The notes beneath the pieces are model-generated. The model made no database searches. It worked only from the letters and a program-made list of their open reading frames with translations, and was not told the DNA's origin. The translations under genes were made by a program, and so were the position numbers. From a virus, in the IMG/VR virus record IMGVR_UViG_3300028581_000020, positions 40,528 through 104,527 of that record: a stretch of DNA of 64,000 nt. One strand, 5' to 3'. Shown here in pieces: positions 1 through 64,000 of this stretch; the first letter of the stretch is position 1; each line of letters opens with the position of its first letter.

Positions 1-69
1 TTGGAAGAAGTTGACGAATTGTCTGAAACTGAACGGGGAACCGGGGCATATGGGAGCAGCGGCAAATGA
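1..69 (+). CDS. dut: dUTPase, C-terminal fragment (cut by window edge)
   Basis: Only the last 22 codons are inside the window. They read LEEVDELSETERG followed by a short Gly/Ser-rich end (GAYGSSGK). ELSETERG plus a Gly-rich tail is the signature of the C-terminal arm (motif V) of trimeric dUTP diphosphatase, which folds over the active site of a neighbouring subunit. The usual Phe of GGFGSTG is Tyr here, which is tolerated in the family. The enzyme hydrolyses dUTP to dUMP and PPi, keeping uracil out of phage DNA. The stop overlaps the next start (ATGA), so the two genes are translationally coupled. The call rests on this tail alone, so it is good but not certain. Confidence 0.75.
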   Translation: MEEVDELSETERGTGAYGSSGK

Positions 70-404
70 TTAGTATTAGCTATCTACAAGAACTCGCTAA
101 AAAAAGGCAAACCGAAATTGCAGATAATACGGAGAAGAAAAAACACATAGTTCCTTTTATAGTAGAGGAAAAATTAAAACGTGCTGCGTATCTTCAACAA
201 ACACACACCACCGTAAATATTGCGTTCGAAATCGAACCTGAAAATTTTAAGAAGAATTTTCGTATATCTTTAGAAGACGTTAACGTTAATGATATCGTTG
301 AAAAATTTGATGAGGTTGTTAAATCCCTTCAACCATTGGGTTACACTGTATGTAGTAATGCAGAATTATTTACCAAATCAAAACACTACGTCATTGAGTG
401 GTAA
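66..404 (+). CDS. hypothetical protein, 112 aa (phage A)
   Basis: I do not recognise this protein. It is soluble, Lys/Glu-rich and has no membrane segment or signal peptide. The N-terminal half is helical and charged. The second half, with several Val/Asn/Asp-rich strands, could be a small alpha/beta domain. Its ATG overlaps the stop of the dUTPase-like gene (ATGA), and its own TAA overlaps the ATG of the next gene, so it sits in a tightly coupled cluster. The position next to dut suggests an early or middle gene, but no function can be assigned. Confidence 0.7.
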   Translation: MISISYLQELAKKRQTEIADNTEKKKHIVPFIVEEKLKRAAYLQQTHTTVNIAFEIEPENFKKNFRISLEDVNVNDIVEKFDEVVKSLQPLGYTVCSNAELFTKSKHYVIEW

Positions 405-712
405 TGGGTAAAAAACGAAACGAAGAATCATACGTTGAGAAACTCGAAAAAGAACTCAGAGAAGAAAAGGCCAAAAATAGACAGCTTATAAAGCGTCTCA
501 GAAAGCTTGACAAAGCTTATAATCGGTCCATAAAAGAAGCGGAGCAAGAAGCCCGCGACGAACTAGAAAAGGAATTTCATGGCCACGTTGAAAAAGAAGA
601 AGTCGAAAAGTGTCCTTCCTGTGGAAAAGGAAGACTCCTTGAAATTAACCTCGGAGCCAGAATCATCAAAAAGTGTTCCCAATGCCCCTACAGGAAAACC
701 GAAAAAGCCTAA
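404..712 (+). CDS. zinc-ribbon protein with N-terminal coiled coil (phage A)
   Basis: The protein is 102 aa from the ATG that overlaps the previous stop (TAATG); a GTG two codons upstream is less likely. Residues 1-60 are almost all Lys/Glu/Arg with heptad-like spacing, suggesting a coiled coil. The C-terminal third carries CPSCGKG, then about 15 residues later KKCSQCPY: two CxxC knuckles of a zinc ribbon, as in topoisomerase- or TFIIS-like DNA/RNA-binding modules. Its last 134 bp are also read in another frame by the following HNH gene. It is probably a nucleic-acid-binding accessory protein; the exact role is unknown. Confidence 0.7.
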   Translation: MGKKRNEESYVEKLEKELREEKAKNRQLIKRLRKLDKAYNRSIKEAEQEARDELEKEFHGHVEKEEVEKCPSCGKGRLLEINLGARIIKKCSQCPYRKTEKA

Positions 713-1046
713 GACCTTCAATTTTAAATCTTTTATCATTCAGTTATTACGTCGTGGAACTTATCGTTATAAACCTAGAAATGACGCGCTAAAAGACGCT
801 AAAATAGCTCGTAATCAGTATAAATGTGCAACATGTTCTGGTATTTTTGGAAGGAAAGACGTTCAAATTGACCATACAGATCCCGTTGTAAGTGTTGAAA
901 CTGGATTTGTAGACTGGAATACATATATAACTCGTATGTATCCGGAAAAACAAGGCTTTCAAATTTTGTGTTCACAATGTCATTCTAATAAATGCTTATT
1001 AGAAAAAGAAATGCGTAAGTTTTATAAGAATAAACTTGACAAATAA
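579..1046 (+). CDS. HNH endonuclease-like protein, 155 aa (phage A)
   Basis: The C-terminal 100 residues contain YKCATC, IDHTDPV and ILCSQCHSNK. The order CxxC, DH, then CxxCH..K is that of a zinc-stabilised HNH nuclease: the first His acts as general base and the Cys pairs hold the structural zinc. The first 45 residues are very basic and could grip DNA. The ATG at 579 has a good Shine-Dalgarno (AAGGAA, about 5 nt upstream), so the 134-bp overlap with the zinc-ribbon gene is probably real. Phage HNH proteins of this size are homing endonucleases or help terminase; far from any terminase here, a homing or free-standing nuclease is likelier. Confidence 0.75.
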   Translation: MATLKKKKSKSVLPVEKEDSLKLTSEPESSKSVPNAPTGKPKKPKTFNFKSFIIQLLRRGTYRYKPRNDALKDAKIARNQYKCATCSGIFGRKDVQIDHTDPVVSVETGFVDWNTYITRMYPEKQGFQILCSQCHSNKCLLEKEMRKFYKNKLDK

Positions 1047-1064
1047 TGAATTCCATGTTAAATT
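1036..1064 (+). promoter_or_regulatory. sigma70-like promoter for the membrane/ClpP cassette
   Basis: TTGACA at 1036-1041 and TAAATT at 1059-1064 are separated by 17 bp. The -35 is a perfect consensus and the -10 matches 4 of 6. It overlaps the end of the HNH gene and lies just before the gene starting at 1080. A second candidate, TTGACA (1090-1095) with TATATT (1114-1119) and an 18-bp spacer, lies inside the first codons of that gene. Confidence 0.5.
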
Positions 1065-1079
1065 GAAAGGAAATAAAAT

Positions 1080-1376
1080 ATGATTGTTCTTGACAAACTT
1101 AAAAAACTTATGGTATATTGTAATGAACAGGGAGTAATGCTTCCGTTACTACATGATCCAATTAAAAAGGCCCCTTCTGTGTCTCTGACATTCCTTTTCA
1201 TCTCAGGGAATGTCGTTCTTGCCGGGCTTCTCGGTAAAGCCGCAGGATTCTTCGGCGGCATTGATATCTCACAAGCTCTCTATTGGTTTGGTATGTGCGC
1301 AGCTTTATATTTTAGTCGTAGCTTTTCTGGCGACGGCAAACAACAAAACATCTCAAACGATGAGAAAAAGGAATAA
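1080..1376 (+). CDS. holin-like membrane protein, 98 aa (phage A)
   Basis: A short basic N-terminus is followed by two hydrophobic segments, about residues 37-56 and 62-80, and a polar charged tail. This two-span layout and size fit a class II holin or holin-like membrane protein. It heads a cassette with a secreted protease and two spanin-like proteins, which supports a role at the inner membrane in lysis. Starts: ATG 1080 has AAAGGA upstream. An in-frame ATG at 1137 (Met20) follows GGGAG closely, so a dual start as in lambda S is conceivable. No family can be named with certainty, and it could instead be a superinfection-exclusion or assembly membrane protein. Confidence 0.65.
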   Translation: MIVLDKLKKLMVYCNEQGVMLPLLHDPIKKAPSVSLTFLFISGNVVLAGLLGKAAGFFGGIDISQALYWFGMCAALYFSRSFSGDGKQQNISNDEKKE

Positions 1377-1378
1377 TA

Positions 1379-2287
1379 ATGAATAAGCTACTAATACTGT
1401 CCGGCCTTCTTTCAATTACTGCCCTAGCACAGGTTCCTCTATCCAAAACTGATATTGTTCTATCAGAAAAAAACACGTTAGTGTTTAATACAGACTTTAA
1501 TAGTCGTGATGTTGCTAAATTATCTCAGAATGCTCGGGATATGGACGCGGCCTTACCGTCACAAGAGCCTATTTTTCTTGTTATGTACTCGCCAGCAGGT
1601 AGTATCGACGCCGGTCTTGAGCTTATCGAAACGCTTACAAGTCTCAATCGACCCGTCAATACCCTATCTATCTTTGCCGCTAGTATGGGGTTTCAAACCG
1701 TCCAAGGTTTGGGTGAACGTCTCCTGGTAGCCAATGGTACGCTCATGAGCCATAAGGCCACCGGAGGATTTTCCGGTGAATTTCCCGGACAGCTAGACAG
1801 CAGATATTCTTACTATCTAAAGCGAATTGCTCGATTGGATGAGAAAGTTGTTGCTAGGTCTAAGGGAAAGCTTACGCTAGAGAAATACCGTTCCTTGGTG
1901 GAAAATGAACATTGGTGTGACGGTGAAGATTGTGTAAAAGAAGGTCTTGCCGACAGGGTTGTTAAGGCGTCGTGCGACTCTACGCTGGCCGGAACAAATG
2001 ACGTTGTTCTTGCTAAGTTTATGTTTGCCGGAGCATCAATACAAGTCAATGCTGTTAGATCTAAATGTCCACTAATCACTGGAATTTTGTCTGCTAGCGT
2101 TACTATTAATGGTGAAAACATGTACAAAGAAGCTAAACCTCAAAAAGACCCTGTCGTTGTGGATTATTATACCCAACAAGCCCAGCCGGTTCTTTCAAAA
2201 GAAGAGATTGCACAGTTGGTTATTCGGGTTGACAAAATTCTTGACGATAATAGCGGCACAAATCGTCAAGTAATTCGAGGCTACTAA
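1379..2287 (+). CDS. secreted ClpP/SDH-like serine protease (phage A)
   Basis: The protein is 302 aa and starts with a typical Sec signal peptide (residues 1 to about 18, ending ALAQ), so the mature enzyme should be periplasmic. The rest resembles the ClpP/crotonase-fold proteases: MYSPAGSIDAG at 69-79 (oxyanion Gly-rich strand), AASMG at 100-104 with the nucleophile Ser102, MSHKA at 123-127 with His125, and a C-terminal EGLADRVV that matches the helix following the acidic triad position in ClpP. An Asp is not obvious at the third triad position (an NEHW segment is there), so the triad is incomplete by eye. Cytosolic ClpP needs a ClpX/A partner; an exported copy cannot use one. It lies between a holin-like and a spanin-like gene with 2-bp or overlapping junctions, so one transcript is likely. 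Possible roles are cleaving periplasmic host proteins during lysis or excluding later phages; both are inference. Confidence 0.8.
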   Translation: MNKLLILSGLLSITALAQVPLSKTDIVLSEKNTLVFNTDFNSRDVAKLSQNARDMDAALPSQEPIFLVMYSPAGSIDAGLELIETLTSLNRPVNTLSIFAASMGFQTVQGLGERLLVANGTLMSHKATGGFSGEFPGQLDSRYSYYLKRIARLDEKVVARSKGKLTLEKYRSLVENEHWCDGEDCVKEGLADRVVKASCDSTLAGTNDVVLAKFMFAGASIQVNAVRSKCPLITGILSASVTINGENMYKEAKPQKDPVVVDYYTQQAQPVLSKEEIAQLVIRVDKILDDNSGTNRQVIRGY

Positions 2288-2550
2288 TGGAGTATTTGAT
2301 CGGAATTATCGGCCTCCTTCTTGGGGGCTTTATTTTTCAGCGCACAAAGCGCAAATCAGCAGAATCGCTTCTAAATAATCTTCCGGTTAAAGAAGAAGCT
2401 GCAAAGCACGAAGCCTCCGTTACCAAGAATGAGGCTTTAGGTGACGCTGAGAAACAAAAACGGGCAGACATTGAATCGGAAACAAAGGCAAAACAAGATG
2501 AATCGACTAATCTACAAGATCTTGAGCGTTTCTTTAATCGCAAGCCTTAA
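2287..2550 (+). CDS. i-spanin-like membrane protein, 87 aa (phage A)
   Basis: A single hydrophobic segment covers residues 2-17, followed by a basic stop-transfer (QRTKRK) and a long Lys/Glu/Ala-rich helix reaching the C-terminus. This is the topology of an inner-membrane Rz-type spanin: an N-terminal anchor with a periplasmic coiled coil. The start overlaps the protease stop by one base, and a second gene begins inside it in another frame, as in classic nested Rz/Rz1 pairs. There is no sequence-level match I can name, so the call rests on topology and context. A plain membrane-anchored coiled-coil protein remains possible. Confidence 0.55.
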   Translation: MEYLIGIIGLLLGGFIFQRTKRKSAESLLNNLPVKEEAAKHEASVTKNEALGDAEKQKRADIESETKAKQDESTNLQDLERFFNRKP

Positions 2551-2899
2551 TATCTCAGCATTAGCACAAGAAGTAGTTATCGTACAAAAGGGTCAGGAAG
2601 CTCCTTTCACGGGGCTTCTTTTCACCAAAGAACGAGCCGATGTTATCAGGGACAATGAAATTGCTCTAGATGGACAAAAGAAACTTAATACATCTTTAAA
2701 CCTTGAACTAACGTTTAAAGACTCCTCTTTAAATGCCCGTAAATCGGAAATTGACATTCTAATGGCCCAGAACGACAAGCTGTCAAAATCGCTCATGGAA
2801 GAGCGCTCTGTGGGCTCCTGGGAGCGTCTTAGTTGGGTAGCGGTTGGTATTTTAGCTTCAGGATTAGCATTTTATGGACTCCAAAAAGTACAAAAATAG
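2498..2899 (+). CDS. signal-peptide protein with C-terminal membrane anchor, 133 aa (phage A)
   Basis: Starting at ATG 2498, which is nested in the previous gene in a different frame, the protein has a Sec signal peptide (about residues 1-23, ending SALAQ). A periplasmic part follows with an APFTGLLFT motif near residue 35 and a long charged helix (about 45-100), then one hydrophobic segment near the C-terminus (about 110-128). The APF-G-LF/YL motif after a signal peptide occurs in a widespread phage family of unknown function, often near lysis genes. The nesting recalls Rz/Rz1, but there is no lipobox Cys, so it is not a standard o-spanin. It overlaps the next gene by 26 bp. Confidence 0.65.
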   Translation: MNRLIYKILSVSLIASLNISALAQEVVIVQKGQEAPFTGLLFTKERADVIRDNEIALDGQKKLNTSLNLELTFKDSSLNARKSEIDILMAQNDKLSKSLMEERSVGSWERLSWVAVGILASGLAFYGLQKVQK

Positions 2900-3569
2900 C
2901 ACAGAAGATCTTTTAACGGCTCTTAATTCTTCAGATAAAGACATTGTTATTATTGAGAAAGAAGCTCCCTCTGACATTGGTCGGGCGGGGGTTTTTTTAC
3001 GTTTGTATGATCTTATGCCCGGAAGTACTAAAATCTCACAGAATACAGTTTTTAAAGCTTATAAACTTAGTGTTAAGAAATTTAAAATCAAGTTTAAAAC
3101 TAAGCAATCCTTTTTTGACTATTTAGCAACGCTAGGATTTAATACTGAGAGGAATTTTGTATTTGTCGATGGAAAAGTCAAGGAGCTGGTTTATGCCGCG
3201 ACTGAAAAAGAAGTAAAGATGGCTAAATACAAGAAAGAAACCACATATAAACTTCTAGAACAGTTTATTAATGAGCTTTCGATTTCCCCAGGCGATTGTC
3301 GTTGGGCTTTTGCCAATGTTCGTACAGTGATTTGGCTATGGCTTATTAATAATAAGTTAAAAAATCGTGTAGAATCGAAGCATATCAGTCATGCGTTCTT
3401 TAAAAAACACAAATTGGCGAGTAGTAGTACATATCATCTCTACGTCTCGGATGACGCAGATAAAAACATGAAGGAGTATTTAAATGGTAATGCAAGTAAA
3501 GAAAAAACGAGTAAAGCGCAAGAGTCTAAAATACCCGGCGCTGGACCCGGCGGTCAATCTAAAGACTAG
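2874..3569 (+). CDS. hypothetical protein, 231 aa (phage A)
   Basis: I do not recognise it. It is Lys-rich and soluble. The central part is a run of helices with aromatic residues (RWAFANVRTVIWLWLIN around 145-160), which could be a helix-turn-helix or a buried helical bundle. The C-terminal 35 residues are low in complexity, rich in Lys/Ser/Gly, and are also read in another frame by the next gene (86-bp overlap). The start ATG lies inside the preceding gene, consistent with one transcript. The context (end of the rightward cluster, before the convergent late operon) gives no firm hint of function. Confidence 0.6.
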   Translation: MDSKKYKNSTEDLLTALNSSDKDIVIIEKEAPSDIGRAGVFLRLYDLMPGSTKISQNTVFKAYKLSVKKFKIKFKTKQSFFDYLATLGFNTERNFVFVDGKVKELVYAATEKEVKMAKYKKETTYKLLEQFINELSISPGDCRWAFANVRTVIWLWLINNKLKNRVESKHISHAFFKKHKLASSSTYHLYVSDDADKNMKEYLNGNASKEKTSKAQESKIPGAGPGGQSKD

Positions 3570-3897
3570 ATCTGATTTGATTGACTATGATTATATTAAT
3601 AAGCTCTCTGAGAAAGAGAAAGCTTTTCTAAATGACTTTACTGAAGAATATACAAACGCTTCACTAGACTCTAAAAATCTAGAAAACAATATGCATAATA
3701 CTGTTGCGTTGAAACGTGACTGTTATAAGCGCAATAATGACAGAAATGCTGACATCTATACAAAATCTAAGGCTCAGGGAATTTTATTACAGCTCGATGA
3801 CTTGAAAATCTTCAATGAAAATGAAGAAGATCAGATGATTGAGCGTATTATTTTAAGAAAGAGCGTTAATAATACCGATGACGATGGCAACAAATGA
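3484..3897 (+). CDS. conserved-looking phage protein, 137 aa (phage A)
   Basis: The N-terminus is very basic. The core (about residues 30-80) has LIDYDYINKLSEKEKAFLN, then FTEEY and ALKRDCYKRNNDRN. This pattern of an acidic/aromatic segment followed by a KRDCY-NN-RN motif recurs in small phage proteins of unknown function, from memory. No nuclease or membrane motif is visible. An AAGGAG Shine-Dalgarno lies 8 nt before the ATG, which falls inside the preceding gene. The 3' end overlaps the end of the convergent 91-aa gene by 45 bp, so transcription of both strands meets here without an intergenic terminator. Confidence 0.6.
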   Translation: MVMQVKKKRVKRKSLKYPALDPAVNLKTRSDLIDYDYINKLSEKEKAFLNDFTEEYTNASLDSKNLENNMHNTVALKRDCYKRNNDRNADIYTKSKAQGILLQLDDLKIFNENEEDQMIERIILRKSVNNTDDDGNK

Positions 3898-4128
3898 TGC
3901 TATTGCTGCAACATAACCCAAAATTTCAGCCGTAAACTTAATTTTTCTAACATGAAGTTTGATAGGTTCAAGATCTTGTCGTAATAAACCGATACTTTCT
4001 TCAGCTAGATCTGTACGTTTAATGTGATGATCTATGTTTGATTCTTGTTTAGCAAGCGTAACCTTCATCTCGCCAATATCCTCTGAGATTTTTTCTACTT
4101 TTTCGTAAAGTTTATCAGCGATAGACAT
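3853..4128 (-). CDS. XhlA/holin-like coiled-coil membrane protein, 91 aa (phage A)
   Basis: Residues 1-55 form an amphipathic coiled coil with the pattern VEKISEDIGEMKVTL and HHIKRTDLAEESI. Residues about 66-90 are a strongly hydrophobic membrane span (GYVAAIASFVAIVIGI). A soluble coil plus a C-terminal anchor, with the HH..RTDLAE motif, is typical of small phage haemolysin/XhlA-like or holin-associated proteins at the end of late operons. It is the last gene of the leftward late operon, 2 bp after the 628-aa ejection protein, and is preceded by GAGGAG. It may act in lysis; the family name is only tentative. Confidence 0.65.
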   Translation of the reverse strand: MSIADKLYEKVEKISEDIGEMKVTLAKQESNIDHHIKRTDLAEESIGLLRQDLEPIKLHVRKIKFTAEILGYVAAIASFVAIVIGIINALS

Positions 4129-4130
4129 GA

Positions 4131-6017
4131 TTACTCCTCAGTCGGCAGTTGTTCTCCAACAGCTTGTCTCGCTGCTGGGTTTTGTAATATCGTAAATAGT
4201 GCGGCATTCTTAGCCATCTGATTCTTATCAGAAAGCGCCGTGCGTAAAGCCTCTCCGACTTTTCCTAGTCCGGGGGTATTTTGTAGCTTATCTGCAATAA
4301 ACATCAAGTTGTCGTCGCTGGCAGTCGTTAGCGCACGATTGAAATTTGGTAGTGCTCTGGCGGCCTTCCCTGCCAAGTTTGCGGCCTCAATTGGGATACC
4401 CCTACCAGTCGATACACGACCAAAACTAGCTACAGATATAAGATTATTAAATACGTTACCATGTGGGTCAGTTCCCAGGGCTGTATGTACGGTGGCGGCT
4501 TTGTCGGCTTCATCACGAATTTGCTTAAAGAAAGAGTTTTTATCAACTCCCATTCTATCAAAGATAGTTTCTAATTGTTTACCTTCTTTAGATGCTTCGA
4601 ATTTACGAACGGCTTCAGACGATTCTAATTGCTTAAAGTTTTGTTTTAATTTATTCAAAAGCTCTGTAGAATCTAAGGCTTTAGTTCCAGGAAGTTCCGA
4701 TTTATTAATTAGATTCTTCAATTCGTCATAAACCTTGGTTTCGCCCGTCTTTAATTGTCCATAACGAACATTAGAAAGGCCTTCAGGACGAGCTTTTCCG
4801 ATGATGGTTTCCGGAATCATTTCGCGGAACTCGGCAAAACGTTTAGCAGCTTTAGCGTATTCTGGAACTTGGTCATTAAGACGGCTCATAATATTTCGAC
4901 TAAGATTCTGTAGATTTTCTCTTGCGGCTCGGGATTCTGGATTTAAATTTGCGGCAAGGTATTTAGATGCGTCGTCAAGCTCTGCTCGTAAAGAACGCAC
5001 TTGATCTGGGGTGAATTCGAAATTAGGCTGTGAGTAAATCTTACGGAAAATCTTTGAAATAGTATTATCTGCGTCAATAGCAGGGTTATTGAGGAATGCC
5101 TTTTCTAATTCTTGTGCCGATTTATTAAGATCTGCACCAATATTAACCTTAATACCCTTTGCGGTTGCATTGGCAATGGAATCACCAACAGCCTTCCCGA
5201 GCATGTCGTCGGCGGCATTAATTTTATTCAACATAACTTCTGCGGCCTGACCTGGTTTAGACGCAAAAGCTTCTTTATTGGCAATATCAGTTCCTTCTTT
5301 ACCGACATCAAATGCGTATTTCATTTGTCTGAGAAGTGCTGGGGCTTTATCTTTGTCCGGGACTTTTTTAAGCAGGGCGGCAGCGCCAGCTTTAGCCCCC
5401 ATACCTAGAGCGCCTAATGTACCAAAACCCGCACCCCACTTAGCGCCACTTTCAGCGCCCTCAAGTCCGGATTCCAGGAGTTTTTTACGACTATCTTCAG
5501 TATCAAGGTTTCCTTCAGACTGCGTGAGTCCTAGGATTCCTCCCGTAACGCCTCCGACGCCAGCGCCCTTAGCGACACTTCCGGCCATGCGAGCAAGAAG
5601 AGGAAGCTTTGTTGCGCCTTGTGCGGCCTTGCCAATAGGCAAGAGAGCGCCCATGCCAATGCTACCGGCAATATTACTAATCGTACCAGCAGTCGGACTT
5701 CTTTTCATTGCATCTTTGGCTTCTTTTTCACCAATCTTCTGATATTCGCGATATAACTCGGTCCAGTCTTTGCTAGAATCCCCGCCCATTGAATCGGGAA
5801 GAATCTTGGCAAGCGAAGCCCCAACAGCACCAGAAGCCTCATCGGCAAGACCACCAGAAAATCCTTGAGCCGCTTGAATTGCGCTGTCATACAAAGTCTC
5901 ACCGACAGCGTTGGCACCTTCTTGAATACGAGATCCAATAGAGGGACCTTCGAGGCTTTGCTCTTCAAATCCATCATCTAAACCGACATCAATAAAACCA
6001 TCATCAAGTTTTGGCAT
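4131..6017 (-). CDS. internal virion/ejection protein, 628 aa (phage A)
   Basis: An acidic N-terminal tail (residues 1-30) is followed by a Gly/Ala-rich region with hydrophobic stretches (about 105-200: AGSIGMGALLPIGKAAQGA, GAGVGGVTGGILG). From about residue 230 to the end there are long charged helices. Gly/Ala amphipathic segments plus a helical bundle are typical of podovirus internal virion (ejectosome) proteins that leave the capsid and form a channel across the cell envelope. No lytic transglycosylase motif is visible. The start overlaps the previous stop by one base. The role is inferred from composition and from its position after the tail-tube and GNAT-like genes, the same order as in phage B. 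Confidence 0.6.
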   Translation of the reverse strand: MPKLDDGFIDVGLDDGFEEQSLEGPSIGSRIQEGANAVGETLYDSAIQAAQGFSGGLADEASGAVGASLAKILPDSMGGDSSKDWTELYREYQKIGEKEAKDAMKRSPTAGTISNIAGSIGMGALLPIGKAAQGATKLPLLARMAGSVAKGAGVGGVTGGILGLTQSEGNLDTEDSRKKLLESGLEGAESGAKWGAGFGTLGALGMGAKAGAAALLKKVPDKDKAPALLRQMKYAFDVGKEGTDIANKEAFASKPGQAAEVMLNKINAADDMLGKAVGDSIANATAKGIKVNIGADLNKSAQELEKAFLNNPAIDADNTISKIFRKIYSQPNFEFTPDQVRSLRAELDDASKYLAANLNPESRAARENLQNLSRNIMSRLNDQVPEYAKAAKRFAEFREMIPETIIGKARPEGLSNVRYGQLKTGETKVYDELKNLINKSELPGTKALDSTELLNKLKQNFKQLESSEAVRKFEASKEGKQLETIFDRMGVDKNSFFKQIRDEADKAATVHTALGTDPHGNVFNNLISVASFGRVSTGRGIPIEAANLAGKAARALPNFNRALTTASDDNLMFIADKLQNTPGLGKVGEALRTALSDKNQMAKNAALFTILQNPAARQAVGEQLPTEE

Positions 6018-7702
6018 TATAATTTTCCATCCTTGATTTCTTTAGTTCCATCAGCATAAATAAATTGCGTTTGATTAGTTTTAGGATTGTACCCCTTTTT
6101 CACAACAGACTTTTGTTGAGATTGTGAAGGAGCTTCGGGAACTTCCGGTAAAATAAGACTAGCATCAACACCACGTTTTTTAGCTTGCTGCAAATACGGA
6201 GCTGCGGTCGTTTTCCATTGACCATATTGTACGTTTCTGGCGTTTATTGCGAAATTTTTAACATTTTCGCGCTCTTTTGGCGTTAAAATTTCCCCTTTTA
6301 GGCCGCGAGTAATGGAACTTTTTACTGTCGTTGGAATTGAGCGTGCATTCCTAACGAACGAAATTTCACCTTCACGAACCACTGAATCTGGATCTAGAGA
6401 ACGAACGAATCCGTATAATAGCGCCAAATCGTTTTGTGGGTTGGGTTTATTAACCAACTCATCCATCTGTTTCGTCATACTATCCAAGGTCATGAGTTTT
6501 TCGTATTCTTTTCCGGTGACTTTCGGTGCCACTTGTCGGGCAAATTCTTCTCCGCGCTGGTCTTCTTTTGTTTGCCTATTTACAGCGAGGACCGCCTGGC
6601 GGAATTTACCTTCTTCTTTTCTAGCATCCAGACGATCAGCTTGCATGTCTTTTTGATTTTGACGCGCAAGCTCCATTTCCTTTTCTTTAAATACGTTAGG
6701 AAGAATCTTTTCTAGATCTTCAGCAGAAGCATCGCCCTTAACTTCAAGACCAAGCTTCTTCATATAATCACGATAACCTTTAGATACAGGACTATTTGGG
6801 TCTTTCTTATCAAGAGCCATCGTTTCTTTTACTTGACCGGGCATTGCTTGGGCTTGTTCAATGTTCTTTTGGAACAATTCTTGACCAACAGGTTTAACGT
6901 GAGCAATCGAAGAACCGATTAAATTTGCAGATTGGCCCAGATTACCAACTAGAGAACCTCTATTAGCTCCCTCTTGTGCTGCCATAAAAGCCGCCATACG
7001 ATCTTGTCCATCACCAAAGTCAATGGACTTCTGGGGAGGAGGAAGCGGAGCTTCTAGCTGTGCTGGGGCTCTTGGGGCAATAGATGCCGGAGGCTTCATA
7101 CCATCAGCAGGAGGAGGCATAATTGGAGCTTCTAGGGCTTGTGGGGCTTCAGGCATAGGGGGCTGTGACGCCATAGGAGCCATTGGAGGCTCACCCTTGA
7201 CGGAAGGAGATCCACGGAGCATGTCCATAAGACCGAGGGCACCCAAACCGCCTCCCACGACGTATGGAAGAGCCTTAGGAGTTGACATATTTACAGGGGC
7301 AGGAGGAGGAAGGGCTAGTTGCGCAGATTGAGGTGGAAGGGCTTTTGGGGCCATAGAAGGTGCGGCCTCGTCCGCCATACGAAAAACACCTTCTTCGAAA
7401 TCATCGGCAGCGCCCATGGCTTTTTTAGTGAAATCGTATCCCTTAGGAACCATATCACCAACAACTTCGGCTTCTTTTGCTGCCATTGGAAGCGCCTTCA
7501 TTGCGCCAGAACCGACATTTGAAATTGACCCAATCATAGACGCGCCTTGGGTTGACAAATCACGAATTTTTCTAGCTTTGTCTTCATCACCAACGAGTTT
7601 AGCCGTCATTTCGTCAATGCCTTTTTCGTAAGGAGCGGCAATATCCAACATGGGCTTTTGAAGCTCTTTGTATTTCTTAAGAAGCTCTTCTAAGTAATTC
7701 AT
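6017..7702 (-). CDS. probable internal virion protein with Pro-rich linker, 561 aa (phage A)
   Basis: The N-terminal 80 residues are helical and contain RDLSTQGASMIGSI, a motif also seen (RELAESGASAVGSI) in the 157-aa protein at 16069-16542. Residues about 110-225 are an extraordinarily Pro/Ala/Met-rich linker (many APP, PPP and MAP steps) around a short hydrophobic stretch (YVVGGGLGALGLMDML). The C-terminal half is charged helix. This resembles an ejection protein with a flexible middle that can thread through the portal. The one-base overlaps on both sides indicate coupled translation with its neighbours. No enzymatic motif was found. Confidence 0.6.
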   Translation of the reverse strand: MNYLEELLKKYKELQKPMLDIAAPYEKGIDEMTAKLVGDEDKARKIRDLSTQGASMIGSISNVGSGAMKALPMAAKEAEVVGDMVPKGYDFTKKAMGAADDFEEGVFRMADEAAPSMAPKALPPQSAQLALPPPAPVNMSTPKALPYVVGGGLGALGLMDMLRGSPSVKGEPPMAPMASQPPMPEAPQALEAPIMPPPADGMKPPASIAPRAPAQLEAPLPPPQKSIDFGDGQDRMAAFMAAQEGANRGSLVGNLGQSANLIGSSIAHVKPVGQELFQKNIEQAQAMPGQVKETMALDKKDPNSPVSKGYRDYMKKLGLEVKGDASAEDLEKILPNVFKEKEMELARQNQKDMQADRLDARKEEGKFRQAVLAVNRQTKEDQRGEEFARQVAPKVTGKEYEKLMTLDSMTKQMDELVNKPNPQNDLALLYGFVRSLDPDSVVREGEISFVRNARSIPTTVKSSITRGLKGEILTPKERENVKNFAINARNVQYGQWKTTAAPYLQQAKKRGVDASLILPEVPEAPSQSQQKSVVKKGYNPKTNQTQFIYADGTKEIKDGKL

Positions 7703-8778
7703 TATGCAATACTCCCGGAGTTACCGAATCCCGAGCCGGAAGAATTTCCTTTTATAAGTTTTTTTGCCGAATTCTCTAGTTCTTTGTCTTTCAATCTCTT
7801 CAAAATCTCATTGTTTTGGAGATAATTAGCACCGGCTCCTAGCCCAGAACCAACACCACTACCAATCCCAGACCACATTTGTGCTGTAGAATTTGCATTA
7901 TTTTGGTCATTTGACGCCTTACCTTGAAGAGCATTTGCTTTGCGTTCGGCCTGTGCTGCACGATTTGCATATTCTTGCGCTTCTGCGCTTCTTTGACGAT
8001 TTAGTTCTTGATTGGCCTGTGCTGTATTTTGATCTGAGGCCTGTTGTGCGGCATTTAGATTGTATTTTTGTGCTTCATTTGAAGAATTAGTATTGCGCGT
8101 TTGGCGAGCAATTTGATTTTGTAAATTAAAACGTGACATTTCATCAGCAGCGGAAGCCTTGGCTTGTGCAATCGTATTATCTTGTCCGCGAATGCTACCG
8201 GACATATTACCGTATTTATCTAGGGCGCTTAAAGACGCTCGGGAAGCCTCTGCCGCTAGACGGTCAGCTTCTTCTGCTTGTTGGTTTGCACCGCTTTGTG
8301 CTGCTTGTAATTGAGCAACTAGCTCTGCGCCAGAACCACCCATACCACGTTGTTGTAGTTGTTGGAGAATTTGTCCACGTTGTCCTTGAACATCACGTTG
8401 AACTTTATTACGCATTTCATTGAATGCTGCTCTCTCTTCAGGACCAATTCCGGTTTCGGAGCGGTCTTTTAGAAGCTGCAAAGCGCTCATCTGAGCTTCA
8501 CGAAGACTGGGATCTTCCTGTACTTGCGCTGCTTGCGATACAGCATCACCAAGGTCTTTTTCTAATTGAGGAGTTAAAACCCCAACAGACTTGAATTTTT
8601 CTAGAATGATTTCTCGTTGAAGATCAGGGCCAGCGCCAATAGCGTCAATTTCTGCCATAGCAGCATCGAGGGCCTGCTGCGCTTTTTCTCTGTCTCCACG
8701 AGACGAAATGTTGCCAATAACACCACCAGCAATGGGGGCTAAAGCACTACCAATAGCGAGAGCTGTTCCGACTGCCAT
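7702..8778 (-). CDS. gp14-like internal virion protein, 358 aa (phage A)
   Basis: Residues 1-25 are hydrophobic and Gly/Ala-rich (ALAIGSALAPIAGGVIG). Then come long Gln/Ala/Arg-rich helices (about 130-300) and a Ser/Gly-rich tail containing a second glycine-rich stretch (GIGSGVGSGLGAG). A short hydrophobic N-terminus before a Gln/Ala-rich coil is the layout of T7 gp14, the outer-membrane part of the ejectosome. Phage B has a shorter protein of the same layout (32057-32524) at the same position downstream of a GNAT-like gene, which supports the assignment. Sequence identity to a named family cannot be verified here. Confidence 0.6.
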   Translation of the reverse strand: MAVGTALAIGSALAPIAGGVIGNISSRGDREKAQQALDAAMAEIDAIGAGPDLQREIILEKFKSVGVLTPQLEKDLGDAVSQAAQVQEDPSLREAQMSALQLLKDRSETGIGPEERAAFNEMRNKVQRDVQGQRGQILQQLQQRGMGGSGAELVAQLQAAQSGANQQAEEADRLAAEASRASLSALDKYGNMSGSIRGQDNTIAQAKASAADEMSRFNLQNQIARQTRNTNSSNEAQKYNLNAAQQASDQNTAQANQELNRQRSAEAQEYANRAAQAERKANALQGKASNDQNNANSTAQMWSGIGSGVGSGLGAGANYLQNNEILKRLKDKELENSAKKLIKGNSSGSGFGNSGSIA

Positions 8779-8779
8779 T

Positions 8780-9157
8780 TTATAACCTCTTTATCATATT
8801 AGACATTTTAGTGTCTGTAATTAAAAAACCAAAGTCTTCATATCTCTGAATAAGTCCAGGATGCTCCAGAGAAGTAAACACACTTTTAAACCCAGATTCT
8901 TTTGCTTGTGACAAAAGATCGTCAATAATCAAATTCAGAGCTTGACTACGATCAGACTTATCTGACTCTGGGTTTGAAATAACAAACTCAAGCCAACAAA
9001 TTTTACTATCCGTACGATACAAAAAACCAGCAGCAACGCCATCGACAATCATTCCCGTGGCTGGAAGCATGTCGTAAGAAGGAACAGACCAATCCCTAGC
9101 TCTCCACCATGAGGCGAGAGTTGGATAATCGGTTATTTCTACCTTACGCAATACCAT
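8780..9157 (-). CDS. GNAT-like acetyltransferase in virion cassette, 125 aa (phage A)
   Basis: The protein has an N-terminal strand/helix with WWRARDW, a central LPATGMIVDG-AAGFLYRTDS stretch, and a C-terminal LIQRYEDFGF helix-strand. Together these fit a minimal GNAT fold. The LPATGMIV-G--A-GFLY core is almost the same as in the phage B protein at 32528-32926, so the two are homologues with matching positions between the tail tube and the ejection proteins. Such GNAT-like proteins occur in podovirus late operons (T7 gp13 region), where they may act in virion morphogenesis rather than as free enzymes. The acetyl-CoA P-loop (R/Q-x-x-G-x-G/A) is not clear. Confidence 0.65.
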   Translation of the reverse strand: MVLRKVEITDYPTLASWWRARDWSVPSYDMLPATGMIVDGVAAGFLYRTDSKICWLEFVISNPESDKSDRSQALNLIIDDLLSQAKESGFKSVFTSLEHPGLIQRYEDFGFLITDTKMSNMIKRL

Positions 9158-10650
9158 TAAAATCCTCTACTCATAAGATTTTTATAATAGGCAAGTTGTT
9201 GAGATTGTTGTTCATTATCTCGACGAGCGTTTTCTATATCTCGTTCTTGTTTTGCTATTTCCGATTTAAGACTTGCACTCTTTGCTTGGCTTTCGAAATC
9301 AGAAATACCACGCTTACGAAGCTGTGCTAATTCAGTGTTTAATTGTGCTAATCTAGATTGACCAGTTTGTATGTGCTGATTTCCCGTTTCATATCTAGCT
9401 TGGATTGGGGCACTTTCAGCCGCCCATTGTTGCTTCATTGGGTCTAGAAGGCGATTTCCAGCCTGACGACCGACCTGAGCATCGAGTCCGGCCTTAATTT
9501 GCGGTAATTGTCCGGAGAATGCCTGATATGCCTGGTCTACGCCACCTAGTCGCGCTAAAGCATTTAAACGTGAAGCCTTTTGTTCATCAATGAATTGTTG
9601 TTCCTTAACAGGACCGGCTTGCTCGTATTGTAAAGAAGGGGAAAGAACGGCGGCAGGATCTAGGCCGTATTCAACGGCCTTCTTAGCCAGTTCAACCAAC
9701 TCAGATTGTTTTTGTTGTGGTGTCCCCAAATTAGACATTCCAGGACGGCTTAAATTTATTTTGTCGCTTTGCTGGTCTTCGGGAGATTGAATACCAGGGT
9801 TACGATATTGACGCTCAAGTTTTTCTATTTGCTGATAATATTCAGGACTTCCTATAGCAACTCCCGCCTGACCACGAATAGTTGCCTGAAGTTGGTCGTA
9901 AATACCTTGGGCCGCCTGTGATTTTTTATTAAATTGGCGAGCTTGATCGGCAGCTTCGGCTGTAACGGCATTTTGAGCGCCAGACAACTGTTTTTTAGTT
10001 TCTTCTGCAAATTGCTGAGCTTGACCTAGCGCTTGTTGTCCTTGTCCCAAGGCGGCAGCTTGTGCGGCCTGTGCTTCTGGAGATATGGCAAGTGCTTGAC
10101 GGCGAGCACCTTGGAGTGCAGAACGATCAACATTAGCGCCAAATAACAAGGAGTCTAGACGTTTTTGTCCACCCGTATATTGTTGATTCCCAGCAGCAAA
10201 ACGCTGGAGGAGATTCATTTGTCCTGGAGTATTACTAACATCTCCGGCAAGTTTTGCTGTTCTTTGCGCGGCAGATTGAATTCCGGCAGAGTTCGAAAGG
10301 CCCTGTTGGCCCATCTGTTTTAATTCGGCAGATGGTCCTGATAGATAGTTCTTGAATTTATTGACATCTTCGTCCGTTGCTGTTTGAGCGCCAGACAGAA
10401 TGCGGGCAGAATTTTCTTTATCGGCAGAAGTTCCTAATTGTTGTTGTTGAAGACCCGCACTAAACTTTTCTTTAGATTGACCAATATCTTGCTTGACTTT
10501 GCCGGTCTCATTTTTAATACCAGTAGTTACAGCTTGGCCTAGTTTATTACCCTCGTTTGCTTGCAGGTAACGGCTAAGGTTTGTAAACCCAGAGCCCTTT
10601 TTTTGGGGGCCGCCAATACCAGCGTCTTTTTTATTAATAATATCAGCCAT
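9157..10650 (-). CDS. Gln/Ala-rich structural protein, 497 aa (phage A)
   Basis: The preferred start is ATG 10650, preceded by AAGGAA; an upstream start would add 11 residues and overlap the previous gene. The protein is dominated by Gln/Ala/Leu helices (for example QAAALGQGQQALGQAQQFAEE around residue 200) and ends in a charged coil (about 430-490). It has no hydrophobic membrane stretch. Its place between the nozzle/appendage genes and the GNAT-like gene suggests a tail or ejection component, comparable in composition to the 525-aa ejection protein of phage B. No family is recognised. Confidence 0.55.
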   Translation of the reverse strand: MADIINKKDAGIGGPQKKGSGFTNLSRYLQANEGNKLGQAVTTGIKNETGKVKQDIGQSKEKFSAGLQQQQLGTSADKENSARILSGAQTATDEDVNKFKNYLSGPSAELKQMGQQGLSNSAGIQSAAQRTAKLAGDVSNTPGQMNLLQRFAAGNQQYTGGQKRLDSLLFGANVDRSALQGARRQALAISPEAQAAQAAALGQGQQALGQAQQFAEETKKQLSGAQNAVTAEAADQARQFNKKSQAAQGIYDQLQATIRGQAGVAIGSPEYYQQIEKLERQYRNPGIQSPEDQQSDKINLSRPGMSNLGTPQQKQSELVELAKKAVEYGLDPAAVLSPSLQYEQAGPVKEQQFIDEQKASRLNALARLGGVDQAYQAFSGQLPQIKAGLDAQVGRQAGNRLLDPMKQQWAAESAPIQARYETGNQHIQTGQSRLAQLNTELAQLRKRGISDFESQAKSASLKSEIAKQERDIENARRDNEQQSQQLAYYKNLMSRGF

Positions 10651-10669
10651 AGGTTCCTTAATATAGTTG

Positions 10670-11083
10670 TTAATTGTACGCAAATACAGTTAATAAGAAC
10701 GGCGTATTTGCCGGTAGTCCTGTGACGTGTAAAATGTCTACAGATGCCGATAGTTGTCTGTACGTTATAAATGGGGCATTATTTGGATAACCTGCGGCAT
10801 TTGATTGGTTTTCCGCTCTTAATACGGATAATCCGACCACCCGCACGGCACTCTTTAAAGGCACAACGGTTTTGGCTTTTACCGTTCCATCAGCATTTAC
10901 CGTAATATTAACGGTGAACAGCGTCCCCTGCATATTATCGCCTAGAGTAAGACGACCGCTTAAAGCCGCATAGGCACTATCAAATCCATCATTTATAGAG
11001 CCAGCAAGAAGGTCGATGGTTGGCTGGATTTCTTGGTCAAAATCAGACTTATTAATTCGCTTAAAATTTCCAAGCTTAGCCAT
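10670..11083 (-). CDS. small tail-associated structural protein, 137 aa (phage A)
   Basis: The protein starts with a helical MAKLGNFKRINKSDF segment (about 1-35), followed by a beta-rich domain (about 45-137) with alternating hydrophobic strands (FTVNITVNADG, VVGLSVLRAEN, VDILHVTGLP). A helix followed by a compact beta-sandwich is common among small phage appendage or decoration proteins placed after a tail-tube protein. It sits 2 bp downstream of the 1659-aa nozzle gene. I cannot name its family; a structural role is inferred from position and fold. Confidence 0.55.
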   Translation of the reverse strand: MAKLGNFKRINKSDFDQEIQPTIDLLAGSINDGFDSAYAALSGRLTLGDNMQGTLFTVNITVNADGTVKAKTVVPLKSAVRVVGLSVLRAENQSNAAGYPNNAPFITYRQLSASVDILHVTGLPANTPFLLTVFAYN

Positions 11084-11085
11084 AA

Positions 11086-14000
11086 TTAGTTCCTATATGC
11101 TCTTGTAGAAATACCGACATTTCCACTAATAGTTACTCCATATACAGACCACTCTTCTCTAGCAACAGAATGTAAGAACGATAGATTAATATAACGACAT
11201 CTCATGTAGTTTCTAGGAACATACGTTCTAAATGGTGATGAATTCGAAGCTCCGCCAAAATAGCCTTCACCAAAAGGTCCCGTACCCGTCCCAAATATCC
11301 CATTACCGGAAGAATTAAATTCCACGTAAGTGGTCAGAGGAATTAAATCGCTACTAAAGCCCATCTTACCTTTGGTGAATGCCCTATTAGCAAACATGAT
11401 AGTTGCTTCCATTAAATGTTTCCATCCCAAGGGATCGCCCATTGTTTCTGGAGCATAAGTTACAGAACACGGAATAGACTTAAATACCGTCATTTCACCA
11501 ACAATAAATTGCGGGCTAACGTTAAGTGTAACTTTTTTAATATTACGATTTACAGCAGTTACTACCGCCTCGAAGGAAGTGTCGTATTCAATTTGTGAAT
11601 AGTTTGTGAACGTAAAGTTTGTGCTGGTATTCATTGCATCTATCATAGCATTATAACATGCCATAATATCTTGAAACGATTCTACCTGCGTAGACCAAGT
11701 TCCAGTGGTTCCTGGAGTTGTGACATCAACAGGAACCGTAAAGGTATTGGCCGTAAGAACAGTAACTTCACGAGAACCGTTAATAACTGGAAAGGAATCT
11801 GTGCTAGCAATTGTAATAACACGACCAGAAACCAAGCCATGTGCAGAATCAGTGACAACTGTTGGATTAGCAACAGAAATTCCGGTTATAGTACCAGTTT
11901 TTGATGCAATTAGGCTGCTAAATGTTGGTGATTCTGTTATCTCAGAGTCTAGTTTAGTTGCGAGTGCTTCCATTTTAGAGCGCATATCGTCCCCAGAAAC
12001 AGCAAATAGTGTCGAATAGTAATCATCAGAAGGAACTGATGGATCTATGTCAAGCTTTTCAAGAAGACTATTAAATCTAAATACACTTAATGTTTGAGAT
12101 TGTTCAATAACATCACCAACTTCAATATCTGAAACCGAAGAAAACTCTAGGGTATTTGGTGCTGGATATCCAGAAGAAGACAGCAGAAGGCTATACTGCC
12201 TATCAGCATAATCCGTACGAGTGAAGTCTTTTCTTTCTTGTTCGATTTGATTAACATCCCCGGCACCAATAACCAGGCGGTCGTCCACAGGATTCACAAT
12301 GCCACAGGTGTTTTGCTTTTCGTAAGTGGTCCACGTTTGTGTTAGTGTACTGTATCTAAAACACTGTGTTGCGGTTGTGTCGTTAGTATTGGAGACTGTC
12401 CATACCAAGTAAGAATCGTCGGACTCATACCCAATTCCCCACGTCGCTGTTGCAAAGTTTGTATAGCTGCTTGACGCTAGCTTAAGTATTTGTGTGTCAA
12501 TTGCACGCGATCTTGTGTCTACCGAGGCCTCAGTGACCGTTACGATGCCCTTTTTGGTCCAAGCATAAATTGTATTATTTGAAGAGTCCACGCTATCTGG
12601 AGCAATGAGGATACACGAAAGATCAAATGGTTCTAGTATGTACTGTCCAGTTTCTCCTGAAACGCGATATAGCCCATCTTCTGTAAAGATGAATAAACTA
12701 TTTCTTAATGGAAAAATACGAAGTATCTGGTTTTCTAGTGGTCCAACGTCAAAATAGTTAACAAGAGGAACGGCTTCCGGTTGTCCTGGTTTAGAATAGA
12801 ATATTCTGTTTGGTCGTGCCTCGTTCTCAGAAACCTCAGCGGAAGGTAGCGGGATCAATGCCCCCATAGTTCCATTTGCCGTGGTTGAAACTGGAACGGT
12901 AAAGCTTGTTGAATTTATTACAGTAACAACTCTTATTCCGTCAATGCTTGGCGTTGAGTCTGTATTAGTAATTAACACTTTATCAAGATTATTCAGTCCA
13001 TGTGGAGTTGAGGTTGTTACGGTTGCTTGTAGTTCTGGTGCGGCGATATTAGAAATCTGCACGCTAGGAGCTACAATCGGATCAAAGCTTTCGGCCACCG
13101 TTGAGTTATTCGCTAAGATATAGAATTCCGGTACAGGCAGGTCGCGACCTTCTAATAACATAATACCTGGATTTGTATCAATACCAGGTAAATAATATCC
13201 GTATGTAACTTCGCCTTTGTTCTTATTCATAACACGAACAAAGCTCTTTGCTGTATTTTCTACGGCCTGTCCCACCGAAGTGATTGTCGAAAGAAGAACT
13301 TGTAGCTCTCCTTCTTGTGAAGTGCTTACAGTAAAGCCCCCAGATGTCACGTTCTCTGTAGTAGGTGACGTTGGTCCATAATCAACACTGGTGATAGTTA
13401 GTTGATTTGTATTAACTGAGACGTTAAAATAACCAGTATCAGTCAGCGCAGTTTGGATCTTGATGGCCATCTGATCGGCAGTCTCAGATCCAGTGGTGTC
13501 AATGCTAATCCCGCTCAAACCGAATACGTTCGGGTCTGTGGCCGATCCGCGATCAAACCATACATAATATTGTTGTTTACCAAAGGGGGTAAACACACTG
13601 AAATAGTCAGCAGTTCCCGCTGCGGCATATGCGGAGCCAGCAACGCACGTAACAACTGAGACTTCTTGTGTTACTTTTTCACCACGACCCTGCTGCGTAA
13701 CCGTGAAGGTGAAGCCTGCTGGAAGCGTAGAAACAACGTCATCAACATACCCATCTTCCAATGTCGTAATTAAAACTGTGCTGGTCGATATTGAAGATAT
13801 TTCAGCATTAAAATCGTATAATAATGTATTAATACAGTTTTTTACTTTTTCGGCAACCTGGGATGATGTATCAGAAGAAAGAACGTCTATAGCAAGTCCC
13901 GTTCTACCGGAAAGGGCGGGATCTGTGCCCGCATTGTCAACTCTAAACCAGAAATAGTATAAGTTTTCGTTGTTGCCAGAATTTATATTGAAATAGCTGC

Positions 14001-16065
14001 TAGCCAATAATGCTGTACTTCCTGCAGCACAAACCAGGGAGGTCTCTTCTTCTCTCCCAGTAACAAATTCATAGGTATGAAAATCGCTGGAGGTTGCTAT
14101 TGTAATTTTTGGCGGCCTTCCAGCATTATACTCGTCTATTAAATCTTGAACGCCCAAAAGTTTAAATTGTCTTCTTTGGCGAGTTTGTGTATTCGCATAA
14201 AAAACAGAGGTCTTATAAAGCGAAACATCTCCGGCCTCGGGAGGAACATCGTTTGCTTGAACAATTCCTTCACCAGTGGTTTCGTTTGTATAAAGATTTG
14301 CTCCGAGGAAAATGTCAGGAGTGATATCCTGAACAGTTAGAGTTCCATCGGCGAGTTCTGTGTCGGTAGGAAATCCCTCAAATACAAGCTGAAGTTCATC
14401 AGAAGGAACCAGGTCATCAAGAACATCTGTTCCGACCGCAGTTACCTGTGCTGAACGATATACTTGATAAAAGTTATTGGTTGTTGCACTTTCAGGAATA
14501 GTAATTTCGAGGTACGACGTTACTGTCGTTGTAATCGCCAAGTCATCGACAAATTCTTGTCCAAGTTCGTCATTAAATACAATGGTTTTGCTAATAAAGG
14601 CATCTGCATCTGGAGGACCTGAACCTGAATAGGTACTAGCAAATTGTAGGGTGGTTGACGTAACGTTTGTAATTGTTTTGTATCCGTCAATACTAGCACT
14701 AATAAACCCAGAAAGATAAATCTGTTGTCCAATTTGTACATAGTCTCTTGGGTCGCCAACAGAAAATGTTACGGTGTAAGTAGACCCATCACCAGAACAT
14801 GAGGCCGAGTCGATATTGAGAAGTCCGGTGCCCCCCGCGTCATTTGCAAGTAACGACTCGCGTGTAACGTTTTGAAGGGCCGTGATAATGGACTCCAAAT
14901 AAGTCTGTAGGTCTTGAAGTTGTGTGTGGGTCGTGGGAGTTGACGGAGCGGAAGGAACTGTAATATTACGGAAAGTTCCACTAGTAACTGTTGCCGAAGA
15001 GCTTGCAGTTACAGTGCCAGTGGCATCTGTGGTAAAACTTAGGGTATTTGCTGTGGGATCAATTGCTGTAATAGTTCTTAGGCCGTTGAGTGTTCCCGAC
15101 GTTCCAGCCGTAAATCCGGATAGATAAATAACTTGGCCAATATCGAAATATTGTTTAACATTGCCTCCGTCATTTCCTCCAGTAGCAAAGGATACGGTAC
15201 ACGTTGTTCCAGAAATAACGGCAGGAGTTGCTGCTAATTCTAAAGGAATAGCTGCTGAAATTGCTCCGTCATTATCTGCATATAAAATATCGTTGTCAAG
15301 TTTCGCTGTAAGGCCTAATAAATTTGTATATAAATCGTTAGCATCTGAAGAATCCGTCAAGTTATAAATAGCTTGATAGTTTCCATCAGTAATCATGCTT
15401 CCGAATTGATCCAATTGATCGAGTCTAAGAAGTAGATTATTAAAGTCCCTGGCAATAAGCTGCAACATTGGATTGTATAAAATGGTCTGTTCGGAAGGCG
15501 TTCCTAAAATTAGGTTATTGTTTAGGTCTCTTGAGGCCCAAACAACACGGTATGCAACAACCGAGTCTTGCTGAAACCAGGAGGTCTGGTCTCCTAATAT
15601 AACTCCTAAACGAGCGGCAACATCCAAAGCTTTAATACCACCAGCATCGGTAATATAGCCAGCATTTGCGGTAAGATCTGTGGCTGTTTTTGCTGAGATC
15701 TTTTTAATACCAGCAGACGTTGTAAAATATAAATTCCCATTACTAGCAACAAATTTAATACGAAGACCTGGACTAGTTTCTTCATACGAACCGGAAAAAT
15801 CTGTAAAATTCCCAGATCCATCATCAAAAGCTAGAGTATTGTCATAATGTAGGATAATACGGTCACGATAAGCTCTTAGTTGATTAGCTCTTTGTTGAAT
15901 AGAACCAAATGCAGAACCATACAACTTAAAGCCACGACGAGATTCAATGACATTATCACGACGGATAATGACGTTCTCAGCCTTAACAAGACTTCCTGAT
16001 GGAAGGTCAATATTATTAGGCGAATAGTTCAAACCTAGGGCTTTTAAATTAACCTGACTAGGCAT
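11086..16065 (-). CDS. tail tubular protein B / nozzle-like protein, 1659 aa (phage A)
   Basis: The N-terminus (SQVNLKALGLNYSPNNIDLPSG, then ENVIIRRDNVIESRRGFKLYG) is the classic opening of podovirus nozzle/tail tubular B proteins, in which the phage-specific beta-propeller starts with a line about annotated positions and R-R-G. It is about twice the usual length. The extra mass comes from inserted beta modules, some repeated: two copies of a wrapped-strand module with DSAHGL/STPHGL and FTVPV (about residues 1005-1060 and 1430-1480), and two copies with Y-FWF/YVWF and GL-IDV/GISIDT (about 715-790 and 835-900). It forms the distal tube through which DNA leaves. The gene lies 3 bp after the 157-aa gene in the late operon. 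Confidence 0.75.
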   Translation of the reverse strand: MPSQVNLKALGLNYSPNNIDLPSGSLVKAENVIIRRDNVIESRRGFKLYGSAFGSIQQRANQLRAYRDRIILHYDNTLAFDDGSGNFTDFSGSYEETSPGLRIKFVASNGNLYFTTSAGIKKISAKTATDLTANAGYITDAGGIKALDVAARLGVILGDQTSWFQQDSVVAYRVVWASRDLNNNLILGTPSEQTILYNPMLQLIARDFNNLLLRLDQLDQFGSMITDGNYQAIYNLTDSSDANDLYTNLLGLTAKLDNDILYADNDGAISAAIPLELAATPAVISGTTCTVSFATGGNDGGNVKQYFDIGQVIYLSGFTAGTSGTLNGLRTITAIDPTANTLSFTTDATGTVTASSSATVTSGTFRNITVPSAPSTPTTHTQLQDLQTYLESIITALQNVTRESLLANDAGGTGLLNIDSASCSGDGSTYTVTFSVGDPRDYVQIGQQIYLSGFISASIDGYKTITNVTSTTLQFASTYSGSGPPDADAFISKTIVFNDELGQEFVDDLAITTTVTSYLEITIPESATTNNFYQVYRSAQVTAVGTDVLDDLVPSDELQLVFEGFPTDTELADGTLTVQDITPDIFLGANLYTNETTGEGIVQANDVPPEAGDVSLYKTSVFYANTQTRQRRQFKLLGVQDLIDEYNAGRPPKITIATSSDFHTYEFVTGREEETSLVCAAGSTALLASSYFNINSGNNENLYYFWFRVDNAGTDPALSGRTGLAIDVLSSDTSSQVAEKVKNCINTLLYDFNAEISSISTSTVLITTLEDGYVDDVVSTLPAGFTFTVTQQGRGEKVTQEVSVVTCVAGSAYAAAGTADYFSVFTPFGKQQYYVWFDRGSATDPNVFGLSGISIDTTGSETADQMAIKIQTALTDTGYFNVSVNTNQLTITSVDYGPTSPTTENVTSGGFTVSTSQEGELQVLLSTITSVGQAVENTAKSFVRVMNKNKGEVTYGYYLPGIDTNPGIMLLEGRDLPVPEFYILANNSTVAESFDPIVAPSVQISNIAAPELQATVTTSTPHGLNNLDKVLITNTDSTPSIDGIRVVTVINSTSFTVPVSTTANGTMGALIPLPSAEVSENEARPNRIFYSKPGQPEAVPLVNYFDVGPLENQILRIFPLRNSLFIFTEDGLYRVSGETGQYILEPFDLSCILIAPDSVDSSNNTIYAWTKKGIVTVTEASVDTRSRAIDTQILKLASSSYTNFATATWGIGYESDDSYLVWTVSNTNDTTATQCFRYSTLTQTWTTYEKQNTCGIVNPVDDRLVIGAGDVNQIEQERKDFTRTDYADRQYSLLLSSSGYPAPNTLEFSSVSDIEVGDVIEQSQTLSVFRFNSLLEKLDIDPSVPSDDYYSTLFAVSGDDMRSKMEALATKLDSEITESPTFSSLIASKTGTITGISVANPTVVTDSAHGLVSGRVITIASTDSFPVINGSREVTVLTANTFTVPVDVTTPGTTGTWSTQVESFQDIMACYNAMIDAMNTSTNFTFTNYSQIEYDTSFEAVVTAVNRNIKKVTLNVSPQFIVGEMTVFKSIPCSVTYAPETMGDPLGWKHLMEATIMFANRAFTKGKMGFSSDLIPLTTYVEFNSSGNGIFGTGTGPFGEGYFGGASNSSPFRTYVPRNYMRCRYINLSFLHSVAREEWSVYGVTISGNVGISTRAYRN

Positions 16066-16068
16066 TAT

Positions 16069-16542
16069 TTATTCCTTTTTTAAAGCTTTTAAACGGCCTT
16101 TAGCGCCCTTTAAGATATCATCATATTCATCAGCAACGGCTCGCCCTTTTATTAGCTGTGGGCTATCTAATGCCTCTAGGGACTTTTCTACGGCCCTACG
16201 AGCCAAAGGAGCGGGCTCTGGTTTAATCTGGATATTATCTAGGGCGTTTCCGGCCTGTTCTATAAATTCCTGACCAGAAGCCGGAACCTTAGCACCTAAA
16301 CCACGAAGGTAGTCTAAAAATTCCTTTTTTTCTATTAGGGGAAGGAGCTTCTTCTGAACAGCATGTTCTAGACTTTCTTCAATGACTGTCGGTCTGATAG
16401 GACCGATACTTCCGACAGCAGAAGCTCCGGATTCTGCTAGTTCCCGAACCCTTTCAGGATCGTTGACATAAGGACGTGATAAGTCGTCAATTCCCTTTTG
16501 GGATTCGGCAATTTTTTGTTTGAGACGTTCTAAAAGACCCAT
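16069..16542 (-). CDS. hypothetical late protein, 157 aa (phage A)
   Basis: This is a soluble, helical, charged protein. Residues 20-50 carry SRPYVNDPERVRELAESGASAVGSIGPI, closely echoing the N-terminus of the 561-aa ejection protein (PYEKG..., RDLSTQGASMIGSI), so the two share a short module. The rest is Lys/Glu/Ala helix. It overlaps the adaptor stop by one base and precedes the nozzle gene, so it is probably a minor virion component or assembly factor. No known family is recognised. Confidence 0.55.
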   Translation of the reverse strand: MGLLERLKQKIAESQKGIDDLSRPYVNDPERVRELAESGASAVGSIGPIRPTVIEESLEHAVQKKLLPLIEKKEFLDYLRGLGAKVPASGQEFIEQAGNALDNIQIKPEPAPLARRAVEKSLEALDSPQLIKGRAVADEYDDILKGAKGRLKALKKE

Positions 16543-17798
16543 TATGAATTCCTACGCCACCCGTTCCATTTACCGTAACGTAAAATACTGTGTGTATTAT
16601 TAACTTTTTTTGCAGCGCCTTCTACTCGATTAGATATCATCTTATTTTCAGCGCTAATAATGTCTTGAATCTTAGCATTTGTAACTTGTAGTCCGGCTTG
16701 ATCGCCAATTGCTGCTAATACTCTAGCGGAGCTTCTTTCTGCCAGCCCGTTATGAAGATCCGATGGGATTTGCGGGATAATACATTCTCCGGCTGTGCAA
16801 ATATAATCACCAATTTCAAAATTATCGGGAACTACCCCACTAGAAAATGTAATTTGATTGCCAGAAATTGCACTATTTGATAGTAGAATGTCAAATTTAT
16901 ATGTTTTATGCGCTCCGGGGGTTTGTAGAAAGTCGATTTTTGTATTATTCGCGATATTATCGGGAATACTGTCAAACTGAACCACTTGTAATGGACTGAT
17001 AATAATAGCATCCTCGTTTACAGTAGAGAAATCTGTTGTCACAATCGAGTACGAGACAGTTACGGTGGCAGTTGAGGGAGTTCCATTTGATGCTGAATAT
17101 TCTCCGTTGGAATTTATAGCGTTCACTAGATTGGTAGCTGTCAAAATTGAAGATGCGCCAATTAAAAACTCGTTACTTAAAGGAGATCCTGTTACGGCGG
17201 TAAACTGCTGTTCTCCGATAGTTAAAACGTCGCCATCGGCAATCGAAGCATTGTCAATTTCGATATTTTTTAGGAATGCCGTGGCCGTTGCTGCTCTATT
17301 AATTGGAACCAACTGGTTTGGACGCATGAAATAGTACATAACAAGCGAGCCCGTTGGAGACTGATTTGCTCCAGGGGTAATCACAATGTCAGACCCTTCC
17401 AAATAAAATCCCTGAATTACGTCTGGATTCGCTGCATTTTGCTGGAAGAAAGCCTTTTGACCTGCGTCAATTTGCGTCATTTCATACAAATTACCGTAGT
17501 CTTGACCGGGAATAATTTGGTTATCAGCATAAAACACGTCACGAAGTTTATCACCAATAGCACGCTTAGGAATAGCATAGCGAGACTTATTAGATTGTAA
17601 CGGGACAACAACGTACGATACAAAATATTCTTCGTGGTGCTCAAGAATAGCGGGAACTTGTCCGATCATCATCTCCTCGTTAGCAAAATCGAGCAAATCC
17701 TGTTCGGAAAAGGTCGCAGAAGCTATTGGAAACGAGATCTTACGTTTTAGGGCAGCAATAAGCTGCGTGCTATTCATCCAAGACGTTGCATTTGCCAT
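16542..17798 (-). CDS. head-tail adaptor / tail tubular A-like protein, 418 aa (phage A)
   Basis: The N-terminus is helical with TQLIAALKRKISFPIASATFSEQDLLDFANEEM, a pattern of podovirus adaptor (gp11/gp4-like) proteins. Next comes a region with LRDVFYADN, YEMTQIDA and VMYYFMRPNQLVPI, the usual strands that contact the portal. Residues about 190-290 hold an inserted beta domain (DVLTIGEQQF...ATNLVNAINS) resembling repeated modules in the nozzle. The C-terminal helix returns to the adaptor fold. It should join the portal (outside the window) to the nozzle encoded next. The start codon is preceded by AAGGAG. Confidence 0.65.
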   Translation of the reverse strand: MANATSWMNSTQLIAALKRKISFPIASATFSEQDLLDFANEEMMIGQVPAILEHHEEYFVSYVVVPLQSNKSRYAIPKRAIGDKLRDVFYADNQIIPGQDYGNLYEMTQIDAGQKAFFQQNAANPDVIQGFYLEGSDIVITPGANQSPTGSLVMYYFMRPNQLVPINRAATATAFLKNIEIDNASIADGDVLTIGEQQFTAVTGSPLSNEFLIGASSILTATNLVNAINSNGEYSASNGTPSTATVTVSYSIVTTDFSTVNEDAIIISPLQVVQFDSIPDNIANNTKIDFLQTPGAHKTYKFDILLSNSAISGNQITFSSGVVPDNFEIGDYICTAGECIIPQIPSDLHNGLAERSSARVLAAIGDQAGLQVTNAKIQDIISAENKMISNRVEGAAKKVNNTHSILRYGKWNGWRRNS

Positions 17799-17807
17799 GG
17801 AAACTCC

Positions 17808-18188
17808 TTAGGCTTTCTTTGCTTTTAGAGCCTCTTTTTTGGCTTGAAGTGAAGCGAGAAGTTCATCAATTTGCTCTTCTGACATTTCTTCACCTTCCAT
17901 GTCATTTTCCGGCTCACGATCTTCGCCGTCATCGGCAATCTCACCAAAACCACCCGCCTGACCTTCAACAATCTCTTCGGCTTTTTCTAGACCAGACTTC
18001 AGCCCCTCGGGAGAGTCGGCGGCAACCGAAACTTTCTTAAGGCCCTGAAGAGGTTCTTTCATAGCACCCATAGCTTCAGAACGAAGGCTGCTAAGAACAG
18101 ACTTTTTGGCATCCTTTTCCATAGGGTCCATTTCACAGTCTTTGCCACCTTTAAGCGACTTTAGCTTTTTTAACATTTCCATTTTCAT
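17808..18188 (-). CDS. acidic helical protein, 126 aa (phage A)
   Basis: The first 70 residues are Lys/Met/Leu-rich helix, the middle (about 70-105) is very acidic (EIADDGEDREPENDMEGEE), and the end is a Lys/Ala helix. It has no membrane segment. The composition recalls small scaffold-like or charge-mask proteins, but the head genes of A are not in view, so that is only a possibility. It is the first gene upstream of the adaptor, 9 bp away, in the same leftward operon. Confidence 0.5.
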   Translation of the reverse strand: MKMEMLKKLKSLKGGKDCEMDPMEKDAKKSVLSSLRSEAMGAMKEPLQGLKKVSVAADSPEGLKSGLEKAEEIVEGQAGGFGEIADDGEDREPENDMEGEEMSEEQIDELLASLQAKKEALKAKKA

Positions 18189-18197
18189 ATTAATTCC

Positions 18198-18434
18198 TTA
18201 CTTAAGGTTTAGTGATGCAGAGCCCGAGCCTGCGCCAGAAGCCGCGATTGCTTGCGTAGTAGTGCGCGTAGCAATTTCGATCTGAGCGGGAGCACCGGCA
18301 GTAATCTGAAGAAGAAGGTTTAGGACTTGCTGGACTACTTCATGGGGTTTGGTGCTGTCTAGTTGTAGTTGCTGCGTCACTTGTCCGCAGTCTAGGGCTT
18401 GAGTCTCGATACGAATCATTACATAACCGGCCAT
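18198..18434 (-). CDS. hypothetical late protein, 78 aa (phage A)
   Basis: This is a small soluble protein with an N-terminal beta hairpin (AGYVMIRIETQ), a Gln-rich helix (TKPHEVVQQVLNLLLQI, about 28-45) and a Ser/Gly/Ala-rich tail. It is spaced 9 bp from each neighbour, with a GGAGATATT-type ribosome binding site. The position between fibre and adaptor genes suggests a minor virion or chaperone protein. No family is recognised. Confidence 0.5.
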   Translation of the reverse strand: MAGYVMIRIETQALDCGQVTQQLQLDSTKPHEVVQQVLNLLLQITAGAPAQIEIATRTTTQAIAASGAGSGSASLNLK

Positions 18435-18443
18435 AATATCTCC

Positions 18444-18893
18444 TTATTTTAGAGCTAACAAAATCAACGTCAGAACAATTCCAACGCTGTTAATAATATA
18501 TAGTAAGTTCATGTTTTTATGTTCTGTTATCGTCTTTTCAATAATAACAGGCTTCTCAATGACTTGGTATTCCGTGATATATTTAGGAATCTCTACGATC
18601 TGCACTTCTTTGACAATAACCGGAACTTCGATTTTCTCGATTTGAACTTCTTTAACGACAATAGTTTTTTCAACTTCAAAGGGCTCTTTGACAATCTCAG
18701 GAATCTTAATTTCTTGTATTTCTTTGACAATGACAGGAACCTCGATCTTCTCAATCTTAATTTCTTGTGGGGCAGTTTTGATTTGCGACGAAATCACAGG
18801 CATTTCGCCGTTCACAATAAGAACTCTGGTTGCATTCATGTTCTCGTCATGCGTATCGCGGATAATTTGGTTTGAGTCTTTAAGAGTTAGCAT
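18444..18893 (-). CDS. repeat protein with C-terminal membrane anchor, 149 aa (phage A)
   Basis: Residues about 40-125 are built from an imperfect repeat of the form IEKIEVPVIVKEVQI-EIP, with four or five copies in which Ile/Val/Pro alternate with Lys/Glu. The last 22 residues (NLLYIINSVGIVLTLILLALK) are a single membrane span. The rod-like beta/polyproline repeat between a short N-terminal head and an anchor suggests an extended stalk projecting from a membrane. The DNA shows the repeat too (TTTGACAATxACxGGAAC blocks). The start overlaps the fibre stop. Late timing fits a lysis, envelope or exclusion function, which cannot be settled from sequence. Confidence 0.6.
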   Translation of the reverse strand: MLTLKDSNQIIRDTHDENMNATRVLIVNGEMPVISSQIKTAPQEIKIEKIEVPVIVKEIQEIKIPEIVKEPFEVEKTIVVKEVQIEKIEVPVIVKEVQIVEIPKYITEYQVIEKPVIIEKTITEHKNMNLLYIINSVGIVLTLILLALK

Positions 18894-20443
18894 TATACCG
18901 CCGTCGTGATCGCTCTAAATTTCATTGTTAATGCTGAGAATCCCGAATAGTTAGCCGAGGTATACTGAATTTGTCCGGCGTCCGTAATAGTAAAAACGAC
19001 AGAAGAGGCGTCGCCCACGGAAGTAATCCCCAATACCCAATCGGCCCCTCTTTGAATACCATTCAGTCTAAATTGCTCGAATAAATCACTAGTAGCATCC
19101 ACAGAAACACTCACCAAAGCTTCAAAACTACGAACAGACGCATTTGAAAACGCAAGACCAGTAACGTTTGCTGGTGAAGATTGGTTGTTTGCTCCAGAAA
19201 ATGAGGTTTGGTTAATATCGCCAGTTGAGGCGGTCGGAACTGAAGCCCACGAAAGAGTTCCCGACCCATTAGTTGATAATACCTGACCAGTTGTTCCACT
19301 ACTATCAGGGAAAAGAAGGGTCCTATTTGCTGTCAGTGTTTGTGGAATTGAAAAATCGTAACTAAAACCTGATCCGTCTGCGTCTCTCATTGAGAGTGTA
19401 TTGGCGGTTTGGTTCATTTTGAGTGTGGCGGAAAGTCTTGTTCCAGAAAGCCCAGAACCGGAAGCTCCACCAGTTGGGGAAACGTATAGGTTAATAGCAC
19501 TTCCGTTTGATCCACGACCAGAAGAGGCCGTAATATTGATATTACCGCCGTTAAGATCTGATCCGGTTCCAGCAGCACTGGAAGAAATAGATATTGCGCG
19601 ACCAGGAACTCCAGCACTGGGAGTCGTCACCGAAATTGCGGGACTTGTATTGTCAAAATTAAGGTTTGTGTTGATAGCTACAGACGCTAAATTAGATAGC
19701 GCAGTATTTGCTCCAGAGCCAGAAGGCGTTGTCCAAGTGCCATCAGCACGTAAGAAATTAGACGTTCCACCACCAGATGCGGGAGCAAGACCCTTTAAGG
19801 AAGTGGTAAAGTTATCTAGGAGTGCAGTTACCTGTGTTCCGGTAAGGTCTGATGGGGACGTTGAGCCGCCTGTAGCGTTACCTTTAATAGTGGTGGCCGC
19901 CATGTTTGCAAGTTTTGCGTTAGAAACTGCGTTATTTGCAATAGTTGCTGCAGCAGATCCCGGACCAGAGGCGGTTACATCGCCAGTAAGGTCGGTAATA
20001 TAATTACCAGTGGACTGCTTGCCGTTTAATTGTGTTTGAATATCAGAAGTTACTCCTGATAGGTATTGAAATTCTGAGCTTGTTACAGAACCATCTGCGA
20101 TTTTAGTTGCATCAATTCCAGAAGAAAGAGTTGTTGCCCCGGTATTACTAATGGTAACAGCTCCGGACATGGAAACCGCTGTGGCTAAATTTGAAGAATT
20201 ACCAACAAAAATTTGGCCGTCTGTCAAAGAATATCCGCTGTCGGTGTTTACCCAAGCGCTACCATTCCATACCCAAATTCGACCAGTATCAATGGCAACG
20301 CGAGCATCACCAGTAGTATTTCCAGAGGAAGGCAAAGCCGCCTGATTAGCGACAGCAGATTGCCAGGTGATTGCGCCACCACCTCCACCACCACCTACGA
20401 GGTCGAACTGGCCTGTTAGGCAATTGTATCGGTAACCGGCCAT
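18893..20443 (-). CDS. tail fibre protein, 516 aa (phage A)
   Basis: The N-terminus MAGYRYNCLTGQFDLV followed by seven Gly is a usual virion-anchoring start of phage fibres. Then come many short beta repeats of fibre type (SGVTSDIQTQLNGKQ, ISNTGATTLSSG, NAVSNAKLANMAATTIKGN, NFLRADGTWTTP). The NAKLANM-ATTIKGN and FLRADGTW motifs occur in very many phage and prophage fibres. The C-terminal part (about 400-516) is a globular beta domain likely to be the tip. It should trimerise on the tail and contact the cell surface. It is encoded right after the HNH gene, in the same operon. Confidence 0.85.
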   Translation of the reverse strand: MAGYRYNCLTGQFDLVGGGGGGGAITWQSAVANQAALPSSGNTTGDARVAIDTGRIWVWNGSAWVNTDSGYSLTDGQIFVGNSSNLATAVSMSGAVTISNTGATTLSSGIDATKIADGSVTSSEFQYLSGVTSDIQTQLNGKQSTGNYITDLTGDVTASGPGSAAATIANNAVSNAKLANMAATTIKGNATGGSTSPSDLTGTQVTALLDNFTTSLKGLAPASGGGTSNFLRADGTWTTPSGSGANTALSNLASVAINTNLNFDNTSPAISVTTPSAGVPGRAISISSSAAGTGSDLNGGNINITASSGRGSNGSAINLYVSPTGGASGSGLSGTRLSATLKMNQTANTLSMRDADGSGFSYDFSIPQTLTANRTLLFPDSSGTTGQVLSTNGSGTLSWASVPTASTGDINQTSFSGANNQSSPANVTGLAFSNASVRSFEALVSVSVDATSDLFEQFRLNGIQRGADWVLGITSVGDASSVVFTITDAGQIQYTSANYSGFSALTMKFRAITTAV

Positions 20444-20444
20444 T

Positions 20445-21080
20445 TTATTTCTTCCTCATTGCTTTATGGGCATAATTATCGGTCTGTTTATGACAAACAT
20501 GACATAACGTTCTACAGTTCGAAGCCTCAAAACGAAGTTCTGGGTAATTGCACCACTCTTTAATGTGGTCCATTTCTAACGATTTTCCTTTTTTGCTACA
20601 TATTTGGCAAGAATAATTGTCACGTTTAAGAACTAGAATTCGTAACTCTCGGTATTCAATACTAGAACGAAGTCTTTGTGATTCAGAGGTTTTTCCGCCA
20701 TCCCAACGATTTGAAAGCGGTCCTCGTTTACCTAATTTAGCGGCTCTCTGTTTTTGTCTTCCGGCTTCGGTGCTTAATGACTCAGGATTAAATAGCGCAC
20801 GATATAATACTGGCTTATTCGATCTTTTACTTCCCCTTCGTGTTTCTGAAGCTTTTCTTTTAGCTTCGGGACAAGAATGGCCAATCTTAAGACCCTCTAA
20901 GTTGAAATTAATTTCCCCGGCAGCAATCTGACACTTCTTACACTTATCCTTAGTGTTTCCCTTTTCAATATTCCATTTTTGAGCATAAGAAACAATTCTT
21001 TCATGCTGACAATCTGGGCAAACGCAAATCCATTTGGTTTCACGCCGCGTAACGTCGGGATTGATTGGAACTAGCATCAT
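20445..21080 (-). CDS. HNH homing endonuclease, 211 aa (phage A)
   Basis: An N-terminal zinc knuckle (VCPDCQ...CKKCQ, about residues 20-50) and a basic modular region with a KRGPLSNRWDGG motif (about 118-130) precede the HNH core. The core has a conserved layout: RDNYSCQICSKKG, LEMDHIKEW, then NCRTLCHVCHKQT at the C-terminus. The nuclease makes a break at a specific DNA site to spread its own gene. It is inserted between two fibre-region genes with only 1-4 bp gaps. In the native A order it lies on one side of the fibre cassette, with another homing endonuclease (63216-64000) on the other. Confidence 0.9.
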   Translation of the reverse strand: MMLVPINPDVTRRETKWICVCPDCQHERIVSYAQKWNIEKGNTKDKCKKCQIAAGEINFNLEGLKIGHSCPEAKRKASETRRGSKRSNKPVLYRALFNPESLSTEAGRQKQRAAKLGKRGPLSNRWDGGKTSESQRLRSSIEYRELRILVLKRDNYSCQICSKKGKSLEMDHIKEWCNYPELRFEASNCRTLCHVCHKQTDNYAHKAMRKK

Positions 21081-21084
21081 ATAA

Positions 21085-21354
21085 TTAACTAATCCGTTCG
21101 GCTGAAACTAAAACGTCACGATTTCCATTCGTATAAATAATTCTGAGCGAGTACAGAGCAATTCCGTTCTCAGAAAATGCATAGGTTTCTGTGTCATTAG
21201 AAACCGTTGTGGTGCTAATGGTCATCTCAACTTTATTACCAATAAGACCAACAAGAAACCCATTGGTAGAGATTGTCTTATCTACGTCATTAAATACAGA
21301 ACGAATAGCTTGTGCCATGTCTTTATCGGACATTGGCTTTGTGGTGTTTGCCAT
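21085..21354 (-). CDS. hypothetical late protein, 89 aa (phage A)
   Basis: An N-terminal helix (SDKDMAQAIRSVFNDVDK) is followed by a small beta domain (about 32-89) with alternating hydrophobic residues (KVEMTISTTTVSND, IALYSLRIIYTNG). It lies between the DUF3008-like gene and the HNH gene and overlaps the former by one base. Small helix-plus-beta proteins in this place are often tail-fibre connectors or decorations. I cannot name the family. Confidence 0.55.
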   Translation of the reverse strand: MANTTKPMSDKDMAQAIRSVFNDVDKTISTNGFLVGLIGNKVEMTISTTTVSNDTETYAFSENGIALYSLRIIYTNGNRDVLVSAERIS

Positions 21355-21557
21355 TAGTCACCCTTCATGTGTTTTTTAATCTTGGACCATTTACCTTTAG
21401 ACTCGGGAAGCTTTTTATAGGCTTTCTTCCCTTTATTATCGGATGTGAATTCTTTGGCCTTTTCTGGCGAAAGACTTTTAGGAGCGTCAAACATATTCTC
21501 TTTATTATTTTGGACAGCTTTCATAAAGCGAAATTGACGTTTTGAGACGCTAGGCAT
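21354..21557 (-). CDS. small basic protein, DUF3008-like, 67 aa (phage A)
   Basis: The start MPSVSKRQFRFMKAVQ matches the well-known pattern MPAKSKAQQRFMGM of a small family (DUF3008-like) found in phages and bacteria. The rest is Lys-rich (KGKWSKIKKHMKGD) and probably binds DNA or acidic surfaces. Its function is unknown. It is the first A gene after the shared fibre repeat: the fibre stop at 21560 is 3 bp upstream, so the A/B hybrid fibre is joined cleanly to A operon structure here. Confidence 0.6.
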   Translation of the reverse strand: MPSVSKRQFRFMKAVQNNKENMFDAPKSLSPEKAKEFTSDNKGKKAYKKLPESKGKWSKIKKHMKGD

Positions 21558-21558
21558 A

Positions 21559-22822
21559 ATTAGTTTCCGACCCTCTCGACGTTGAAATAAGTATTTGCAG
21601 TAGTTCCCGAAATTGTGAGTGTGCTTGCCGAGTTGTTTCCAAGGCCGTATAGGAAGATTTCAACGTAATCCCCAGCATTCAACTGAAGCGTCGTGCTTCC
21701 ATTGAACGCGTTGATTGTCGTTGCGGCAGATGTTCTGTACCCAAACAGACGAGCGGACGCTCCGTTTTTGTAGAGGTAAAGCCCGTAATCAGATGCGAGC
21801 ACGTTAGCTGAGGCGAGCAGGACTGCGGAGCTTATGCGGTACTTACCCGATACGGGTGCAGTGAATCTGCTGTTTGCTGAGCTAAATGATCCGGTCGTGT
21901 CAAACACTGCGGAAGAAAAAGCTACCTTAACGAAACTATTATTCGTCGCGATCCCTGTTTGGTTAGACCCTCCAAGTGTTGCATCCATCGCGACTGTTTC
22001 ACTCGCCGCGATCTGCGACGGGCCGGAGATACGCGAGATTGAGAAGTAGTTGTCAACAACACTACCTCCGACATTCAATGCTCCACCTGAGTTTTGGAAA
22101 ACTTGAATCCCTACCGTGTCCCCTGCATTGAACAAATATTCTGTTGCACCATTCAAAAACGTACCTGCAGAAGCCGTAGGGTCGAATATGTATGCCAGTG
22201 TGCGGATATTGCTTCCGTTTACACGCAGACGAACCTCACGACCGTTCGTCGAGCTTGCGGCAAAACTTACTTGAGTCGTAATCCTATACCAGCCGGGGAC
22301 TGGAATCGTGTAGAGACTTGTACCGGTATTCCAAGCCCCGTGCGTGTCGCTGATTGCGGCATCGAACGCTACGAGTGTTCCGGTGCTGTCTGGAATTGAC
22401 TGAGTGGCTGCGCGGCCTGTAGTCATTGCCACGACGCGAGTGTCCGTCTCAGACGACATCTGCACTTGAGACGACCATCCGGTGATGGGGACGAGGAAAG
22501 ATCCGCCAAAAACCGTGTTGTTGGCCCAAGCCGTCCCTAACGTGCCATTGAAATAATTATCTGCCTGTTGGCTAATGATTGCGACCGTTGTTGGAGAACC
22601 TGTGGCTACGAGAATATTGCCTGACCATGGGGTTTTAGATGCGGTAAGCGCCCCCACAACAGAGTTGTTTACGGCTCTAGTTATGTCCATAGAAAGGCCG
22701 CTTGGCAGCGAAATAGAAACTGGTGATCCAGAATTTGTTCCAGAAGTAACTGTAAACATGACTTCAAGAGAATCACCTACGCGCCGATACTTGGCGATAG
22801 ATGCAGAAACAGTTCCTAGGCC
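21559..22822. repeat. direct repeat, left copy (fibre tip module shared by A and B)
   Basis: This 1264-bp block matches 59821-61084 in the same orientation at a constant offset of 38262 bp. Positions 22431-22822 (392 bp) read as identical in both copies. The other side (21559-22430) differs by scattered, mostly synonymous substitutions, with another near-identical stretch at about 21608-21770. Beyond 22822 DNA identity collapses, although protein similarity continues for another 160 or so residues. The block ends exactly at the fibre stop codon. Confidence 0.95.
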
Positions 22823-23500
22823 AACGTATGTCGGAGTGTAGCTCTGCCAGTCCGTGACTGGCGTTCCCTGCGTGATGATCTGCGGAGAGACGCGGACGTC
22901 GGATAGCGCCATCGTGTAGGCGGATGCCGACGTGCTGCCAACGTGGATACAGAGGCGGTAGCTGGTCGAGTTAGAGGCTGCCTGGAAAGTGCCTCTCCAA
23001 CTTTGTTGAACAGTGGTGCTTTCAATCGAAGAAGGGGCCGGTTGAATCAAAATCGAGTTGGTAACATCGTAGATCCAGACCGAAAGATCGCTCGTGGCGT
23101 AAGTCCCGCTGACTACCTCGTAGGGGAACGTAATTTGCAGGACTTTACCTTTGTCGGAATTATCAATCGTGAATGCATTCGAGACCCCGTTGCCTTGCCG
23201 GTTGTTTGCATCCTTGACGAGGTTGAAGTCAGCTCCCGGACGAAGCGGCGTTGTGGTCGAGCGCGAGATCGCAAACGTAGGGCTACCGCCCGTGCAATCG
23301 ACCGGAGAGCTGGCTGCCGAATCAGCATACCCCGCCCATCCGAGAGTATCTTTTCTAGCGTAGGCGTTTTTTATGTAGTTGCGGGAAGAGCTTGATCCGC
23401 TGTCGAGGAAATCTGCATCTAAAAACCTAGGGGTTTGCGCAAACGTAGTGCTCGCCCCAAGGGCTGCCGCTGCCAGTAAGAGGCGTTTGAAAAATTTCAT
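21560..23500 (-). CDS. hybrid tail fibre 1 with tandem C1q-like tip, 646 aa (N-term phage B, C-term shared)
   Basis: Residues 1-22 look like a Sec signal peptide (KFFKRLLLAAAALGASTTFAQ), which is odd for a virion protein. Residues about 30-220 are GC-rich phage-B coding and align at protein level with the A fibre (ATSDLSVWIYDVTN, QPAPSSIE, WRGTFQ-ASNSTSYRL). Residues 226-646 are the shared module. It contains two C1q-like jelly rolls (about 395-525 and 540-646) with FDAAISDTHGAWNTG...VPGWYRITTQV and FDTTGSFSS..FTAPVSGKYR patterns, each closing with L-AGDYVEIF or FNAGDTVGIQ. This should be a trimeric host-binding fibre. Codon and GC use changes at about 22.8 kb. In B the gene would continue into 59822, not into A. 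Confidence 0.85.
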   Translation of the reverse strand: MKFFKRLLLAAAALGASTTFAQTPRFLDADFLDSGSSSSRNYIKNAYARKDTLGWAGYADSAASSPVDCTGGSPTFAISRSTTTPLRPGADFNLVKDANNRQGNGVSNAFTIDNSDKGKVLQITFPYEVVSGTYATSDLSVWIYDVTNSILIQPAPSSIESTTVQQSWRGTFQAASNSTSYRLCIHVGSTSASAYTMALSDVRVSPQIITQGTPVTDWQSYTPTYVGLGTVSASIAKYRRVGDSLEVMFTVTSGTNSGSPVSISLPSGLSMDITRAVNNSVVGALTASKTPWSGNILVATGSPTTVAIISQQADNYFNGTLGTAWANNTVFGGSFLVPITGWSSQVQMSSETDTRVVAMTTGRAATQSIPDSTGTLVAFDAAISDTHGAWNTGTSLYTIPVPGWYRITTQVSFAASSTNGREVRLRVNGSNIRTLAYIFDPTASAGTFLNGATEYLFNAGDTVGIQVFQNSGGALNVGGSVVDNYFSISRISGPSQIAASETVAMDATLGGSNQTGIATNNSFVKVAFSSAVFDTTGSFSSANSRFTAPVSGKYRISSAVLLASANVLASDYGLYLYKNGASARLFGYRTSAATTINAFNGSTTLQLNAGDYVEIFLYGLGNNSASTLTISGTTANTYFNVERVGN

Positions 23501-23509
23501 ATCTCTCCT

Positions 23510-26500
23510 TTAGATTCCGTTACGAGCAATTTCGACAACTGCGGCAAGACCCGCATCCCAACGAAGACGAATGATGGAGCCCGCTTGCCCGCGCCAATCC
23601 CCCTGCAGGAGGACGGTCGAGGATGCGGCTAGGTCACAGTAGTTTGCGTTCGAGGTCCCGAGGATTTCAATCTCAGCTCCGTCAACCATACTCGAGGTCG
23701 TGATCGTGAACGTCTGAGCCGAGCCCCCCGTGTACCTAAAGCGCTGTGCCGGAGAATTCGTGGGCGTAATCGAGGAGCCGGTGAAGTTCGACTGATCGGG
23801 CGTCTTTGCTCCGCCGGTAGATAGCACCACATCCCAGCGCGTATCCGTCGTGTTGTAGACGAGCAGTGCGCCCTCGTTGAGCTTCAGCACGAGGTCCCGT
23901 GCCTGCGGGCAACGGATACGGTTTGCGGAAGTAGATCCCGCCCCCTGATGGCTGATCGTCACATCTGCGGTAGCGGACGTGTTCACAACCCATAGCATTC
24001 GCGGCGAACCGCCCCCTGAAATCCCACCAACTGTGCGTGCAGTGGCGGGAGCCAGACGGAACACGGTGATTCCCGTTGAGGTTACGTCATCGGTTGTGCC
24101 GGTCGCGGTCGAGTCGTCTACGTCGATAGCGAGGGTGCCGTCTAAGTGCAGTGTCTCAGCCGGGGATGCTTTGTTGACGCCCATCCGCGAGGTCGCAGTC
24201 AGTGTAAGCATTTCGACCGGAGTCGTTGATGCGTCGGGCTTCACGAAGAATCCGAGATCGGCGCCCTTACCGTTGGTTGTGCCGACTCCGCGCAGGATGG
24301 CGCGGATGTAGCCTACCAGGCGAGTACTGGCCGAAGGGGAAGTGCCGTTGTTAAGCGAGAAGAATTGCAGAATTCCTGCGATGTCGCTTGCTGCCGGGCT
24401 TGCGCGGTTGTTGCCGAGTGCTAGTGCGCCGTAGGAGTTCGCACCTGTCGCGTCGCCCATCACGTTCACGCGGCCTTCGGTCGTAACCGCGGTGCCGATC
24501 GGATCATCGCTCGTCGGAGTGCTCCCGAGAGTTAGCCGGAAGTTTTTATACCAGCGGGCAATCTCGATGTTGTTCACCCGGAACGGGATTTTGAAATCAT
24601 CGATCGTACCGAAGAACTTCTCAGCCAGCACCGTGTTGCCATCGAGCGTCCAACCGGATCCGCCGCCAGAGCCAGAGCCAGATCCGCCCACCACCTGCCA
24701 GCGGCTTGATGCGGTCTCGTAGTAAAGAATGACGGCGGCACCGTCGGCCATTGCTATGGCCGCGCCCGTTCCCGTGCGGATACGGTTTGCAGCGGTGCCG
24801 CCCGTGTCGTCGTTGAGGTTGACGGATGCGCCCGTGCGGTTGATGAGAACCAGGAACGTGGCATTTGGCGGCGCCGGAATCATGTCGATCGAAGTCAGCG
24901 ACCCGTCGGTAACAAGCAAGCTCGTCTTGGTCGGAGTCGCAAGCGTGGCGTTTGCGCCGGTCGCGGCTGCGTCCGTCTGCTCAGATCCCTGAAGCGTTGC
25001 CAAGGCGCGCAGGGCTGCAACAAAGCTCTTAGCTCCGCCGAAACTCTGTGCCGCGGTGCTGACCGATCCGGGGTTGGTTGCGTCTGCCGGCTGAATCGTA
25101 AGGGTGTCTGCCACAAGCGTCGCGCCAGACGTGCCTGGAGTAGACCCAAAAGTCGCAAGCGAGAGGGAGCTTCCGCCAGCACCTTGGAAACTGCGCCAAG
25201 TGCCGCTCGTCATACAGAAGAAAAAGACTTTGGAGCCACTGGCCAGCGCAAAGGCAGCGTCGGCGGCACCCGCGTCGATCGCCTCGCCCGAGGCCGGGAA
25301 CACGTCGCAAGAGGCAGCGCCCGAGTTCTGCACGTAAAGCTGCATGCCCGCGACTGCCGCGGGGAGCTTGACTGAATCGTTTGCGGTGGCGCACACGCTC
25401 ACGCGGTTTTGCTGTTTAGCAAGCTGGGTTGCGGAAGCCTGTCCGCCGCCCGCAAACGCGGTGATTGTGTCGGCAGCCGAGAACATCACGTAGGCTTGCG
25501 CAATGATGTTGTTTGCGAACGTCTTCACACCCGCGATCGTTTGCGCGATGGCGGTGAGTAACCCCGGCTGGGATCCGTCTGCCGGCTGCAGGGTGAGGAC
25601 TTGGCCTGAGAGCGAGGCGCCGTTTGCAGAGGGGGAGCTGCCGACGGCTGCAAGCGACACATCGCCTGAGTTCGTTCCCGCGATGTCAGCGTCACTAGAG
25701 AAAGTCAGCGAACGCGCGGCGTTTTTGAGATCGATCGTGAGGTCACGATCGGCGTCCTGCGTGACGCTACTCGTGAAAATGAAGCGCGAGAACCAAGACG
25801 TGGACGTTTCTTTGATCGAAACACCCGTCACGAATTTCTTCAAGCCCGCAATCAACTGCGTGAGAGTTGAGACGCCGCCGGGGTTGGTTGCATCTGCCGG
25901 CTCCATGTTTAGCACAGCACCAGAGAGCGTAAGGCCGTTTGCGTTCGGGGCCGTGCCAAATCCTTGCAGGGTGACGGTCGCGGGACCGGCAGGACCAACG
26001 GCGCCGGCAGGACCCGGGGGGCCTGCGATACCCAAGTACTCGGACGGATCACGCGCCTGCACGCCGGTACCGTCATCTGAGATTGAGAGAACTTTACCGG
26101 CGTTGATTGCGAGGTCGGGGAAAGCCTTATCCCGATCAGGCGAGGTGGAACCAAAAAGTAGCGCCCGCCGCATGCGGCCGACCACTTCCTGTACTTGCTG
26201 CACGATACGATCAAGCGTGCGCTCGTTCGTCTCAGGCGGGAAGATCCCCGTCGAAATGTAATCCGTTTCCTGTGTGACGGGCGTCACTCGACGAACGAGT
26301 ACGCGCTGCGTGGCGGTCGGAGTCGAAACTGTGACTACCGCACTACCAGGGTCGCCGCCCGAGATTGAATACTGCCCGGGAGCTGTGAGCGTTGTCTCGG
26401 TGACTGCTGTCGGCACCGTGTAGTCGCGTAGGATGACTTGCACCTGCGAGTTGGCAGTGAACGCAAAGGGGATTGCGAATGAAGTCGTAACTCCGTCGCC

Positions 26501-26539
26501 CTGATAAATCTGCTCGGTCGTCGTGTTAGAGATCGTCAT
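23510..26539 (-). CDS. tail fibre protein, T7 gp17-type N-terminus, 1009 aa (phage B)
   Basis: Residues 1-150 match the phage tail-attachment domain: TTTEQIYQGDGVTTSFAIPF, then GQYSISGGDPGSAVVTV, then TNERTLDRIVQQVQEVVGRM. A short collagen-like stretch (GIAGPPGPAGAVGPAGPA, about 169-186) follows. Three copies of a shaft module of about 48 residues, containing LQPADATNPG-STAAQ--AG-K-F, lie at about 189-236, 295-342 and 460-507. Further on is a module with AANRIRTGTG...RWQVVGGSG that also occurs in the A fibre at 59822-62671. The C-terminus is a beta-rich tip. The stop is 10 bp before the next fibre start; the start overlaps the ejection-protein stop (ATGA). Confidence 0.9.
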   Translation of the reverse strand: MTISNTTTEQIYQGDGVTTSFAIPFAFTANSQVQVILRDYTVPTAVTETTLTAPGQYSISGGDPGSAVVTVSTPTATQRVLVRRVTPVTQETDYISTGIFPPETNERTLDRIVQQVQEVVGRMRRALLFGSTSPDRDKAFPDLAINAGKVLSISDDGTGVQARDPSEYLGIAGPPGPAGAVGPAGPATVTLQGFGTAPNANGLTLSGAVLNMEPADATNPGGVSTLTQLIAGLKKFVTGVSIKETSTSWFSRFIFTSSVTQDADRDLTIDLKNAARSLTFSSDADIAGTNSGDVSLAAVGSSPSANGASLSGQVLTLQPADGSQPGLLTAIAQTIAGVKTFANNIIAQAYVMFSAADTITAFAGGGQASATQLAKQQNRVSVCATANDSVKLPAAVAGMQLYVQNSGAASCDVFPASGEAIDAGAADAAFALASGSKVFFFCMTSGTWRSFQGAGGSSLSLATFGSTPGTSGATLVADTLTIQPADATNPGSVSTAAQSFGGAKSFVAALRALATLQGSEQTDAAATGANATLATPTKTSLLVTDGSLTSIDMIPAPPNATFLVLINRTGASVNLNDDTGGTAANRIRTGTGAAIAMADGAAVILYYETASSRWQVVGGSGSGSGGGSGWTLDGNTVLAEKFFGTIDDFKIPFRVNNIEIARWYKNFRLTLGSTPTSDDPIGTAVTTEGRVNVMGDATGANSYGALALGNNRASPAASDIAGILQFFSLNNGTSPSASTRLVGYIRAILRGVGTTNGKGADLGFFVKPDASTTPVEMLTLTATSRMGVNKASPAETLHLDGTLAIDVDDSTATGTTDDVTSTGITVFRLAPATARTVGGISGGGSPRMLWVVNTSATADVTISHQGAGSTSANRIRCPQARDLVLKLNEGALLVYNTTDTRWDVVLSTGGAKTPDQSNFTGSSITPTNSPAQRFRYTGGSAQTFTITTSSMVDGAEIEILGTSNANYCDLAASSTVLLQGDWRGQAGSIIRLRWDAGLAAVVEIARNGI

Positions 26540-29500
26540 AGCGTAGGCTCCCCTTTTCGTTTCGCCCGTTGCTGGGTTTTAAGCATAGTTGATTCTTCGT
26601 CTTTTGAAATACCCATGATGGACCGAATTTGTGCACGCGCGTTTTCAACCACGTCACGGTCCACCGTTTGCCCAAGCGCGGTCGAGCGCGCAACTTGAGC
26701 ACCCAAGAATTGTTCCCGGATATCCGGGAATTCCAGGAGTAGTTGTTGTTTTGCAGCGGCGCGGTACATGCCCACCATTTCTGCAATGACGGTGCGTTTG
26801 TTTTCGTCGGTACGGTAGGCCTCCGGGATGCCGGGCTTCCCATCCAATTGCCGAGCGTAGTCGGATTTAATGAGCGCCCCAAGCATGTCCTTAAGGTTTG
26901 GAACCTTTTGGTCCCGTTCCTTAGGTGCTTTTTTGATCTCATCGATCGAGCCAAGGCCGTGCCCCGCCGCAAGCTCTACAAATCGATTGTACTGCTCACT
27001 GGTTAGGTTCACGGGGAAGCTGTCTTTGCCGTCCACGTAGGCGAACGAGATATTGCGGGGAGGCATGTCCACCATGAGGTGGCTCTGCCCGGCAAGGGGC
27101 TTCGGCTTGACGAGCGGACCCGATACTCCCAGGCGAACAAGCTCTTCCCGGATGGGATCGTCTTTTGCAGGGGAGTACTTGAACGGGTTCACCAGGGCGA
27201 TCGCGGAGAGGATCGCAGGGCCCGTTCCCTGCGGGTGTACAACCTCTTCACCGAAGAGGTTTAGCTGCGGCATGCCCACACCAAACGAAGCTTTCAGGGG
27301 CTTCACCACTGACTCCCAAGCGCCGTCCTGTGCCCCAAGCTTTGTGTCGATTTTCTTATCCCCAAAAGCTCTGTTTACTTGCTTGAACAGGTTGGGCGTA
27401 AGCGACGAGGCGAAGTTATCTGCCAGTTTTTTCCAAGCTGACGTGGGCGCACCGTCCCGAAGCAACTCGAGCACTTTTCCGAAATCGTCGGTGAGTACGT
27501 CGGGAACTGCCGCGGAGGCAATGTGCGCGGCCCCCGCAAGTGTGAGGTCTTCAAACCCCTGCATGTCCCCATCCGGGCTATCCCAGTAGGCTGCGAGCTC
27601 ATGTAGATCGGCGGCAATACCGAGCAGGGTCCCTACGCCTCCCAAGGCTTGGTAAGAGAAATACCCGTCCCCAACCTTGATAGAGTTAGGTTGCCAGCCA
27701 GTGTCCTCGAGCGCTTTGCGCGCCTGCCAGTTTGTGGGACCGGCGCCCGTGATGACGCCCTCAACGGCGAGTAGCCCACCAAGCCCCAGCATCGACGTGC
27801 CTACTGCTACCTTACCGAGCGCTACGTCCCGAGCGGTACCGCCGGAAGCCATCGCTTCCTTGAATCCGGGGGTGAGCATCGCAAGGCCAGGGAATCGCTG
27901 CAACACTTGATCCGTTTGGTTGATGTTGATTTTGGTAAACGGAACCAGCATGCGGAACATCGGGTTCTGCGAGATTCCGTCGTATAATTTTGTGAATATC
28001 TCCGGGGTGTAGTTCAGCGTGCGCTGCCCCGCCTCACGCGCGGCCATCATGTTGATGTGTGCCGGCGGGAACTGCGTCATCTCCTTCACCATTTTTGTGT
28101 AGGCATCGCCCGTAAGGCCCGCTGCCCGGGCGGTGCGAACGGCAAGAGCGTTGGTTTGCATGCGATAGATCGTAGCCTTAGATGCTACGTCGGCGGCGTT
28201 CAGCGCACGCCCAGGAATACGAATTCCAGAGCCGATGAAATCCATCGCGTCGGCCCAGACGCCATGCAGCCCGTTGGCGGCGCCAGTCAAAGTAGAGGGA
28301 CGCTCAAGCGCCATCAGCTTCGAGCCGCCCGCAGTTAGAAGGGGATCGCTCGTGCGCCACGCCTTGAAGTAAGCAATCCAACCTTCCTTGAGGCCCTGCC
28401 CAAGCGACAGCACCGTAGCGTTAGACTCGGCGAGTGAAACGGCCTCACTTTGCACCTTGTTTGCAAACGCCGTGTAGGTTGCGTCAATCTCTTCCGCTGG
28501 CATCCCACCGAAGAAAGACGAAAGTTCATCCACACTAAGACGTGTGGCAGGGTTACCTTTGCCGCCTACGATTGAGCGCATTTTCTGGACAGCCCAAGCC
28601 GCGTACTTCTCGGGGATTAATCCAATGGTGTTCACCAGGTTGTTGGCGACGTTTACGGTCTGCGTGAGCGGCCCGGAAAGTAAGCTCATAACCCGCAGCT
28701 CTTCGCCCATCGCTGCGAGGTGCCCAAGTCTCGAGCGATTACTCATCCAGGAGAAGTGCTTCACCTTCTCTGCGGGGGACATCCTAGACATCATGTCCAC
28801 GATTGTTGCCGCTTGCTTCTGAATCTGCTCCTTACCGCCAGCGACGGTAAGCACGTCCTTTGCAGCGAACATCTCTGCAACGGGGAACGCAGTCACATTC
28901 GACAAGTCCGCCGCACGCGTGGCAAGACCGGCTTCCTTTGTCCCGGCTTTAAACAACGCCATGGAATCAAGCGTGAGCATCTTCGATCTCTCGAAAGCAG
29001 CAATTACCTCATCGCTCGCATTCGGAGCAGCGGCAGCTATCGCTTTCTCAACACTGTCCTGCACGGCGTTAACAAAGAAAATTCCAGCACCTTTTACCTC
29101 AACGGCATTCCACCCTTGGCCAGGCACCTTAGTAGTAAGCCGGCTAACATCTTCGCCGAGGAGCTTGAACGCATCAGCAAGTACCGACTCATCGCTAACA
29201 ACTCCGCGAGCAATCGTCTCAAAGCCTTCCTTGTTCGCGGCTACAATATTTGAAACCACGCGGCGGAAGTCATCGACAGACCCCATCGTGGGCACGTTAT
29301 CTAGATTGAACCGCTTCGTGGCCTCGGTCGCCGGAGCCTGCAATTCTTCTAGGCTGAGCATACGCAAGTTCTGCGCTTGGCGCATTACCGTGGGCTGCTC
29401 AACTACCCGGGCTGCGTCGAGAACACCACGCCCTTCGGCCACTGCAGCGGAAACCGCAGATGCGTCTGCCGTGATTGTCTCCCCGCCCGAGTTTACAAGG

Positions 29501-30480
29501 GTGTGCCCTCGCGCGGTCGCTGCCGCATCCAGGGGAGCCTCAGTTGCACCTTCCTGGGCTGCCTTACTTGCAATGGCTTGCGCCTCGTCAACCGAAGGGG
29601 CAATTGCCTGCCCGGCCTTATCGACGGCAGTGTTTTCTGCAGTGACCTTTACTTCCGTCTTTGCCGCAGCTCCGGCGGCGCCCTCAGCAACTTCAGTGCC
29701 TACTTTGGAGACGCCTCGGAAGGATTTGTAGACCTTCATTGCGCCAACAAAAACTCCGGCAAGTGCGGCGTCGCCCACGATGCTCGTGACGAAGTTTTTG
29801 AAGCGGCCTTCGGCCTCGGTGTCAGTTTCCTTGGCTGCCCAGTAATCGACAATTCCGTTCTGGAACATCGGGAATCGCTGAACAAAGTTAGCGATATTCC
29901 CCTCGTGCGGGTCGGCCGTAAAATAAGAAGATACGCCTGCAGCGGCAGCGCTGGCCCCCACAGAAACAATCCCAGGTGCAGCCATAGCCGCAGCGCCTAC
30001 GCCTGTTCCAATCGCGGTCGCAAACTGGGTTACAAACTTCCCAGCTCCCCGGAATGCACGCTCTGTGTCGGTCGTAGACGGGGGAGCCAGGTCTTTGCCA
30101 AACGTGAACACACGATCGTCATCGATCAAATCTGTTTCTTTGATCCCGGTGGTCGTAAGCCAGTTATCGACCGAGTTGATGAGATCATGCCCGGCCTGTA
30201 CAGCACCACGTGCGACATCTACCGCACCTGCGGCAAACTGCTTCATCGGTTTCCCGCCGGACAATTCATCCGCGCGGGTAGCCACACCCGAGAGCTCATT
30301 TGCAGGGGGGGTTGCCTTTGGGGCGGGCCCCTCCTGCGGCTGCTGTTTTGCAAGCAGTTCGTCTGCCGGAGCTCCGAAAATATCTTTCTCGAGTTGAGAG
30401 ATTCGGTTGTCTTGTGACCCCGCAATTTCACGGTCTAGTGCGTAGCCGCGTTCCATCGGAGACAGATTTGTCGTATCCAT
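26536..30480 (-). CDS. large internal virion/ejection protein, gp16-like, 1314 aa (phage B)
   Basis: The start is ATG 30480, overlapping the previous stop by one base; an upstream in-frame start would overlap the neighbour needlessly. The protein has a long N-terminal disordered part (1-90), a Gly/Ala-rich amphipathic region (about 140-190: FATAIGTGVGAAAMAAPG), and then mostly long helices to the C-terminus. There are further hydrophobic Gly-rich patches near 930-960 (VAVGTSMLGLGGLLAVEGVI). This matches the largest podovirus ejectosome protein in size and order (after the gp14- and gp15-like genes, before the fibre). The N-terminal transglycosylase domain of T7 gp16 is not apparent. It is expected to cross the portal and line the periplasmic DNA channel. 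Confidence 0.75.
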   Translation of the reverse strand: MDTTNLSPMERGYALDREIAGSQDNRISQLEKDIFGAPADELLAKQQPQEGPAPKATPPANELSGVATRADELSGGKPMKQFAAGAVDVARGAVQAGHDLINSVDNWLTTTGIKETDLIDDDRVFTFGKDLAPPSTTDTERAFRGAGKFVTQFATAIGTGVGAAAMAAPGIVSVGASAAAAGVSSYFTADPHEGNIANFVQRFPMFQNGIVDYWAAKETDTEAEGRFKNFVTSIVGDAALAGVFVGAMKVYKSFRGVSKVGTEVAEGAAGAAAKTEVKVTAENTAVDKAGQAIAPSVDEAQAIASKAAQEGATEAPLDAAATARGHTLVNSGGETITADASAVSAAVAEGRGVLDAARVVEQPTVMRQAQNLRMLSLEELQAPATEATKRFNLDNVPTMGSVDDFRRVVSNIVAANKEGFETIARGVVSDESVLADAFKLLGEDVSRLTTKVPGQGWNAVEVKGAGIFFVNAVQDSVEKAIAAAAPNASDEVIAAFERSKMLTLDSMALFKAGTKEAGLATRAADLSNVTAFPVAEMFAAKDVLTVAGGKEQIQKQAATIVDMMSRMSPAEKVKHFSWMSNRSRLGHLAAMGEELRVMSLLSGPLTQTVNVANNLVNTIGLIPEKYAAWAVQKMRSIVGGKGNPATRLSVDELSSFFGGMPAEEIDATYTAFANKVQSEAVSLAESNATVLSLGQGLKEGWIAYFKAWRTSDPLLTAGGSKLMALERPSTLTGAANGLHGVWADAMDFIGSGIRIPGRALNAADVASKATIYRMQTNALAVRTARAAGLTGDAYTKMVKEMTQFPPAHINMMAAREAGQRTLNYTPEIFTKLYDGISQNPMFRMLVPFTKININQTDQVLQRFPGLAMLTPGFKEAMASGGTARDVALGKVAVGTSMLGLGGLLAVEGVITGAGPTNWQARKALEDTGWQPNSIKVGDGYFSYQALGGVGTLLGIAADLHELAAYWDSPDGDMQGFEDLTLAGAAHIASAAVPDVLTDDFGKVLELLRDGAPTSAWKKLADNFASSLTPNLFKQVNRAFGDKKIDTKLGAQDGAWESVVKPLKASFGVGMPQLNLFGEEVVHPQGTGPAILSAIALVNPFKYSPAKDDPIREELVRLGVSGPLVKPKPLAGQSHLMVDMPPRNISFAYVDGKDSFPVNLTSEQYNRFVELAAGHGLGSIDEIKKAPKERDQKVPNLKDMLGALIKSDYARQLDGKPGIPEAYRTDENKRTVIAEMVGMYRAAAKQQLLLEFPDIREQFLGAQVARSTALGQTVDRDVVENARAQIRSIMGISKDEESTMLKTQQRAKRKGEPTL

Positions 30481-32057
30481 TATTGTGCATCCTTCGCGTG
30501 TACTTCCAACGCCTGCTGCCAGTCTCCGTAAAGGCGCACGCGGCGCTCCCATTCAGAGGCGCCAAATTGACGGATGATTTCCTTCTTCTGCTGAAGCAAC
30601 GTGGATTTTACCGCATCCATGTTGTTTGCACGCATGGAATCCCGGCCGATACCGGGTAGGGGAGGAAGAGATTCCGGGGCTCCGATCATCTGTCGAAGCG
30701 CCTTGCGCGCCGCGGGCACGGGATCTACACCCTGCTCCATGTACTCGTTGCGTTTGTTGATGACTTCAGCTGCAAGGCGTTCCTTGTCGGCGTTGCCACC
30801 CATTTTAGTTGCAAAATCAAACTGACCACGAGATCCCGTAACGGTAGCGTTGATGATATCGTTAGATACCTGCACCTGGCGTTTGAACGCGGGGTCTGCC
30901 TGTTTTTCTTTCGACGCTGTTTTAGCTGCGCGCAACAACCGCTCGGTGGTCTCACGCGTAAGTGTACCATCATCGAAAGACTTCATAATGTCTTTTTGAA
31001 TTTTAGACCCCGACTCGCCTTTAAGAATTCGACTGGTGTAGTTCACGCTTGCGCGCGATTCCATCTCGCCAGAAACATCCTTGGCCTCGGCCTGCAGCCG
31101 GTTGTATCCCTCGGGGCTTATCAACCTTTGCTTGAGTAAATCTTGCGCTTGTTGCAGCATAACGTCACGCTGCGCAGGCGAGGTGGCGGCAGCGACACCC
31201 GCAAAAAGTGCGGAATCGTTATTTTGCACCACTTGCTCATAGGCTTCTTTGCGCTTCTTTTCAGCTTGCTCTTTTTCATCAAGCACGCGATTCGTGTATT
31301 GCAGCTTTGTCACGGCAATCTTCTCAGAGAGTTTGTTGATATGCGCGGCATCCTTAGCGTAAGGCGCAAGTTTTTGTAGGGCCGCTTCCGCTTCCGAGAA
31401 TTTCTTTTGCCCAATGAAACCGTTGACGGCGGTATCGACAAGCGACGCTTGATCATCAACTTTTATCTGCTCGCGCACAGGTGCGGTGTATAGCCCTGTG
31501 AGCTGATCAACTTCCTTATTGTTTTTTTCGATCTCCTCAATAGCGGCGTCGGGGGCGCTTAAAATCCGCGACGCCCGTGACGCGTAATTGGCCCTACGCG
31601 CGCGATCTAGTGCCTCGGGACCACGACGCGTAACATCAGCGTACACGTTGGCGGCGTAAGAGTTTTTAGCAGCGCCAAGTACATTCTTTGCTTCGGCAGC
31701 GATGTTGCCACCAAGTGCATCGATTTCCTTGGTGATCTCCTTTACTTCATCGTCGTATTTTTTCTGGTACAGCTCAAGCATGTCGGAGCCATCGTCTTTG
31801 GCTTCCTTACCGGCGGCAGCAAACGCTTTCTGTTTTGCCTCTGTACCTGCGTTTTCCACGCGCCCAAGGAAAATCTTTTTCTCCTCAGTGTCTTTGACCT
31901 TGAAGTAATCCTGCAGATTCGCCGCGGTCTTTACGAGATCGTTGCCAAACCCAGCAACAGCCTCACCCTGCGTGCGAGCGCCGCTCGTGCCTCCAATGGG
32001 GACAGGCGAGGATACTTGCAGGCGAGTGGCTTGGTCCTGTAGCGGGATACGCGGCAT
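30480..32057 (-). CDS. internal virion protein, gp15-like, 525 aa (phage B)
   Basis: Almost the whole protein is charged alpha helix with Ala/Lys/Glu repeats (about 60-500). It has an extended N-terminus (PRIPLQDQATRLQVSSPVP) and no membrane segment or enzymatic motif. The size and place between a short hydrophobic gp14-like protein and a very large ejection protein correspond to T7 gp15, which forms the hexameric periplasmic tube. Single-base overlaps with both neighbours (TAATG type) indicate coupled translation and fixed stoichiometry. Confidence 0.7.
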   Translation of the reverse strand: MPRIPLQDQATRLQVSSPVPIGGTSGARTQGEAVAGFGNDLVKTAANLQDYFKVKDTEEKKIFLGRVENAGTEAKQKAFAAAGKEAKDDGSDMLELYQKKYDDEVKEITKEIDALGGNIAAEAKNVLGAAKNSYAANVYADVTRRGPEALDRARRANYASRASRILSAPDAAIEEIEKNNKEVDQLTGLYTAPVREQIKVDDQASLVDTAVNGFIGQKKFSEAEAALQKLAPYAKDAAHINKLSEKIAVTKLQYTNRVLDEKEQAEKKRKEAYEQVVQNNDSALFAGVAAATSPAQRDVMLQQAQDLLKQRLISPEGYNRLQAEAKDVSGEMESRASVNYTSRILKGESGSKIQKDIMKSFDDGTLTRETTERLLRAAKTASKEKQADPAFKRQVQVSNDIINATVTGSRGQFDFATKMGGNADKERLAAEVINKRNEYMEQGVDPVPAARKALRQMIGAPESLPPLPGIGRDSMRANNMDAVKSTLLQQKKEIIRQFGASEWERRVRLYGDWQQALEVHAKDAQ

Positions 32058-32524
32058 TATTTGCTCCTAGCGAGGAAACCGCTCGCGGTCGAAAGCCCTT
32101 GGCCGATGACCGGGAGCACGTTCGCCTCAAAGCTCGAAAGCCGCTCAGCCTGCTCCATGGATGCGCCGGCTTTCAGGAAAGCCTCGCGCGCCTTGGCCTT
32201 GCCGTCGTCGATGATCGCGCGCTCCTCGCCCACCTGGCGAGCCTTCGCGTTCGCAAGCACAAGCATCGGCGAACCAGTCAGATCTACTCCCCCGCGCGCG
32301 AACGCCGAAACCTGCGCTCCGCGAAACTCTTCTGACTGATCGCGGTAGATGCTAAGCTCACGTTGAGTCGCGGCCTGTGCAAAACGAGCCTGCTCTTCCA
32401 GGAAGGAAGCGTTTGCGCGCTCAGCTTCCGCCTGCGCCTGGTTTGCCTTGATGTTGCCGTAGGCGCTCGTCGCGAGCCCAGCCGCGGCAATTGAGCCTAA
32501 AATGACCCCCGTACCTACAGGCAT
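32057..32524 (-). CDS. internal virion protein, gp14-like, 155 aa (phage B)
   Basis: Residues 1-25 are a hydrophobic Gly/Ala stretch (GTGVILGSIAAAGLATSAYG), followed by a Gln/Ala/Glu helix. Next is the motif FRGAQVSAFARGGVDLTGSPMLVLA (about 68-92), typical of short podovirus internal virion B proteins, and a Ala/Glu-rich helical end. It should insert in the outer membrane at the start of DNA ejection. The longer A counterpart is at 7702-8778. The gene is 3 bp from the upstream GNAT-like gene. Confidence 0.7.
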   Translation of the reverse strand: MPVGTGVILGSIAAAGLATSAYGNIKANQAQAEAERANASFLEEQARFAQAATQRELSIYRDQSEEFRGAQVSAFARGGVDLTGSPMLVLANAKARQVGEERAIIDDGKAKAREAFLKAGASMEQAERLSSFEANVLPVIGQGLSTASGFLARSK

Positions 32525-32527
32525 CCC

Positions 32528-32926
32528 CTACCCCACTTCCCGGATTAGAATAGTCGCATCCTCGACGCAGGTAAAGCCAAGCCGGCGCGCAAAATGCTTT
32601 GCAATCTCAGGCTTTGTGAAGTGCATAACTGCCTTCATGTTGCAGTCGCGGGCTGCCACCATGAGATGATCGATCAGGTAGCCCAGCGCCTTAAATCCCA
32701 TGATCCCAAGCGTCGGGTCCGTTGCCGTCCATTCGAGCACGCCCAGACTCGAATTCGTGAGGTACAAAAACCCCACTGCCGCGGGCTTCCCCTCGATCTC
32801 AACAATCATCCCCGTCGCCGGCAGGAACTCTTGGGGAGGCACACCCTTTGCATCCCAGCCGTGCCCAATAAACCACCCCGAGATCAGCTCGTAATCGCTC
32901 GGTTGGTACTTACGCCAGGAGAGCAT
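32528..32926 (-). CDS. GNAT-like protein 2 in virion cassette, 132 aa (phage B)
   Basis: The start ATG 32926 overlaps the stop of the upstream gene (ATGA). The sequence opens LSWRKYQPSDYELISGWFIGHGW, continues with LPATGMIVEIEGKPAAVGFLYLTNSSLGVLEW, and ends with HFTKPEIAKHFARRLGF. This is the same strand-helix order as GNAT enzymes and is clearly homologous to the A protein at 8780-9157 (shared LPATGMIV and GFLY). The acetyl-CoA signature is weak, so a purely structural or assembly role is possible. Such small GNAT-like genes lie between tail-tube and ejection genes in many podoviruses. Confidence 0.7.
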   Translation of the reverse strand: MLSWRKYQPSDYELISGWFIGHGWDAKGVPPQEFLPATGMIVEIEGKPAAVGFLYLTNSSLGVLEWTATDPTLGIMGFKALGYLIDHLMVAARDCNMKAVMHFTKPEIAKHFARRLGFTCVEDATILIREVG

Positions 32927-33363
32927 CAACGCACCCGCGCCATGATGTTGTAGTTGCGCCGGTCCTCGCCGAAAGCCTTCAAAAGCCCTTCCGATGCAAA
33001 CCCGAGAGTAGTCGCCCAACGGTAAGCCATCGCCTCGCCCTCGAGCACGTAGGCCTGTACGCGGTGAAGCGTGAGCGCCTGCTCGTAGTCCTGGATCACG
33101 CTCAGCACGCCCTTGGTGAACTGCACGGGGCAGGTGTAGATGTGCTTTGAGAAGATAGCCCAAACTTCAGCCACCCCCGCCCACAGGACCGTGCCGCCGA
33201 CTGCTCCCAGGCAGAGGTCGTCCTCGGTATAGAGCGTGTGCGCAAAGTTATGCGGATGATCCATGAAGTGCTCTTTGGTGTTGATCCCGTTCTCGCCAAA
33301 GAAAACGCTGGTAGGTTCCAGGCCGTCGAGATGCCGGGGGTCAAACTTTTTGCGCTTAATCAT
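32926..33363 (-). CDS. GNAT-like protein 1 in virion cassette, T7 gp13-type, 145 aa (phage B)
   Basis: The protein contains a beta strand region LCLGAVGGTVLWAGVAEVWAIFS and then ALTLHRVQAYVLEGEAMAYRWATTLGFASEGLLKAFG. The A-YRWA-TLGF-SEG-L segment is the typical end of an acetyltransferase fold (helix 4, strand 6), seen in the T7 gp13 family of virion assembly proteins. Its ATG overlaps the nozzle stop by 8 bp and its stop overlaps the second GNAT-like gene. Two adjacent GNAT-like genes suggest a pair acting together in ejectosome assembly (inference). Confidence 0.7.
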   Translation of the reverse strand: MIKRKKFDPRHLDGLEPTSVFFGENGINTKEHFMDHPHNFAHTLYTEDDLCLGAVGGTVLWAGVAEVWAIFSKHIYTCPVQFTKGVLSVIQDYEQALTLHRVQAYVLEGEAMAYRWATTLGFASEGLLKAFGEDRRNYNIMARVR

Positions 33364-35683
33364 TGGTCACACCGCGGGCAAAGATGCCTTCGACTTCCAG
33401 GGGGAGAGGAAGGTCCTGGGCCACGATGAGGTTCAAGCGCTCGCTCCACCCCGACTGGAAGCCAAGGTGGCGATCGCCCGTGAACAGCGGAATCTCGGCA
33501 TTGTTTACGAGATCCGGCGTGCGGAATTCGATCGTCTCGAGCTCCGAGTCGTTGCTCCCAAACTTAGCGCCCACCGTGCGGTTGAAGCGGATCACGATGT
33601 CGTCGATTGATTTGTTCGCTCCCTGCGCGGATCCAATCACAGATCCCAGGTTGATGTTGCTCGTCTTAAGAAGGCTCCGGTACTTGAGCCCCGCGATCAG
33701 CTCGGTTGCGTTGATGTCGAGCGTGATTTGTCCCGAGCCGTCTACCACTTTCTCACCATGGTAGATCCCGTCAGCAAGGCACGAAACCGTCTGCCCGATC
33801 AAATGCGAGAAGCCGGTGAAGACTTTCCCGGGGCTTCCGAGTGTCACGATTTTGGCGGAATCCGAGAAGATCGGTTTGTCGAGGTAGCTGGTAGAGTTGT
33901 TGTAAAGGTCTTCGAGCTCAAACTCTTTGTTGATCCGCTCGAGGTACGTGATGTCGGCACCGTTGATCGTGCGCCGGACAGCCAACCAAATGTCGTCGTG
34001 CGTGCCTTCCGCATTCGGCGCCACGCAGAAGGACAGAATCTTAGGCGGCGTTGCCTTGCTCGACTCGGTGAGCACCCCGCCCAGCTCATGCCAGTGGAAG
34101 GCGGCATAGCCCTGATCGCGGTCACGCGTGCACGCGTAGAATCCGCCGTTGCGATCAAGTACCCAGAGCATCCCGTTGAAGTGCTCTTGGTTAGAAATCT
34201 GCACGATCTCGGGGTTCACGTACGTGACGCGCTTTGCGAGCATCTTTTTCGGCATGTGCTCGGCATACGTCGAAATGTCCGCCGCCTTGTAGGAATCTTC
34301 CTGGAAGTTGAAAACAAATTCCCGGAGACGGCGCTTGTTGCGCGGGATGAATACAAGAGAGTTCCCTTGACGCGCAGGCATAATGAGTGCCCCGCCGTGG
34401 GCCGTCTCTGCCTGGAAGCCCACGTTCAGGGGGCCCAGCGTTTGCGAACTGTCAGGGTTATTTGAGATGAATTCGCGCCCAGTCGAACCAAGCTGCAGCG
34501 TCTTACCAGCGGACATCCACACGATCTGCGAGAGTTCGTTGGAAGTGAGGTTCACATCATACGGGTCATCGTTCGCGACGGTATTGGGGCTGTCGTCCAC
34601 ATACTTTGCTTGGCGCATGTCGCCCAGGTTTCCGATGCGGGAGGCCCACAAACCGTTCGGGCGAAAATAGTGGCTTCCGTAATAGAGGCGGTTCTCGTAA
34701 AACGAAATCACGCCGGGATTGCCGCGGCTGTTGGCCTTCACCGTCGAGTTAGAGACGCCCTCTTTCAGTCGCCAGTCAGAAAAACACCAGCGAACAGTGG
34801 CGCTCGTATCTCCCAGGGTCTTGAGCACCGTCGCGTTCACGCTGCTTGCAAGCCCGTTCGATGGCGATACCAGCGAGGTGATGAGCACAACACCCGTCGT
34901 AGAATTCGATGCGTTCGTGATCCGCATGGCGTGCCCCACCATGGATTCATTGTAGATCGTGATCGGAAACCCACCCGAGACCGTGGTGGCGGGGATCGTG
35001 ATGTTGCCAGTGGTGGCCGAAGGCGTAACCTGGAATAGTCCGTTCGACGGGTTCTCAGGCAAAAACGGCCAGGACTTGGCTGCAACTGCGCTCGAGAAAC
35101 CAGTAATCGAAGTGTTAGTTTGTCCCAGGGCGGAATACGCCCAGAACATAAACAGGCCTAGGTCCGTTGTCCCGTCGTATTGGATTGCAAACGGCGGATG
35201 ATCCTTCTGCACGAAGAACATCGCGCGCCCAAACTGTGTGTACTGAATTTCGCGAAGCTGCTGCGCAGTCGAGAATCCTAGGAACTGTGCGGCACCTGAA
35301 AGAAGCGAAAATGGAACCGAAGTCGTCACCGCAAGCTGCGTGACCGTTCCATCAGAGTTCAGTCGGTAAGCGTCGATCCCCTTGGCGCCGGCAACCGCCG
35401 CCACTGTGCGCGTCGTAAACGCGAGTACGATCGTAACCCCATCCTGCACAAACGGGATCAGCCGAACATTCGTCTCATCCTTGATGAATGAACCGACCGA
35501 GCTACCGTGCCCGCCTACGTACTGTGCGCCAGGGCGGCGCATAGCACCGCCTTGCGGGAGCACGAGCATGTTTGTGAGCTCTTCGCATGAGTTTTTGTAG
35601 GTCTCGAGATCAACGCGCGCCTGCGCACGAGGAGAGACTTCGCCCGCCAGGAAGTGGGCGATCTGCTCGCGGAATCGTGCCAT
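33356..35683 (-). CDS. tail tubular protein B / nozzle, 775 aa (phage B)
   Basis: The N-terminus (FLAGEVSPRAQARVDLETYKNSCEELTNMLVLPQGGAMRRPGAQYVG) is a textbook match to podovirus tail tubular B/nozzle proteins, with the hallmark GE-SP, R-DL--Y and LPQGG--RRPG. Later parts are beta-rich, with blade-like repeats containing NRLYYGSHYFRPNGLWASRIG and ERINKEF. The nozzle closes the distal end of the tail. The length is normal for the family, in contrast with the 1659-residue A version. It lies 1 bp after the tail tubular A gene. Confidence 0.85.
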   Translation of the reverse strand: MARFREQIAHFLAGEVSPRAQARVDLETYKNSCEELTNMLVLPQGGAMRRPGAQYVGGHGSSVGSFIKDETNVRLIPFVQDGVTIVLAFTTRTVAAVAGAKGIDAYRLNSDGTVTQLAVTTSVPFSLLSGAAQFLGFSTAQQLREIQYTQFGRAMFFVQKDHPPFAIQYDGTTDLGLFMFWAYSALGQTNTSITGFSSAVAAKSWPFLPENPSNGLFQVTPSATTGNITIPATTVSGGFPITIYNESMVGHAMRITNASNSTTGVVLITSLVSPSNGLASSVNATVLKTLGDTSATVRWCFSDWRLKEGVSNSTVKANSRGNPGVISFYENRLYYGSHYFRPNGLWASRIGNLGDMRQAKYVDDSPNTVANDDPYDVNLTSNELSQIVWMSAGKTLQLGSTGREFISNNPDSSQTLGPLNVGFQAETAHGGALIMPARQGNSLVFIPRNKRRLREFVFNFQEDSYKAADISTYAEHMPKKMLAKRVTYVNPEIVQISNQEHFNGMLWVLDRNGGFYACTRDRDQGYAAFHWHELGGVLTESSKATPPKILSFCVAPNAEGTHDDIWLAVRRTINGADITYLERINKEFELEDLYNNSTSYLDKPIFSDSAKIVTLGSPGKVFTGFSHLIGQTVSCLADGIYHGEKVVDGSGQITLDINATELIAGLKYRSLLKTSNINLGSVIGSAQGANKSIDDIVIRFNRTVGAKFGSNDSELETIEFRTPDLVNNAEIPLFTGDRHLGFQSGWSERLNLIVAQDLPLPLEVEGIFARGVTND

Positions 35684-36253
35684 CTAGTACCTCGAATCAA
35701 GCCAGGAAGATGCTTCCGGCGCTTGCTGGGAACCACGTTGCTGGGCGGAGTACGACCGTGCCTCGCGCATTTTCTCTTTCCAGAGGGTCTGCATGTTAGC
35801 AGCGAGAGTAGCGTTCTGCGTAATCGTATACGCCATCTCAGCCGCCATCTTGTACGCAAGTACCTCTTGGAAGGCCGGCTGGTAGCTGCTCGTGTCTGTG
35901 TTACGCCAGGCGTAGCGAACGGCAATCACATCGGTGTAGTTCGTAAGCAGCTGACCGCTTTCGATGATCCAGTCCACCTCGTTAGGGATGTTGGAGTCAA
36001 AAACTCCAAGGCAATCCCCCGGGAGCTGATATGCACGCGTGTATTGAAAAGCCGGTACAAGGCCCGCAATTTGCGCGACTTGCGCGCGGCGGGTCGCAAA
36101 ATTCCACGGCTGAGAGGCGAGCAGCGCGTCCCTGGAAATGAAGTACGTGTCCTTGCAAGTGCGCCCCTCGAGAGAATCATCCGAGAGCGACGTTATCCGC
36201 CGCGCTCGGAGCTTCGCTAAGGCCGCGTTACAAATCTCGACTTCAGTTGCCAT
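35684..36253 (-). CDS. tail tubular protein A (gp11-like adaptor), 189 aa (phage B)
   Basis: The preferred start is ATG 36253, with GGAGGG about 12 nt upstream; a GTG six codons earlier is the alternative. The opening ATEVEICNAALAKLRARRITSLSDDS, then NFATRRAQV and LPGDCLGVFD, and a C-terminal helix with LAYKMAAEMAYTITQN, are characteristic of the T7 gp11-type gatekeeper ring that binds the portal. It is followed directly by the nozzle gene, as expected. Confidence 0.85.
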   Translation of the reverse strand: MATEVEICNAALAKLRARRITSLSDDSLEGRTCKDTYFISRDALLASQPWNFATRRAQVAQIAGLVPAFQYTRAYQLPGDCLGVFDSNIPNEVDWIIESGQLLTNYTDVIAVRYAWRNTDTSSYQPAFQEVLAYKMAAEMAYTITQNATLAANMQTLWKEKMREARSYSAQQRGSQQAPEASSWLDSRY

Positions 36254-36306
36254 TCGGCTGCTCCCTCCCACCCCTGGGTGGCTATGATATAGCCCAGAAC
36301 GGAAAC

Positions 36307-36762
36307 TTAGTCTTGGACGATGTAGAAAGCGCCCTTGATGAGCACGTTGCCCACGTCGGTTGCTTCCGTCCAGGCCAGCACAACGTCCACTTCAGAAGCG
36401 AAACGCTTCAAGTGTCCGGCATGCCCTGCGGCAGGCTTAGCCAAAACCGCAGCGCCACCAGCGTCGTAGCCCGATCCAAAGGCATCGTCATCTGCGGCAA
36501 CAACCGCATCCGCCGAAACAAGGTTGCCAATCTTACAGATACCCGTGGTGCCCGTGGAAGGGATTTGAATATCCCAACCAACAACACGCGAGCCTGCAGG
36601 GAGGCGGAGAAGGGTCAGGGTATCCGCGATAGCTTGGACCGCGGCGCCCGTGACTTCAAAGTAGAATGCACGCACGCGACCACGTACGTTGCCGATCTCT
36701 TGCTTGTCGAGACCGACACCAGACGATTGGGCCGTGAACAGAGAGGTATTGACGTTCGCCAT
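36307..36762 (-). CDS. capsid-associated / decoration-like protein, 151 aa (phage B)
   Basis: This is a compact beta-rich protein with RVRAFYFEVTGAA, ADTLTLLRLPAGSRVVGWDIQIPSTG and DVVLAWTEATDVGNVLIKG strands and no long helix. The T-TL-RLP-G-RV-GW pattern is frequent in small phage proteins encoded right after the major capsid gene, thought to decorate or stabilise the head. It lies between two hairpin-flanked units, 45 bp before the tail tubular A gene. A role on the capsid is inferred from position. Confidence 0.65.
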   Translation of the reverse strand: MANVNTSLFTAQSSGVGLDKQEIGNVRGRVRAFYFEVTGAAVQAIADTLTLLRLPAGSRVVGWDIQIPSTGTTGICKIGNLVSADAVVAADDDAFGSGYDAGGAAVLAKPAAGHAGHLKRFASEVDVVLAWTEATDVGNVLIKGAFYIVQD

Positions 36763-36796
36763 GAAAGTGGCTCCTTATGCTTAAAATCAAAGGGCC

Positions 36797-36815
36797 CCGG
36801 GGGACCACCCCCCGG
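36797..36815 (-). terminator. hairpin terminator downstream of the major capsid gene
   Basis: On the leftward strand CCGGGGG and CCCCCGG pair around a 5-base loop, followed by GGCCC, TTTG and a TTTT run. It sits in the 74-bp gap after the capsid stop, so it can end or attenuate capsid transcripts before the rest of the tail genes. Confidence 0.6.
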
Positions 36816-36836
36816 AGCGTTACTGCAGGGCAAAAC

Positions 36837-37778
36837 TTAGGCTTCGGTGCAGAGGATACCGACGACTTTAGTCTCTTCCAGGCGAACAGCGCCACAAGTC
36901 ATGCTCGCGTACACTTGCTTGGAGTAGGACTTGTCGGCGCGCTCGTCGATCCGGCCTTTGATCTCGGAACCGCTCGCAAGAACGATACCGCTTTCGGCCC
37001 AAGCAAAACACCGGCGGGTGTTGTTGCCGTTACCCGTCGAGAGCGTGACCGCGCCCGTGGTGGTGTTGATCGAGGCAAGGAAGCCGCCAGCGCCGGCCGT
37101 ACGCAAGAGTTGCGTGCGGTGGAACTTGAAGCCCATGAACGTGTCCACTTCGCCGTGCACAAGCGCCTTGATGGCGTTGTAATCGGCAGAGGTGACTTGG
37201 TTCTCGCCCAGGAGACCGTCGATCTGCTTCTGCGAAACCGCAATGTGCAGCATCTCGTTCTCGTCCACGTCGGCCTGCCCGAAGAGCGACTTGACCTTGA
37301 TCAAGGTCGCGACGTTCAGGTTCGACACGGCCGTCGAAGCCACGGCACCGACGTACTGTGCTGCCAGTTGAGCTTGAGTGCTGTCGCCTTCTTTACCAGT
37401 GATGGCCGAGCCAAGAGCTGCGTCGATGATCTCAAGATCCATCGCGCGGCCAAGAGCCCAGGCTGCCGACATCGCGTAGGGGCTGGTAGGATCGATGAGA
37501 GCGCGGATGCGATCTTCCTTGTCGATCAAGTCGGCCCATTCGTAGTCGTTCATCTTCACGCCACGACGGCTGTGATCCGAGTTCACCAAGGGGGTGTCGG
37601 AATGACGGCCGACTTTCTTGATGGCGCTCGTGGGTCCGAGGCGGTCGTAGAAATCGACTTCGGCGTTCTGGACTTCGTTGCGCACGAAGGGACGCAGACG
37701 CGAGCCCTTTTGTTGCGCGAGGTGGAAAATGTTGTCAGAGAAGCCCTTTACAAAGGCTTGCGGGTACAGATTCGACAT
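36837..37778 (-). CDS. major capsid protein, 313 aa (phage B)
   Basis: The protein starts SNLYPQAFVKGFSDNIFHLAQQKGSRLRPFVRNE. It continues with YDRLGPTSAIKKVGRHSDTPLVNSDHSRRGVKMNDYEWADLIDKED, which is characteristic of the T7/BPP-1-type HK97-fold capsid proteins of podoviruses with a DTP--NSDH-RR-V motif. Helix and beta regions in the second half contain the peripheral domain. A strong AAAGGAG ribosome binding site precedes the ATG. The gene is bounded on both sides by hairpin terminators, as expected for a very highly expressed gene. The scaffold gene is directly upstream. Confidence 0.85.
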   Translation of the reverse strand: MSNLYPQAFVKGFSDNIFHLAQQKGSRLRPFVRNEVQNAEVDFYDRLGPTSAIKKVGRHSDTPLVNSDHSRRGVKMNDYEWADLIDKEDRIRALIDPTSPYAMSAAWALGRAMDLEIIDAALGSAITGKEGDSTQAQLAAQYVGAVASTAVSNLNVATLIKVKSLFGQADVDENEMLHIAVSQKQIDGLLGENQVTSADYNAIKALVHGEVDTFMGFKFHRTQLLRTAGAGGFLASINTTTGAVTLSTGNGNNTRRCFAWAESGIVLASGSEIKGRIDERADKSYSKQVYASMTCGAVRLEETKVVGILCTEA

Positions 37779-37957
37779 GTGGAATGTCTCCTTTGGTTTC
37801 GAGTTGTGGGTTCAGATTACCGAGCGATATCGGAACTGCCCTCGAAACCGAGGATTCCTTCGCATCGTGCCTGCTTTCAGGCGCGCTACAAACGTGGCTG
37901 CTACTTAGAGTGGACCCGAAAAGGGTTGCCCACAAACAGCCGGGAATCCGAGGATGC

Positions 37958-38006
37958 TAAAATAACACTCCCCCCGGGACATCTACTAGAATGCCACGGG
38001 GGGAGT
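37958..38006 (-). terminator. hairpin terminator between scaffold and major capsid genes
   Basis: CGGGGGGAGT at 37997-38006 pairs perfectly with ACTCCCCCCG at 37967-37976 (10 bp, 20-base loop), and the leftward transcript then reads GTTATTTT. The remaining about 180 bp up to the capsid ATG (37779-37957) contain no gene; a capsid promoter may lie there but I see no clear consensus. Confidence 0.65.
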
Positions 38007-38028
38007 TAAATGCAAGTACCGGGGCTAA

Positions 38029-38898
38029 CTATTTTTGCTCGGCAGGGTAGCGCTGCTCCCAAAGCTTCGACATCTCGGCCACCGCTGCCTGGTGGTTCGG
38101 ATGATCCTTCAGGTAGTAGGGGTGCTGGCGATCGCTCTTGATTGACTCAATGCGTTCCTTGGCCTGCTCAGGAGTCATCCCACCACCCTCGCGCGACGTG
38201 CCACCAGGGAGCTTGTCCTCTCTAAGCTCAGCCCCGATTTTGGCGAACACTTTGATGAGCCGCGAATCATTGTTCAGCCCCGACTCTTTCAGGTGCTTTA
38301 TCAGCTCGTCGCCGCCGAAGTCGCGGATCGCGAGTTCCGCAATCTTGATCTGCTGCTCAAACCCGTTGCCCCACTCTTTTTTGAGCTCGGCAATTTCTGC
38401 CGTCTGCTTTTCGGTGTGCTTTGCTTTCAGGGACTCGGCCGCACCTTTGGCAGTGAGGCCATACCAGTTGAGGAGCTTTTCGGCTTGCTTCGGGAGGATG
38501 CCCGCCTTGTGTGCCTGTTCCTTGAAGGAATCGAGAAACGAGTCCTCGAGCCCCGCTTCCTTGTCGAGCTTCACCTGGTAGTCCTTCAACTCTTTCGGAC
38601 GCCCCAGCTTGTCGAAGATGTTTTGCCAGTCTTCCTCGGTTGCGTGCTGATCGGGAACCGGGATCTTGTCTTTTCCGATGAGCTTCTGCGCGTTGATGAA
38701 CGCCTTCGTCAAATTCGGAATGTCCTTGATGCTCGCAAGCGAGGGGTCAGCGCGGAATTCTTCCGGGAGCCCTTCCTTCCAATTTTCCGGGAACGAGACG
38801 CTACTTGCAGGGGGAGGCGGAGCTCCGGCTCCCGACTTGTCACCACCACCACTGGCAGGGGCCCCGCCCGCAGTCCCCATGAATCCTTCATTCGCCAT
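38029..38898 (-). CDS. scaffolding protein, 289 aa (phage B)
   Basis: The N-terminus is Gly/Pro/Ser-rich and probably disordered. The middle contains FPENWKEGLPEEFRADPSLASIKDIPNLTKAFINAQKLIG, a very common motif of podovirus capsid scaffolds. The C-terminal half is highly charged coil with EGGGMTPEQAKERIESIKSD and a helix-turn end (HPNHQAAVAEMSKLWEQRYP) that in this family binds the inner capsid surface. It is encoded just upstream of the major capsid gene and overlaps the Bbp19-like gene by 11 bp. It is expected to leave the capsid on maturation. Confidence 0.85.
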   Translation of the reverse strand: MANEGFMGTAGGAPASGGGDKSGAGAPPPPASSVSFPENWKEGLPEEFRADPSLASIKDIPNLTKAFINAQKLIGKDKIPVPDQHATEEDWQNIFDKLGRPKELKDYQVKLDKEAGLEDSFLDSFKEQAHKAGILPKQAEKLLNWYGLTAKGAAESLKAKHTEKQTAEIAELKKEWGNGFEQQIKIAELAIRDFGGDELIKHLKESGLNNDSRLIKVFAKIGAELREDKLPGGTSREGGGMTPEQAKERIESIKSDRQHPYYLKDHPNHQAAVAEMSKLWEQRYPAEQK

Positions 38899-39154
38899 TT
38901 TCGCTATCCTCCACGATTTTACGCAACCGCTCCGGGTTCACGTTTATAAGCTTCAGGATGCGGAGCACGACATTGCGCTCCCCCTCCCAAAAAATATGAC
39001 GGTTGGGAGCTGCCGGATCAAACGTGCACGACAGGACGTGATGCTGTTTGATTAAATCACGCAGCACGCGCTCCCCTGCCTGAGACGAAAAGATTTGCTT
39101 GTAGTCCTTCACACGCGCGAGCGCGGAATTCTCGACTTCTTTATTGTCAGCCAC
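38888..39154 (-). CDS. Bbp19-like small structural protein, 88 aa (phage B)
   Basis: The core KQIFSSQAGERVLRDLIKQHHVLSCTFDPAAPNRHIFWEGERNVVLRIL contains F-S-AG--VL-DL, TFDP and EG-R-V-LRI. These residues define the small Bbp19-type family of BPP-1-like phages, found between portal and scaffold genes. It is short, soluble and helical. The position here is canonical: 9 bp after the portal stop and overlapping the scaffold start. Function is thought to be in head assembly. Confidence 0.75.
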   Translation of the reverse strand: MADNKEVENSALARVKDYKQIFSSQAGERVLRDLIKQHHVLSCTFDPAAPNRHIFWEGERNVVLRILKLINVNPERLRKIVEDSENGE

Positions 39155-39163
39155 GGGACTCCT

Positions 39164-40783
39164 TTACGCTTGTTTGGAAAGCTGCTCAAGTCCGATCGCG
39201 GTCGGCCCCAGTTTGGCGGCGCCATCGATCTGCTTTGCTTGCTGCTCCTGCGCCACGGCCTGCGCCTGCGCGTCGGCCCGTGCTTTCCGCTTCTGCTCAA
39301 CCTCATCCGCATCCCGGATGATCTCTTGCGGGAAGTTGAACACGCGAGCAGCAAACTTCAAAGCGGCATCGCCATTCAAGTTGTCGAGCACGCTCTGATC
39401 TGCCTGCACGAACGGCGCGATGAAATCCATCGTCTTCGAGATCGATTGCGCTTCCGCCACACGCTGCGCTTGCGCAATCATGGACGTGTACGCAACATCG
39501 ATCTGCCGGCCACGGAGAACTTCGGGGGCCTCGTCAATCATTCCCTTGCGCTGCATGATCTCAAACACGCGATCAATCAAGGGACGTAAGAATTCCGATT
39601 GCTGGCGACCGAGCATAGGGCCCAGCAAACGCATGCGCTCTTCAGTCCGCTGCATGACTTCCGTTGCCGTCATCTGCGGGCCAGTGTTGAGCTGCAACTG
39701 ATCGATATAGAACGTCTGCTTGATCCGCTCGCGGCGCTCGCGCATGACTTCAAACCCAAAATCCACGCGCGTGTCGTTGAACACGGGCTCGATCCGGTCT
39801 TGCGACCCTGCACGGTAGTAGCTCACGCCACCAGGGCGAGTTTTCAGCGGCATTACAAAGCCGTCGTCGGGCGCCTGCACCGGAGGATCGACGGCTTTCT
39901 GGGCGCCAATCAGCACCGTCTCAGTCATCTTGTTCAGGGTCTTCACATCCGGGAGTGCATTCATCCCGGGGCCGCGTCCGTAGACTTCGCCCGAGGCCTT
40001 CGTCCACCGCGGCACTACCAGGGGGAGTTCTCGGAACTGCCCCTCAGAGAGCTCCACTTCGTCCACTGACTTCAGAATGAACTGAGAGACGTAGCGGAAC
40101 TTGGCGGTGGAAACCTTGGCTGCATCCCGTGGATAGATCGCCTGGATCAATTCAAATTTGTCTTCCACGCCCTTTTCATAGGCGCGCTTCAGATTGCGCG
40201 AGAGCTCGAGAACTTTCTCTCCGAATTGCTGCACGATCTGGCGCGCAGTCCACTGGAACGAGCGGTAGATTTCATCAATCTGCCCCTTGTTGTTCTCAGC
40301 GATGTAGAGCTCTTTGATGTGGCGAGCGGCAAACCGCACGACTTGATCCTCGTCCTCTTCAATCGAGAAACCGGCGGTGCCAATGCAGGGGAGATCAAGA
40401 TAATACTGGTGCACTTCCGTCTGGAAGTTTGAGCCGTTGAAGACATTAAGCATCTTGCGCGAGCTGTTTTGCAGCCACTTGCGCACATCATCGAGATCAT
40501 CGATCTCGGGGTTGCCGGTTGTGAGCATGAACCACTGCCCAGAGGGGTTTGTCAGCATCCCATGCAGCGCTCCTGCCAGGAGCTCATTCGATTGCACTCC
40601 CGTCGAATCCAGGAGCACGAGATTGCGCTTCTGCCCCGGCGAGTACACGGTGTTGATATCGGAGCGGTTTGGGAGCATGTAGGTTGCGCACTCACGCCAG
40701 TGGGATTCCCACGTCGTGCGATCGGCCTTGAGCTGCTCGAAGCGTTTGCAAATCTTTTTTGCCGAGAGCTTATCTGCTGCCAC
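39164..40783 (-). CDS. portal (head-tail connector) protein, 539 aa (phage B)
   Basis: The opening with KRFEQLKADRTTWESHWRECATYMLPNR, then LLDSTGVQSNELLAGALHGMLTNPSGQWF, and later VVPRWTKASGEVYGRGPGMNALPDVKTLNKM, are hallmark motifs of the T7-like head-to-tail connector family. The C-terminal region has long helices (barrel). Twelve copies form the DNA channel and packaging motor seat. The gene is in canonical order after the terminase genes, and its start is one base from the stop of the 133-aa gene. Confidence 0.9.
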   Translation of the reverse strand: MAADKLSAKKICKRFEQLKADRTTWESHWRECATYMLPNRSDINTVYSPGQKRNLVLLDSTGVQSNELLAGALHGMLTNPSGQWFMLTTGNPEIDDLDDVRKWLQNSSRKMLNVFNGSNFQTEVHQYYLDLPCIGTAGFSIEEDEDQVVRFAARHIKELYIAENNKGQIDEIYRSFQWTARQIVQQFGEKVLELSRNLKRAYEKGVEDKFELIQAIYPRDAAKVSTAKFRYVSQFILKSVDEVELSEGQFRELPLVVPRWTKASGEVYGRGPGMNALPDVKTLNKMTETVLIGAQKAVDPPVQAPDDGFVMPLKTRPGGVSYYRAGSQDRIEPVFNDTRVDFGFEVMRERRERIKQTFYIDQLQLNTGPQMTATEVMQRTEERMRLLGPMLGRQQSEFLRPLIDRVFEIMQRKGMIDEAPEVLRGRQIDVAYTSMIAQAQRVAEAQSISKTMDFIAPFVQADQSVLDNLNGDAALKFAARVFNFPQEIIRDADEVEQKRKARADAQAQAVAQEQQAKQIDGAAKLGPTAIGLEQLSKQA

Positions 40784-41185
40784 TTATTTCCCCGAAATCT
40801 GGCGCGCTGCGAGCGACCCGAAATATTGCTGTGCCGGCGACGGCTTAGAGAGGCCCACGTTCGGAGATGTCATCAGCTTCGCCGACTCTTCCGTCTGTGC
40901 GCGAGCCGCAGCTGCCCGGGCACTTGCAGCGGTAGCCGTCTGTGTGTACCGATTGATGAGATCATTCTGTTTGTTGATGATGTCGGGCTGGGCCAGGAAC
41001 GATTGATCGTCTTTGCTTGTGGCTCCCAGGGCTTCGATCTCGGCGAGATACGCCTTGCGCTCTTCATCCGAGAGCTCCGCATTCTTATTGACGGCGTTGA
41101 TGATCGAATCCCGCCCGCGGAGAACTTCCTGGCTGTAAAGCATGCCCTGTGCCGTGCCGGCCTGGCCGCGATCATTGCTACCCAT
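40784..41185 (-). CDS. hypothetical protein between terminase and portal, 133 aa (phage B)
   Basis: This is a soluble, helix-rich protein with an acidic middle (NAELSDEERKAYLAEIEAL, about 34-52) and an Ala/Arg-rich helix (AASARAAAARAQTEES, about 84-100). No membrane segment or enzyme motif is visible. It is found between TerL and portal, where many podoviruses encode a small protein of unknown role. It starts 16 bp from the TerL stop and ends adjacent to the portal start. Confidence 0.6.
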   Translation of the reverse strand: MGSNDRGQAGTAQGMLYSQEVLRGRDSIINAVNKNAELSDEERKAYLAEIEALGATSKDDQSFLAQPDIINKQNDLINRYTQTATAASARAAAARAQTEESAKLMTSPNVGLSKPSPAQQYFGSLAARQISGK

Positions 41186-41201
41186 TGAAAGCCCTCCCCA
41201 T

Positions 41202-42533
41202 CTACCCTAGAATATCGTAGCTTGAGTCGGTATGATCCGGCAAGTGGTCGCGACGCGTCCTGACCGAATTGTCAATATTCCCCATGGCTACCAGGCGGAA
41301 ACCGTCCGCGCCGTGCGAGGCCCAGTTATGCAGGGGCTTCGTCGAAAAAATCTTGTTCTTTGCGTCCCACTTGCGCTCGTAGTTCTTGAGCGCATCGATC
41401 CCACGGGCGCACTTCTCCGCGTCAAACCACACCTTGGGTATCAGCAGGCGGGCTGCGTTGATCCCGTCTTCGACTGAGTGCCGGGGCAGGACCTTGGCTG
41501 TCACACCTAGATCCCGGAGCGACTGGATCCGGTTCTTTCCCGTCTGTAGCTCACGCGCCTCGGCATCGTGCGGAAGAATATGATCGCGGTACACGTAGCC
41601 ACCACGGCGCTGAGCACGCTTCTGAAGCTCGGCCACGTAGTGGGGGAGCGCCTGCCCAGAATCCTCCAGATAGTCGATCGCATGGAACTCCCTCCCCACT
41701 TGCTGAATGAACCAAATGACGAGCGAATCGCCGATCCCGAGGTCCCAGTAGGTATCGACGGGAACCGCGGGGTCATGTGGGACTTCGCAAATGCGGCCAG
41801 CTTTCTGTGCCGCTTCCATCTCTTTTCCGTAGTAGGCCCCGATAAGCGCTGCCGTAAACGAGCACTCAAACTCCTGCTCAAACTCCTCCGGCGACATAAT
41901 CGCCCGCGCGTCGTCCAGCTCCTTGGCTGGAACGATGCCCGTCTCAGAAGCTTTAAACACGCCCCAGTACCAGTCCTGATCAACACCAGATTTCGACTTC
42001 GCGACTTTTAAGATATCCCAGAAGTGGTTCTGCCCCTTGGGAGTACCGATGAAGATCGCCCAGCCCATCCGGTCCGAGAGCGCCGGGCGAATTACCTGCG
42101 ACCACACCAGGGGGTCCATTTCCGCGAATTCATCCAAAATAACCCCGTCAAAATACATCCCCCGGATCGATCCGGGGTTGTCGGCTCCCAGGAGTACAAT
42201 TCGGATCCGATCGCCCCCGTTGACGCCAGGGCGAGGAATATCCACTCGCAACTCAGCCTCATTTGCCGTCACCCCAGGGATATTCTTCGTGTACTCTTTG
42301 AGGTAATCCCACGCGACGCGCTTGGCTTGCCCGTAGTAGGGCGCAAAATATGCGTACTGCGGGTTCTTGCGCGGGCAACGGAGTGACTTGTCAACAACTT
42401 CGTTGATCGCAAGTACCGTTTTCCCGAAACGGCGATGGCAGACGAGCACATTGAAGCGCTTCAGGAGAGTATGAATCTTCTCCTGCAGTTTGCGCGGAAC
42501 GTACCCGGTTCCGACTTTCTTTTGCTGCATCAA
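41202..42533 (-). CDS. terL: terminase large subunit, 443 aa (phage B)
   Basis: ATPase part: Walker A-like CHRRFGKT at 32-39, Walker B VILDEFAE at 131-138, then the coupling motif FIGTPKGQNH at 161-170. Nuclease part: RNase H-like DTYWDLGIGDS (about 260-270, catalytic Asp264), with further acidic residues in the C-terminal third (DGINAARLL). It cuts concatemeric DNA and powers packaging through the portal. The start could be either of two adjacent ATG codons (42533 or 42530). The protein is slightly short but has all motifs. It is encoded after TerS and a small overlapping gene. Confidence 0.92.
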   Translation of the reverse strand: MMQQKKVGTGYVPRKLQEKIHTLLKRFNVLVCHRRFGKTVLAINEVVDKSLRCPRKNPQYAYFAPYYGQAKRVAWDYLKEYTKNIPGVTANEAELRVDIPRPGVNGGDRIRIVLLGADNPGSIRGMYFDGVILDEFAEMDPLVWSQVIRPALSDRMGWAIFIGTPKGQNHFWDILKVAKSKSGVDQDWYWGVFKASETGIVPAKELDDARAIMSPEEFEQEFECSFTAALIGAYYGKEMEAAQKAGRICEVPHDPAVPVDTYWDLGIGDSLVIWFIQQVGREFHAIDYLEDSGQALPHYVAELQKRAQRRGGYVYRDHILPHDAEARELQTGKNRIQSLRDLGVTAKVLPRHSVEDGINAARLLIPKVWFDAEKCARGIDALKNYERKWDAKNKIFSTKPLHNWASHGADGFRLVAMGNIDNSVRTRRDHLPDHTDSSYDILG

Positions 42534-42572
42534 TTCCCCCGGCCCCAGGATACCAGGGGGGAGGAAAAACCG

Positions 42573-42863
42573 CTAGGATTCACGAACGGGAATCCCGGGT
42601 TGCGCTAGATCATGTACCGTGATCGACAGCCACACCGTCCAGGGCTTGCAATTCTGGCACCCCGGATTCTGGCAGTGGGGCTGCTTCACCTTCTTCGTCA
42701 GCGTCGCTCCATGCAGGAGCTTCGCTGTGTCCCCGATCCCCGTGATCTGGTGTTCGACTATCAGCTTCTTGATCACCTCTGTCCGCAGTCCCGGAGCCTT
42801 CACCTGGAAGTGCTCGAGCTGGTTCCACGTCACCGCTGATGTCGTCTCGAATTCCACCCACAT
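42573..42863 (-). CDS. small Cys-motif protein overlapping terS, 96 aa (phage B)
   Basis: ATG 42863 has an excellent Shine-Dalgarno (AGGGGG, 6 nt upstream). The product looks like a real folded protein: TWNQLEHFQVKAP, TEVIKKLIVEHQITGIGD, then QPHCQNPGCQNCKPW, a CxxxxCxxC cluster that may bind metal, and a WLSITVHDL end. It lies for 254 bp in another frame within the 3' part of terS. The terS frame in that part is Gly/Asp/Arg-rich and poor in complexity, so this frame may be the main selected one. The function is unknown. Confidence 0.6.
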   Translation of the reverse strand: MWVEFETTSAVTWNQLEHFQVKAPGLRTEVIKKLIVEHQITGIGDTAKLLHGATLTKKVKQPHCQNPGCQNCKPWTVWLSITVHDLAQPGIPVRES

Positions 42864-43446
42864 CTTTTGCCCCCTGGAATCCCGGATCTCCGGGCCTACG
42901 AATACCCGTGTCAATGATTAATTGCAGGGGGGCTTGCGCATCCCCCGAAATTTTGACCTTGCTTCCCCAGTTTTCGGGGTCGAGTTTTTCCGCCTGCCAC
43001 TTCAAAGTCTCGACCGCGAGTTTAACTCCCGCAACTTCATCCTTGCCCGGCTCTGTAAGGGCGCGATTGACTGCATCCTGGGCAGCGTTTTCCGCTGCAA
43101 TCTTTTTTGCAAGCTGGACCTTCTCGCGGAAGTTCGGTTTGTCCGTCATCCACTTCATCAACACGCGAGCCGGCGGCATGCCTTCAATCTTTGCGACATC
43201 CGTAAACGTCGCTCCGCCTTGTACCAGGGAGGCCACACGGTCAGCCAGCCCCATCGAGTACACAAAGCGTCCGTCAACGCGGGCGAGCTGCTCACGGCCT
43301 ACCAGGGCCCCTGTCTCGACATCGATGAGGTTGTATTCCTGGATGCTCTCGTCCCATTCCCAGTGGACGTGCTGGCCCGCCTGCGAGGTTTGCAGGGGGG
43401 AGGAAGACGGGGCAAGTTCTAGGTCGAGCGGACGCGGAGTGGTCAT
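42610..43446 (-). CDS. terS: terminase small subunit, 278 aa (phage B)
   Basis: Residues about 60-180 contain SLVQGGATFTDVAKIEGMPPARVLMKWMTDKPNFREKVQLAKKIAAENA, a helix-turn-helix followed by a helical region, typical of podovirus small terminases. The core ends with PLQLIIDTGI, a common natural end of this family. The remaining about 90 residues are low-complexity, acidic and arginine-rich and overlap the Cys-motif gene. They may be a tail extension or a frame kept open by overlap. ATG 43446 is preferred over a GTG two codons upstream. It recognises phage DNA for TerL. Confidence 0.75.
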   Translation of the reverse strand: MTTPRPLDLELAPSSSPLQTSQAGQHVHWEWDESIQEYNLIDVETGALVGREQLARVDGRFVYSMGLADRVASLVQGGATFTDVAKIEGMPPARVLMKWMTDKPNFREKVQLAKKIAAENAAQDAVNRALTEPGKDEVAGVKLAVETLKWQAEKLDPENWGSKVKISGDAQAPLQLIIDTGIRRPGDPGFQGAKDVGGIRDDISGDVEPARALPGEGSGTADRGDQEADSRTPDHGDRGHSEAPAWSDADEEGEAAPLPESGVPELQALDGVAVDHGT

Positions 43447-43452
43447 TCTCAC

Positions 43453-43804
43453 AGGATACAGGATTTAAAACAATCCGGGAACCCGCGACATAGTTGCCGC
43501 ACTGCGTCAAATGAAAACTGAAAAACTTGTCCCGGTTGCAGTCGGCACCGAACGCCCTAACCGGTCTCGGGGAATTTGGGGGTGCACCCCTTTGAAAAGA
43601 CCCCCCGGGGGGCCCCGGCATCCGTCTATCAATGCGCGGCGGGCCGCTCTTATATACTAGACCCCGGTACCCTGGGGCGCACACGCCTAGGGGCTCGCGC
43701 TACCCTTATCCCGGGGGCGCACATTTATTTCACTTTGCTATTGACAAGGCTAATCACTTATCATAATGCACTGACTCACAATGTACCAACACAAAGGAGT
43801 TCAA
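43453..43804. promoter_or_regulatory. divergent control region between late and early operons of phage B
   Basis: This 352-bp stretch holds no convincing gene. It has two perfect 12-bp palindromes (GGGGTGCACCCC at 43579-43590 and CCCCCCGGGGGG at 43601-43612), a direct repeat GGGGCGCACA (43674-43683 and 43714-43723), a TATATA-type AT island near 43650, and a rightward promoter at its end. The GC-rich palindromes in front of the divergent starts could be operators, a replication origin or a packaging site. Which one cannot be decided by reading. Confidence 0.5.
43741..43767 (+). promoter_or_regulatory. sigma70-like early promoter P1
   Basis: TTGACA (43741-43746) is a perfect -35 and CATAAT (43762-43767) a good -10, with a short 15-bp spacer. 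It faces the early genes. Downstream the sequence AATGTACCAACA (43780-43791) occurs again after promoter P2 (44771-44782), which suggests a shared transcribed leader or operator. Confidence 0.55.
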
Positions 43805-44053
43805 ATGAAACGCACCCTTCGTAACCTAACTCTAGGCCTTACCCTCGGCGCCGGGATCCCCGGAGTCCTCCTCTACAGCGCCCCAGTGCACGCCGCGGCA
43901 GGTGCCCAGGCTGCCAAAGGGGGAACTCCCCGAACGATTGATCCCAGGAATCCCTGCCATTGGTCCAAAACCCACATTGTATGGGTCCCTGAGACCCGGG
44001 GGTGCATGACCCCGGCCGCTTACTCCCAATGGTTGAAAGAACGCGCTAAATAG
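43805..44053 (+). CDS. small secreted early protein, 82 aa (phage B)
   Basis: An AAAGGAG site 7 nt upstream marks ATG 43805. Residues 1-31 are a clear signal peptide (basic start, hydrophobic LTLGLTLGAGIPGVLLYSA, cleavage after HAA). The mature part is about 50 residues with two Cys (about 51 and 67), probably a disulphide, and Trp/Pro-rich segments. It is the first early gene after P1, so it is made at once after infection and exported to the periplasm. A role in blocking superinfection or in altering the envelope is an inference; I recognise no family. Confidence 0.65.
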   Translation: MKRTLRNLTLGLTLGAGIPGVLLYSAPVHAAAGAQAAKGGTPRTIDPRNPCHWSKTHIVWVPETRGCMTPAAYSQWLKERAK

Positions 44054-44253
44054 ATCGTACATGGCTAGATGGCATCTATCGGGGCATCAGGCCACTGAAT
44101 TCTCAAACATCTTTTTGGTTCCATATATCCAACGCGTATTTTTGCCAGATATCCTTATAATGCCTTTCCAGAAAAAAGATATTTTTTTTAGAGAAGTATC
44201 TGCCCTAGTCACTACTATGCAAATAGATTTTAGAAAATCAAGTACTTAGGGGA

Positions 44254-44281
44254 GTGACGAGGTACTTTAGGGCCTCGTCAC
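44254..44281 (+). promoter_or_regulatory. perfect hairpin in early leader
   Basis: GTGACGAGG and CCTCGTCAC form a 9-bp perfect stem around a 10-base loop, with further GGG/CCC pairing outside. No T-run follows, so it is not a standard terminator. It lies in the 359-bp gap 44054-44412 that has no convincing gene, and could be an RNA processing site or a DNA-binding site. Confidence 0.5.
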
Positions 44282-44312
44282 TGCCCGGTAACTCATACCC
44301 TGCTAGATACTA

Positions 44313-44334
44313 TCTGACACTTAGTTAGGTCAGA
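44313..44334. promoter_or_regulatory. inverted repeat, possible operator
   Basis: TCTGAC and GTCAGA flank a 10-base centre (ACTTAGTTAG) about 80 bp before the start of the 102-aa gene. A half-site spacing of one DNA turn fits a dimeric repressor. The evidence is only symmetry. Confidence 0.35.
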
Positions 44335-44412
44335 CGCAAATTAAAACCTTGTCCAAACGCCATGCTACATGGCATGTAACACACACAACATCTAACCAAG
44401 GAGATTAACGCG

Positions 44413-44721
44413 ATGCCTGTAAAATTAGAAACTGTTAAAATTCGAGTACATGCCGCCGGTCAAGTGTTTGAAATGGAAGAAGGGGATAGCTTAGCGGCAC
44501 AGTGCCTAATACGTATCCCGGAACTAAGGAAACCCTATGAGCGGGACCTAAAAACGCTCCCGTTCGAAGACGCCGCCGAGATGGCGCAACGCTTTGAGGA
44601 TTGGCACCCCGGACTCCTAGACCTTCCCATCACCTGCCAGGTGTTATCCCTGCATTTGTACCGCGTAAGGCCCCGGGGAACCGGGAAGTACCGCCGCCTA
44701 GTGGCCACGCGCACGTTCTAA
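44413..44721 (+). CDS. hypothetical early protein, 102 aa (phage B)
   Basis: It is preceded by CAAGGAGA. It is soluble and mixed alpha/beta: an N-terminal strand pair (LETVKIRVHAAGQVFEMEEGD), a charged helix (LRKPYERDLKTLPFEDAAEMAQRFEDW) and a C-terminal strand region rich in Arg (LYRVRPRGTGKYRRLVATR). It lies alone between the leader region and promoter P2, so it may be regulated separately from the downstream cluster. No family is recognised. Confidence 0.6.
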   Translation: MPVKLETVKIRVHAAGQVFEMEEGDSLAAQCLIRIPELRKPYERDLKTLPFEDAAEMAQRFEDWHPGLLDLPITCQVLSLHLYRVRPRGTGKYRRLVATRTF

Positions 44722-44739
44722 TCCCCCTGCAAATAATCC

Positions 44740-44768
44740 TTGACTCTCAACGTCCCAACTATCATTAT
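44740..44768 (+). promoter_or_regulatory. sigma70-like early promoter P2
   Basis: TTGACT (44740-44745), a 17-bp spacer and CATTAT (44763-44768) precede the 84-aa secreted-protein gene. The sequence AATGTACCAACA follows at 44771-44782, as after P1. Confidence 0.55.
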
Positions 44769-44813
44769 CAAATGTACCAACAGCCCTAAAAGCCGAATTG
44801 GAGCGGCTAAATC

Positions 44814-45068
44814 ATGAAATACCGATTTAAAACCACGTTGATAGCAACCTTGCTCGCAGGGAGCCTTGGGGTTTCCTCTTCTCCTGCAAATGCGATCGCG
44901 AAGCCGCGCATCTCCCTGGAAGATGCCGTCGAAAAGCTTCGTGTAAAGTATTCGATCATGGATGCATCCGAGAACATGCGTGCACGTCACAAGCAAGAAC
45001 GAGCGGAACTAAAAGAGCGCCAAAAAACTGAGCGCGAATCTCTCAAGTTCCAATTGGGGCGCAAATGA
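44814..45068 (+). CDS. small secreted protein with charged helix, 84 aa (phage B)
   Basis: Residues 1-27 form a signal peptide (KYRFKTTLIATLLAGSLGVSSSPANA, cleavage after ANA). The mature part is a single long Arg/Glu/Lys helix (SENMRARHKQERAELKERQKTERESL), likely a coiled coil. The gene has a GGAGCGG-type ribosome binding site and comes directly after promoter P2. Its stop overlaps the next ATG (ATGA). It is exported early in infection; its target is unknown. Confidence 0.65.
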   Translation: MKYRFKTTLIATLLAGSLGVSSSPANAIAKPRISLEDAVEKLRVKYSIMDASENMRARHKQERAELKERQKTERESLKFQLGRK

Positions 45069-45253
45069 AAACAAAGCTTGCTGAAATCTTCCGCGAATAC
45101 TGGAACAACTTTCTTAGCGTTGAAGGCTTTGCATCGTATTATGGAATCCCGGTTTCCAGGGCGCAACGCATGATTAATCTAGGCCGCTGGGCGCACGACA
45201 AAGGCGCTAAAGCCCCTTGGACAATCCAGGGCCGCAAGGCAGGTAGCAAATGA
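45065..45253 (+). CDS. small HTH-like protein, 62 aa (phage B)
   Basis: Residues about 18-45 (SVEGFASYYGIPVSRAQRMINLGRWAHDK) have the pattern of an excisionase/MerR-type winged helix: FA--YGI---A-RMI--GR. The C-terminus is basic. It could be a small DNA-binding regulator of early transcription. The ATG overlaps the previous stop, and its stop overlaps the next ATG, so it belongs to a coupled series of small genes. The HTH call is by pattern only. Confidence 0.55.
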   Translation: MKTKLAEIFREYWNNFLSVEGFASYYGIPVSRAQRMINLGRWAHDKGAKAPWTIQGRKAGSK

Positions 45254-45465
45254 GTAAGGTCCAAGTAATTGAACAATCGCGAAGCGTCTTCATTACGTGG
45301 GACTTTGGCTCCCTGGGATCAAGCCAACGTTGGCTAAGAAAGATCCGGGGTGCCAAGTGTGTTTCCCCCTGCAGATATGTACGCAACTTATACGGCGAAG
45401 AGTTTTTGCTGCGCGAATATCAAGACAATCAAGGTACGCGTTTTTTAGTGAAGGAGAGTATTTAA
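45250..45465 (+). CDS. hypothetical early protein, 71 aa (phage B)
   Basis: This is a small soluble protein with a central SQRWLRKIRGAKCVSPCRYVRNLYG segment, where two Cys four residues apart lie in a basic stretch. The ends are strands (SRSVFITWDFG, GTRFLVKE). It is coupled by ATGA to its upstream neighbour and by an adjoining stop/start to the next gene. No family is recognised; the basic surface suggests nucleic-acid or protein binding. Confidence 0.55.
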   Translation: MSKVQVIEQSRSVFITWDFGSLGSSQRWLRKIRGAKCVSPCRYVRNLYGEEFLLREYQDNQGTRFLVKESI

Positions 45466-45720
45466 ATGAGACATTACATAAAACTTGACCGCAGCGGCCC
45501 TCGCGCAAAATCGTTTGGCTTTGGATCGAACAATAAGATCACGGAAGGCAAGCAGGACTTGACTTTTGAAGCTGAGTTCTTAACGCAGGAAAAACCCCGG
45601 GAGAATGATACACGCAAGTCCCTAGGTTCGGTGCAACTTGTCGTCCTCCCCTGCAAAACCCGAGAGCTACGGCATTGGCATAATGGTGTGTGCACGGTAC
45701 TCGCTATGGTGAAAGTATGA
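45466..45720 (+). CDS. hypothetical early protein, 84 aa (phage B)
   Basis: It is preceded by AAGGAGAG. It is a polar, basic protein with beta-like segments (DLTFEAEFL, VQLVVLPCKT) and a His/Trp motif (ELRHWHNGVC) before the C-terminal strand. There is no signal peptide or membrane segment. It is translationally linked on both sides. The function is unknown. Confidence 0.55.
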   Translation: MRHYIKLDRSGPRAKSFGFGSNNKITEGKQDLTFEAEFLTQEKPRENDTRKSLGSVQLVVLPCKTRELRHWHNGVCTVLAMVKV

Positions 45721-45971
45721 ATGTGGATCTTGGTTACGTGGCAACACGTAGGAAGCGTATACTTGTGGAGCAATGGGAGTTGCCGTTCGCTACCTGCCAA
45801 GTGTGGGAAGCGCATGGACCCCCGGGAGCCCGCCACATTCAGCACAAGTATGCGGCATGCTACTTAGATGAGTTTGGAAAGAAGCAATGGCTACGAGAGC
45901 CTGAAACTGATTTTGAAACGGTGTCGGGAGCACGCACGGCAATTCTTATCTTCATGGAGACTTTAAAATGA
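45717..45971 (+). CDS. hypothetical early protein, 84 aa (phage B)
   Basis: The ATG at 45717 overlaps the preceding TGA, which makes it more likely than an upstream start. The protein has an N-terminal strand region (DLGYVATRRKRILVEQW), a Cys/Trp motif (CQVWEAHG) and an acidic helical C-terminus (SGARTAILIFMETLK). No known domain was seen. It is part of the same string of coupled small early genes. Confidence 0.55.
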   Translation: MNVDLGYVATRRKRILVEQWELPFATCQVWEAHGPPGARHIQHKYAACYLDEFGKKQWLREPETDFETVSGARTAILIFMETLK

Positions 45972-46060
45972 CAGCAGATTACGGATGGAAATTGTGGGAG
46001 CTTGCAATTATTGTGGGTCTCATTATGCTAGTTGGAACAAAATTAGGGGTGATTAAATGA
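45968..46060 (+). CDS. single-span membrane microprotein, 30 aa (phage B)
   Basis: The reading frame ATG...TGA encodes MTADYGWKLWELAIIVGLIM and ten more residues. Residues 9-24 are hydrophobic enough for one membrane span, with a short polar N-terminus and a Lys-containing end. Its ATG overlaps the previous stop (AAAATGA) and its TGA overlaps the next ATG, exactly the coupling seen throughout this cluster, which supports it being real despite its size. It may modulate a host membrane protein. Confidence 0.6.
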   Translation: MTADYGWKLWELAIIVGLIMLVGTKLGVIK

Positions 46061-46752
46061 GTTCAAAAAGTCGTGTGAGGCCAGGTGTTCCCGCGAGTCG
46101 GAAGGACCCTATGCCACCGAAATTTCCGGTGGAGATCCCCCCTGCAAAAAAAGAGCATTGGCAGGAGGAGCCGGTTAAAGGATGGCTGGACCCCTGGGAG
46201 TATTTCATCCAGGATCAAGTCAAACAAAAATACCCCGAATTACTTGCACTCACGCCTAGGCGTATGCAAGTGGTTGATCCCAAGTGGGCGGGGCGTGACG
46301 AGGAGTCCCGCCTGCAATGGTGGGCATGCTTTCTCTGGGCATTGGCGGGCCCTGAATCTAATCGTTCTCGGACGATGATCTATGTTGAGGGGACGATGGA
46401 TAAGGACCCCGTGACGGGCTTCCAGGTGCGCTCAGAGGGGTTACTCCAGCTGAGCTATCAGGACGTGCCCAACTATAAATATAAGGGTGAAATCTCCTGG
46501 GAGAAGGATCGGGAGCTTGCGCGCTTTGATTATGAGACGAAAGCGAAGTTCGGAGATGGACTGCGTACGTTGCATTCTGCTTACGCGAATCTTGACTTAG
46601 GTCTCTTCATCATGCGCAAGCATTTGGTTGAATTCAACTCGGATCGATCGTTTGAGGATGCACTAGGCAAATACTGGTATGTGATGCAAACGCGTAACAA
46701 GGAAGAGTTTGCGCAGGTGTTGGCTGGGCTTAAGACTCGGGGGATGCGGTGA
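46057..46752 (+). CDS. lysozyme/transglycosylase-like early protein, 231 aa (phage B)
   Basis: A Pro-rich basic N-terminus (1-40) is followed by a domain with LQWWACFLWALAGPESNRSRTMIYVEG (87-111) and RSEGLLQLSYQDVPNY (125-140). A Glu followed by Ser/Gly/Asn at the end of the first helix (Glu100), and then S-GLLQLS--D, is the layout of SLT-type lysozyme-like (goose lysozyme/transglycosylase) domains. There the Glu is the acid catalyst and the GLLQ strand lines the cleft. No signal peptide is visible, so it may need a holin or work inside the virion. Its early position is unusual for a muralytic enzyme. The fold assignment is moderate. Confidence 0.55.
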   Translation: MSSKSRVRPGVPASRKDPMPPKFPVEIPPAKKEHWQEEPVKGWLDPWEYFIQDQVKQKYPELLALTPRRMQVVDPKWAGRDEESRLQWWACFLWALAGPESNRSRTMIYVEGTMDKDPVTGFQVRSEGLLQLSYQDVPNYKYKGEISWEKDRELARFDYETKAKFGDGLRTLHSAYANLDLGLFIMRKHLVEFNSDRSFEDALGKYWYVMQTRNKEEFAQVLAGLKTRGMR

Positions 46753-47051
46753 GAATCATCAAATTCGTCTCACGCGAAATTAGCGGTGGGCAGATTGCGC
46801 TCTATCCTATCTATGAGAATGGCAGGGAGGGTGCGCTTGCGTGTAAGTGTACGCCTGAAGTTGCGCACATGTTCATGAGCGCGCCAAGCCTTATGCGTAT
46901 GGCAGAGCAAGCAACTGGCTCCCCGGACCCCATCATGCGCAGTCTCGCGCGTACCTCGCTCGCACTCGCGAAGCGTGCGCCAGACGTTCTCCCTGCAAAT
47001 AGCCGCTCTGATGCGTTCATGAGCATCATTAGGGGGCTTCGGGATGGCTAA
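46749..47051 (+). CDS. hypothetical early protein, 100 aa (phage B)
   Basis: It starts at GTG 46749, overlapping the previous TGA (GTGA). The sequence has an N-terminal beta hairpin (IIKFVSREISGGQIALYPIYENG). It also has the segment VAHMFMSAPSLMRMAEQATG, similar to the ARLIAAAPDLL motif of many small phage proteins of unknown role, and an Arg/Ala-rich helix. It is soluble with no catalytic motif. It overlaps the HNH gene by 8 bp. Confidence 0.55.
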   Translation: MRIIKFVSREISGGQIALYPIYENGREGALACKCTPEVAHMFMSAPSLMRMAEQATGSPDPIMRSLARTSLALAKRAPDVLPANSRSDAFMSIIRGLRDG

Positions 47052-47445
47052 GCGCATTGGACTCACCAAGGGTTTTCACTGCATTGTGAGTGATGAGGAC
47101 TTTGAATGGATCGGATCATTCAAATGGCACGCATCTATTGCAACGACAGATGAGCGCAGTATCCAAAAAGTATACGCGAAGCGCCGTAGGCGAGTCTCCG
47201 AGCCTGGCGAGACAGCCATGGTGTACATGCACCATGAGGTCATGAAGCGGCACTTGCGCGAGCAAGGCCTTGACGTTGACTTGGAGCTTGCAGGCAAGTA
47301 CATCGATCACGGGGATGGGGACTCTTTGAATAACACGCGCGAGAATCTTTGGCCTGTTTTGCCGAAAGAGAACATCCCACGCTACACGCTGATCCATAAT
47401 CAGCCACGCGTGAAGCGTGCGCTTAAGAAAGCGAGAAGGAAATGA
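47044..47445 (+). CDS. HNH homing endonuclease, AP2/NUMOD-type, 133 aa (phage B)
   Basis: The opening IGLTKGFHCIVSDEDFEWIGSFKWHASI, then the MVYMHHEVMKRHL strand and finally YIDHGDGDSLNNTRENLWPV, are the well-known features of small phage HNH nucleases: L--G--A-VD-ED---L--KW, MHR-I, DH--GD-LNNR-ENLR. Catalytic His are at about 58-59 and 95-96. It lies in the string of early genes with 4-8 bp overlaps, so it integrated without disturbing the reading frames. Confidence 0.85.
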   Translation: MAKRIGLTKGFHCIVSDEDFEWIGSFKWHASIATTDERSIQKVYAKRRRRVSEPGETAMVYMHHEVMKRHLREQGLDVDLELAGKYIDHGDGDSLNNTRENLWPVLPKENIPRYTLIHNQPRVKRALKKARRK

Positions 47446-47705
47446 CCCCCGAATCCAAGACCCCCAGCGCGTGGCCGAGTGAGGAAGACTTCTGTCACAT
47501 AGCGTGGGAGTGTTTCGGCCAAGACATTGCGTCGCATAACTTCAAAGGCCTCTACGCAGTTCTCACCACCCGCCTCAAAGACCACGTCATCCTACCAAGG
47601 GATCAGGTGGAGAAGCTAAGGGAAGAGATTGTGAGCGACGTTAAGTCTCTGCGTACATTCGACTGCCTCAACATCCTCGACGCCGCATTAACAAACAACA
47701 AGTAA
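47442..47705 (+). CDS. hypothetical early protein, 87 aa (phage B)
   Basis: This is an acidic, soluble, helical protein. The middle (about 14-45) has IAWECFGQDIASHNFKGLYAVL, and the C-terminus is a charged helix (DQVEKLREEIVSDVKSLRTF). It has two Cys and no recognised domain. It starts at an ATGA overlap with the HNH stop and ends 9 bp before the DUF6948-like gene. Confidence 0.5.
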   Translation: MTPESKTPSAWPSEEDFCHIAWECFGQDIASHNFKGLYAVLTTRLKDHVILPRDQVEKLREEIVSDVKSLRTFDCLNILDAALTNNK

Positions 47706-47714
47706 AGGAGACCT

Positions 47715-48083
47715 ATGGAAATCAGTGCAAATGAAATTGAAATCAACGGCCAAAAGTACGTGAAGAAAGGCACACAGTCGCAGGCAACATCGCCTGAAGG
47801 ACTTCCCTACGTCATCATCCGCAGCGAGGGGGCTGGCGTCTTTGCCGGTTACTTGAAAGAGCAGAATGGTCAGGAAGTCGTGATCCTTGAGTCTCGTCGT
47901 CTTTGGTATTGGTCTGGTGCCGCATCGCTCAGTCAGCTTGCCATTGACGGTACATCGAAGCCCAAAGACTGCAAGTTCCCCGAGGCTGTGTCGTCACAGA
48001 AGATTTTCAAGGTGCTTGAGATCATCAATGTGACCCAGAAAGCAAAAGACTCGATTGCGAGCGTGAAGCCGTGGCAACTGTAG
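47715..48083 (+). CDS. DUF6948-like conserved phage protein, 122 aa (phage B)
   Basis: The sequence LPYVIIRSEGAGVFAGYLKE, RRLWYWSGAASLSQLAIDGTSKPKDCKFPE and a C-terminal IINVTQKAKDSIASVKPW are the defining features of a widespread family of small phage proteins of unknown function, which I know as DUF6948 (GVFAGYL, RRLWYW-GAASLSQLA, CKFP). It has AAAGGAGA upstream. The next gene starts inside its last codons and encodes a Gly-rich repeat; such a repeat commonly follows this gene in other phages, from memory. Confidence 0.7.
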   Translation: MEISANEIEINGQKYVKKGTQSQATSPEGLPYVIIRSEGAGVFAGYLKEQNGQEVVILESRRLWYWSGAASLSQLAIDGTSKPKDCKFPEAVSSQKIFKVLEIINVTQKAKDSIASVKPWQL

Positions 48084-48292
48084 AGGTTGATTCCGGCTCC
48101 GGCGACGGCTCCGGCGACGGCTACGGCTACGGCTCCGGCGACGGCGACGGCTCCGGCTACGGCTCCGGCGACGGCGACGGCTCCGGCTACGGCGACGGCT
48201 ACGGCTCCGGCTACGGCGACGGCTCCGGCGACGGCGACGGCTCCGGCGACGGCGACGGCTACGGCTCCGGCTACGGCGACGGCTACGGTTGA
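48071..48292 (+). CDS. low-complexity Gly-Ser/Asp/Tyr repeat protein, 73 aa (phage B)
   Basis: It starts at GTG 48071, inside the end of the DUF6948-like gene. After seven ordinary residues it is a strict alternation of Gly with Ser, Asp or Tyr (GSGDGYG-type) to the stop. At DNA level every second codon is GGC and the other is TCC, GAC or TAC. The other forward frames and the reverse strand are also open (Ala/Pro/Thr and Ala/Val repeats), but this frame fits coupling and avoids an odd composition. It may be an adhesive or disordered linker protein, or a fused extension of its neighbour if a frameshift occurs. Confidence 0.6.
   Translation: MATVEVDSGSGDGSGDGYGYGSGDGDGSGYGSGDGDGSGYGDGYGSGYGDGSGDGDGSGDGDGYGSGYGDGYG
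48092..48289. repeat. simple-sequence repeat tract (hexamer-based)
   Basis: About 200 bp consist only of GGC followed by TCC, GAC or TAC, in irregular order with local duplications of blocks such as GGCTCCGGCGACGGC. Such tracts expand or shrink by slippage. It spans most of the Gly-repeat gene. Confidence 0.9.
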
Positions 48293-48353
48293 TCTATGAA
48301 AACTTTTCGCAAAGCCTCCAGCAACCGTGCCGCAAAGACGCCGGGGGTGGCGA

Positions 48354-48671
48354 GTGATTAGCGACTGGCACATGCAGGATGACCGCAAGTCAGGGAAAGT
48401 GATCAAAGTCCGCAAGACTTTACGCCCCATGGACGAGGCAGCCTCGGATGCGTGGCTAAAGAAGCTCGGCGAATGGATCGAGGCCAATCCTCCCCCTGCC
48501 AGTGGCGTGGCCCTAAAAATGGCAGAAGAGCGCACGACAAACAAGATCGTGTGGTGGGCTCTCAATACCTACGGTAATGTCCAACTCGCTGCCGACAAAT
48601 TGGGTATGCTGAGATCAACTCTCTTTGAGCGTATGCGGGCTCAGGGAATTAAATGGGAGCGGAAGAGATGA
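48354..48671 (+). CDS. FIS-type HTH DNA-binding protein, 105 aa (phage B)
   Basis: The C-terminal 42 residues (TTNKIVWWALNTYGNVQLAADKLGMLRSTLFERMRAQGI) form the FIS/NtrC-C HTH: I--AL---GN---AA--LG--R-TL--R---GI. The N-terminal part is basic and helical. Start uncertain: GTG 48354 (GGGGGTGG upstream) is preferred. A GTG at 48327 would add nine residues, and ATG 48369 would remove five. It probably controls phage transcription, for example the switch to late genes, as no phage RNA polymerase is seen. It overlaps the next gene by 4 bp. Confidence 0.75.
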   Translation: MISDWHMQDDRKSGKVIKVRKTLRPMDEAASDAWLKKLGEWIEANPPPASGVALKMAEERTTNKIVWWALNTYGNVQLAADKLGMLRSTLFERMRAQGIKWERKR

Positions 48672-48958
48672 TTATTGAAGTATCGACCTACACCGACGAA
48701 GACGAATTGGTTGAATGCAAGTTCGATGTTTGGCTCCCCGGAGGCGACGACACTCCGCAAGCGACATTCGTCGAGGGTTGGAAAGACGGGCCCGCATTGA
48801 GAGAGGATCTGTACGATACGGCGTGGCTCAGACGTGCTGGCATCTACGATGAATTAGTCGAGGCAGCCTGCGCGAAGTATGATCCGGTGCTTGACTCAGA
48901 GCTTGCGGATATTGAGAAGGGTGACAACGCCTTGGATCTCGCGAGGGAGCTAGATTAA
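48668..48958 (+). CDS. hypothetical acidic early protein, 96 aa (phage B)
   Basis: The start ATG 48668 has a GGAGCGG site and overlaps the previous stop. The protein is very acidic, mixed alpha/beta (EVSTYTDEDELVECKFDVWLPGGD) with a C-terminal helix (SELADIEKGDNALDLARELD). It might mimic DNA or bind a host enzyme, but nothing specific is recognised. It ends 3 bp before a perfect hairpin. Confidence 0.55.
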   Translation: MIIEVSTYTDEDELVECKFDVWLPGGDDTPQATFVEGWKDGPALREDLYDTAWLRRAGIYDELVEAACAKYDPVLDSELADIEKGDNALDLARELD

Positions 48959-48961
48959 AAA

Positions 48962-48992
48962 AAGGGCTCCTGGTTTTTAGCCAGGAGCCCTT
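48962..48992 (-). terminator. strong perfect hairpin, terminator-like on the minus strand
   Basis: AAGGGCTCCTGG and CCAGGAGCCCTT form a 12-bp perfect stem with a 7-base loop. On the minus strand it is followed by a T7 run (the A-run at 48957-48963), so it is a canonical rho-independent terminator there. On the plus strand the T-run is weak. It separates the small early genes from the replication genes and may act as a two-way or partial terminator or an RNA processing site. Confidence 0.6.
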
Positions 48993-49108
48993 AACGGCGT
49001 TAACAGATACCATTGGAGCGGACTGAGAGACGCCTGATCCGGTAAGGTACTAGCGCAAATTAAAATCGTCAAGTAAGTTTCTGTCCGGGGAGCGGAGGGG
49101 ATCGTCAT

Positions 49109-51478
49109 TTGTTACAGATTTTGGGGCTGAGGGAAAAGTTCAATTCAAAGCTCGGCATACGTAGACCTAGCGAGGATTTCTTCGCGAAGGGCTGGCGCGC
49201 AATGGACTTGCGCACGATGTTTGCCTCCCTGCCAGATGTGCTGGCGCAGATCCCGGAAGATCAGCGTTGGAACCTGTTCTACACGATGCACCATGTGTTT
49301 GAAGAGCCAGGCCGGCGCATGGAGCGCATGGAGGCCTACGCCTTTGACATCGATCAGATCCCCGGCTTCTCGGGTACGCGCGATCAGGTACGCGAGATTG
49401 CGGGTGTGGTTGCGCGCACGCTAGGCCTCCCCCTGGAAGAACTTGGCGTTGTCTGCAGCGGGAACGGCGTGCACGTTCTCGTATATTTGGACCCGAGTTG
49501 TTGGCAGACATCGCCGGAATATTTTGAAAAGAACCGGGGGCATTACCGGGCAGTCTGCGACAACATCAATCGAGCCCTGGATGTGGCGGGCTACGGGGGC
49601 GCAAAAGCTGACCCCGCAATCTTTGATCAGGCGCGAATTCTCAGGCTCCCCGGAACCCTCAATCGCAAGACGAAAGAGGGGCAGTTACGTGAGCGTAACT
49701 GTTACCTCTTGCAGGGGGATTTAAAGCCCCAGAAAATCGATATCTCCGAGCTCTCGGGGATCCCGGAAGTCAGTCCCGAGGACGCAATCCCCGAGGCGCA
49801 GATGGCTAGGTTCCCGGAGCCAGACCCGGAAGGGGTGCTGGGCGGCTGCAGTTTCCTGAAAGAGTGCAAGGCGCTGCCTAAGACGGTGACGGAGCCCAAC
49901 TGGTACGCCATGCTCTCGATCATTGGTCGCTTGCCTAATGGCCGCGAGCTTGCGCATGAATATTCAAAAGGCCATCCAAACTACACCCCTCAGGAGACTG
50001 AGGCGAAGCTTGATCAGGCGATGGCCCAAGCGGGCCCCCGCACCTGCCAGAACGTGCAGGATCTTTGGGGCAAATGTAAGCAGTGCCCCTATTACGGAAA
50101 GATTCCGAGTCCGATCGTTATCAAGGGCGAGAACTATATCGCAACCGAGAAGACGGGCTTTCACCACATGACGACGGGCCAGGACGGGAGACCGAAGCCT
50201 GGCAAAGCCGACTGGGATGGGCTGAGAAAGTTCTTTCAGCGCAAACACCCCTACGCAACGCTTGCCGATGGCGAGTATCTAGTGACCTGGACCGGCACCC
50301 ACTGGCAGGAGTATTCAAAGGTTGAGGCAAAGGCATTTGCGCAGAAGCACTTCAGGCCGGTAGCGGATACGAATAAAGCGAATGAGTTCCTGGGAATTTT
50401 GCTACGCAATGAGGTGCGCCCCCGGGGTTGGACGCAACATGGGACGAAGGGGAAATTGAACTTTCTTAATGGAACCCTGGAGCCCCGTACGATGTCGTTT
50501 GGTCCGCACAACCGAGACGACGGATTCATGAACGTGATTCCCTACGCGTATGATCCGAAGGCTGCGGCTCCTCGGTTTGAAAAGTTCCTTGATGATGTGA
50601 CATGCGGGCACCGGGAGCTTCGCGAAATCCTCCTGCAATATATCGGATACTCGCTCTCAAACGATGCGATATGGGAACAGAAATGCCTCATCCTGCAGGG
50701 GGAGGGACGCAACGGAAAATCCACTCTAATGCAGGTAGTGCGCGAGCTTGCAGGTGAGGGTAACTCTGCGTCGCTGACTCTCACTGAGCTTGAAAAAGAC
50801 ACGAACCGTTTCTCGCTTGACGGTGCGTTCTTTAATATGGCCGAAGAAGCTCCCACGCGTGGGATGCTCGAGAGCGGAATCTTCAAGACGCTCATTGGCG
50901 GCGGGAGCTTCCAGGTAAAGAAGCTTTACTCGCAGCCGTACTCAATTCAAAATCGTGCGAAGCTCTGGCTTGCGTGTAACGACATGCCTCGCTTCAACGA
51001 CTTCACGGTGGGGATGTTCCGCCGGCTTGTGATCGTGCCTTTCCAGGCGAAGTTTGAGGGAGCAAACGTCGATAAGAACATCGGAGCAAAGCTCAGCGAA
51101 GAGCTCCCCGGAATCTTCAATCTTGCGATGGCAGCCTACGGGCGGATGCGCGCAAACGGAGGACTCCTGGATTCGCAATTGGTGCAGGAGCAGGCCGACA
51201 TGTACCGGCTTGAACAGGACTCGGTGTACAACTGGTGGCAGGATAATGTCGAAGTTGTACCCATGTCGGAGACGGCCCCCCGGGTTGACTCAAGTAAGTT
51301 ATTCCAGGAGTACGCAATGCACATGCGCCAGTCGGAGGAGAAGCCTTTGTCTGCTCAGCAATTCCAAAAGCGTGTGCGCACATTTGTGAAAGATATTGAA
51401 GCTAGGCGCGTGCGATCAAATGGCGTGCGTTGGCTCATAGGCATTTCGTTATTGACAAGGCGTATGGAAAACTTCTAG
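49109..51478 (+). CDS. PrimPol-type primase fused to SF3 (D5) helicase, 789 aa (phage B)
   Basis: The start is TTG 49109 with GGAGGGG 8 nt upstream. Residues 70-190 have archaeo-eukaryotic primase motifs: YAFDID (Asp80 and Asp82, metal-binding DxD), GNGVHVLVYLD (His122) and ADPAIFDQARILRLPG (Asp168, Arg179). A Cys-rich segment (about 313-326) may bind zinc. Residues 500-690 are an SF3 ATPase: GEGRNGKST Walker A at 531-539, FFNMAEEAP Walker B about 574-582, and KLWLACNDMP motif C/sensor about 618-627. It makes primers and unwinds DNA at the fork, replacing the T7-type primase-helicase. Next come other replication genes in one transcript. The leader 48993-49108 has no other gene. Confidence 0.9.
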   Translation: MLQILGLREKFNSKLGIRRPSEDFFAKGWRAMDLRTMFASLPDVLAQIPEDQRWNLFYTMHHVFEEPGRRMERMEAYAFDIDQIPGFSGTRDQVREIAGVVARTLGLPLEELGVVCSGNGVHVLVYLDPSCWQTSPEYFEKNRGHYRAVCDNINRALDVAGYGGAKADPAIFDQARILRLPGTLNRKTKEGQLRERNCYLLQGDLKPQKIDISELSGIPEVSPEDAIPEAQMARFPEPDPEGVLGGCSFLKECKALPKTVTEPNWYAMLSIIGRLPNGRELAHEYSKGHPNYTPQETEAKLDQAMAQAGPRTCQNVQDLWGKCKQCPYYGKIPSPIVIKGENYIATEKTGFHHMTTGQDGRPKPGKADWDGLRKFFQRKHPYATLADGEYLVTWTGTHWQEYSKVEAKAFAQKHFRPVADTNKANEFLGILLRNEVRPRGWTQHGTKGKLNFLNGTLEPRTMSFGPHNRDDGFMNVIPYAYDPKAAAPRFEKFLDDVTCGHRELREILLQYIGYSLSNDAIWEQKCLILQGEGRNGKSTLMQVVRELAGEGNSASLTLTELEKDTNRFSLDGAFFNMAEEAPTRGMLESGIFKTLIGGGSFQVKKLYSQPYSIQNRAKLWLACNDMPRFNDFTVGMFRRLVIVPFQAKFEGANVDKNIGAKLSEELPGIFNLAMAAYGRMRANGGLLDSQLVQEQADMYRLEQDSVYNWWQDNVEVVPMSETAPRVDSSKLFQEYAMHMRQSEEKPLSAQQFQKRVRTFVKDIEARRVRSNGVRWLIGISLLTRRMENF

Positions 51479-51497
51479 GTTAGTGGGTGGAGCGGCA

Positions 51498-52970
51498 ATG
51501 ATCGAATTCGATAAATTATGGGACCACCAAAAGCGAGCCGTCGCGCTCGCCATGCAGCAGCGAGACTTCGCGCTGTTCCACGACATGGGCGCGGGCAAGA
51601 CGGGCACGATGATCAATATCCTGCGCCGCCGCTATGGCGAGGCCGGGCGCCTGCGCCGCACGCTGATCGTCTCGCCGCTCATCACGCTTGATAACTGGAA
51701 GAAAGAATTCGGGCAATTCTCGAAGGTGGATCCCCGGCACATTCTTATCTTGAAAGGCGCGGGCCGTAAGCGTGCAAAGGATTTCATGAAGTTTGTTTCG
51801 GACCCCGTGACCGAACGACTTGTTTTCAACCGCGTGGTCATCATGAACTACGAGTCGGTTCAAATGAAGGAACTGTATGACGCAATCAAAGCCTGGAATC
51901 CTGAGATCATTGTTTTTGATGAAGCTCATCGACTCAGAAATCACCAGTCAAAACGCGCGCGAGCTTGCGCGAATCTGGCTGACATCGCAAAGCACCGATA
52001 TCTGCTTACGGGATCGCCGATCCTTAATTCAGCAATGGACGTGTTCTTCCAGTACCGCTGTCTCGACCTTGGAGACACGTTTGGGCAGAACTTTTACGCC
52101 TTCCGAAACCGATACTTTGAAGACCGAAACTCTGGCTGGGCTAGTAAGCCTGGTTACTTCCCCGACTTTGAAGCTCGTCCTGAGGCTTTTGCCGATCTCC
52201 ACGCGCGCATGTACAAAGACGGCAGAGGGCTTGCCCGCGCCCACCGAGTGATGAAGAAAGACTGCCTTGACCTACCCCCACTGGTGAAGACCAAGATCGA
52301 AGTAGAGCTCTCGCCGGATCAACGGAAGATGTACAAGGAAATGTCAGACGAGTTCCTGACATTTGTTGAGCGCGAGAAACAAACGGGCACACCACTAGCA
52401 GTGGTGGCACAGCTTGCAATCACGAAGGCGCTCCGCTTGCAGCAGATCGTAACCGGCTTCTGCAAGGCGGAAGACGGAGTTGAGTATGAGATTGCAGGGG
52501 GGAATCCCAGGCTCGAGGCGCTAGAGGAATTGCTTGAAGACTTGGCTCCGAACGGCAAAGTAATTGTGTGGGCATGCTTTAAGCAGAACTACCAACAGAT
52601 TGCACGCGTGTGTGACAAGCTGAAGCTCCCTTACCGGATGATCCATGGTGAGATTAGGAACGCTGATAAGCAGATAGCCATGGAAGAGTTCCGCAAAGAC
52701 GAATCGATCAAGGTGATGATTGCAAACCAGGGGGCTGCAGGCATTGGCGTGAATTTGGTTGAAGCCCCGTATTCTGTGTTTTTCTCCCGGAACTTTTCGC
52801 TTGAGCAAGATACTCAGGCCGAGGCACGCAACTATCGCGGTGGATCTGAGATGCATACAAGTGTGACTCGCTATGATATTGTTGCGCGAAATAGTATTGA
52901 CGAGTTAATCGCCGACGCGTTAGCAGGTAAGCAGAAAATCGCAGATACCATTCTCGATTGGAAAATATAA
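51498..52970 (+). CDS. SNF2-type DNA helicase, 490 aa (phage B)
   Basis: ATG 51498 has GGAGCGG just upstream; a GTG five codons earlier is the alternative. Motif I: HDMGAGKTGTM (28-38). Motif Ia: LIVSPLITLDNW. Motif II: VFDEAHRLRN (about 139-148). Motif III: LLTGSPILNS. Motifs V and VI: IGVNLVEAPYSVFFSRNFS, QDTQAEARNYRGG. These are all SF2 helicase motifs of the SNF2 subtype. It probably remodels or translocates on duplex DNA in replication or recombination. It is downstream of the primase-helicase with 19 bp between them. Confidence 0.88.
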   Translation: MIEFDKLWDHQKRAVALAMQQRDFALFHDMGAGKTGTMINILRRRYGEAGRLRRTLIVSPLITLDNWKKEFGQFSKVDPRHILILKGAGRKRAKDFMKFVSDPVTERLVFNRVVIMNYESVQMKELYDAIKAWNPEIIVFDEAHRLRNHQSKRARACANLADIAKHRYLLTGSPILNSAMDVFFQYRCLDLGDTFGQNFYAFRNRYFEDRNSGWASKPGYFPDFEARPEAFADLHARMYKDGRGLARAHRVMKKDCLDLPPLVKTKIEVELSPDQRKMYKEMSDEFLTFVEREKQTGTPLAVVAQLAITKALRLQQIVTGFCKAEDGVEYEIAGGNPRLEALEELLEDLAPNGKVIVWACFKQNYQQIARVCDKLKLPYRMIHGEIRNADKQIAMEEFRKDESIKVMIANQGAAGIGVNLVEAPYSVFFSRNFSLEQDTQAEARNYRGGSEMHTSVTRYDIVARNSIDELIADALAGKQKIADTILDWKI

Positions 52971-52979
52971 GGAGCGGAC

Positions 52980-53450
52980 ATGGCAAGTGAATTGGATTCC
53001 TGGGACGAAGCGACTCCCGTGATTGAGGTCTCAACGCAAGAGCTAGATGCTCTCGTGCAGCGAATGGACACCCTCTGGGACGAGTCAGAGAAGGTAAAGA
53101 AGCTGGCAAGTGAGGCTCGCGCGGCCTACGATGAGGTCGAGGCACGCGTGCTCGCGATGCTGAAAGCCGCTGGAAAAAAGAGCTACATCGTTGATGGACT
53201 TGGCACCGTGTCGATCACCAACAAATACATGATTACAACGCCCAAGGGGATTGAGGAAAAGAAACGGCTCTTTGCCTACATCAACAAGGAGCACGGGGAA
53301 GAGGGGCTATATGGCTTACTCACGATCAATTCCCAGACGCTCAATAGCTTTGTGAACGCAGAGCTTGACCGCAAACCTGAAGTACAAATTCCCGGACTCG
53401 ATGCACCGACTCACCGTGAGTCTCTTTCGTTCCGGGCAAAAAAGAAGTGA
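52980..53450 (+). CDS. conserved phage replication-cluster protein, 156 aa (phage B)
   Basis: The N-terminal half is a coiled coil (VSTQELDALVQRMDTLWDESEKVKKLASEARAAYDEVEARVLAML). The second half has KKSYIVDGLGTVSITNKYMITTPKGIEEKKRLFAYINKEHGEEGLYGLLTINSQTLNSFV. The pattern YxVxxxGxVxIxxK, TPKxxEEKxxLFxYIxxxxGxxxxxxLLxINSxxLN is found in many phages beside recombination or polymerase genes, of unknown function. GGAGCGG precedes the ATG. Overlap with the next gene is avoided only by 7 bp. Confidence 0.7.
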   Translation: MASELDSWDEATPVIEVSTQELDALVQRMDTLWDESEKVKKLASEARAAYDEVEARVLAMLKAAGKKSYIVDGLGTVSITNKYMITTPKGIEEKKRLFAYINKEHGEEGLYGLLTINSQTLNSFVNAELDRKPEVQIPGLDAPTHRESLSFRAKKK

Positions 53451-53457
53451 GGAAGAA

Positions 53458-54246
53458 ATGGCAACCAAGAAGTCCCCGAAATCAGATACCCCTGTGAGCC
53501 AAGCCCCGGCAGTCGTTGAAGTGAACGGGGCGCTCGTATCGGCAGAGGAGCAGGCAGCCTGGGGCGCGAGTCCCTTCCTGTCGAGCCGTGACACGATCAT
53601 CCCGAAGATTCTGCTCATGCAGCCGATGTCAAAGAAAGTGCTGGCAGACGAGGCAGCCTTCGGTGAGCTCCGCGATTCGGTCACAAACGAGGTCTACGGG
53701 TCTGATAAGAAATCGATCGAGATCATCCCCTTCCACCTGCAAACGGTGTGGGTTGAGCACGAGAAGAACGTGGACCCTAAGACCGGCAAAGAGGACTTGA
53801 AGTACCTCCGCACGGTGCCGCTCTCTCCGCAGAACGACACGCTGCCCCTCGATGAGCCCAACTTAAAGCGCGTGCGCACGATGCAGTTCTACGTGCTGCG
53901 CCCGGAAGAGTTGGGATCCGGGATCCCTAAGGTGATCGCCTTTCGTATCACTTCAATCAAGGCCGGAAAGAAACTGGCAACACAAATGTATGTGACGAAC
54001 CGGGCAGCCGGGCTTCCCCCTCCGGGCAGGGTGATGCGGCTTTCTGTCTCCCGCCAGACCAATGGCAAGGGCACGTTTGCGGTGATGGATGTCGAGCCTG
54101 TTCGCGCTGCCACCAGTGAGGAGCGCGCTTCTGCTCTTAAGTGGTTCAAGATTATCCAGACGGATGCGGCTGTTAAGGTCGATGATTCGGATGTGGCAGA
54201 GGTCGAGACTCCGGTCGAAGACTCGGGCACTACCGGACAATTCTAA
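53458..54246 (+). CDS. putative ssDNA-binding/recombination-associated protein, 262 aa (phage B)
   Basis: The start is ATG 53458 with GAGGAAG upstream; a longer reading would overlap the previous gene. The core (about residues 30-230) has IIPKILLMQPMSKKV, ELRDSVTNEVYGSDKKSIEIIPFHLQTVW, and later VLRPEELGSGIPKVIAFRITSIKAGKKLATQMY. The pattern IP-I-LMQ-----V--G----S-----G---IE-IP is shared by phage proteins often placed next to replication genes, thought to bind ssDNA or assist recombination. The acidic C-terminal tail (VDDSDVAEVETPVEDSGT) is reminiscent of SSB. The role is therefore an inference. Confidence 0.6.
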   Translation: MATKKSPKSDTPVSQAPAVVEVNGALVSAEEQAAWGASPFLSSRDTIIPKILLMQPMSKKVLADEAAFGELRDSVTNEVYGSDKKSIEIIPFHLQTVWVEHEKNVDPKTGKEDLKYLRTVPLSPQNDTLPLDEPNLKRVRTMQFYVLRPEELGSGIPKVIAFRITSIKAGKKLATQMYVTNRAAGLPPPGRVMRLSVSRQTNGKGTFAVMDVEPVRAATSEERASALKWFKIIQTDAAVKVDDSDVAEVETPVEDSGTTGQF

Positions 54247-54255
54247 GTAACGTTG

Positions 54256-54291
54256 GGGCCCCTGGGGGTAAGGGAACAGGGGCCCGTTTTT
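54256..54291 (+). terminator. rho-independent terminator
   Basis: GGGCCCCTG and CAGGGGCCC form a 9-bp stem around a 12-base loop, followed by G and TTTTT. It ends the transcript of the primase-SSB-like cluster just before the exonuclease/polymerase genes. Confidence 0.8.
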
Positions 54292-54307
54292 ACTAAAGAG
54301 GGCATGT

Positions 54308-55075
54308 ATGCGAGTGCTTTGCATTGACTTTGAGACGACACACAAGGACCCGCTACAAGCCCGCCCGTGGGAGTTTGCCGCGTGCGTGGCTACTAACAAT
54401 TCGTGGGCATTTGCACAGGAGGGGCAATATACTGGGCGCATGTGGGCAGCTGATTACCCTGAGTTGTCGCCCGAGATCCAACGTGTCTGCAAGCTGCCGA
54501 GTGAGCGTAAGAACTTTGTCGGCTCTCCCAGCACCAAAGAAGTTCTTGCGAATCTGCACTCCCTGGCAGGGCAGGCAGATTACCTGATGGCTTATAACGC
54601 CGAGTACGACCGGACGGTGTGGGAGCAGGAATGCATCCGGCAGAAGGTGCCCTTCCCTACCACCCCCTGGCTGTGCGCCTACTCTGATGTCCCGTACCCT
54701 GACTATTACCGCTGCCGGCAGCTCTCGCATCTGGCGCTTGACCATGGGATCAAGGTCGATCCCGAGGCACTGCATGGAGCCCTGGGAGATGTGAGACTGA
54801 TGGGCCAGCTACTCAGCCGAGGTGGATACACCCTGGAAAAAATCCTGGAATATAAGCAGGAGCCCTGGGTGTACATGAAGGCGGTGTTCAATGCGTTTGG
54901 CCCTGGAGGCCAGGAGCTCAAAGAAGCGGCAAAGGCAGACGGCTACGGCTGGCAGCAGTGCCGCGGAGATACGGTTACGTTCATGAAGACTTGGGTTAAG
55001 CGAGTGAAGCTATCCAAGTTTGAGGAAGAGAAGGCTCGCACGCTGCCGTTCAAGCGTGAAACTTTGGAGGCCTGA
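54308..55075 (+). CDS. DEDDh 3'-5' exonuclease, 255 aa (phage B)
   Basis: It opens with RVLCIDFETTHKDP, the ExoI motif D-E (Asp7, Glu9). It then has YLMAYNAEYDRTVWEQE (ExoII, N-x3-D type) and LHGALGDVRLMGQLL (ExoIII, H-x4-D). This is a typical DnaQ/RNase T-like fold as in proofreading or DNA-repair exonucleases. The polymerase downstream carries its own exonuclease domain, so this enzyme may trim ends or process recombination intermediates. It overlaps the next ATG by one base. Confidence 0.85.
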   Translation: MRVLCIDFETTHKDPLQARPWEFAACVATNNSWAFAQEGQYTGRMWAADYPELSPEIQRVCKLPSERKNFVGSPSTKEVLANLHSLAGQADYLMAYNAEYDRTVWEQECIRQKVPFPTTPWLCAYSDVPYPDYYRCRQLSHLALDHGIKVDPEALHGALGDVRLMGQLLSRGGYTLEKILEYKQEPWVYMKAVFNAFGPGGQELKEAAKADGYGWQQCRGDTVTFMKTWVKRVKLSKFEEEKARTLPFKRETLEA

Positions 55076-55281
55076 TGCATACGAAAAATCTGAAACAACA
55101 ACCTGCCCGCAAGGGGAATACTCCCCGCCGCAAACCGCTAACGGTCCGTATCGATCGCACGCTACACGACTTTGTGACCCGCTCAGCACATGCCAAGGGC
55201 GAGTGCGTGGCCGTGACGGTCTCGCGCATCTTAAAGTCCTACCAGCGGAGCGTCGGCCGCGCGAAGGCACTGCACGCGTGA
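55075..55281 (+). CDS. small basic RHH-like protein, 68 aa (phage B)
   Basis: After a basic disordered start, residues 23-60 (KPLTVRIDRTLHDFVTRSAHAKGECVAVTVSRILKSY) have the pattern of a ribbon-helix-helix DNA-binding fold: a strand with alternating residues, a helix, a turn at KG, and a second helix beginning with VS. It could be a repressor of the replication cluster. It is coupled to both neighbours (stop/start overlaps at both ends). Confidence 0.65.
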   Translation: MHTKNLKQQPARKGNTPRRKPLTVRIDRTLHDFVTRSAHAKGECVAVTVSRILKSYQRSVGRAKALHA

Positions 55282-57110
55282 TTGTCACCGACTCCAATTT
55301 TGAAGAGGTCGTAGGCCTGCTCTCCCGCAGCGGGGAGTACGGCCTGGACTGCGAAACCACGGGGCTTGATTTCAAGGCTCGCTTGTTTTCGATCATCATT
55401 GCGAGTCGTGAACAGTCCTATTATTTCAATTTCCACGACTACGGGGACGGGACGCCGGTACTTCCGCGCTCACGTATCCGGGCAATGCAGCCCGTCTTCC
55501 TCGGGCAATCGATTTTTTACATTTCGAATGCGAAGTTTGATCTCCGAATGCTGCGGCACGAAGGGCTTGAGGTAGAGTCCCACGTTTTCTGCACAAACGC
55601 ACTGGGCCGGGTGCTTAAGAACAATTACTTCGGGCCGAAGGCCTACTCGCTAGAATCCTGGGCTCAGCGGCTTGGCGACGCCAAGGACGATGCCGTCATG
55701 GACTACGTGGTTGAGCACAAGCTCTACTCGGTTGAGAATATTCCAGGGAAGAAAAAAGAATTTAAGCGGATGCGCTTTTGGGAAGTCCCCGCGAGCATCA
55801 TGATTCCCTACGGGGAGAAGGATGCTGAGCTTCACTTGAAGGTCGGATCGCATATTGCAGCGGGGATTAAGTCGCTGAACGCTCCCGGATCTCCGGGAAA
55901 TATTCAACGGCTGGCTGAGAACGAGGCGCAGCTAACAAAGGTCTGCTTTGACATGGAGTGGGCAGGCATCCGCATTGATCGTGATTACGTAAGGAAGGCA
56001 CAGGCCTATGAAGAAGAGCAAATTTCCCGCTTCACCGAACGTTTCCGTGAGTTATCGGGTGAGACGTTCCGGGACTCGTCGAGTTTTCTGGCCGGTGTCT
56101 TCAAGCAAGCCGGCTACACCGACTTGCCCACAACCGACAAAGGAAACCCAAGCTTCACCGACGACAACCTCGACGATCTCGGAGGAGACCTTGCTCAGAG
56201 CGTGCGAGATATTCGCTTTCATGCCAAGCGAGTCGGAACTTATTACTCCTCTTTTTTGCACTACGCCGACGGAGAGGACCGAATCCACCCAGACATGAAG
56301 CAATCGGGCACTGAGACGGGACGCTTCAGCTACGCTGATCCGAACCTACAGAACGTGCCGAAAGAGGAGAACACCACACATGCTACCACCCCTTCTATCG
56401 TACGCTGTAGTTTCGTGCCTGATCCTGGTGACGTGTTTGTTATGGTGGATTACTCACAGCAGGAGTTTCGACTCATGCTCGACTACGCCGGAGAAACCAA
56501 GCTCATCGATGCCATCAACCAGGGGGCAGACGTTCACCAAGCCACTGCAGATATGTTGGGCATCTCGCGACAATATGCGAAGACAGTTAACTTTGCGCTT
56601 CTCTACGGAGCAGGACCGGCAAAGATGGCTCGAATGCTTTCGATACCTGAGTTCGAGGCACGGGATCTCCGCGCGCTTTACTTCGGAAGGCTTCCTCGAG
56701 TGCAGCGCTTTATCACGCAAGTCATCGATCGTGGTCGAGCCCGCGGTTACGTGGTTAATTGGGCGGGTAGGCGTTGCCACATCGATTCACCCGACTACGC
56801 CTACATTCTCCCCAATCACCTGATCCAGGGAGGAGGCGCGGATGTCATCAAGTTCGCCATGGTGCAGATCCACGCGCTCTTGCAGGAGAAAACCGGCGGG
56901 CGGTCGAGCATGCGGCTGCAGGTCCATGATGAGGTGGTCTTCCAATTTAACCCTCGCGATCTCGAGCTAGTTCCAGAAATCCGTCGTATCATGGAGGGGA
57001 TCTATCGTCCCTTCAACGGGATGAAACTTACCACGTCGTGTGACCACTCCTGGAAATCCTGGGGGGCACCCGACAAAGAGAAGGGGCTCCCTGGGGATGA
57101 GACGGCCTGA
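55278..57110 (+). CDS. family A DNA polymerase, 610 aa (phage B)
   Basis: It starts at GTG 55278, overlapping the stop of the RHH-like gene (GTGA). N-terminal 3'-5' exonuclease domain: YGLDCETTGLDF (Asp24, Glu26), ISNAKFDLRML and YGEKDAELHL. Polymerase domain: motif A VDYSQQEFRLML at about 390, motif B RQYAKTVNFALLYGAG at about 432-447, motif C LQVHDEVVFQF with HDE at about 549-551. It resembles T7/T3-type replicative polymerases in length but is about 100 residues shorter, so the thioredoxin-binding loop is probably absent. It copies phage DNA with the PrimPol helicase. Confidence 0.93.
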   Translation: MIVTDSNFEEVVGLLSRSGEYGLDCETTGLDFKARLFSIIIASREQSYYFNFHDYGDGTPVLPRSRIRAMQPVFLGQSIFYISNAKFDLRMLRHEGLEVESHVFCTNALGRVLKNNYFGPKAYSLESWAQRLGDAKDDAVMDYVVEHKLYSVENIPGKKKEFKRMRFWEVPASIMIPYGEKDAELHLKVGSHIAAGIKSLNAPGSPGNIQRLAENEAQLTKVCFDMEWAGIRIDRDYVRKAQAYEEEQISRFTERFRELSGETFRDSSSFLAGVFKQAGYTDLPTTDKGNPSFTDDNLDDLGGDLAQSVRDIRFHAKRVGTYYSSFLHYADGEDRIHPDMKQSGTETGRFSYADPNLQNVPKEENTTHATTPSIVRCSFVPDPGDVFVMVDYSQQEFRLMLDYAGETKLIDAINQGADVHQATADMLGISRQYAKTVNFALLYGAGPAKMARMLSIPEFEARDLRALYFGRLPRVQRFITQVIDRGRARGYVVNWAGRRCHIDSPDYAYILPNHLIQGGGADVIKFAMVQIHALLQEKTGGRSSMRLQVHDEVVFQFNPRDLELVPEIRRIMEGIYRPFNGMKLTTSCDHSWKSWGAPDKEKGLPGDETA

Positions 57111-57423
57111 GTCAGAGAAGGCGTTTGCAGCGAGGGTCAGAAAAGAAATCGAGGCGATGCCCCGTACGTGGTGCTTTAAGCCCTTCACCGGCTCGGTACG
57201 TGGGATCCCGGATCTCATTTGCTGTGTGTCCGGGTGGTTTGTGTCGCTTGAGTTCAAGAAAGCCGGCGCTGCCAAGGACTCATCGAGAGAGAGGCTGCAG
57301 GAATATGTGGCCTCAAAGATTCGGTTTGCGGGGGCGCCCATTGCTGAGCACCGTGTGACCCCGGCTTCCTGGCCTGCGATTCGCGAGCGGCTTGTGCAAA
57401 TGGCGGGAGAGACTTTCTCTTAA
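57097..57423 (+). CDS. VRR-NUC nuclease, 108 aa (phage B)
   Basis: ATG 57097 lies inside the polymerase gene in another frame. The protein has the VRR-NUC signature of the PD-(D/E)xK superfamily: GSVRGIPDLICCVSGWFVSLEFKKAG, with catalytic residues Asp in PDL and Glu-x-Lys in LEFK (about residues 35-55), and then RLQEYVASKIRFAGAP. The size is typical of standalone phage VRR-NUC proteins, which cut branched DNA (Holliday junction or flap) and may support resolution of replicative intermediates. It ends the rightward operon, 4 bp into the convergent lipoprotein gene. Confidence 0.88.
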   Translation: MRRPESEKAFAARVRKEIEAMPRTWCFKPFTGSVRGIPDLICCVSGWFVSLEFKKAGAAKDSSRERLQEYVASKIRFAGAPIAEHRVTPASWPAIRERLVQMAGETFS

Positions 57424-57848
57424 AGCCTGCGGTAATCGTAGTAGTCTTTTGAGAAGCACTTGATTCCGCTCATTTTCCAGATGTCGTCAACTCCGATGCG
57501 CTCCTCGACTTCGACCCGCTTGATACAGGCACCTAGGAAAGTGCGCATGCACTTGTACGTGTGGTGGAAAATGCAGGGAGCGTCCGCACAAAACAGGTAG
57601 CGCTTATCCGCAAACTTGCAGACGAAATCAGCACTGCGAAGCGTGCTACGCAGGAACGCGTCCTCTAGATCAAGCTTCCGGTACTCAAGCTTTAGGCAGT
57701 CGGTGCCTTTGACTTCCGAGCACCGGGTTGTGACAAGGCCCTTCTCGCTCTCGGATGCAATAAAGATTTGCCGCACGAGATCCGGGAACTGCGTGATGGA
57801 TCTCTCGGTTGCACATGCGGTAAAGAAAAGGGCCAGCAGGTATTTCAT
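57420..57848 (-). CDS. probable small lipoprotein, 142 aa (phage B)
   Basis: The N-terminus MKYLLALFFTACATERS has a short hydrophobic core and a possible lipobox FTAC, so Cys12 would be lipidated after cleavage. The mature part contains about eight further Cys (for example DFVCKF, LFCADAPCIF, YKCMRTFLGACIK), suggesting disulphides in the periplasm. It lies at the end of the leftward lysis cassette, so an o-spanin-like partner of the membrane protein at 58788-59075 is possible, but its Cys richness is unlike typical Rz1. It overlaps the 94-aa gene by 4 bp. Confidence 0.6.
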   Translation of the reverse strand: MKYLLALFFTACATERSITQFPDLVRQIFIASESEKGLVTTRCSEVKGTDCLKLEYRKLDLEDAFLRSTLRSADFVCKFADKRYLFCADAPCIFHHTYKCMRTFLGACIKRVEVEERIGVDDIWKMSGIKCFSKDYYDYRRL

Positions 57849-58129
57849 TTCGTGAGCTCAAGCCCAGCCGAGAGGTACTTGTTGAGCGCTGCCTCTTCGA
57901 CCTTCAGTAGATCGTAGAGCTCAGCGATCAGAGCCATGTCCTGCTTATCTTGTTTCTTTTCTTCCGCCAAAATGTCCATCTGCACTTTACGCCAGCGCTC
58001 GATCGGCTCACGCTTGAGCTTGACCAGCCCCTTCTCGGCAAAAATCTCGATGATCGAGAGCGCCGTGTTGAGTGCCGTCATGCCCGGGATGAGCGAATCC
58101 GTTGCTGGCAGGGGTACAACAATGTCCAT
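57845..58129 (-). CDS. hypothetical helical late protein, 94 aa (phage B)
   Basis: The protein has a hydrophobic N-terminal part (VPLPATDSLIPGMTALNTALSIIEIFAEKG), of amphipathic rather than spanning character. A long charged helix follows (PIERWRKVQMDILAEEKKQDKQDMALIAELYDLLKVEEAALNKYL). It could be a spanin-like or holin-associated protein; no signal peptide is clear. It is sandwiched between the lipoprotein and the small membrane protein genes. Confidence 0.5.
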   Translation of the reverse strand: MDIVVPLPATDSLIPGMTALNTALSIIEIFAEKGLVKLKREPIERWRKVQMDILAEEKKQDKQDMALIAELYDLLKVEEAALNKYLSAGLELTK

Positions 58130-58135
58130 GGCAGC

Positions 58136-58276
58136 TTAGGCTTTGCCGAGGAATTTCTTCAGGCCGTTGATGACAAGCTGAACAATGCTGTTTGACTTGA
58201 AGGCCGGGATCAAAGCAAGAGCTTCAGACACCGCGAGAAGCGCACCGAGAATGAGAGCGATCGTCGAATTTTCCAT
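58136..58276 (-). CDS. small holin-like membrane protein, 46 aa (phage B)
   Basis: ATG 58276 has GGGGGAA upstream and the frame ends with TAA at 58136-58138. Residues 4-25 (STIALILGALLAVSEALALIPAF) form one membrane segment, followed by a short amphipathic basic end (IVQLVINGLKKFLGKA). A very similar type of short protein (a hydrophobic stretch with SEALALIP) is known from many phages beside endolysins. It fits a small holin or pinholin. The gap 58277-58293 has no gene. Confidence 0.6.
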   Translation of the reverse strand: MENSTIALILGALLAVSEALALIPAFKSNSIVQLVINGLKKFLGKA

Positions 58277-58293
58277 TTTGTTCCCCCGAAACG

Positions 58294-58788
58294 CTAGGTT
58301 TTCCTAGCTACCCAAGGATCCAGGAACCCCACAATGGAGAACCTTGGAAACCCTTTTAAGTTACGCTTGACACGATAGACCCCATCGCCGTCCGAATCAA
58401 GGCCGGAAGGGTTTACATTTCCCTCGACCGTCAAAAAATTACCCTTGCGATCGGGCGAGGTCTCAACGATGCCGGCATGCCCGCGCCCTGAGTCATCCGT
58501 TCGCTTCCAAATGATGATGCGCCCGGGGCTGGCCTCTTTTCGCTGGTAAAGCTTGTTGCGATTCCAGAGGGTGAGGCAGTGCTCTGAAAATTGGATGTGA
58601 TCCAGGCCCGACTGCTCGGCTACTTTCTGCAGGACAGTGCACACAAACGCTGCACACCAAGGCTCGCCCTGCGCCACGCCGTCTACCGTCTTCTGGAAGC
58701 CTTCAATGATGTCGCCGGCATTGGCGCCTGACTCGTGGACGCCGAGATAGATTCTAGCCATGTTCACGGTTGCTAGGTGCAGATCCAT
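58294..58788 (-). CDS. CHAP-like amidase/endopeptidase endolysin, 164 aa (phage B)
   Basis: The catalytic Cys45 lies in GEPWCAAFVC (41-50), the His in DSGRGHAGIVE (His104), and a third polar residue in TVEGNVN (about 120-126). This is the Cys-His-Asn pattern of CHAP/NlpC-P60 cell-wall hydrolases. No signal peptide is present, so release needs a holin, as provided by the neighbouring 46-aa protein. It cleaves peptidoglycan amide bonds at the end of infection. Its start shares a base with the stop of the upstream membrane protein gene. Confidence 0.85.
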   Translation of the reverse strand: MDLHLATVNMARIYLGVHESGANAGDIIEGFQKTVDGVAQGEPWCAAFVCTVLQKVAEQSGLDHIQFSEHCLTLWNRNKLYQRKEASPGRIIIWKRTDDSGRGHAGIVETSPDRKGNFLTVEGNVNPSGLDSDGDGVYRVKRNLKGFPRFSIVGFLDPWVARKT

Positions 58789-59075
58789 TAGCGTATCCGC
58801 TTCAGCTCTCCGCTGATCTCGCCCAGCTTACGATTCATGTCTTGGAGGGTTGCCTGCAACCGTTCCTCTTTATCATCTAGCCGGGTTTCGATCACGCCAA
58901 ATCGAGTGACACTTGCGGCCTGCGCCTCGGCCTGGGCGTACTTCAGCGTGTTGATGTCGGCTCTAAGCATCGTAAACCAAATCGTACACGGGATCACGAC
59001 GGCGCTTAGAAACCAAACCAGGCCTCGGAGCAGTTGCCCCGAAACCCCTGCGATCTTGTTGTGCCATTCGGCCAT
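58788..59075 (-). CDS. membrane-anchored coiled-coil protein, i-spanin or holin-like, 95 aa (phage B)
   Basis: One membrane segment (GLVWFLSAVVIPCTIWFTML, residues 18-37) is followed by a periplasmic or cytoplasmic coil (ASVTRFGVIETRLDDKEERLQATLQDMNRKLGEISGELKRIR). This is the common design of podovirus lysis proteins that sit next to endolysin genes. Without a nested second gene it is uncertain whether it acts as i-spanin or as holin. It is separated by 3 bp from the 247-aa gene. Confidence 0.65.
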   Translation of the reverse strand: MAEWHNKIAGVSGQLLRGLVWFLSAVVIPCTIWFTMLRADINTLKYAQAEAQAASVTRFGVIETRLDDKEERLQATLQDMNRKLGEISGELKRIR

Positions 59076-59078
59076 GAG

Positions 59079-59822
59079 CTATCCCCCGCAGACAGCCATT
59101 CTAAACGGATTTTTCGGATCGCGGTAGTAGCCTTTGACCCAGTTTTCTCGTGGCCCGCGGTTTGTTTCATGCACTTTTATGCAGCCATCAATCCACGCTT
59201 TCCCCCACCAGGGGAGCTTCACTTTCCGTAGGAATTTGATGCGGAGATCAGCCAGCCCCCAGTTTTTTGAGAGCCGCAGCCCTAGCCCCAGCCAGAGAAG
59301 CGAGATCGGATCGGGCTCCTCACCTGCTGCCAGCTCAAGGATTGCCCAGTCACCAGGCTGAAGCATCTCAGTCCACGACCAACGTCCGGGATCGCGGGGG
59401 TTGTACTGAAACCAGTGCTTGCGCCCATACTCGAGAATCGCCCAGGCATGCCCTGAATTGTAGTGGTGCGAGAGGATTGCAAGCGACACCACGTTGTCGT
59501 GCGACTGCCCGATGTCAAGCGGCACGAGGTCGCCTTCTGCATTCTCAAATCTGAGCTCGTGCCCAGGCCACCGCCCGTGGAGCCCCGGCTCAATCTCAGT
59601 CAGCTCCATGTGGCGCTTAAAAGCCAGGAACCCTTCCACTGATCTCGCCTCCGGGTCAAGCTCAAGGAGCCCCTGCGCCAGCGCGTAGCTCGCGTTCTCG
59701 TTGGTTGAGCGCACAGGATATTTCGGACTCAACGGGGGAGCTAGGTTGCCCGGCTCATCTTCAAACAAACCCCCGCCATCGGGAGCAATGTAGCGCTCGA
59801 CGAAGGCGGAGAGGTGGTCCAT
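59079..59822 (-). CDS. conserved late protein downstream of fibre, 247 aa (phage B)
   Basis: The protein has FVERYIAPDGGGLFEDEPGNLAPPLSPKYPVRSTNENASYALAQGLL. It also has GHAWAILEYGRKHWFQYNPRDPGRWSWTEMLQPGDWAILELA and a C-terminal Trp/Lys region (KVKLPWWGKAWIDGCIKVHETNRGP). It has no signal peptide or membrane segment. The family is unknown to me; similar genes lie between fibre and lysis genes in podoviruses and might be fibre chaperones. The start overlaps the fibre stop at 59822 by one base, so this is the native B downstream neighbour of the B fibre. Confidence 0.55.
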   Translation of the reverse strand: MDHLSAFVERYIAPDGGGLFEDEPGNLAPPLSPKYPVRSTNENASYALAQGLLELDPEARSVEGFLAFKRHMELTEIEPGLHGRWPGHELRFENAEGDLVPLDIGQSHDNVVSLAILSHHYNSGHAWAILEYGRKHWFQYNPRDPGRWSWTEMLQPGDWAILELAAGEEPDPISLLWLGLGLRLSKNWGLADLRIKFLRKVKLPWWGKAWIDGCIKVHETNRGPRENWVKGYYRDPKNPFRMAVCGG

Positions 59823-61084
59823 TAGTTTCCGACCCTCTCGACGTTGAAATAAGTATTTGCAATAACTCCCGAAATTGTGAGTGTGCTTGCCGAGTTGTTT
59901 CCAAGGCCGTATAGGAAGATTTCAACGTAATCCCCAGCATTCAACTGAAGCGTCGTGCTTCCATTGAACGCGTTGATTGTCGTTGCGGCAGATGTTCTGT
60001 ACCCAAACAGACGAGCGGACGCTCCGTTTTTATATAGGTAAAGCCCGTAATCGGATGCGAGCACGTTCGCGGAGGCAAGTAGGACTGCAGCACTTACGCG
60101 ATACTTACCTGACACCGGGGCCGTGAACCGACTATTGCCGGAGCTAAACGATCCAGTTGTATCGAAGACTGCGGAAGAGAAGGCCACCTTAACGAAACTA
60201 TTGTTCGTTGCTACTCCTGTTTGGTTAGCCCCTCCAAGTGTTGCATCCATCGCGACTGTCTCACTGGCCGCGATCTGCGATGGGCCGGAGATTCGGGAGA
60301 TGGAGAAGTAGTTGTCAGCAACACCTCCTCCGACGTTTAATGCTCCACCTGAGTTTTGGAAGACTTGAATCCCTACCGTGTCCCCTGCGTTAAACAAATA
60401 TTCTGTTGCACCATTCAAAAACGTACCTGCAGAAGCCGTAGGGCCGAATATGTATGCCAGTGTCCGGATATTGCTTCCGTTTACACGCAGACGAACCTCA
60501 CGACCGTTGGTCGAGCTTGCGGCAAAAGCTACTTGAGTCGTAATCCTATACCAGCCAGGGACTGGAATCGTATAGAGACTTGTACCGGTATTCCAAGCCC
60601 CGTGCGTGTCGCTGATTGCGGCGTCGAAAGCTACCAGTGTTCCGGTACTGTCTGGAATCGACTGAGTGGCTGCGCGGCCTGTAGTCATCGCTACGACGCG
60701 AGTGTCCGTCTCAGACGACATCTGCACTTGAGACGACCATCCGGTGATGGGGACGAGGAAAGATCCGCCAAAAACCGTGTTGTTGGCCCAAGCCGTCCCT
60801 AACGTGCCATTGAAATAATTATCTGCCTGTTGGCTAATGATTGCGACCGTTGTTGGAGAACCTGTGGCTACGAGAATATTGCCTGACCATGGGGTTTTAG
60901 ATGCGGTAAGCGCCCCCACAACAGAGTTGTTTACGGCTCTAGTTATGTCCATAGAAAGGCCGCTTGGCAGCGAAATAGAAACTGGTGATCCAGAATTTGT
61001 TCCAGAAGTAACTGTAAACATGACTTCAAGAGAATCACCTACGCGCCGATACTTGGCGATAGATGCAGAAACAGTTCCTAGGCC
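59821..61084. repeat. direct repeat, right copy (fibre tip module shared by A and B)
   Basis: This is the partner of 21559-22822 in the same orientation, offset 38262 bp. Positions 60693-61084 are identical to the left copy as read. The remainder differs at scattered positions (for example GTAGTTCC versus ATAACTCC near the stop). Beyond 61084 DNA similarity stops, though protein similarity continues. Confidence 0.95.
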
Positions 61085-62671
61085 GACAAATGTAGGAGTG
61101 TAGCTCTGCCAATCCGTAACAGGCGTTCCCTGCGTAATAATTTGAGGCCCGACAACAACATCATCAAATGCTAGTGTGTATGCACTAGTGGACACGCTGC
61201 TAACATGAAGAATTAAGCGATAGCTGGTGCTGTTTGAGGCAGTTTGGAAGGTTCCACGCCATTTACTGCCACCAATGAAATTTTCAATAGAACTTGGTGC
61301 TGGCTGAATGAGTGTTGCATTTGTAATATCATAAATCCAAACAGTCATGTCGCTTGTAGCAAAGGTTCCGGAGACAACTTCGTAATCAAACGAAATGCTT
61401 TGTACTTGTGCTTTGTCAATGGAGGCGATTGTGAAGTCATAAGAGACGCCTTGTCCTTGACGGTTCGCGGCATCCTTTACAAAATTAAAATCATAAGCTC
61501 CGCGAAGAGGCGTTGTGCTCGAAACGTCCCATGTTACGGTAGCAATGCCTCCAGTCCCATCAACGGGAGCTGTTCCTGGAGCGTTAGTATATGTGGTCCA
61601 GCCGGTAGTAAGGCCAGACTCAGCATCGCCTTCTAGAACATAATTAACTACTTGCGTCTTATCTAAACGATAAGGAGCAGCACTAGAAGCGTCGTTCTTA
61701 AAATAAGGGTGTCCATCAGATCCGGGATAGAAGCTTCCATAACCAGAAGCAACAGTAGGACCAGTGGTAGGAGTTGAAAGTTCTACCATACGAGCGGCGT
61801 CTTCTAAACTAATAAGACCCGTTCCGTTAGCGTTAATGCTAATATTCCCATTAGTATCCGTGCTAGAAATTTCATTACCATCAACGCGAATGTTATCGAC
61901 ATCTAGCTGCGTAATTCCTGACATGGCTCCGGCATCATTAAGAGCAACGGTACTACTTTGAATAAAGTTACCAGTCGTTCCATCCCAACGAGCAACGCGG
62001 TCATCAACAACAACACCAGAAGCCGCAATGCCCCCAGAACCACCGACTACGCGCCATCGTGCGGTTGAATCGTCATATTTAAGAATGACAACACCGCCGT
62101 TTTTAAGGGAAATAGTCGAACCGTTTCCAGTAATAATACGGTTGGCGGCAGAAGGATTTGAATCTTCGTTTGGAATACTAATATCACTGCCGCTAGCATT
62201 GATGACATAAAGAACTTTATCTCCGGAAGCTGCAACAATACCGCGCAACGACGTGACAGCGCCGGTAAGGCGAATCGAACCATAAGTAGCGTTTACAAGA
62301 GCGTCAACGTTGCCAGTAGAGGCGTCGTTTTGGTCAGTGACTACAATACCATTACCGTCTAATAGAAGACCGGACGAGATTACCGTTCCAGAACCATTAC
62401 GAGCAAGGATTTTATTAGCGTCACCAACTTCAGTTTTAAGTGAAGATAGTGCAAGATCTTGTACGGTGTTGCTGTCTCCGTCAATCGTTTTATTTGTAAG
62501 CGTGGCTGCGTGGGCTTCCGTTACAACCGGACTAGAAGATGTTCCATTATGATAATTAAGCTTTCCATCTCCGCTAGTGACATCCAAATCACCCTGGTCG
62601 TCGGCTGTGGAGGCGGATTCTGGACGAAGGTTTAAACCCTTCCAAATTTTAGTGAAAACATTGGCAGACAT
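59822..62671 (-). CDS. hybrid tail fibre 2 with tandem C1q-like tip, 949 aa (N-term phage A, C-term shared)
   Basis: Residues 1-530 are AT-richer phage-A coding and contain an attachment domain (SANVFTKIWKGLNLRPESASTADDQ), fibre repeats (LTNKTIDGDSNTVQDLAL), a module with SAANRIITGNG...RWRVVGGSG related to one in the B fibre, and an interaction region with STADDQGDLDVTSG. Residues about 330-530 align with the N-terminal part of hybrid fibre 1. Residues 530-949 are the shared tip, with two C1q-like jelly rolls (about 700-830 and 845-949). In its native A context the gene would continue into 21557. In the sequence it is fused to phage B at 59822. Confidence 0.85.
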   Translation of the reverse strand: MSANVFTKIWKGLNLRPESASTADDQGDLDVTSGDGKLNYHNGTSSSPVVTEAHAATLTNKTIDGDSNTVQDLALSSLKTEVGDANKILARNGSGTVISSGLLLDGNGIVVTDQNDASTGNVDALVNATYGSIRLTGAVTSLRGIVAASGDKVLYVINASGSDISIPNEDSNPSAANRIITGNGSTISLKNGGVVILKYDDSTARWRVVGGSGGIAASGVVVDDRVARWDGTTGNFIQSSTVALNDAGAMSGITQLDVDNIRVDGNEISSTDTNGNISINANGTGLISLEDAARMVELSTPTTGPTVASGYGSFYPGSDGHPYFKNDASSAAPYRLDKTQVVNYVLEGDAESGLTTGWTTYTNAPGTAPVDGTGGIATVTWDVSSTTPLRGAYDFNFVKDAANRQGQGVSYDFTIASIDKAQVQSISFDYEVVSGTFATSDMTVWIYDITNATLIQPAPSSIENFIGGSKWRGTFQTASNSTSYRLILHVSSVSTSAYTLAFDDVVVGPQIITQGTPVTDWQSYTPTFVGLGTVSASIAKYRRVGDSLEVMFTVTSGTNSGSPVSISLPSGLSMDITRAVNNSVVGALTASKTPWSGNILVATGSPTTVAIISQQADNYFNGTLGTAWANNTVFGGSFLVPITGWSSQVQMSSETDTRVVAMTTGRAATQSIPDSTGTLVAFDAAISDTHGAWNTGTSLYTIPVPGWYRITTQVAFAASSTNGREVRLRVNGSNIRTLAYIFGPTASAGTFLNGATEYLFNAGDTVGIQVFQNSGGALNVGGGVADNYFSISRISGPSQIAASETVAMDATLGGANQTGVATNNSFVKVAFSSAVFDTTGSFSSGNSRFTAPVSGKYRVSAAVLLASANVLASDYGLYLYKNGASARLFGYRTSAATTINAFNGSTTLQLNAGDYVEIFLYGLGNNSASTLTISGVIANTYFNVERVGN

Positions 62672-62681
62672 TTATACCCCT

Positions 62682-63176
62682 TTAATCTTGTTGAAGGATA
62701 GCTTTTGCGCTAAAAGAAATAGTGCCTGTATGGTTGATAGTACCAACGGCAGTTGTAGTGAAAGAAACGGCTCCAGCATCGGAAACTGAAAATTCAATAT
62801 TGGCTCCAGGGGCCGTGGCCATGCGTGTAACCGACCATTTAGAGCCTGATGAATTGTCTGGGTCGTAAACGGCAGTAAACTCACCGGCCTCAGATAGGTG
62901 GGTAGTTGGTGAGTCCCCTTCACGATAAACAGCATAAGTAACAGTGAAGGCCCGAACTAATAGTACCGGGAATTGTAGAGCCGTAATAGGCTGGTCAGTT
63001 ACAACGTTATAAGCGTCAATATTAAGTACCTGAGGAGGAACGTCATAGGGACCAACAATACCAGAAAGGGCCTGTTCGACTGCTTCGGCGAAAGCAATAA
63101 TAGCCTCAGACCAATTTGGACTTTCCCCAGAATCCGGGAATGCGATAGGTGTACCTGAAATAGTAATAATTGGCAT
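62682..63176 (-). CDS. tail-associated structural protein, 164 aa (phage A)
   Basis: The protein begins PIITISGTPIAFPDSGESPNWSEAIIAFAEAVEQALSGIVGPYDVPPQV, then has a beta-rich C-terminal domain (about 70-164) with FTVTYAVYREGDS, GEFTAVYDPDNSSGSKWSVTR and FSVSDAGAVSFTTTAVG. The N-terminal helix-turn-helix with SEAIIAFAEAVEQALSG is seen in small phage appendage proteins; the beta sandwich resembles a fibre tip or decoration. It is encoded 10 bp before the fibre gene, so it is likely a fibre-associated virion protein. Confidence 0.55.
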   Translation of the reverse strand: MPIITISGTPIAFPDSGESPNWSEAIIAFAEAVEQALSGIVGPYDVPPQVLNIDAYNVVTDQPITALQFPVLLVRAFTVTYAVYREGDSPTTHLSEAGEFTAVYDPDNSSGSKWSVTRMATAPGANIEFSVSDAGAVSFTTTAVGTINHTGTISFSAKAILQQD

Positions 63177-63215
63177 AACATTAGTTGTTAACCGCCAACT
63201 ATAAAAGTATAGGGC

Positions 63216-64000
63216 CTATAACGTTTTTACATATTTAGCCTGACCGGCATCGTATATCTTATAAAGTCCTAACTCTTTAGCGTATTCTTTCTCGGAAAGC
63301 CCCCTGGCGTCCATATTAGCCTTACAATACAGTCTATTAAAGGTCTTTACCCCATCTGTCCATTTCCACCCAAGAGTGGTCCCAGAGCGTTTAAATGCGT
63401 TCTTTTCTAAAGACTCTCCGGTGGCGTAGCGAAGGTCAACAAATGAGACGATTTCTCCACCAAAAGCCTCTAAAAACTTGCAGAGCTTAGAAAAGCCACC
63501 AATAATGGACGTATTAAGTTCATTTGAATAACGAACAATCTCAGAGCCCGTTTTTGTTTCTTTAAAAGTCATGACAGAAACGAGTTTATTATCATAGAAA
63601 AGACCGAGGGCTCTGGAAGCTGGACCTTTCCCCATCAAGTGAGTCCTTTCTAGGAATTCTGAGGCTTCTTTAAACTCGATTTCTTGAAGAGAGCATTTTC
63701 GAGCAAAGATTCTTGTATTCGATTTCTTGATATTACCAATCATGCTTTGAATAATAAGGGGGCGTTCTTTAATCTCGTCTTGTCGAAATTGTAGAAGCCG
63801 CAATCCAACATTTTCATAATCAATTCGTTTATTAATGTGATATTTATTATCTTTCTTGTATAAATCTGAATGGTAAATTAATCCATCAACGTCAATATAT
63901 GTATCCTCTGATAGTTTAAAGTCCGGCTTGTATTTCAGATCATCGCAAATCTTTTTATTAAAAGATGGAAGATTTTCTATGGTCTTTTGGATTTGCGTTT
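63216..64000 (-). CDS. Hef-like homing endonuclease, N-terminus beyond window (phage A)
   Basis: The reading frame is open from the stop at 63216 to the window edge. Near the right edge the frame reads KPDFKLSEDTYIDVDGLIYHSDLY and then KYHINKRIDYENVGLRLLQFRQDEIKERP: a PD-(D/E)xK-type core as in Hef/Vsr-like nucleases (D-DG--YHS, YH--KR--YE--G-RL--F--DE). Then come RIFARKCSLQEIEFKEASEFLERTHLMGKGPASRALGLFYDNKLVSVMTF, FSKLCKFLEAFGGEIVSFVDLRYATG and WKWTDG-KTFNRLYC, the C-terminal homing domain known from T4-type Hef. The TTG at 63803 is an internal start at most. It flanks the fibre cassette opposite the HNH gene. Confidence 0.85.
   Translation of the reverse strand, partial: TQIQKTIENLPSFNKKICDDLKYKPDFKLSEDTYIDVDGLIYHSDLYKKDNKYHINKRIDYENVGLRLLQFRQDEIKERPLIIQSMIGNIKKSNTRIFARKCSLQEIEFKEASEFLERTHLMGKGPASRALGLFYDNKLVSVMTFKETKTGSEIVRYSNELNTSIIGGFSKLCKFLEAFGGEIVSFVDLRYATGESLEKNAFKRSGTTLGWKWTDGVKTFNRLYCKANMDARGLSEKEYAKELGLYKIYDAGQAKYVKTL

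Follow-up and report, generated by a model that had tools for sequence, protein, structure and literature searches.

A putative two-gene phage module of DUF6948, with a predicted Sm fold, and an acidic, variable Gly-X repeat protein

Overview

A Gly-X (GX) repeat ORF of the window, by which the whole 64,000-nucleotide stretch of viral DNA analysed here is meant, belongs, as judged from sequence comparison, to a two-gene module that is widespread in phages, and is the second of its genes. The first gene encodes a DUF6948 protein with a predicted Sm fold. In the contigs and genomes compared, the two genes are paired and usually overlap, the peptide pattern is kept across different codon alphabets, and the array turns over in whole 6-nt units. 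A plausible but tentative reading, which we prefer, is that a Sm-like DUF6948 protein works with a separately encoded acidic, disordered, glycine-rich tail, in the manner of the C-terminal domain of Hfq.

The locus in the window

The virus record that contains the window is 104,527 bases long. A sequence-only reading had located a Gly-(Ser/Asp/Tyr) repeat in the ORF at 48071-48292, with its start inside an upstream DUF6948-like gene. Both points were confirmed: the pure run lies at 48095-48286, the GTG start falls within 47715-48083, and that upstream ORF matches PF22253. The features of the locus are as follows.

47704-47710, plus strand: AAAGGAG, likely ribosome-binding site of the DUF6948 gene, as read from the sequence
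47715-48083, plus strand: DUF6948 gene, 122 aa, predicted Sm/Lsm fold (PF22253, E 1.5e-24; AlphaFold2 pLDDT 90.9; Foldseek)
48071-48083, plus strand: overlap of the two genes, from the GTG start of GX, made with a Trp codon (TGG), to the TAG stop of DUF6948
48071-48292, plus strand: GX gene, 73 aa, Gly alternating with Ser/Asp/Tyr, net charge -15, frame -1 relative to DUF6948
48095-48286, plus strand: uninterrupted array of 32 GGC-KMC units of 6 nt

The GX ORF ends with TGA, and its product begins with VATVEVDS (the start codon shown as V), followed by the Gly-X units. The array is the sole run of at least four (GGC KMC) units on either strand of the window; when the window was shuffled 100 times by mononucleotide, such runs reached 12 nt at most. 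TRF assigned periods of 12 and 18 to it, with scores of 217 and 243. Its X codons are TCC, GAC and TAC only; GCC (Ala), which would complete the KMC set, does not occur. The upstream ORF scored 86.4 bits against PF22253 (DUF6948), for which the curated cut-off is 27 and the Pfam scan gives no function. The GX ORF matched no Pfam family above cut-off and no PHROG; a TrAA12 match (E 0.0017), below the cut-off, was taken as compositional.

Three ORFs lie near the pair: 47044-47445, which matches HNH weakly, 48327-48671, which is Fis-type HTH-like but just under its Pfam cut-off, and 49109-51478, which is of the primase/D5 type. A reverse-strand ORF of 210 aa (47933-48565, minus strand) is open through the array, which it reads as Ala-Val/Ala-Gly. 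This ORF is probably spurious and a trap for gene callers. Elsewhere in the window, 21560-23500 and 59822-62671, both on the minus strand, encode two fibre-like proteins whose translations have a long C-terminal part in common, almost identical in both. This looks like a duplicated fibre tip.

Pairing of DUF6948 and GX

DUF6948 relatives were taken from viral contigs regardless of any repeat, and 80 of 100 confirmed loci were kept. DUF6948 is followed by a GX tract in 78 of the 80. After seven repeated junctions were dropped, a Gly-(Ser/Asp/Tyr/Asn) tract was present behind DUF6948 at 71 of the 73 distinct junctions. As for the other two, L037 carries Gly-Thr units there instead, and L076 breaks off 80 nt past the match. 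The array is in frame -1 of DUF6948 at 64 of the 71 junctions. At 63, the GX start overlaps the last Trp codon of DUF6948 (ATG in 57, GTG in 6), the start codon being composed of the base before the Trp codon and the first two bases of that codon (ATGG/GTGG). The distance from this start to the DUF6948 stop is 10 nt in 60 of these loci and 13 nt in 3. The eight junctions with another arrangement include L071 and L082, in which the longest run is in a later piece, and L060, L061 and L064, which have a separate ATG past the DUF6948 stop. The single DUF6948 gene of L071 is followed, over about 1.2 kb, by GX tracts that fall into several pieces and lie in several frames. As an alternative to separate translation, -1 ribosomal frameshifting was rejected: by eye, the 73 junctions have no slippery heptamer in common, whereas they do have the overlapping start codon in common.

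The converse search fetched at least 120 contigs solely by eight GGNKMY units. Among the matches listed, a DUF6948-like ORF lies upstream of 65 of the 73 mixed arrays, against 2 of the 25 arrays of a single unit type (Fisher p 1.3e-13), and 8 of the 73 mixed arrays have no recognised DUF6948-like partner; this count covers arrays with at least 250 nt upstream, and 22 more were too near a contig end. It should be mentioned that seven loci of the converse set trained two of the four profiles and that a few of its contigs were also in training sets. The other two profiles alone found a DUF6948-like partner for 52 of the 73 mixed arrays among the matches listed.

GX was also present in a divergent subfamily (IVVLDRGFVYVGDV...WGTTKGLGEL), at 69 of its 75 distinct loci; the frame is -1 at 52 of these, and the start falls on a TGG at 42. 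Two of the six remaining loci are cut off, and four are devoid of GX despite enough sequence. Homology of this subfamily to DUF6948 is weakly suggested, mainly by the shared position and partner; profile comparison with DUF6948 gave E 0.0029 and a probability of 11%. The pair also occurs in 8 of 9 bacterial genome contigs. Among plasmids, DUF6948 was seen in one record, from Monoglobus pectinilyticus.

Cultured phages carry the pair as well: Chlorobiaceae phage CV-1-33, Iodobacter phage phiPLPE, Vibrio phage IKEMa6-1, Dickeya phage Setonix, Rhodobacter phage RcapNL, seven Pectobacterium phages of the Ymer genus and the Rheinheimera Barba phages, for which the region was matched by 115 records, in 114 cases over 80% or more of its length. 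The phiPLPE genome has the GX tract with the GX gene left unannotated. In the Ymer phages GX is in frame +1 and overlaps DUF6948 by 17 nt, and in the Barba phages a 3-nt gap separates the two genes. Because another frame or a gap is used in these phages, strict coupling of DUF6948 and GX is not universal, and the exact overlap is kept less strictly than adjacency and order. A short array only is present in the gut record L214, and short pieces only in L212. Near the pair are recombination genes in the Ymer phages and phiPLPE, an exodeoxyribonuclease in the Barba phages and a primase in the window, a neighbourhood that looks like early genes. The phage contigs and isolates with the pair are tied to several bacterial phyla, and in the records examined the pair is annotated as two "hypothetical proteins" or its second gene is uncalled.

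Predicted fold of DUF6948 and the proposed model

The AlphaFold2 model of DUF6948 was built from 70 sequences (mean pLDDT as listed above). In a Foldseek search of the PDB with this model, the best 50 of 709 rows (E up to 10) were, by their titles, all Sm/Lsm or spliceosomal/decapping chains of that fold. The best match had E 0.026 and a probability of 1.00, and none reached E 0.001. VIA-align gave Z values up to 6.9 (60 residues, rmsd 2.0), and according to the tool a Z below 8 may mean a common strand arrangement only; its list includes 3by7, titled as similar to Sm/Lsm. These comparisons point to a Sm fold as the predicted fold of DUF6948. Since the LSM (PF01423) and Hfq (PF17209) profiles find nothing in the record of the window at E up to 10, the link to Sm proteins is a resemblance of fold, not sequence membership. 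A PDB sequence search with DUF6948 gave no match at E up to 1. The columns R36, R61, R62 and K87 are K/R throughout.

In the model that we prefer, DUF6948 would form a Sm-type ring that handles RNA early in infection. The GX protein, translated separately, would act in trans as a disordered tail of DUF6948, akin to the C-terminal domain of E. coli Hfq, and its tyrosines and glycines might contribute weak multivalent contacts. Ring formation and RNA binding by DUF6948, disorder of GX and contact between both proteins are what we infer. The arrays would lengthen, shorten and shuffle via unequal exchange between units, by which silent bases would be homogenised, and selection would retain the Ser/Asp/Tyr mix without a fixed order. 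One report on E. coli Hfq describes an acidic disordered tail whose binding to the basic Sm core is in competition with RNA (PMC5606850). For A. baumannii Hfq, GGFGGQ repeats and an acidic tip are described in part of another report, and altering the tip lowers fitness (PMC11617691). Counting against the model, the long C-terminus of A. baylyi Hfq is stated, in passages of a third, not to account for the growth and cell phenotype (PMC5663733). If the model is true, DUF6948 gains a fold and a partner, and a Sm protein has its disordered tail as a separate, fast-changing gene.

Composition of the arrays

The X residues are Ser (33.4%), Tyr (30.8%), Asp (26.2%), Asn (2.9%) and Phe (2.1%) among 2,385 positions; those of the divergent subfamily are Tyr (45%), Asp (30%), Ser (13%) and Asn (8%) among 1,719. 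Codons were analysed in 57 arrays of at least 15 units. The silent bases go in sets by lineage: GGC is combined with TCC/GAC/TAC in 24 arrays and with TCT/GAT/TAT in 12, and the remaining sets are GGG-, GGT- and GGA-based. This choice tracks local GC (correlation 0.78), and the residues are unchanged across lineages. Ala, encoded by the fourth KMC codon, was observed 12 times versus 191 expected if the two bases were independent. Within arrays, heterozygosity averages 0, 0, 0.028, 0.444, 0.460 and 0.053 at the six positions of the unit; the two amino-acid-changing bases are diverse and the silent ones nearly uniform. Repeated 5-unit words number 287 versus 106 in shuffles, an excess that fits duplication as the source of units. 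Individually, 16 of the 57 arrays are unusual in this respect, and the window array is not clearly so (3 versus 1.2). Our reading is that unit exchange, or homogenisation, keeps the silent sites uniform and that selection keeps the Ser/Asp/Tyr mixture. The contrast of coding and silent bases inside one array makes concerted evolution under selection measurable.

GX might instead be a phase-separating scaffold, with Tyr as stickers, Gly and Ser as spacers and Asp for solubility, forming a condensate or gel in the infected cell, to which DUF6948 recruits RNA or another client. Composition would then count and order would not, which agrees with the constant Ser, Tyr and Asp shares while the order changes between near-identical phages. 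However, 181 of 183 GX regions are net negative, and the strong charge (median -9) together with the short length (median 70 residues) disfavours self-association. This explanation seems unlikely.

Turnover of the arrays

The sequence-only reading had called the tract fast-evolving, and close relatives bear this out: altered arrays lie beside unchanged or almost unchanged flanks, as in Ymer versus Amona and in Barba19A versus Barba1A. Ymer and Amona are identical over 1,683 nt upstream and over 1,500 nt downstream, and their GX genes, 222 and 204 nt long, show 13 mismatches over 204 positions. Taid, Ymer, Amona and Pappous have no mismatch in the downstream 1,500 nt (for Taid with a 12-base offset, due to an earlier stop), yet they carry four array alleles. 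Ymer and Abuela are identical. In the eight phages of this comparison, the GX lengths range from 162 to 270 nt and are all multiples of 6. According to part of the report on the Ymer genus, these genomes come from Illumina reads and metaSPAdes, so the arrays rest on short-read assembly; within that report, the word "glycine" is absent from the main text and section 3.4 is silent on the GX gene (PMC11445585).

Among the Barba phages, Barba15S differs from Barba1A by one extra Tyr unit and Barba12A by two exchanged units, each with 0 differences in 1,700 flanking bases. Between Barba19A and Barba1A, GX has 25 mismatches and 30 gapped positions, and the flanks differ at 1 of 800 and 5 of 900 positions. 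The region is at least 99% identical in 79 of the 115 records. Among the 60 of 115 rows listed, 41 have one span, 17 a span longer by 6, 1 a span longer by 30, and 1 is partial. In Barba1A the pair is gp018 (DUF6948) and gp017 (GX), and the words glycine, repeat and gp017 are absent from the main text of the Barba paper (PMC6715854).

Thirteen metagenome groups of different contigs were counted by hand. The arrays differ in five (L033/L034, L040/L046, L047/L049, L079/L080, L327/L329), where L046 and L327 stop inside the array; they are the same over the available part in eight (L009/L010, L022/L023, L026/L027, L039/L043/L045, L073/L075, L233-L240, L259/L260, L333/L334). L047 and L049 also differ upstream (144 of 1,144), and most other groups have near-identical flanks. 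L122 and L193, a pair outside this count, differ in the array. Uniform length among relatives had been named as an argument against a changing repeat, and it is seen in part: the window array is identical in two other carrier contigs, and the isolates vary. Turnover is fast relative to the flanks and, on this evidence, not fast per generation. An origin by a diversity-generating retroelement was rejected: PF00078 (reverse transcriptase) has 0 matches in the record, which is maybe a fragment, and the 4-unit pattern occurs in this array alone.

It is also conceivable that GX is a variable ligand in an arms race, its array rewritten to keep binding or escaping a changing host factor, with DUF6948 as the carrier. 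Array alleles that differ where flanks are identical would be expected of such a ligand, as would diverse amino-acid-changing bases among uniform silent ones and the scarcity of Ala. Nevertheless, the array is unchanged in the eight metagenome groups above and one common span prevails in the Barba rows listed; moreover, the same data are explained by unit exchange plus loose selection on composition. We consider this explanation less probable than the scaffold. A little less weight still is given to a natural binding-peptide library, in which a Sm-like protein would be paired with a separately encoded Gly-X chain of KMY codons, and this chain, rewritten by unit exchange with its silent bases kept uniform, would track a changing RNA-binding or defence partner of the host.

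C-terminal domains behind some arrays

In most complete GX ORFs the array is followed by a few residues at most: the tail is shorter than 25 aa in 160 of the 187 stop-terminated GX ORFs. The other 27 have a tail of at least 25 aa, and not every such tail is a folded domain. A C-terminal domain with the pattern FAHG...LTGSC is found behind the array in 19 distinct ORFs, and its model has a pLDDT of 93.5.

FAHG...LTGSC carriers: L143, L145, L175, L200, L077, L079, L081, L086-L088, L102, L205, L214, L215, L224-L226, L228, L231

A PDB profile search with this domain gave weak uS5m rows only (E 0.012 and 0.014). A structure search gave one EF-hand-like row at Z 6.2 and the rest below Z 5, which was taken as no clear match, and in BFVD the domain was found in phage proteins, one of them named lamprin. 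A second, different domain of about 116 aa, with LHAT and KW motifs, is at the end of the GX ORFs of L142 and L181 and matches no Pfam family. For the GX C-terminal domains, no Pfam family was found above cut-off (a weak Tox-HNH-HHH match had E 0.027) and no NCBIfam family.

Since some GX proteins have a C-terminal domain that is modelled with confidence, the array is also able to display a further domain. The earlier suggestion of a linker holds for a minority and fails for the protein of the window, which has no tail. Extended to all GX proteins, the array would be a flexible tether for such a domain, and versions without one, like that of the window, would be degenerate or would act with another protein. 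The one domain shared by 19 ORFs and the different one in two others agree with this, but the short tails occur in many lineages and in cultured phages too. Its probability seems slightly lower than that of the peptide library.

Reading frames of the tract

The sequence-only reading had proposed a contingency locus, in which frame shifts caused by strand slippage would switch or fuse the products. The tract in the window is indeed open in all three forward frames, it consists of repeats that change fast, and one contig, L034, has a frame change inside the array. In L034 (about 2782-3403) the GX ORF thereby continues into a downstream cold-shock-protein-like ORF, where an assembly error is possible. 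However, array turnover respects the frame: the GX gene lengths of the isolates compared differ by multiples of 6 nt. Openness in any frame does not extend to the relatives either: the other forward frames of the tract contain a stop in 11 of 71, and at least one of the five other frames does in 55 of 71. Nor is fusion by slippage the rule, since the usual state is two genes in different frames, and a natural in-frame fusion, with both parts in one chain, was found in one case (L114). We therefore regard a contingency locus as highly improbable.

The least probable explanation of all is a neutral coding microsatellite or DNA-level element without protein function, which would account for the period-6 repeats and the excess of 5-unit words in the 57 arrays but not for the constant partner and start codon, the same residues from different codon alphabets or the depletion of Ala.

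Comparison with known systems

In the literature searched, no earlier description of the DUF6948-GX module was found: no paper on DUF6948 appeared, and titles and abstract starts gave no phage system with glycine-rich hypervariable or phase-separating repeats. With many alleles, cultured phages and near-unchanged flanks, the module may serve as a natural test case for whether selection on disordered regions acts on their composition or on their order.

The preferred model of a Sm-like core with a separate tail resembles Hfq in having a Sm-fold core, here predicted only, and an acidic and/or glycine-rich repetitive disordered partner. GX is acidic, as an Hfq-type tail is, but it is not on the same polypeptide as the Sm domain, with L114 as the exception. 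In the phages the tail has a gene of its own, mostly read in an overlapping frame; Gly and X alternate strictly in it, its array is hypervariable, and phage DUF6948 lacks the sequence signature of Hfq or LSM. SmB, SmD and Lsm4 also combine the Sm fold with glycine-rich low-complexity tails. These tails are fused and basic, whereas phage GX is separate and acidic; the Sm fold and the glycine-rich sequence are common to both. Another parallel is found in synthetic binders, where the Tyr/Ser/Asp/Ala "four-amino-acid code" from the KMT codon is the choice of engineers for minimal binders. The variable codon of GX is likewise of the KMY form, but GX is nearly without Ala, has Gly at every second residue, and is natural and phage-encoded.
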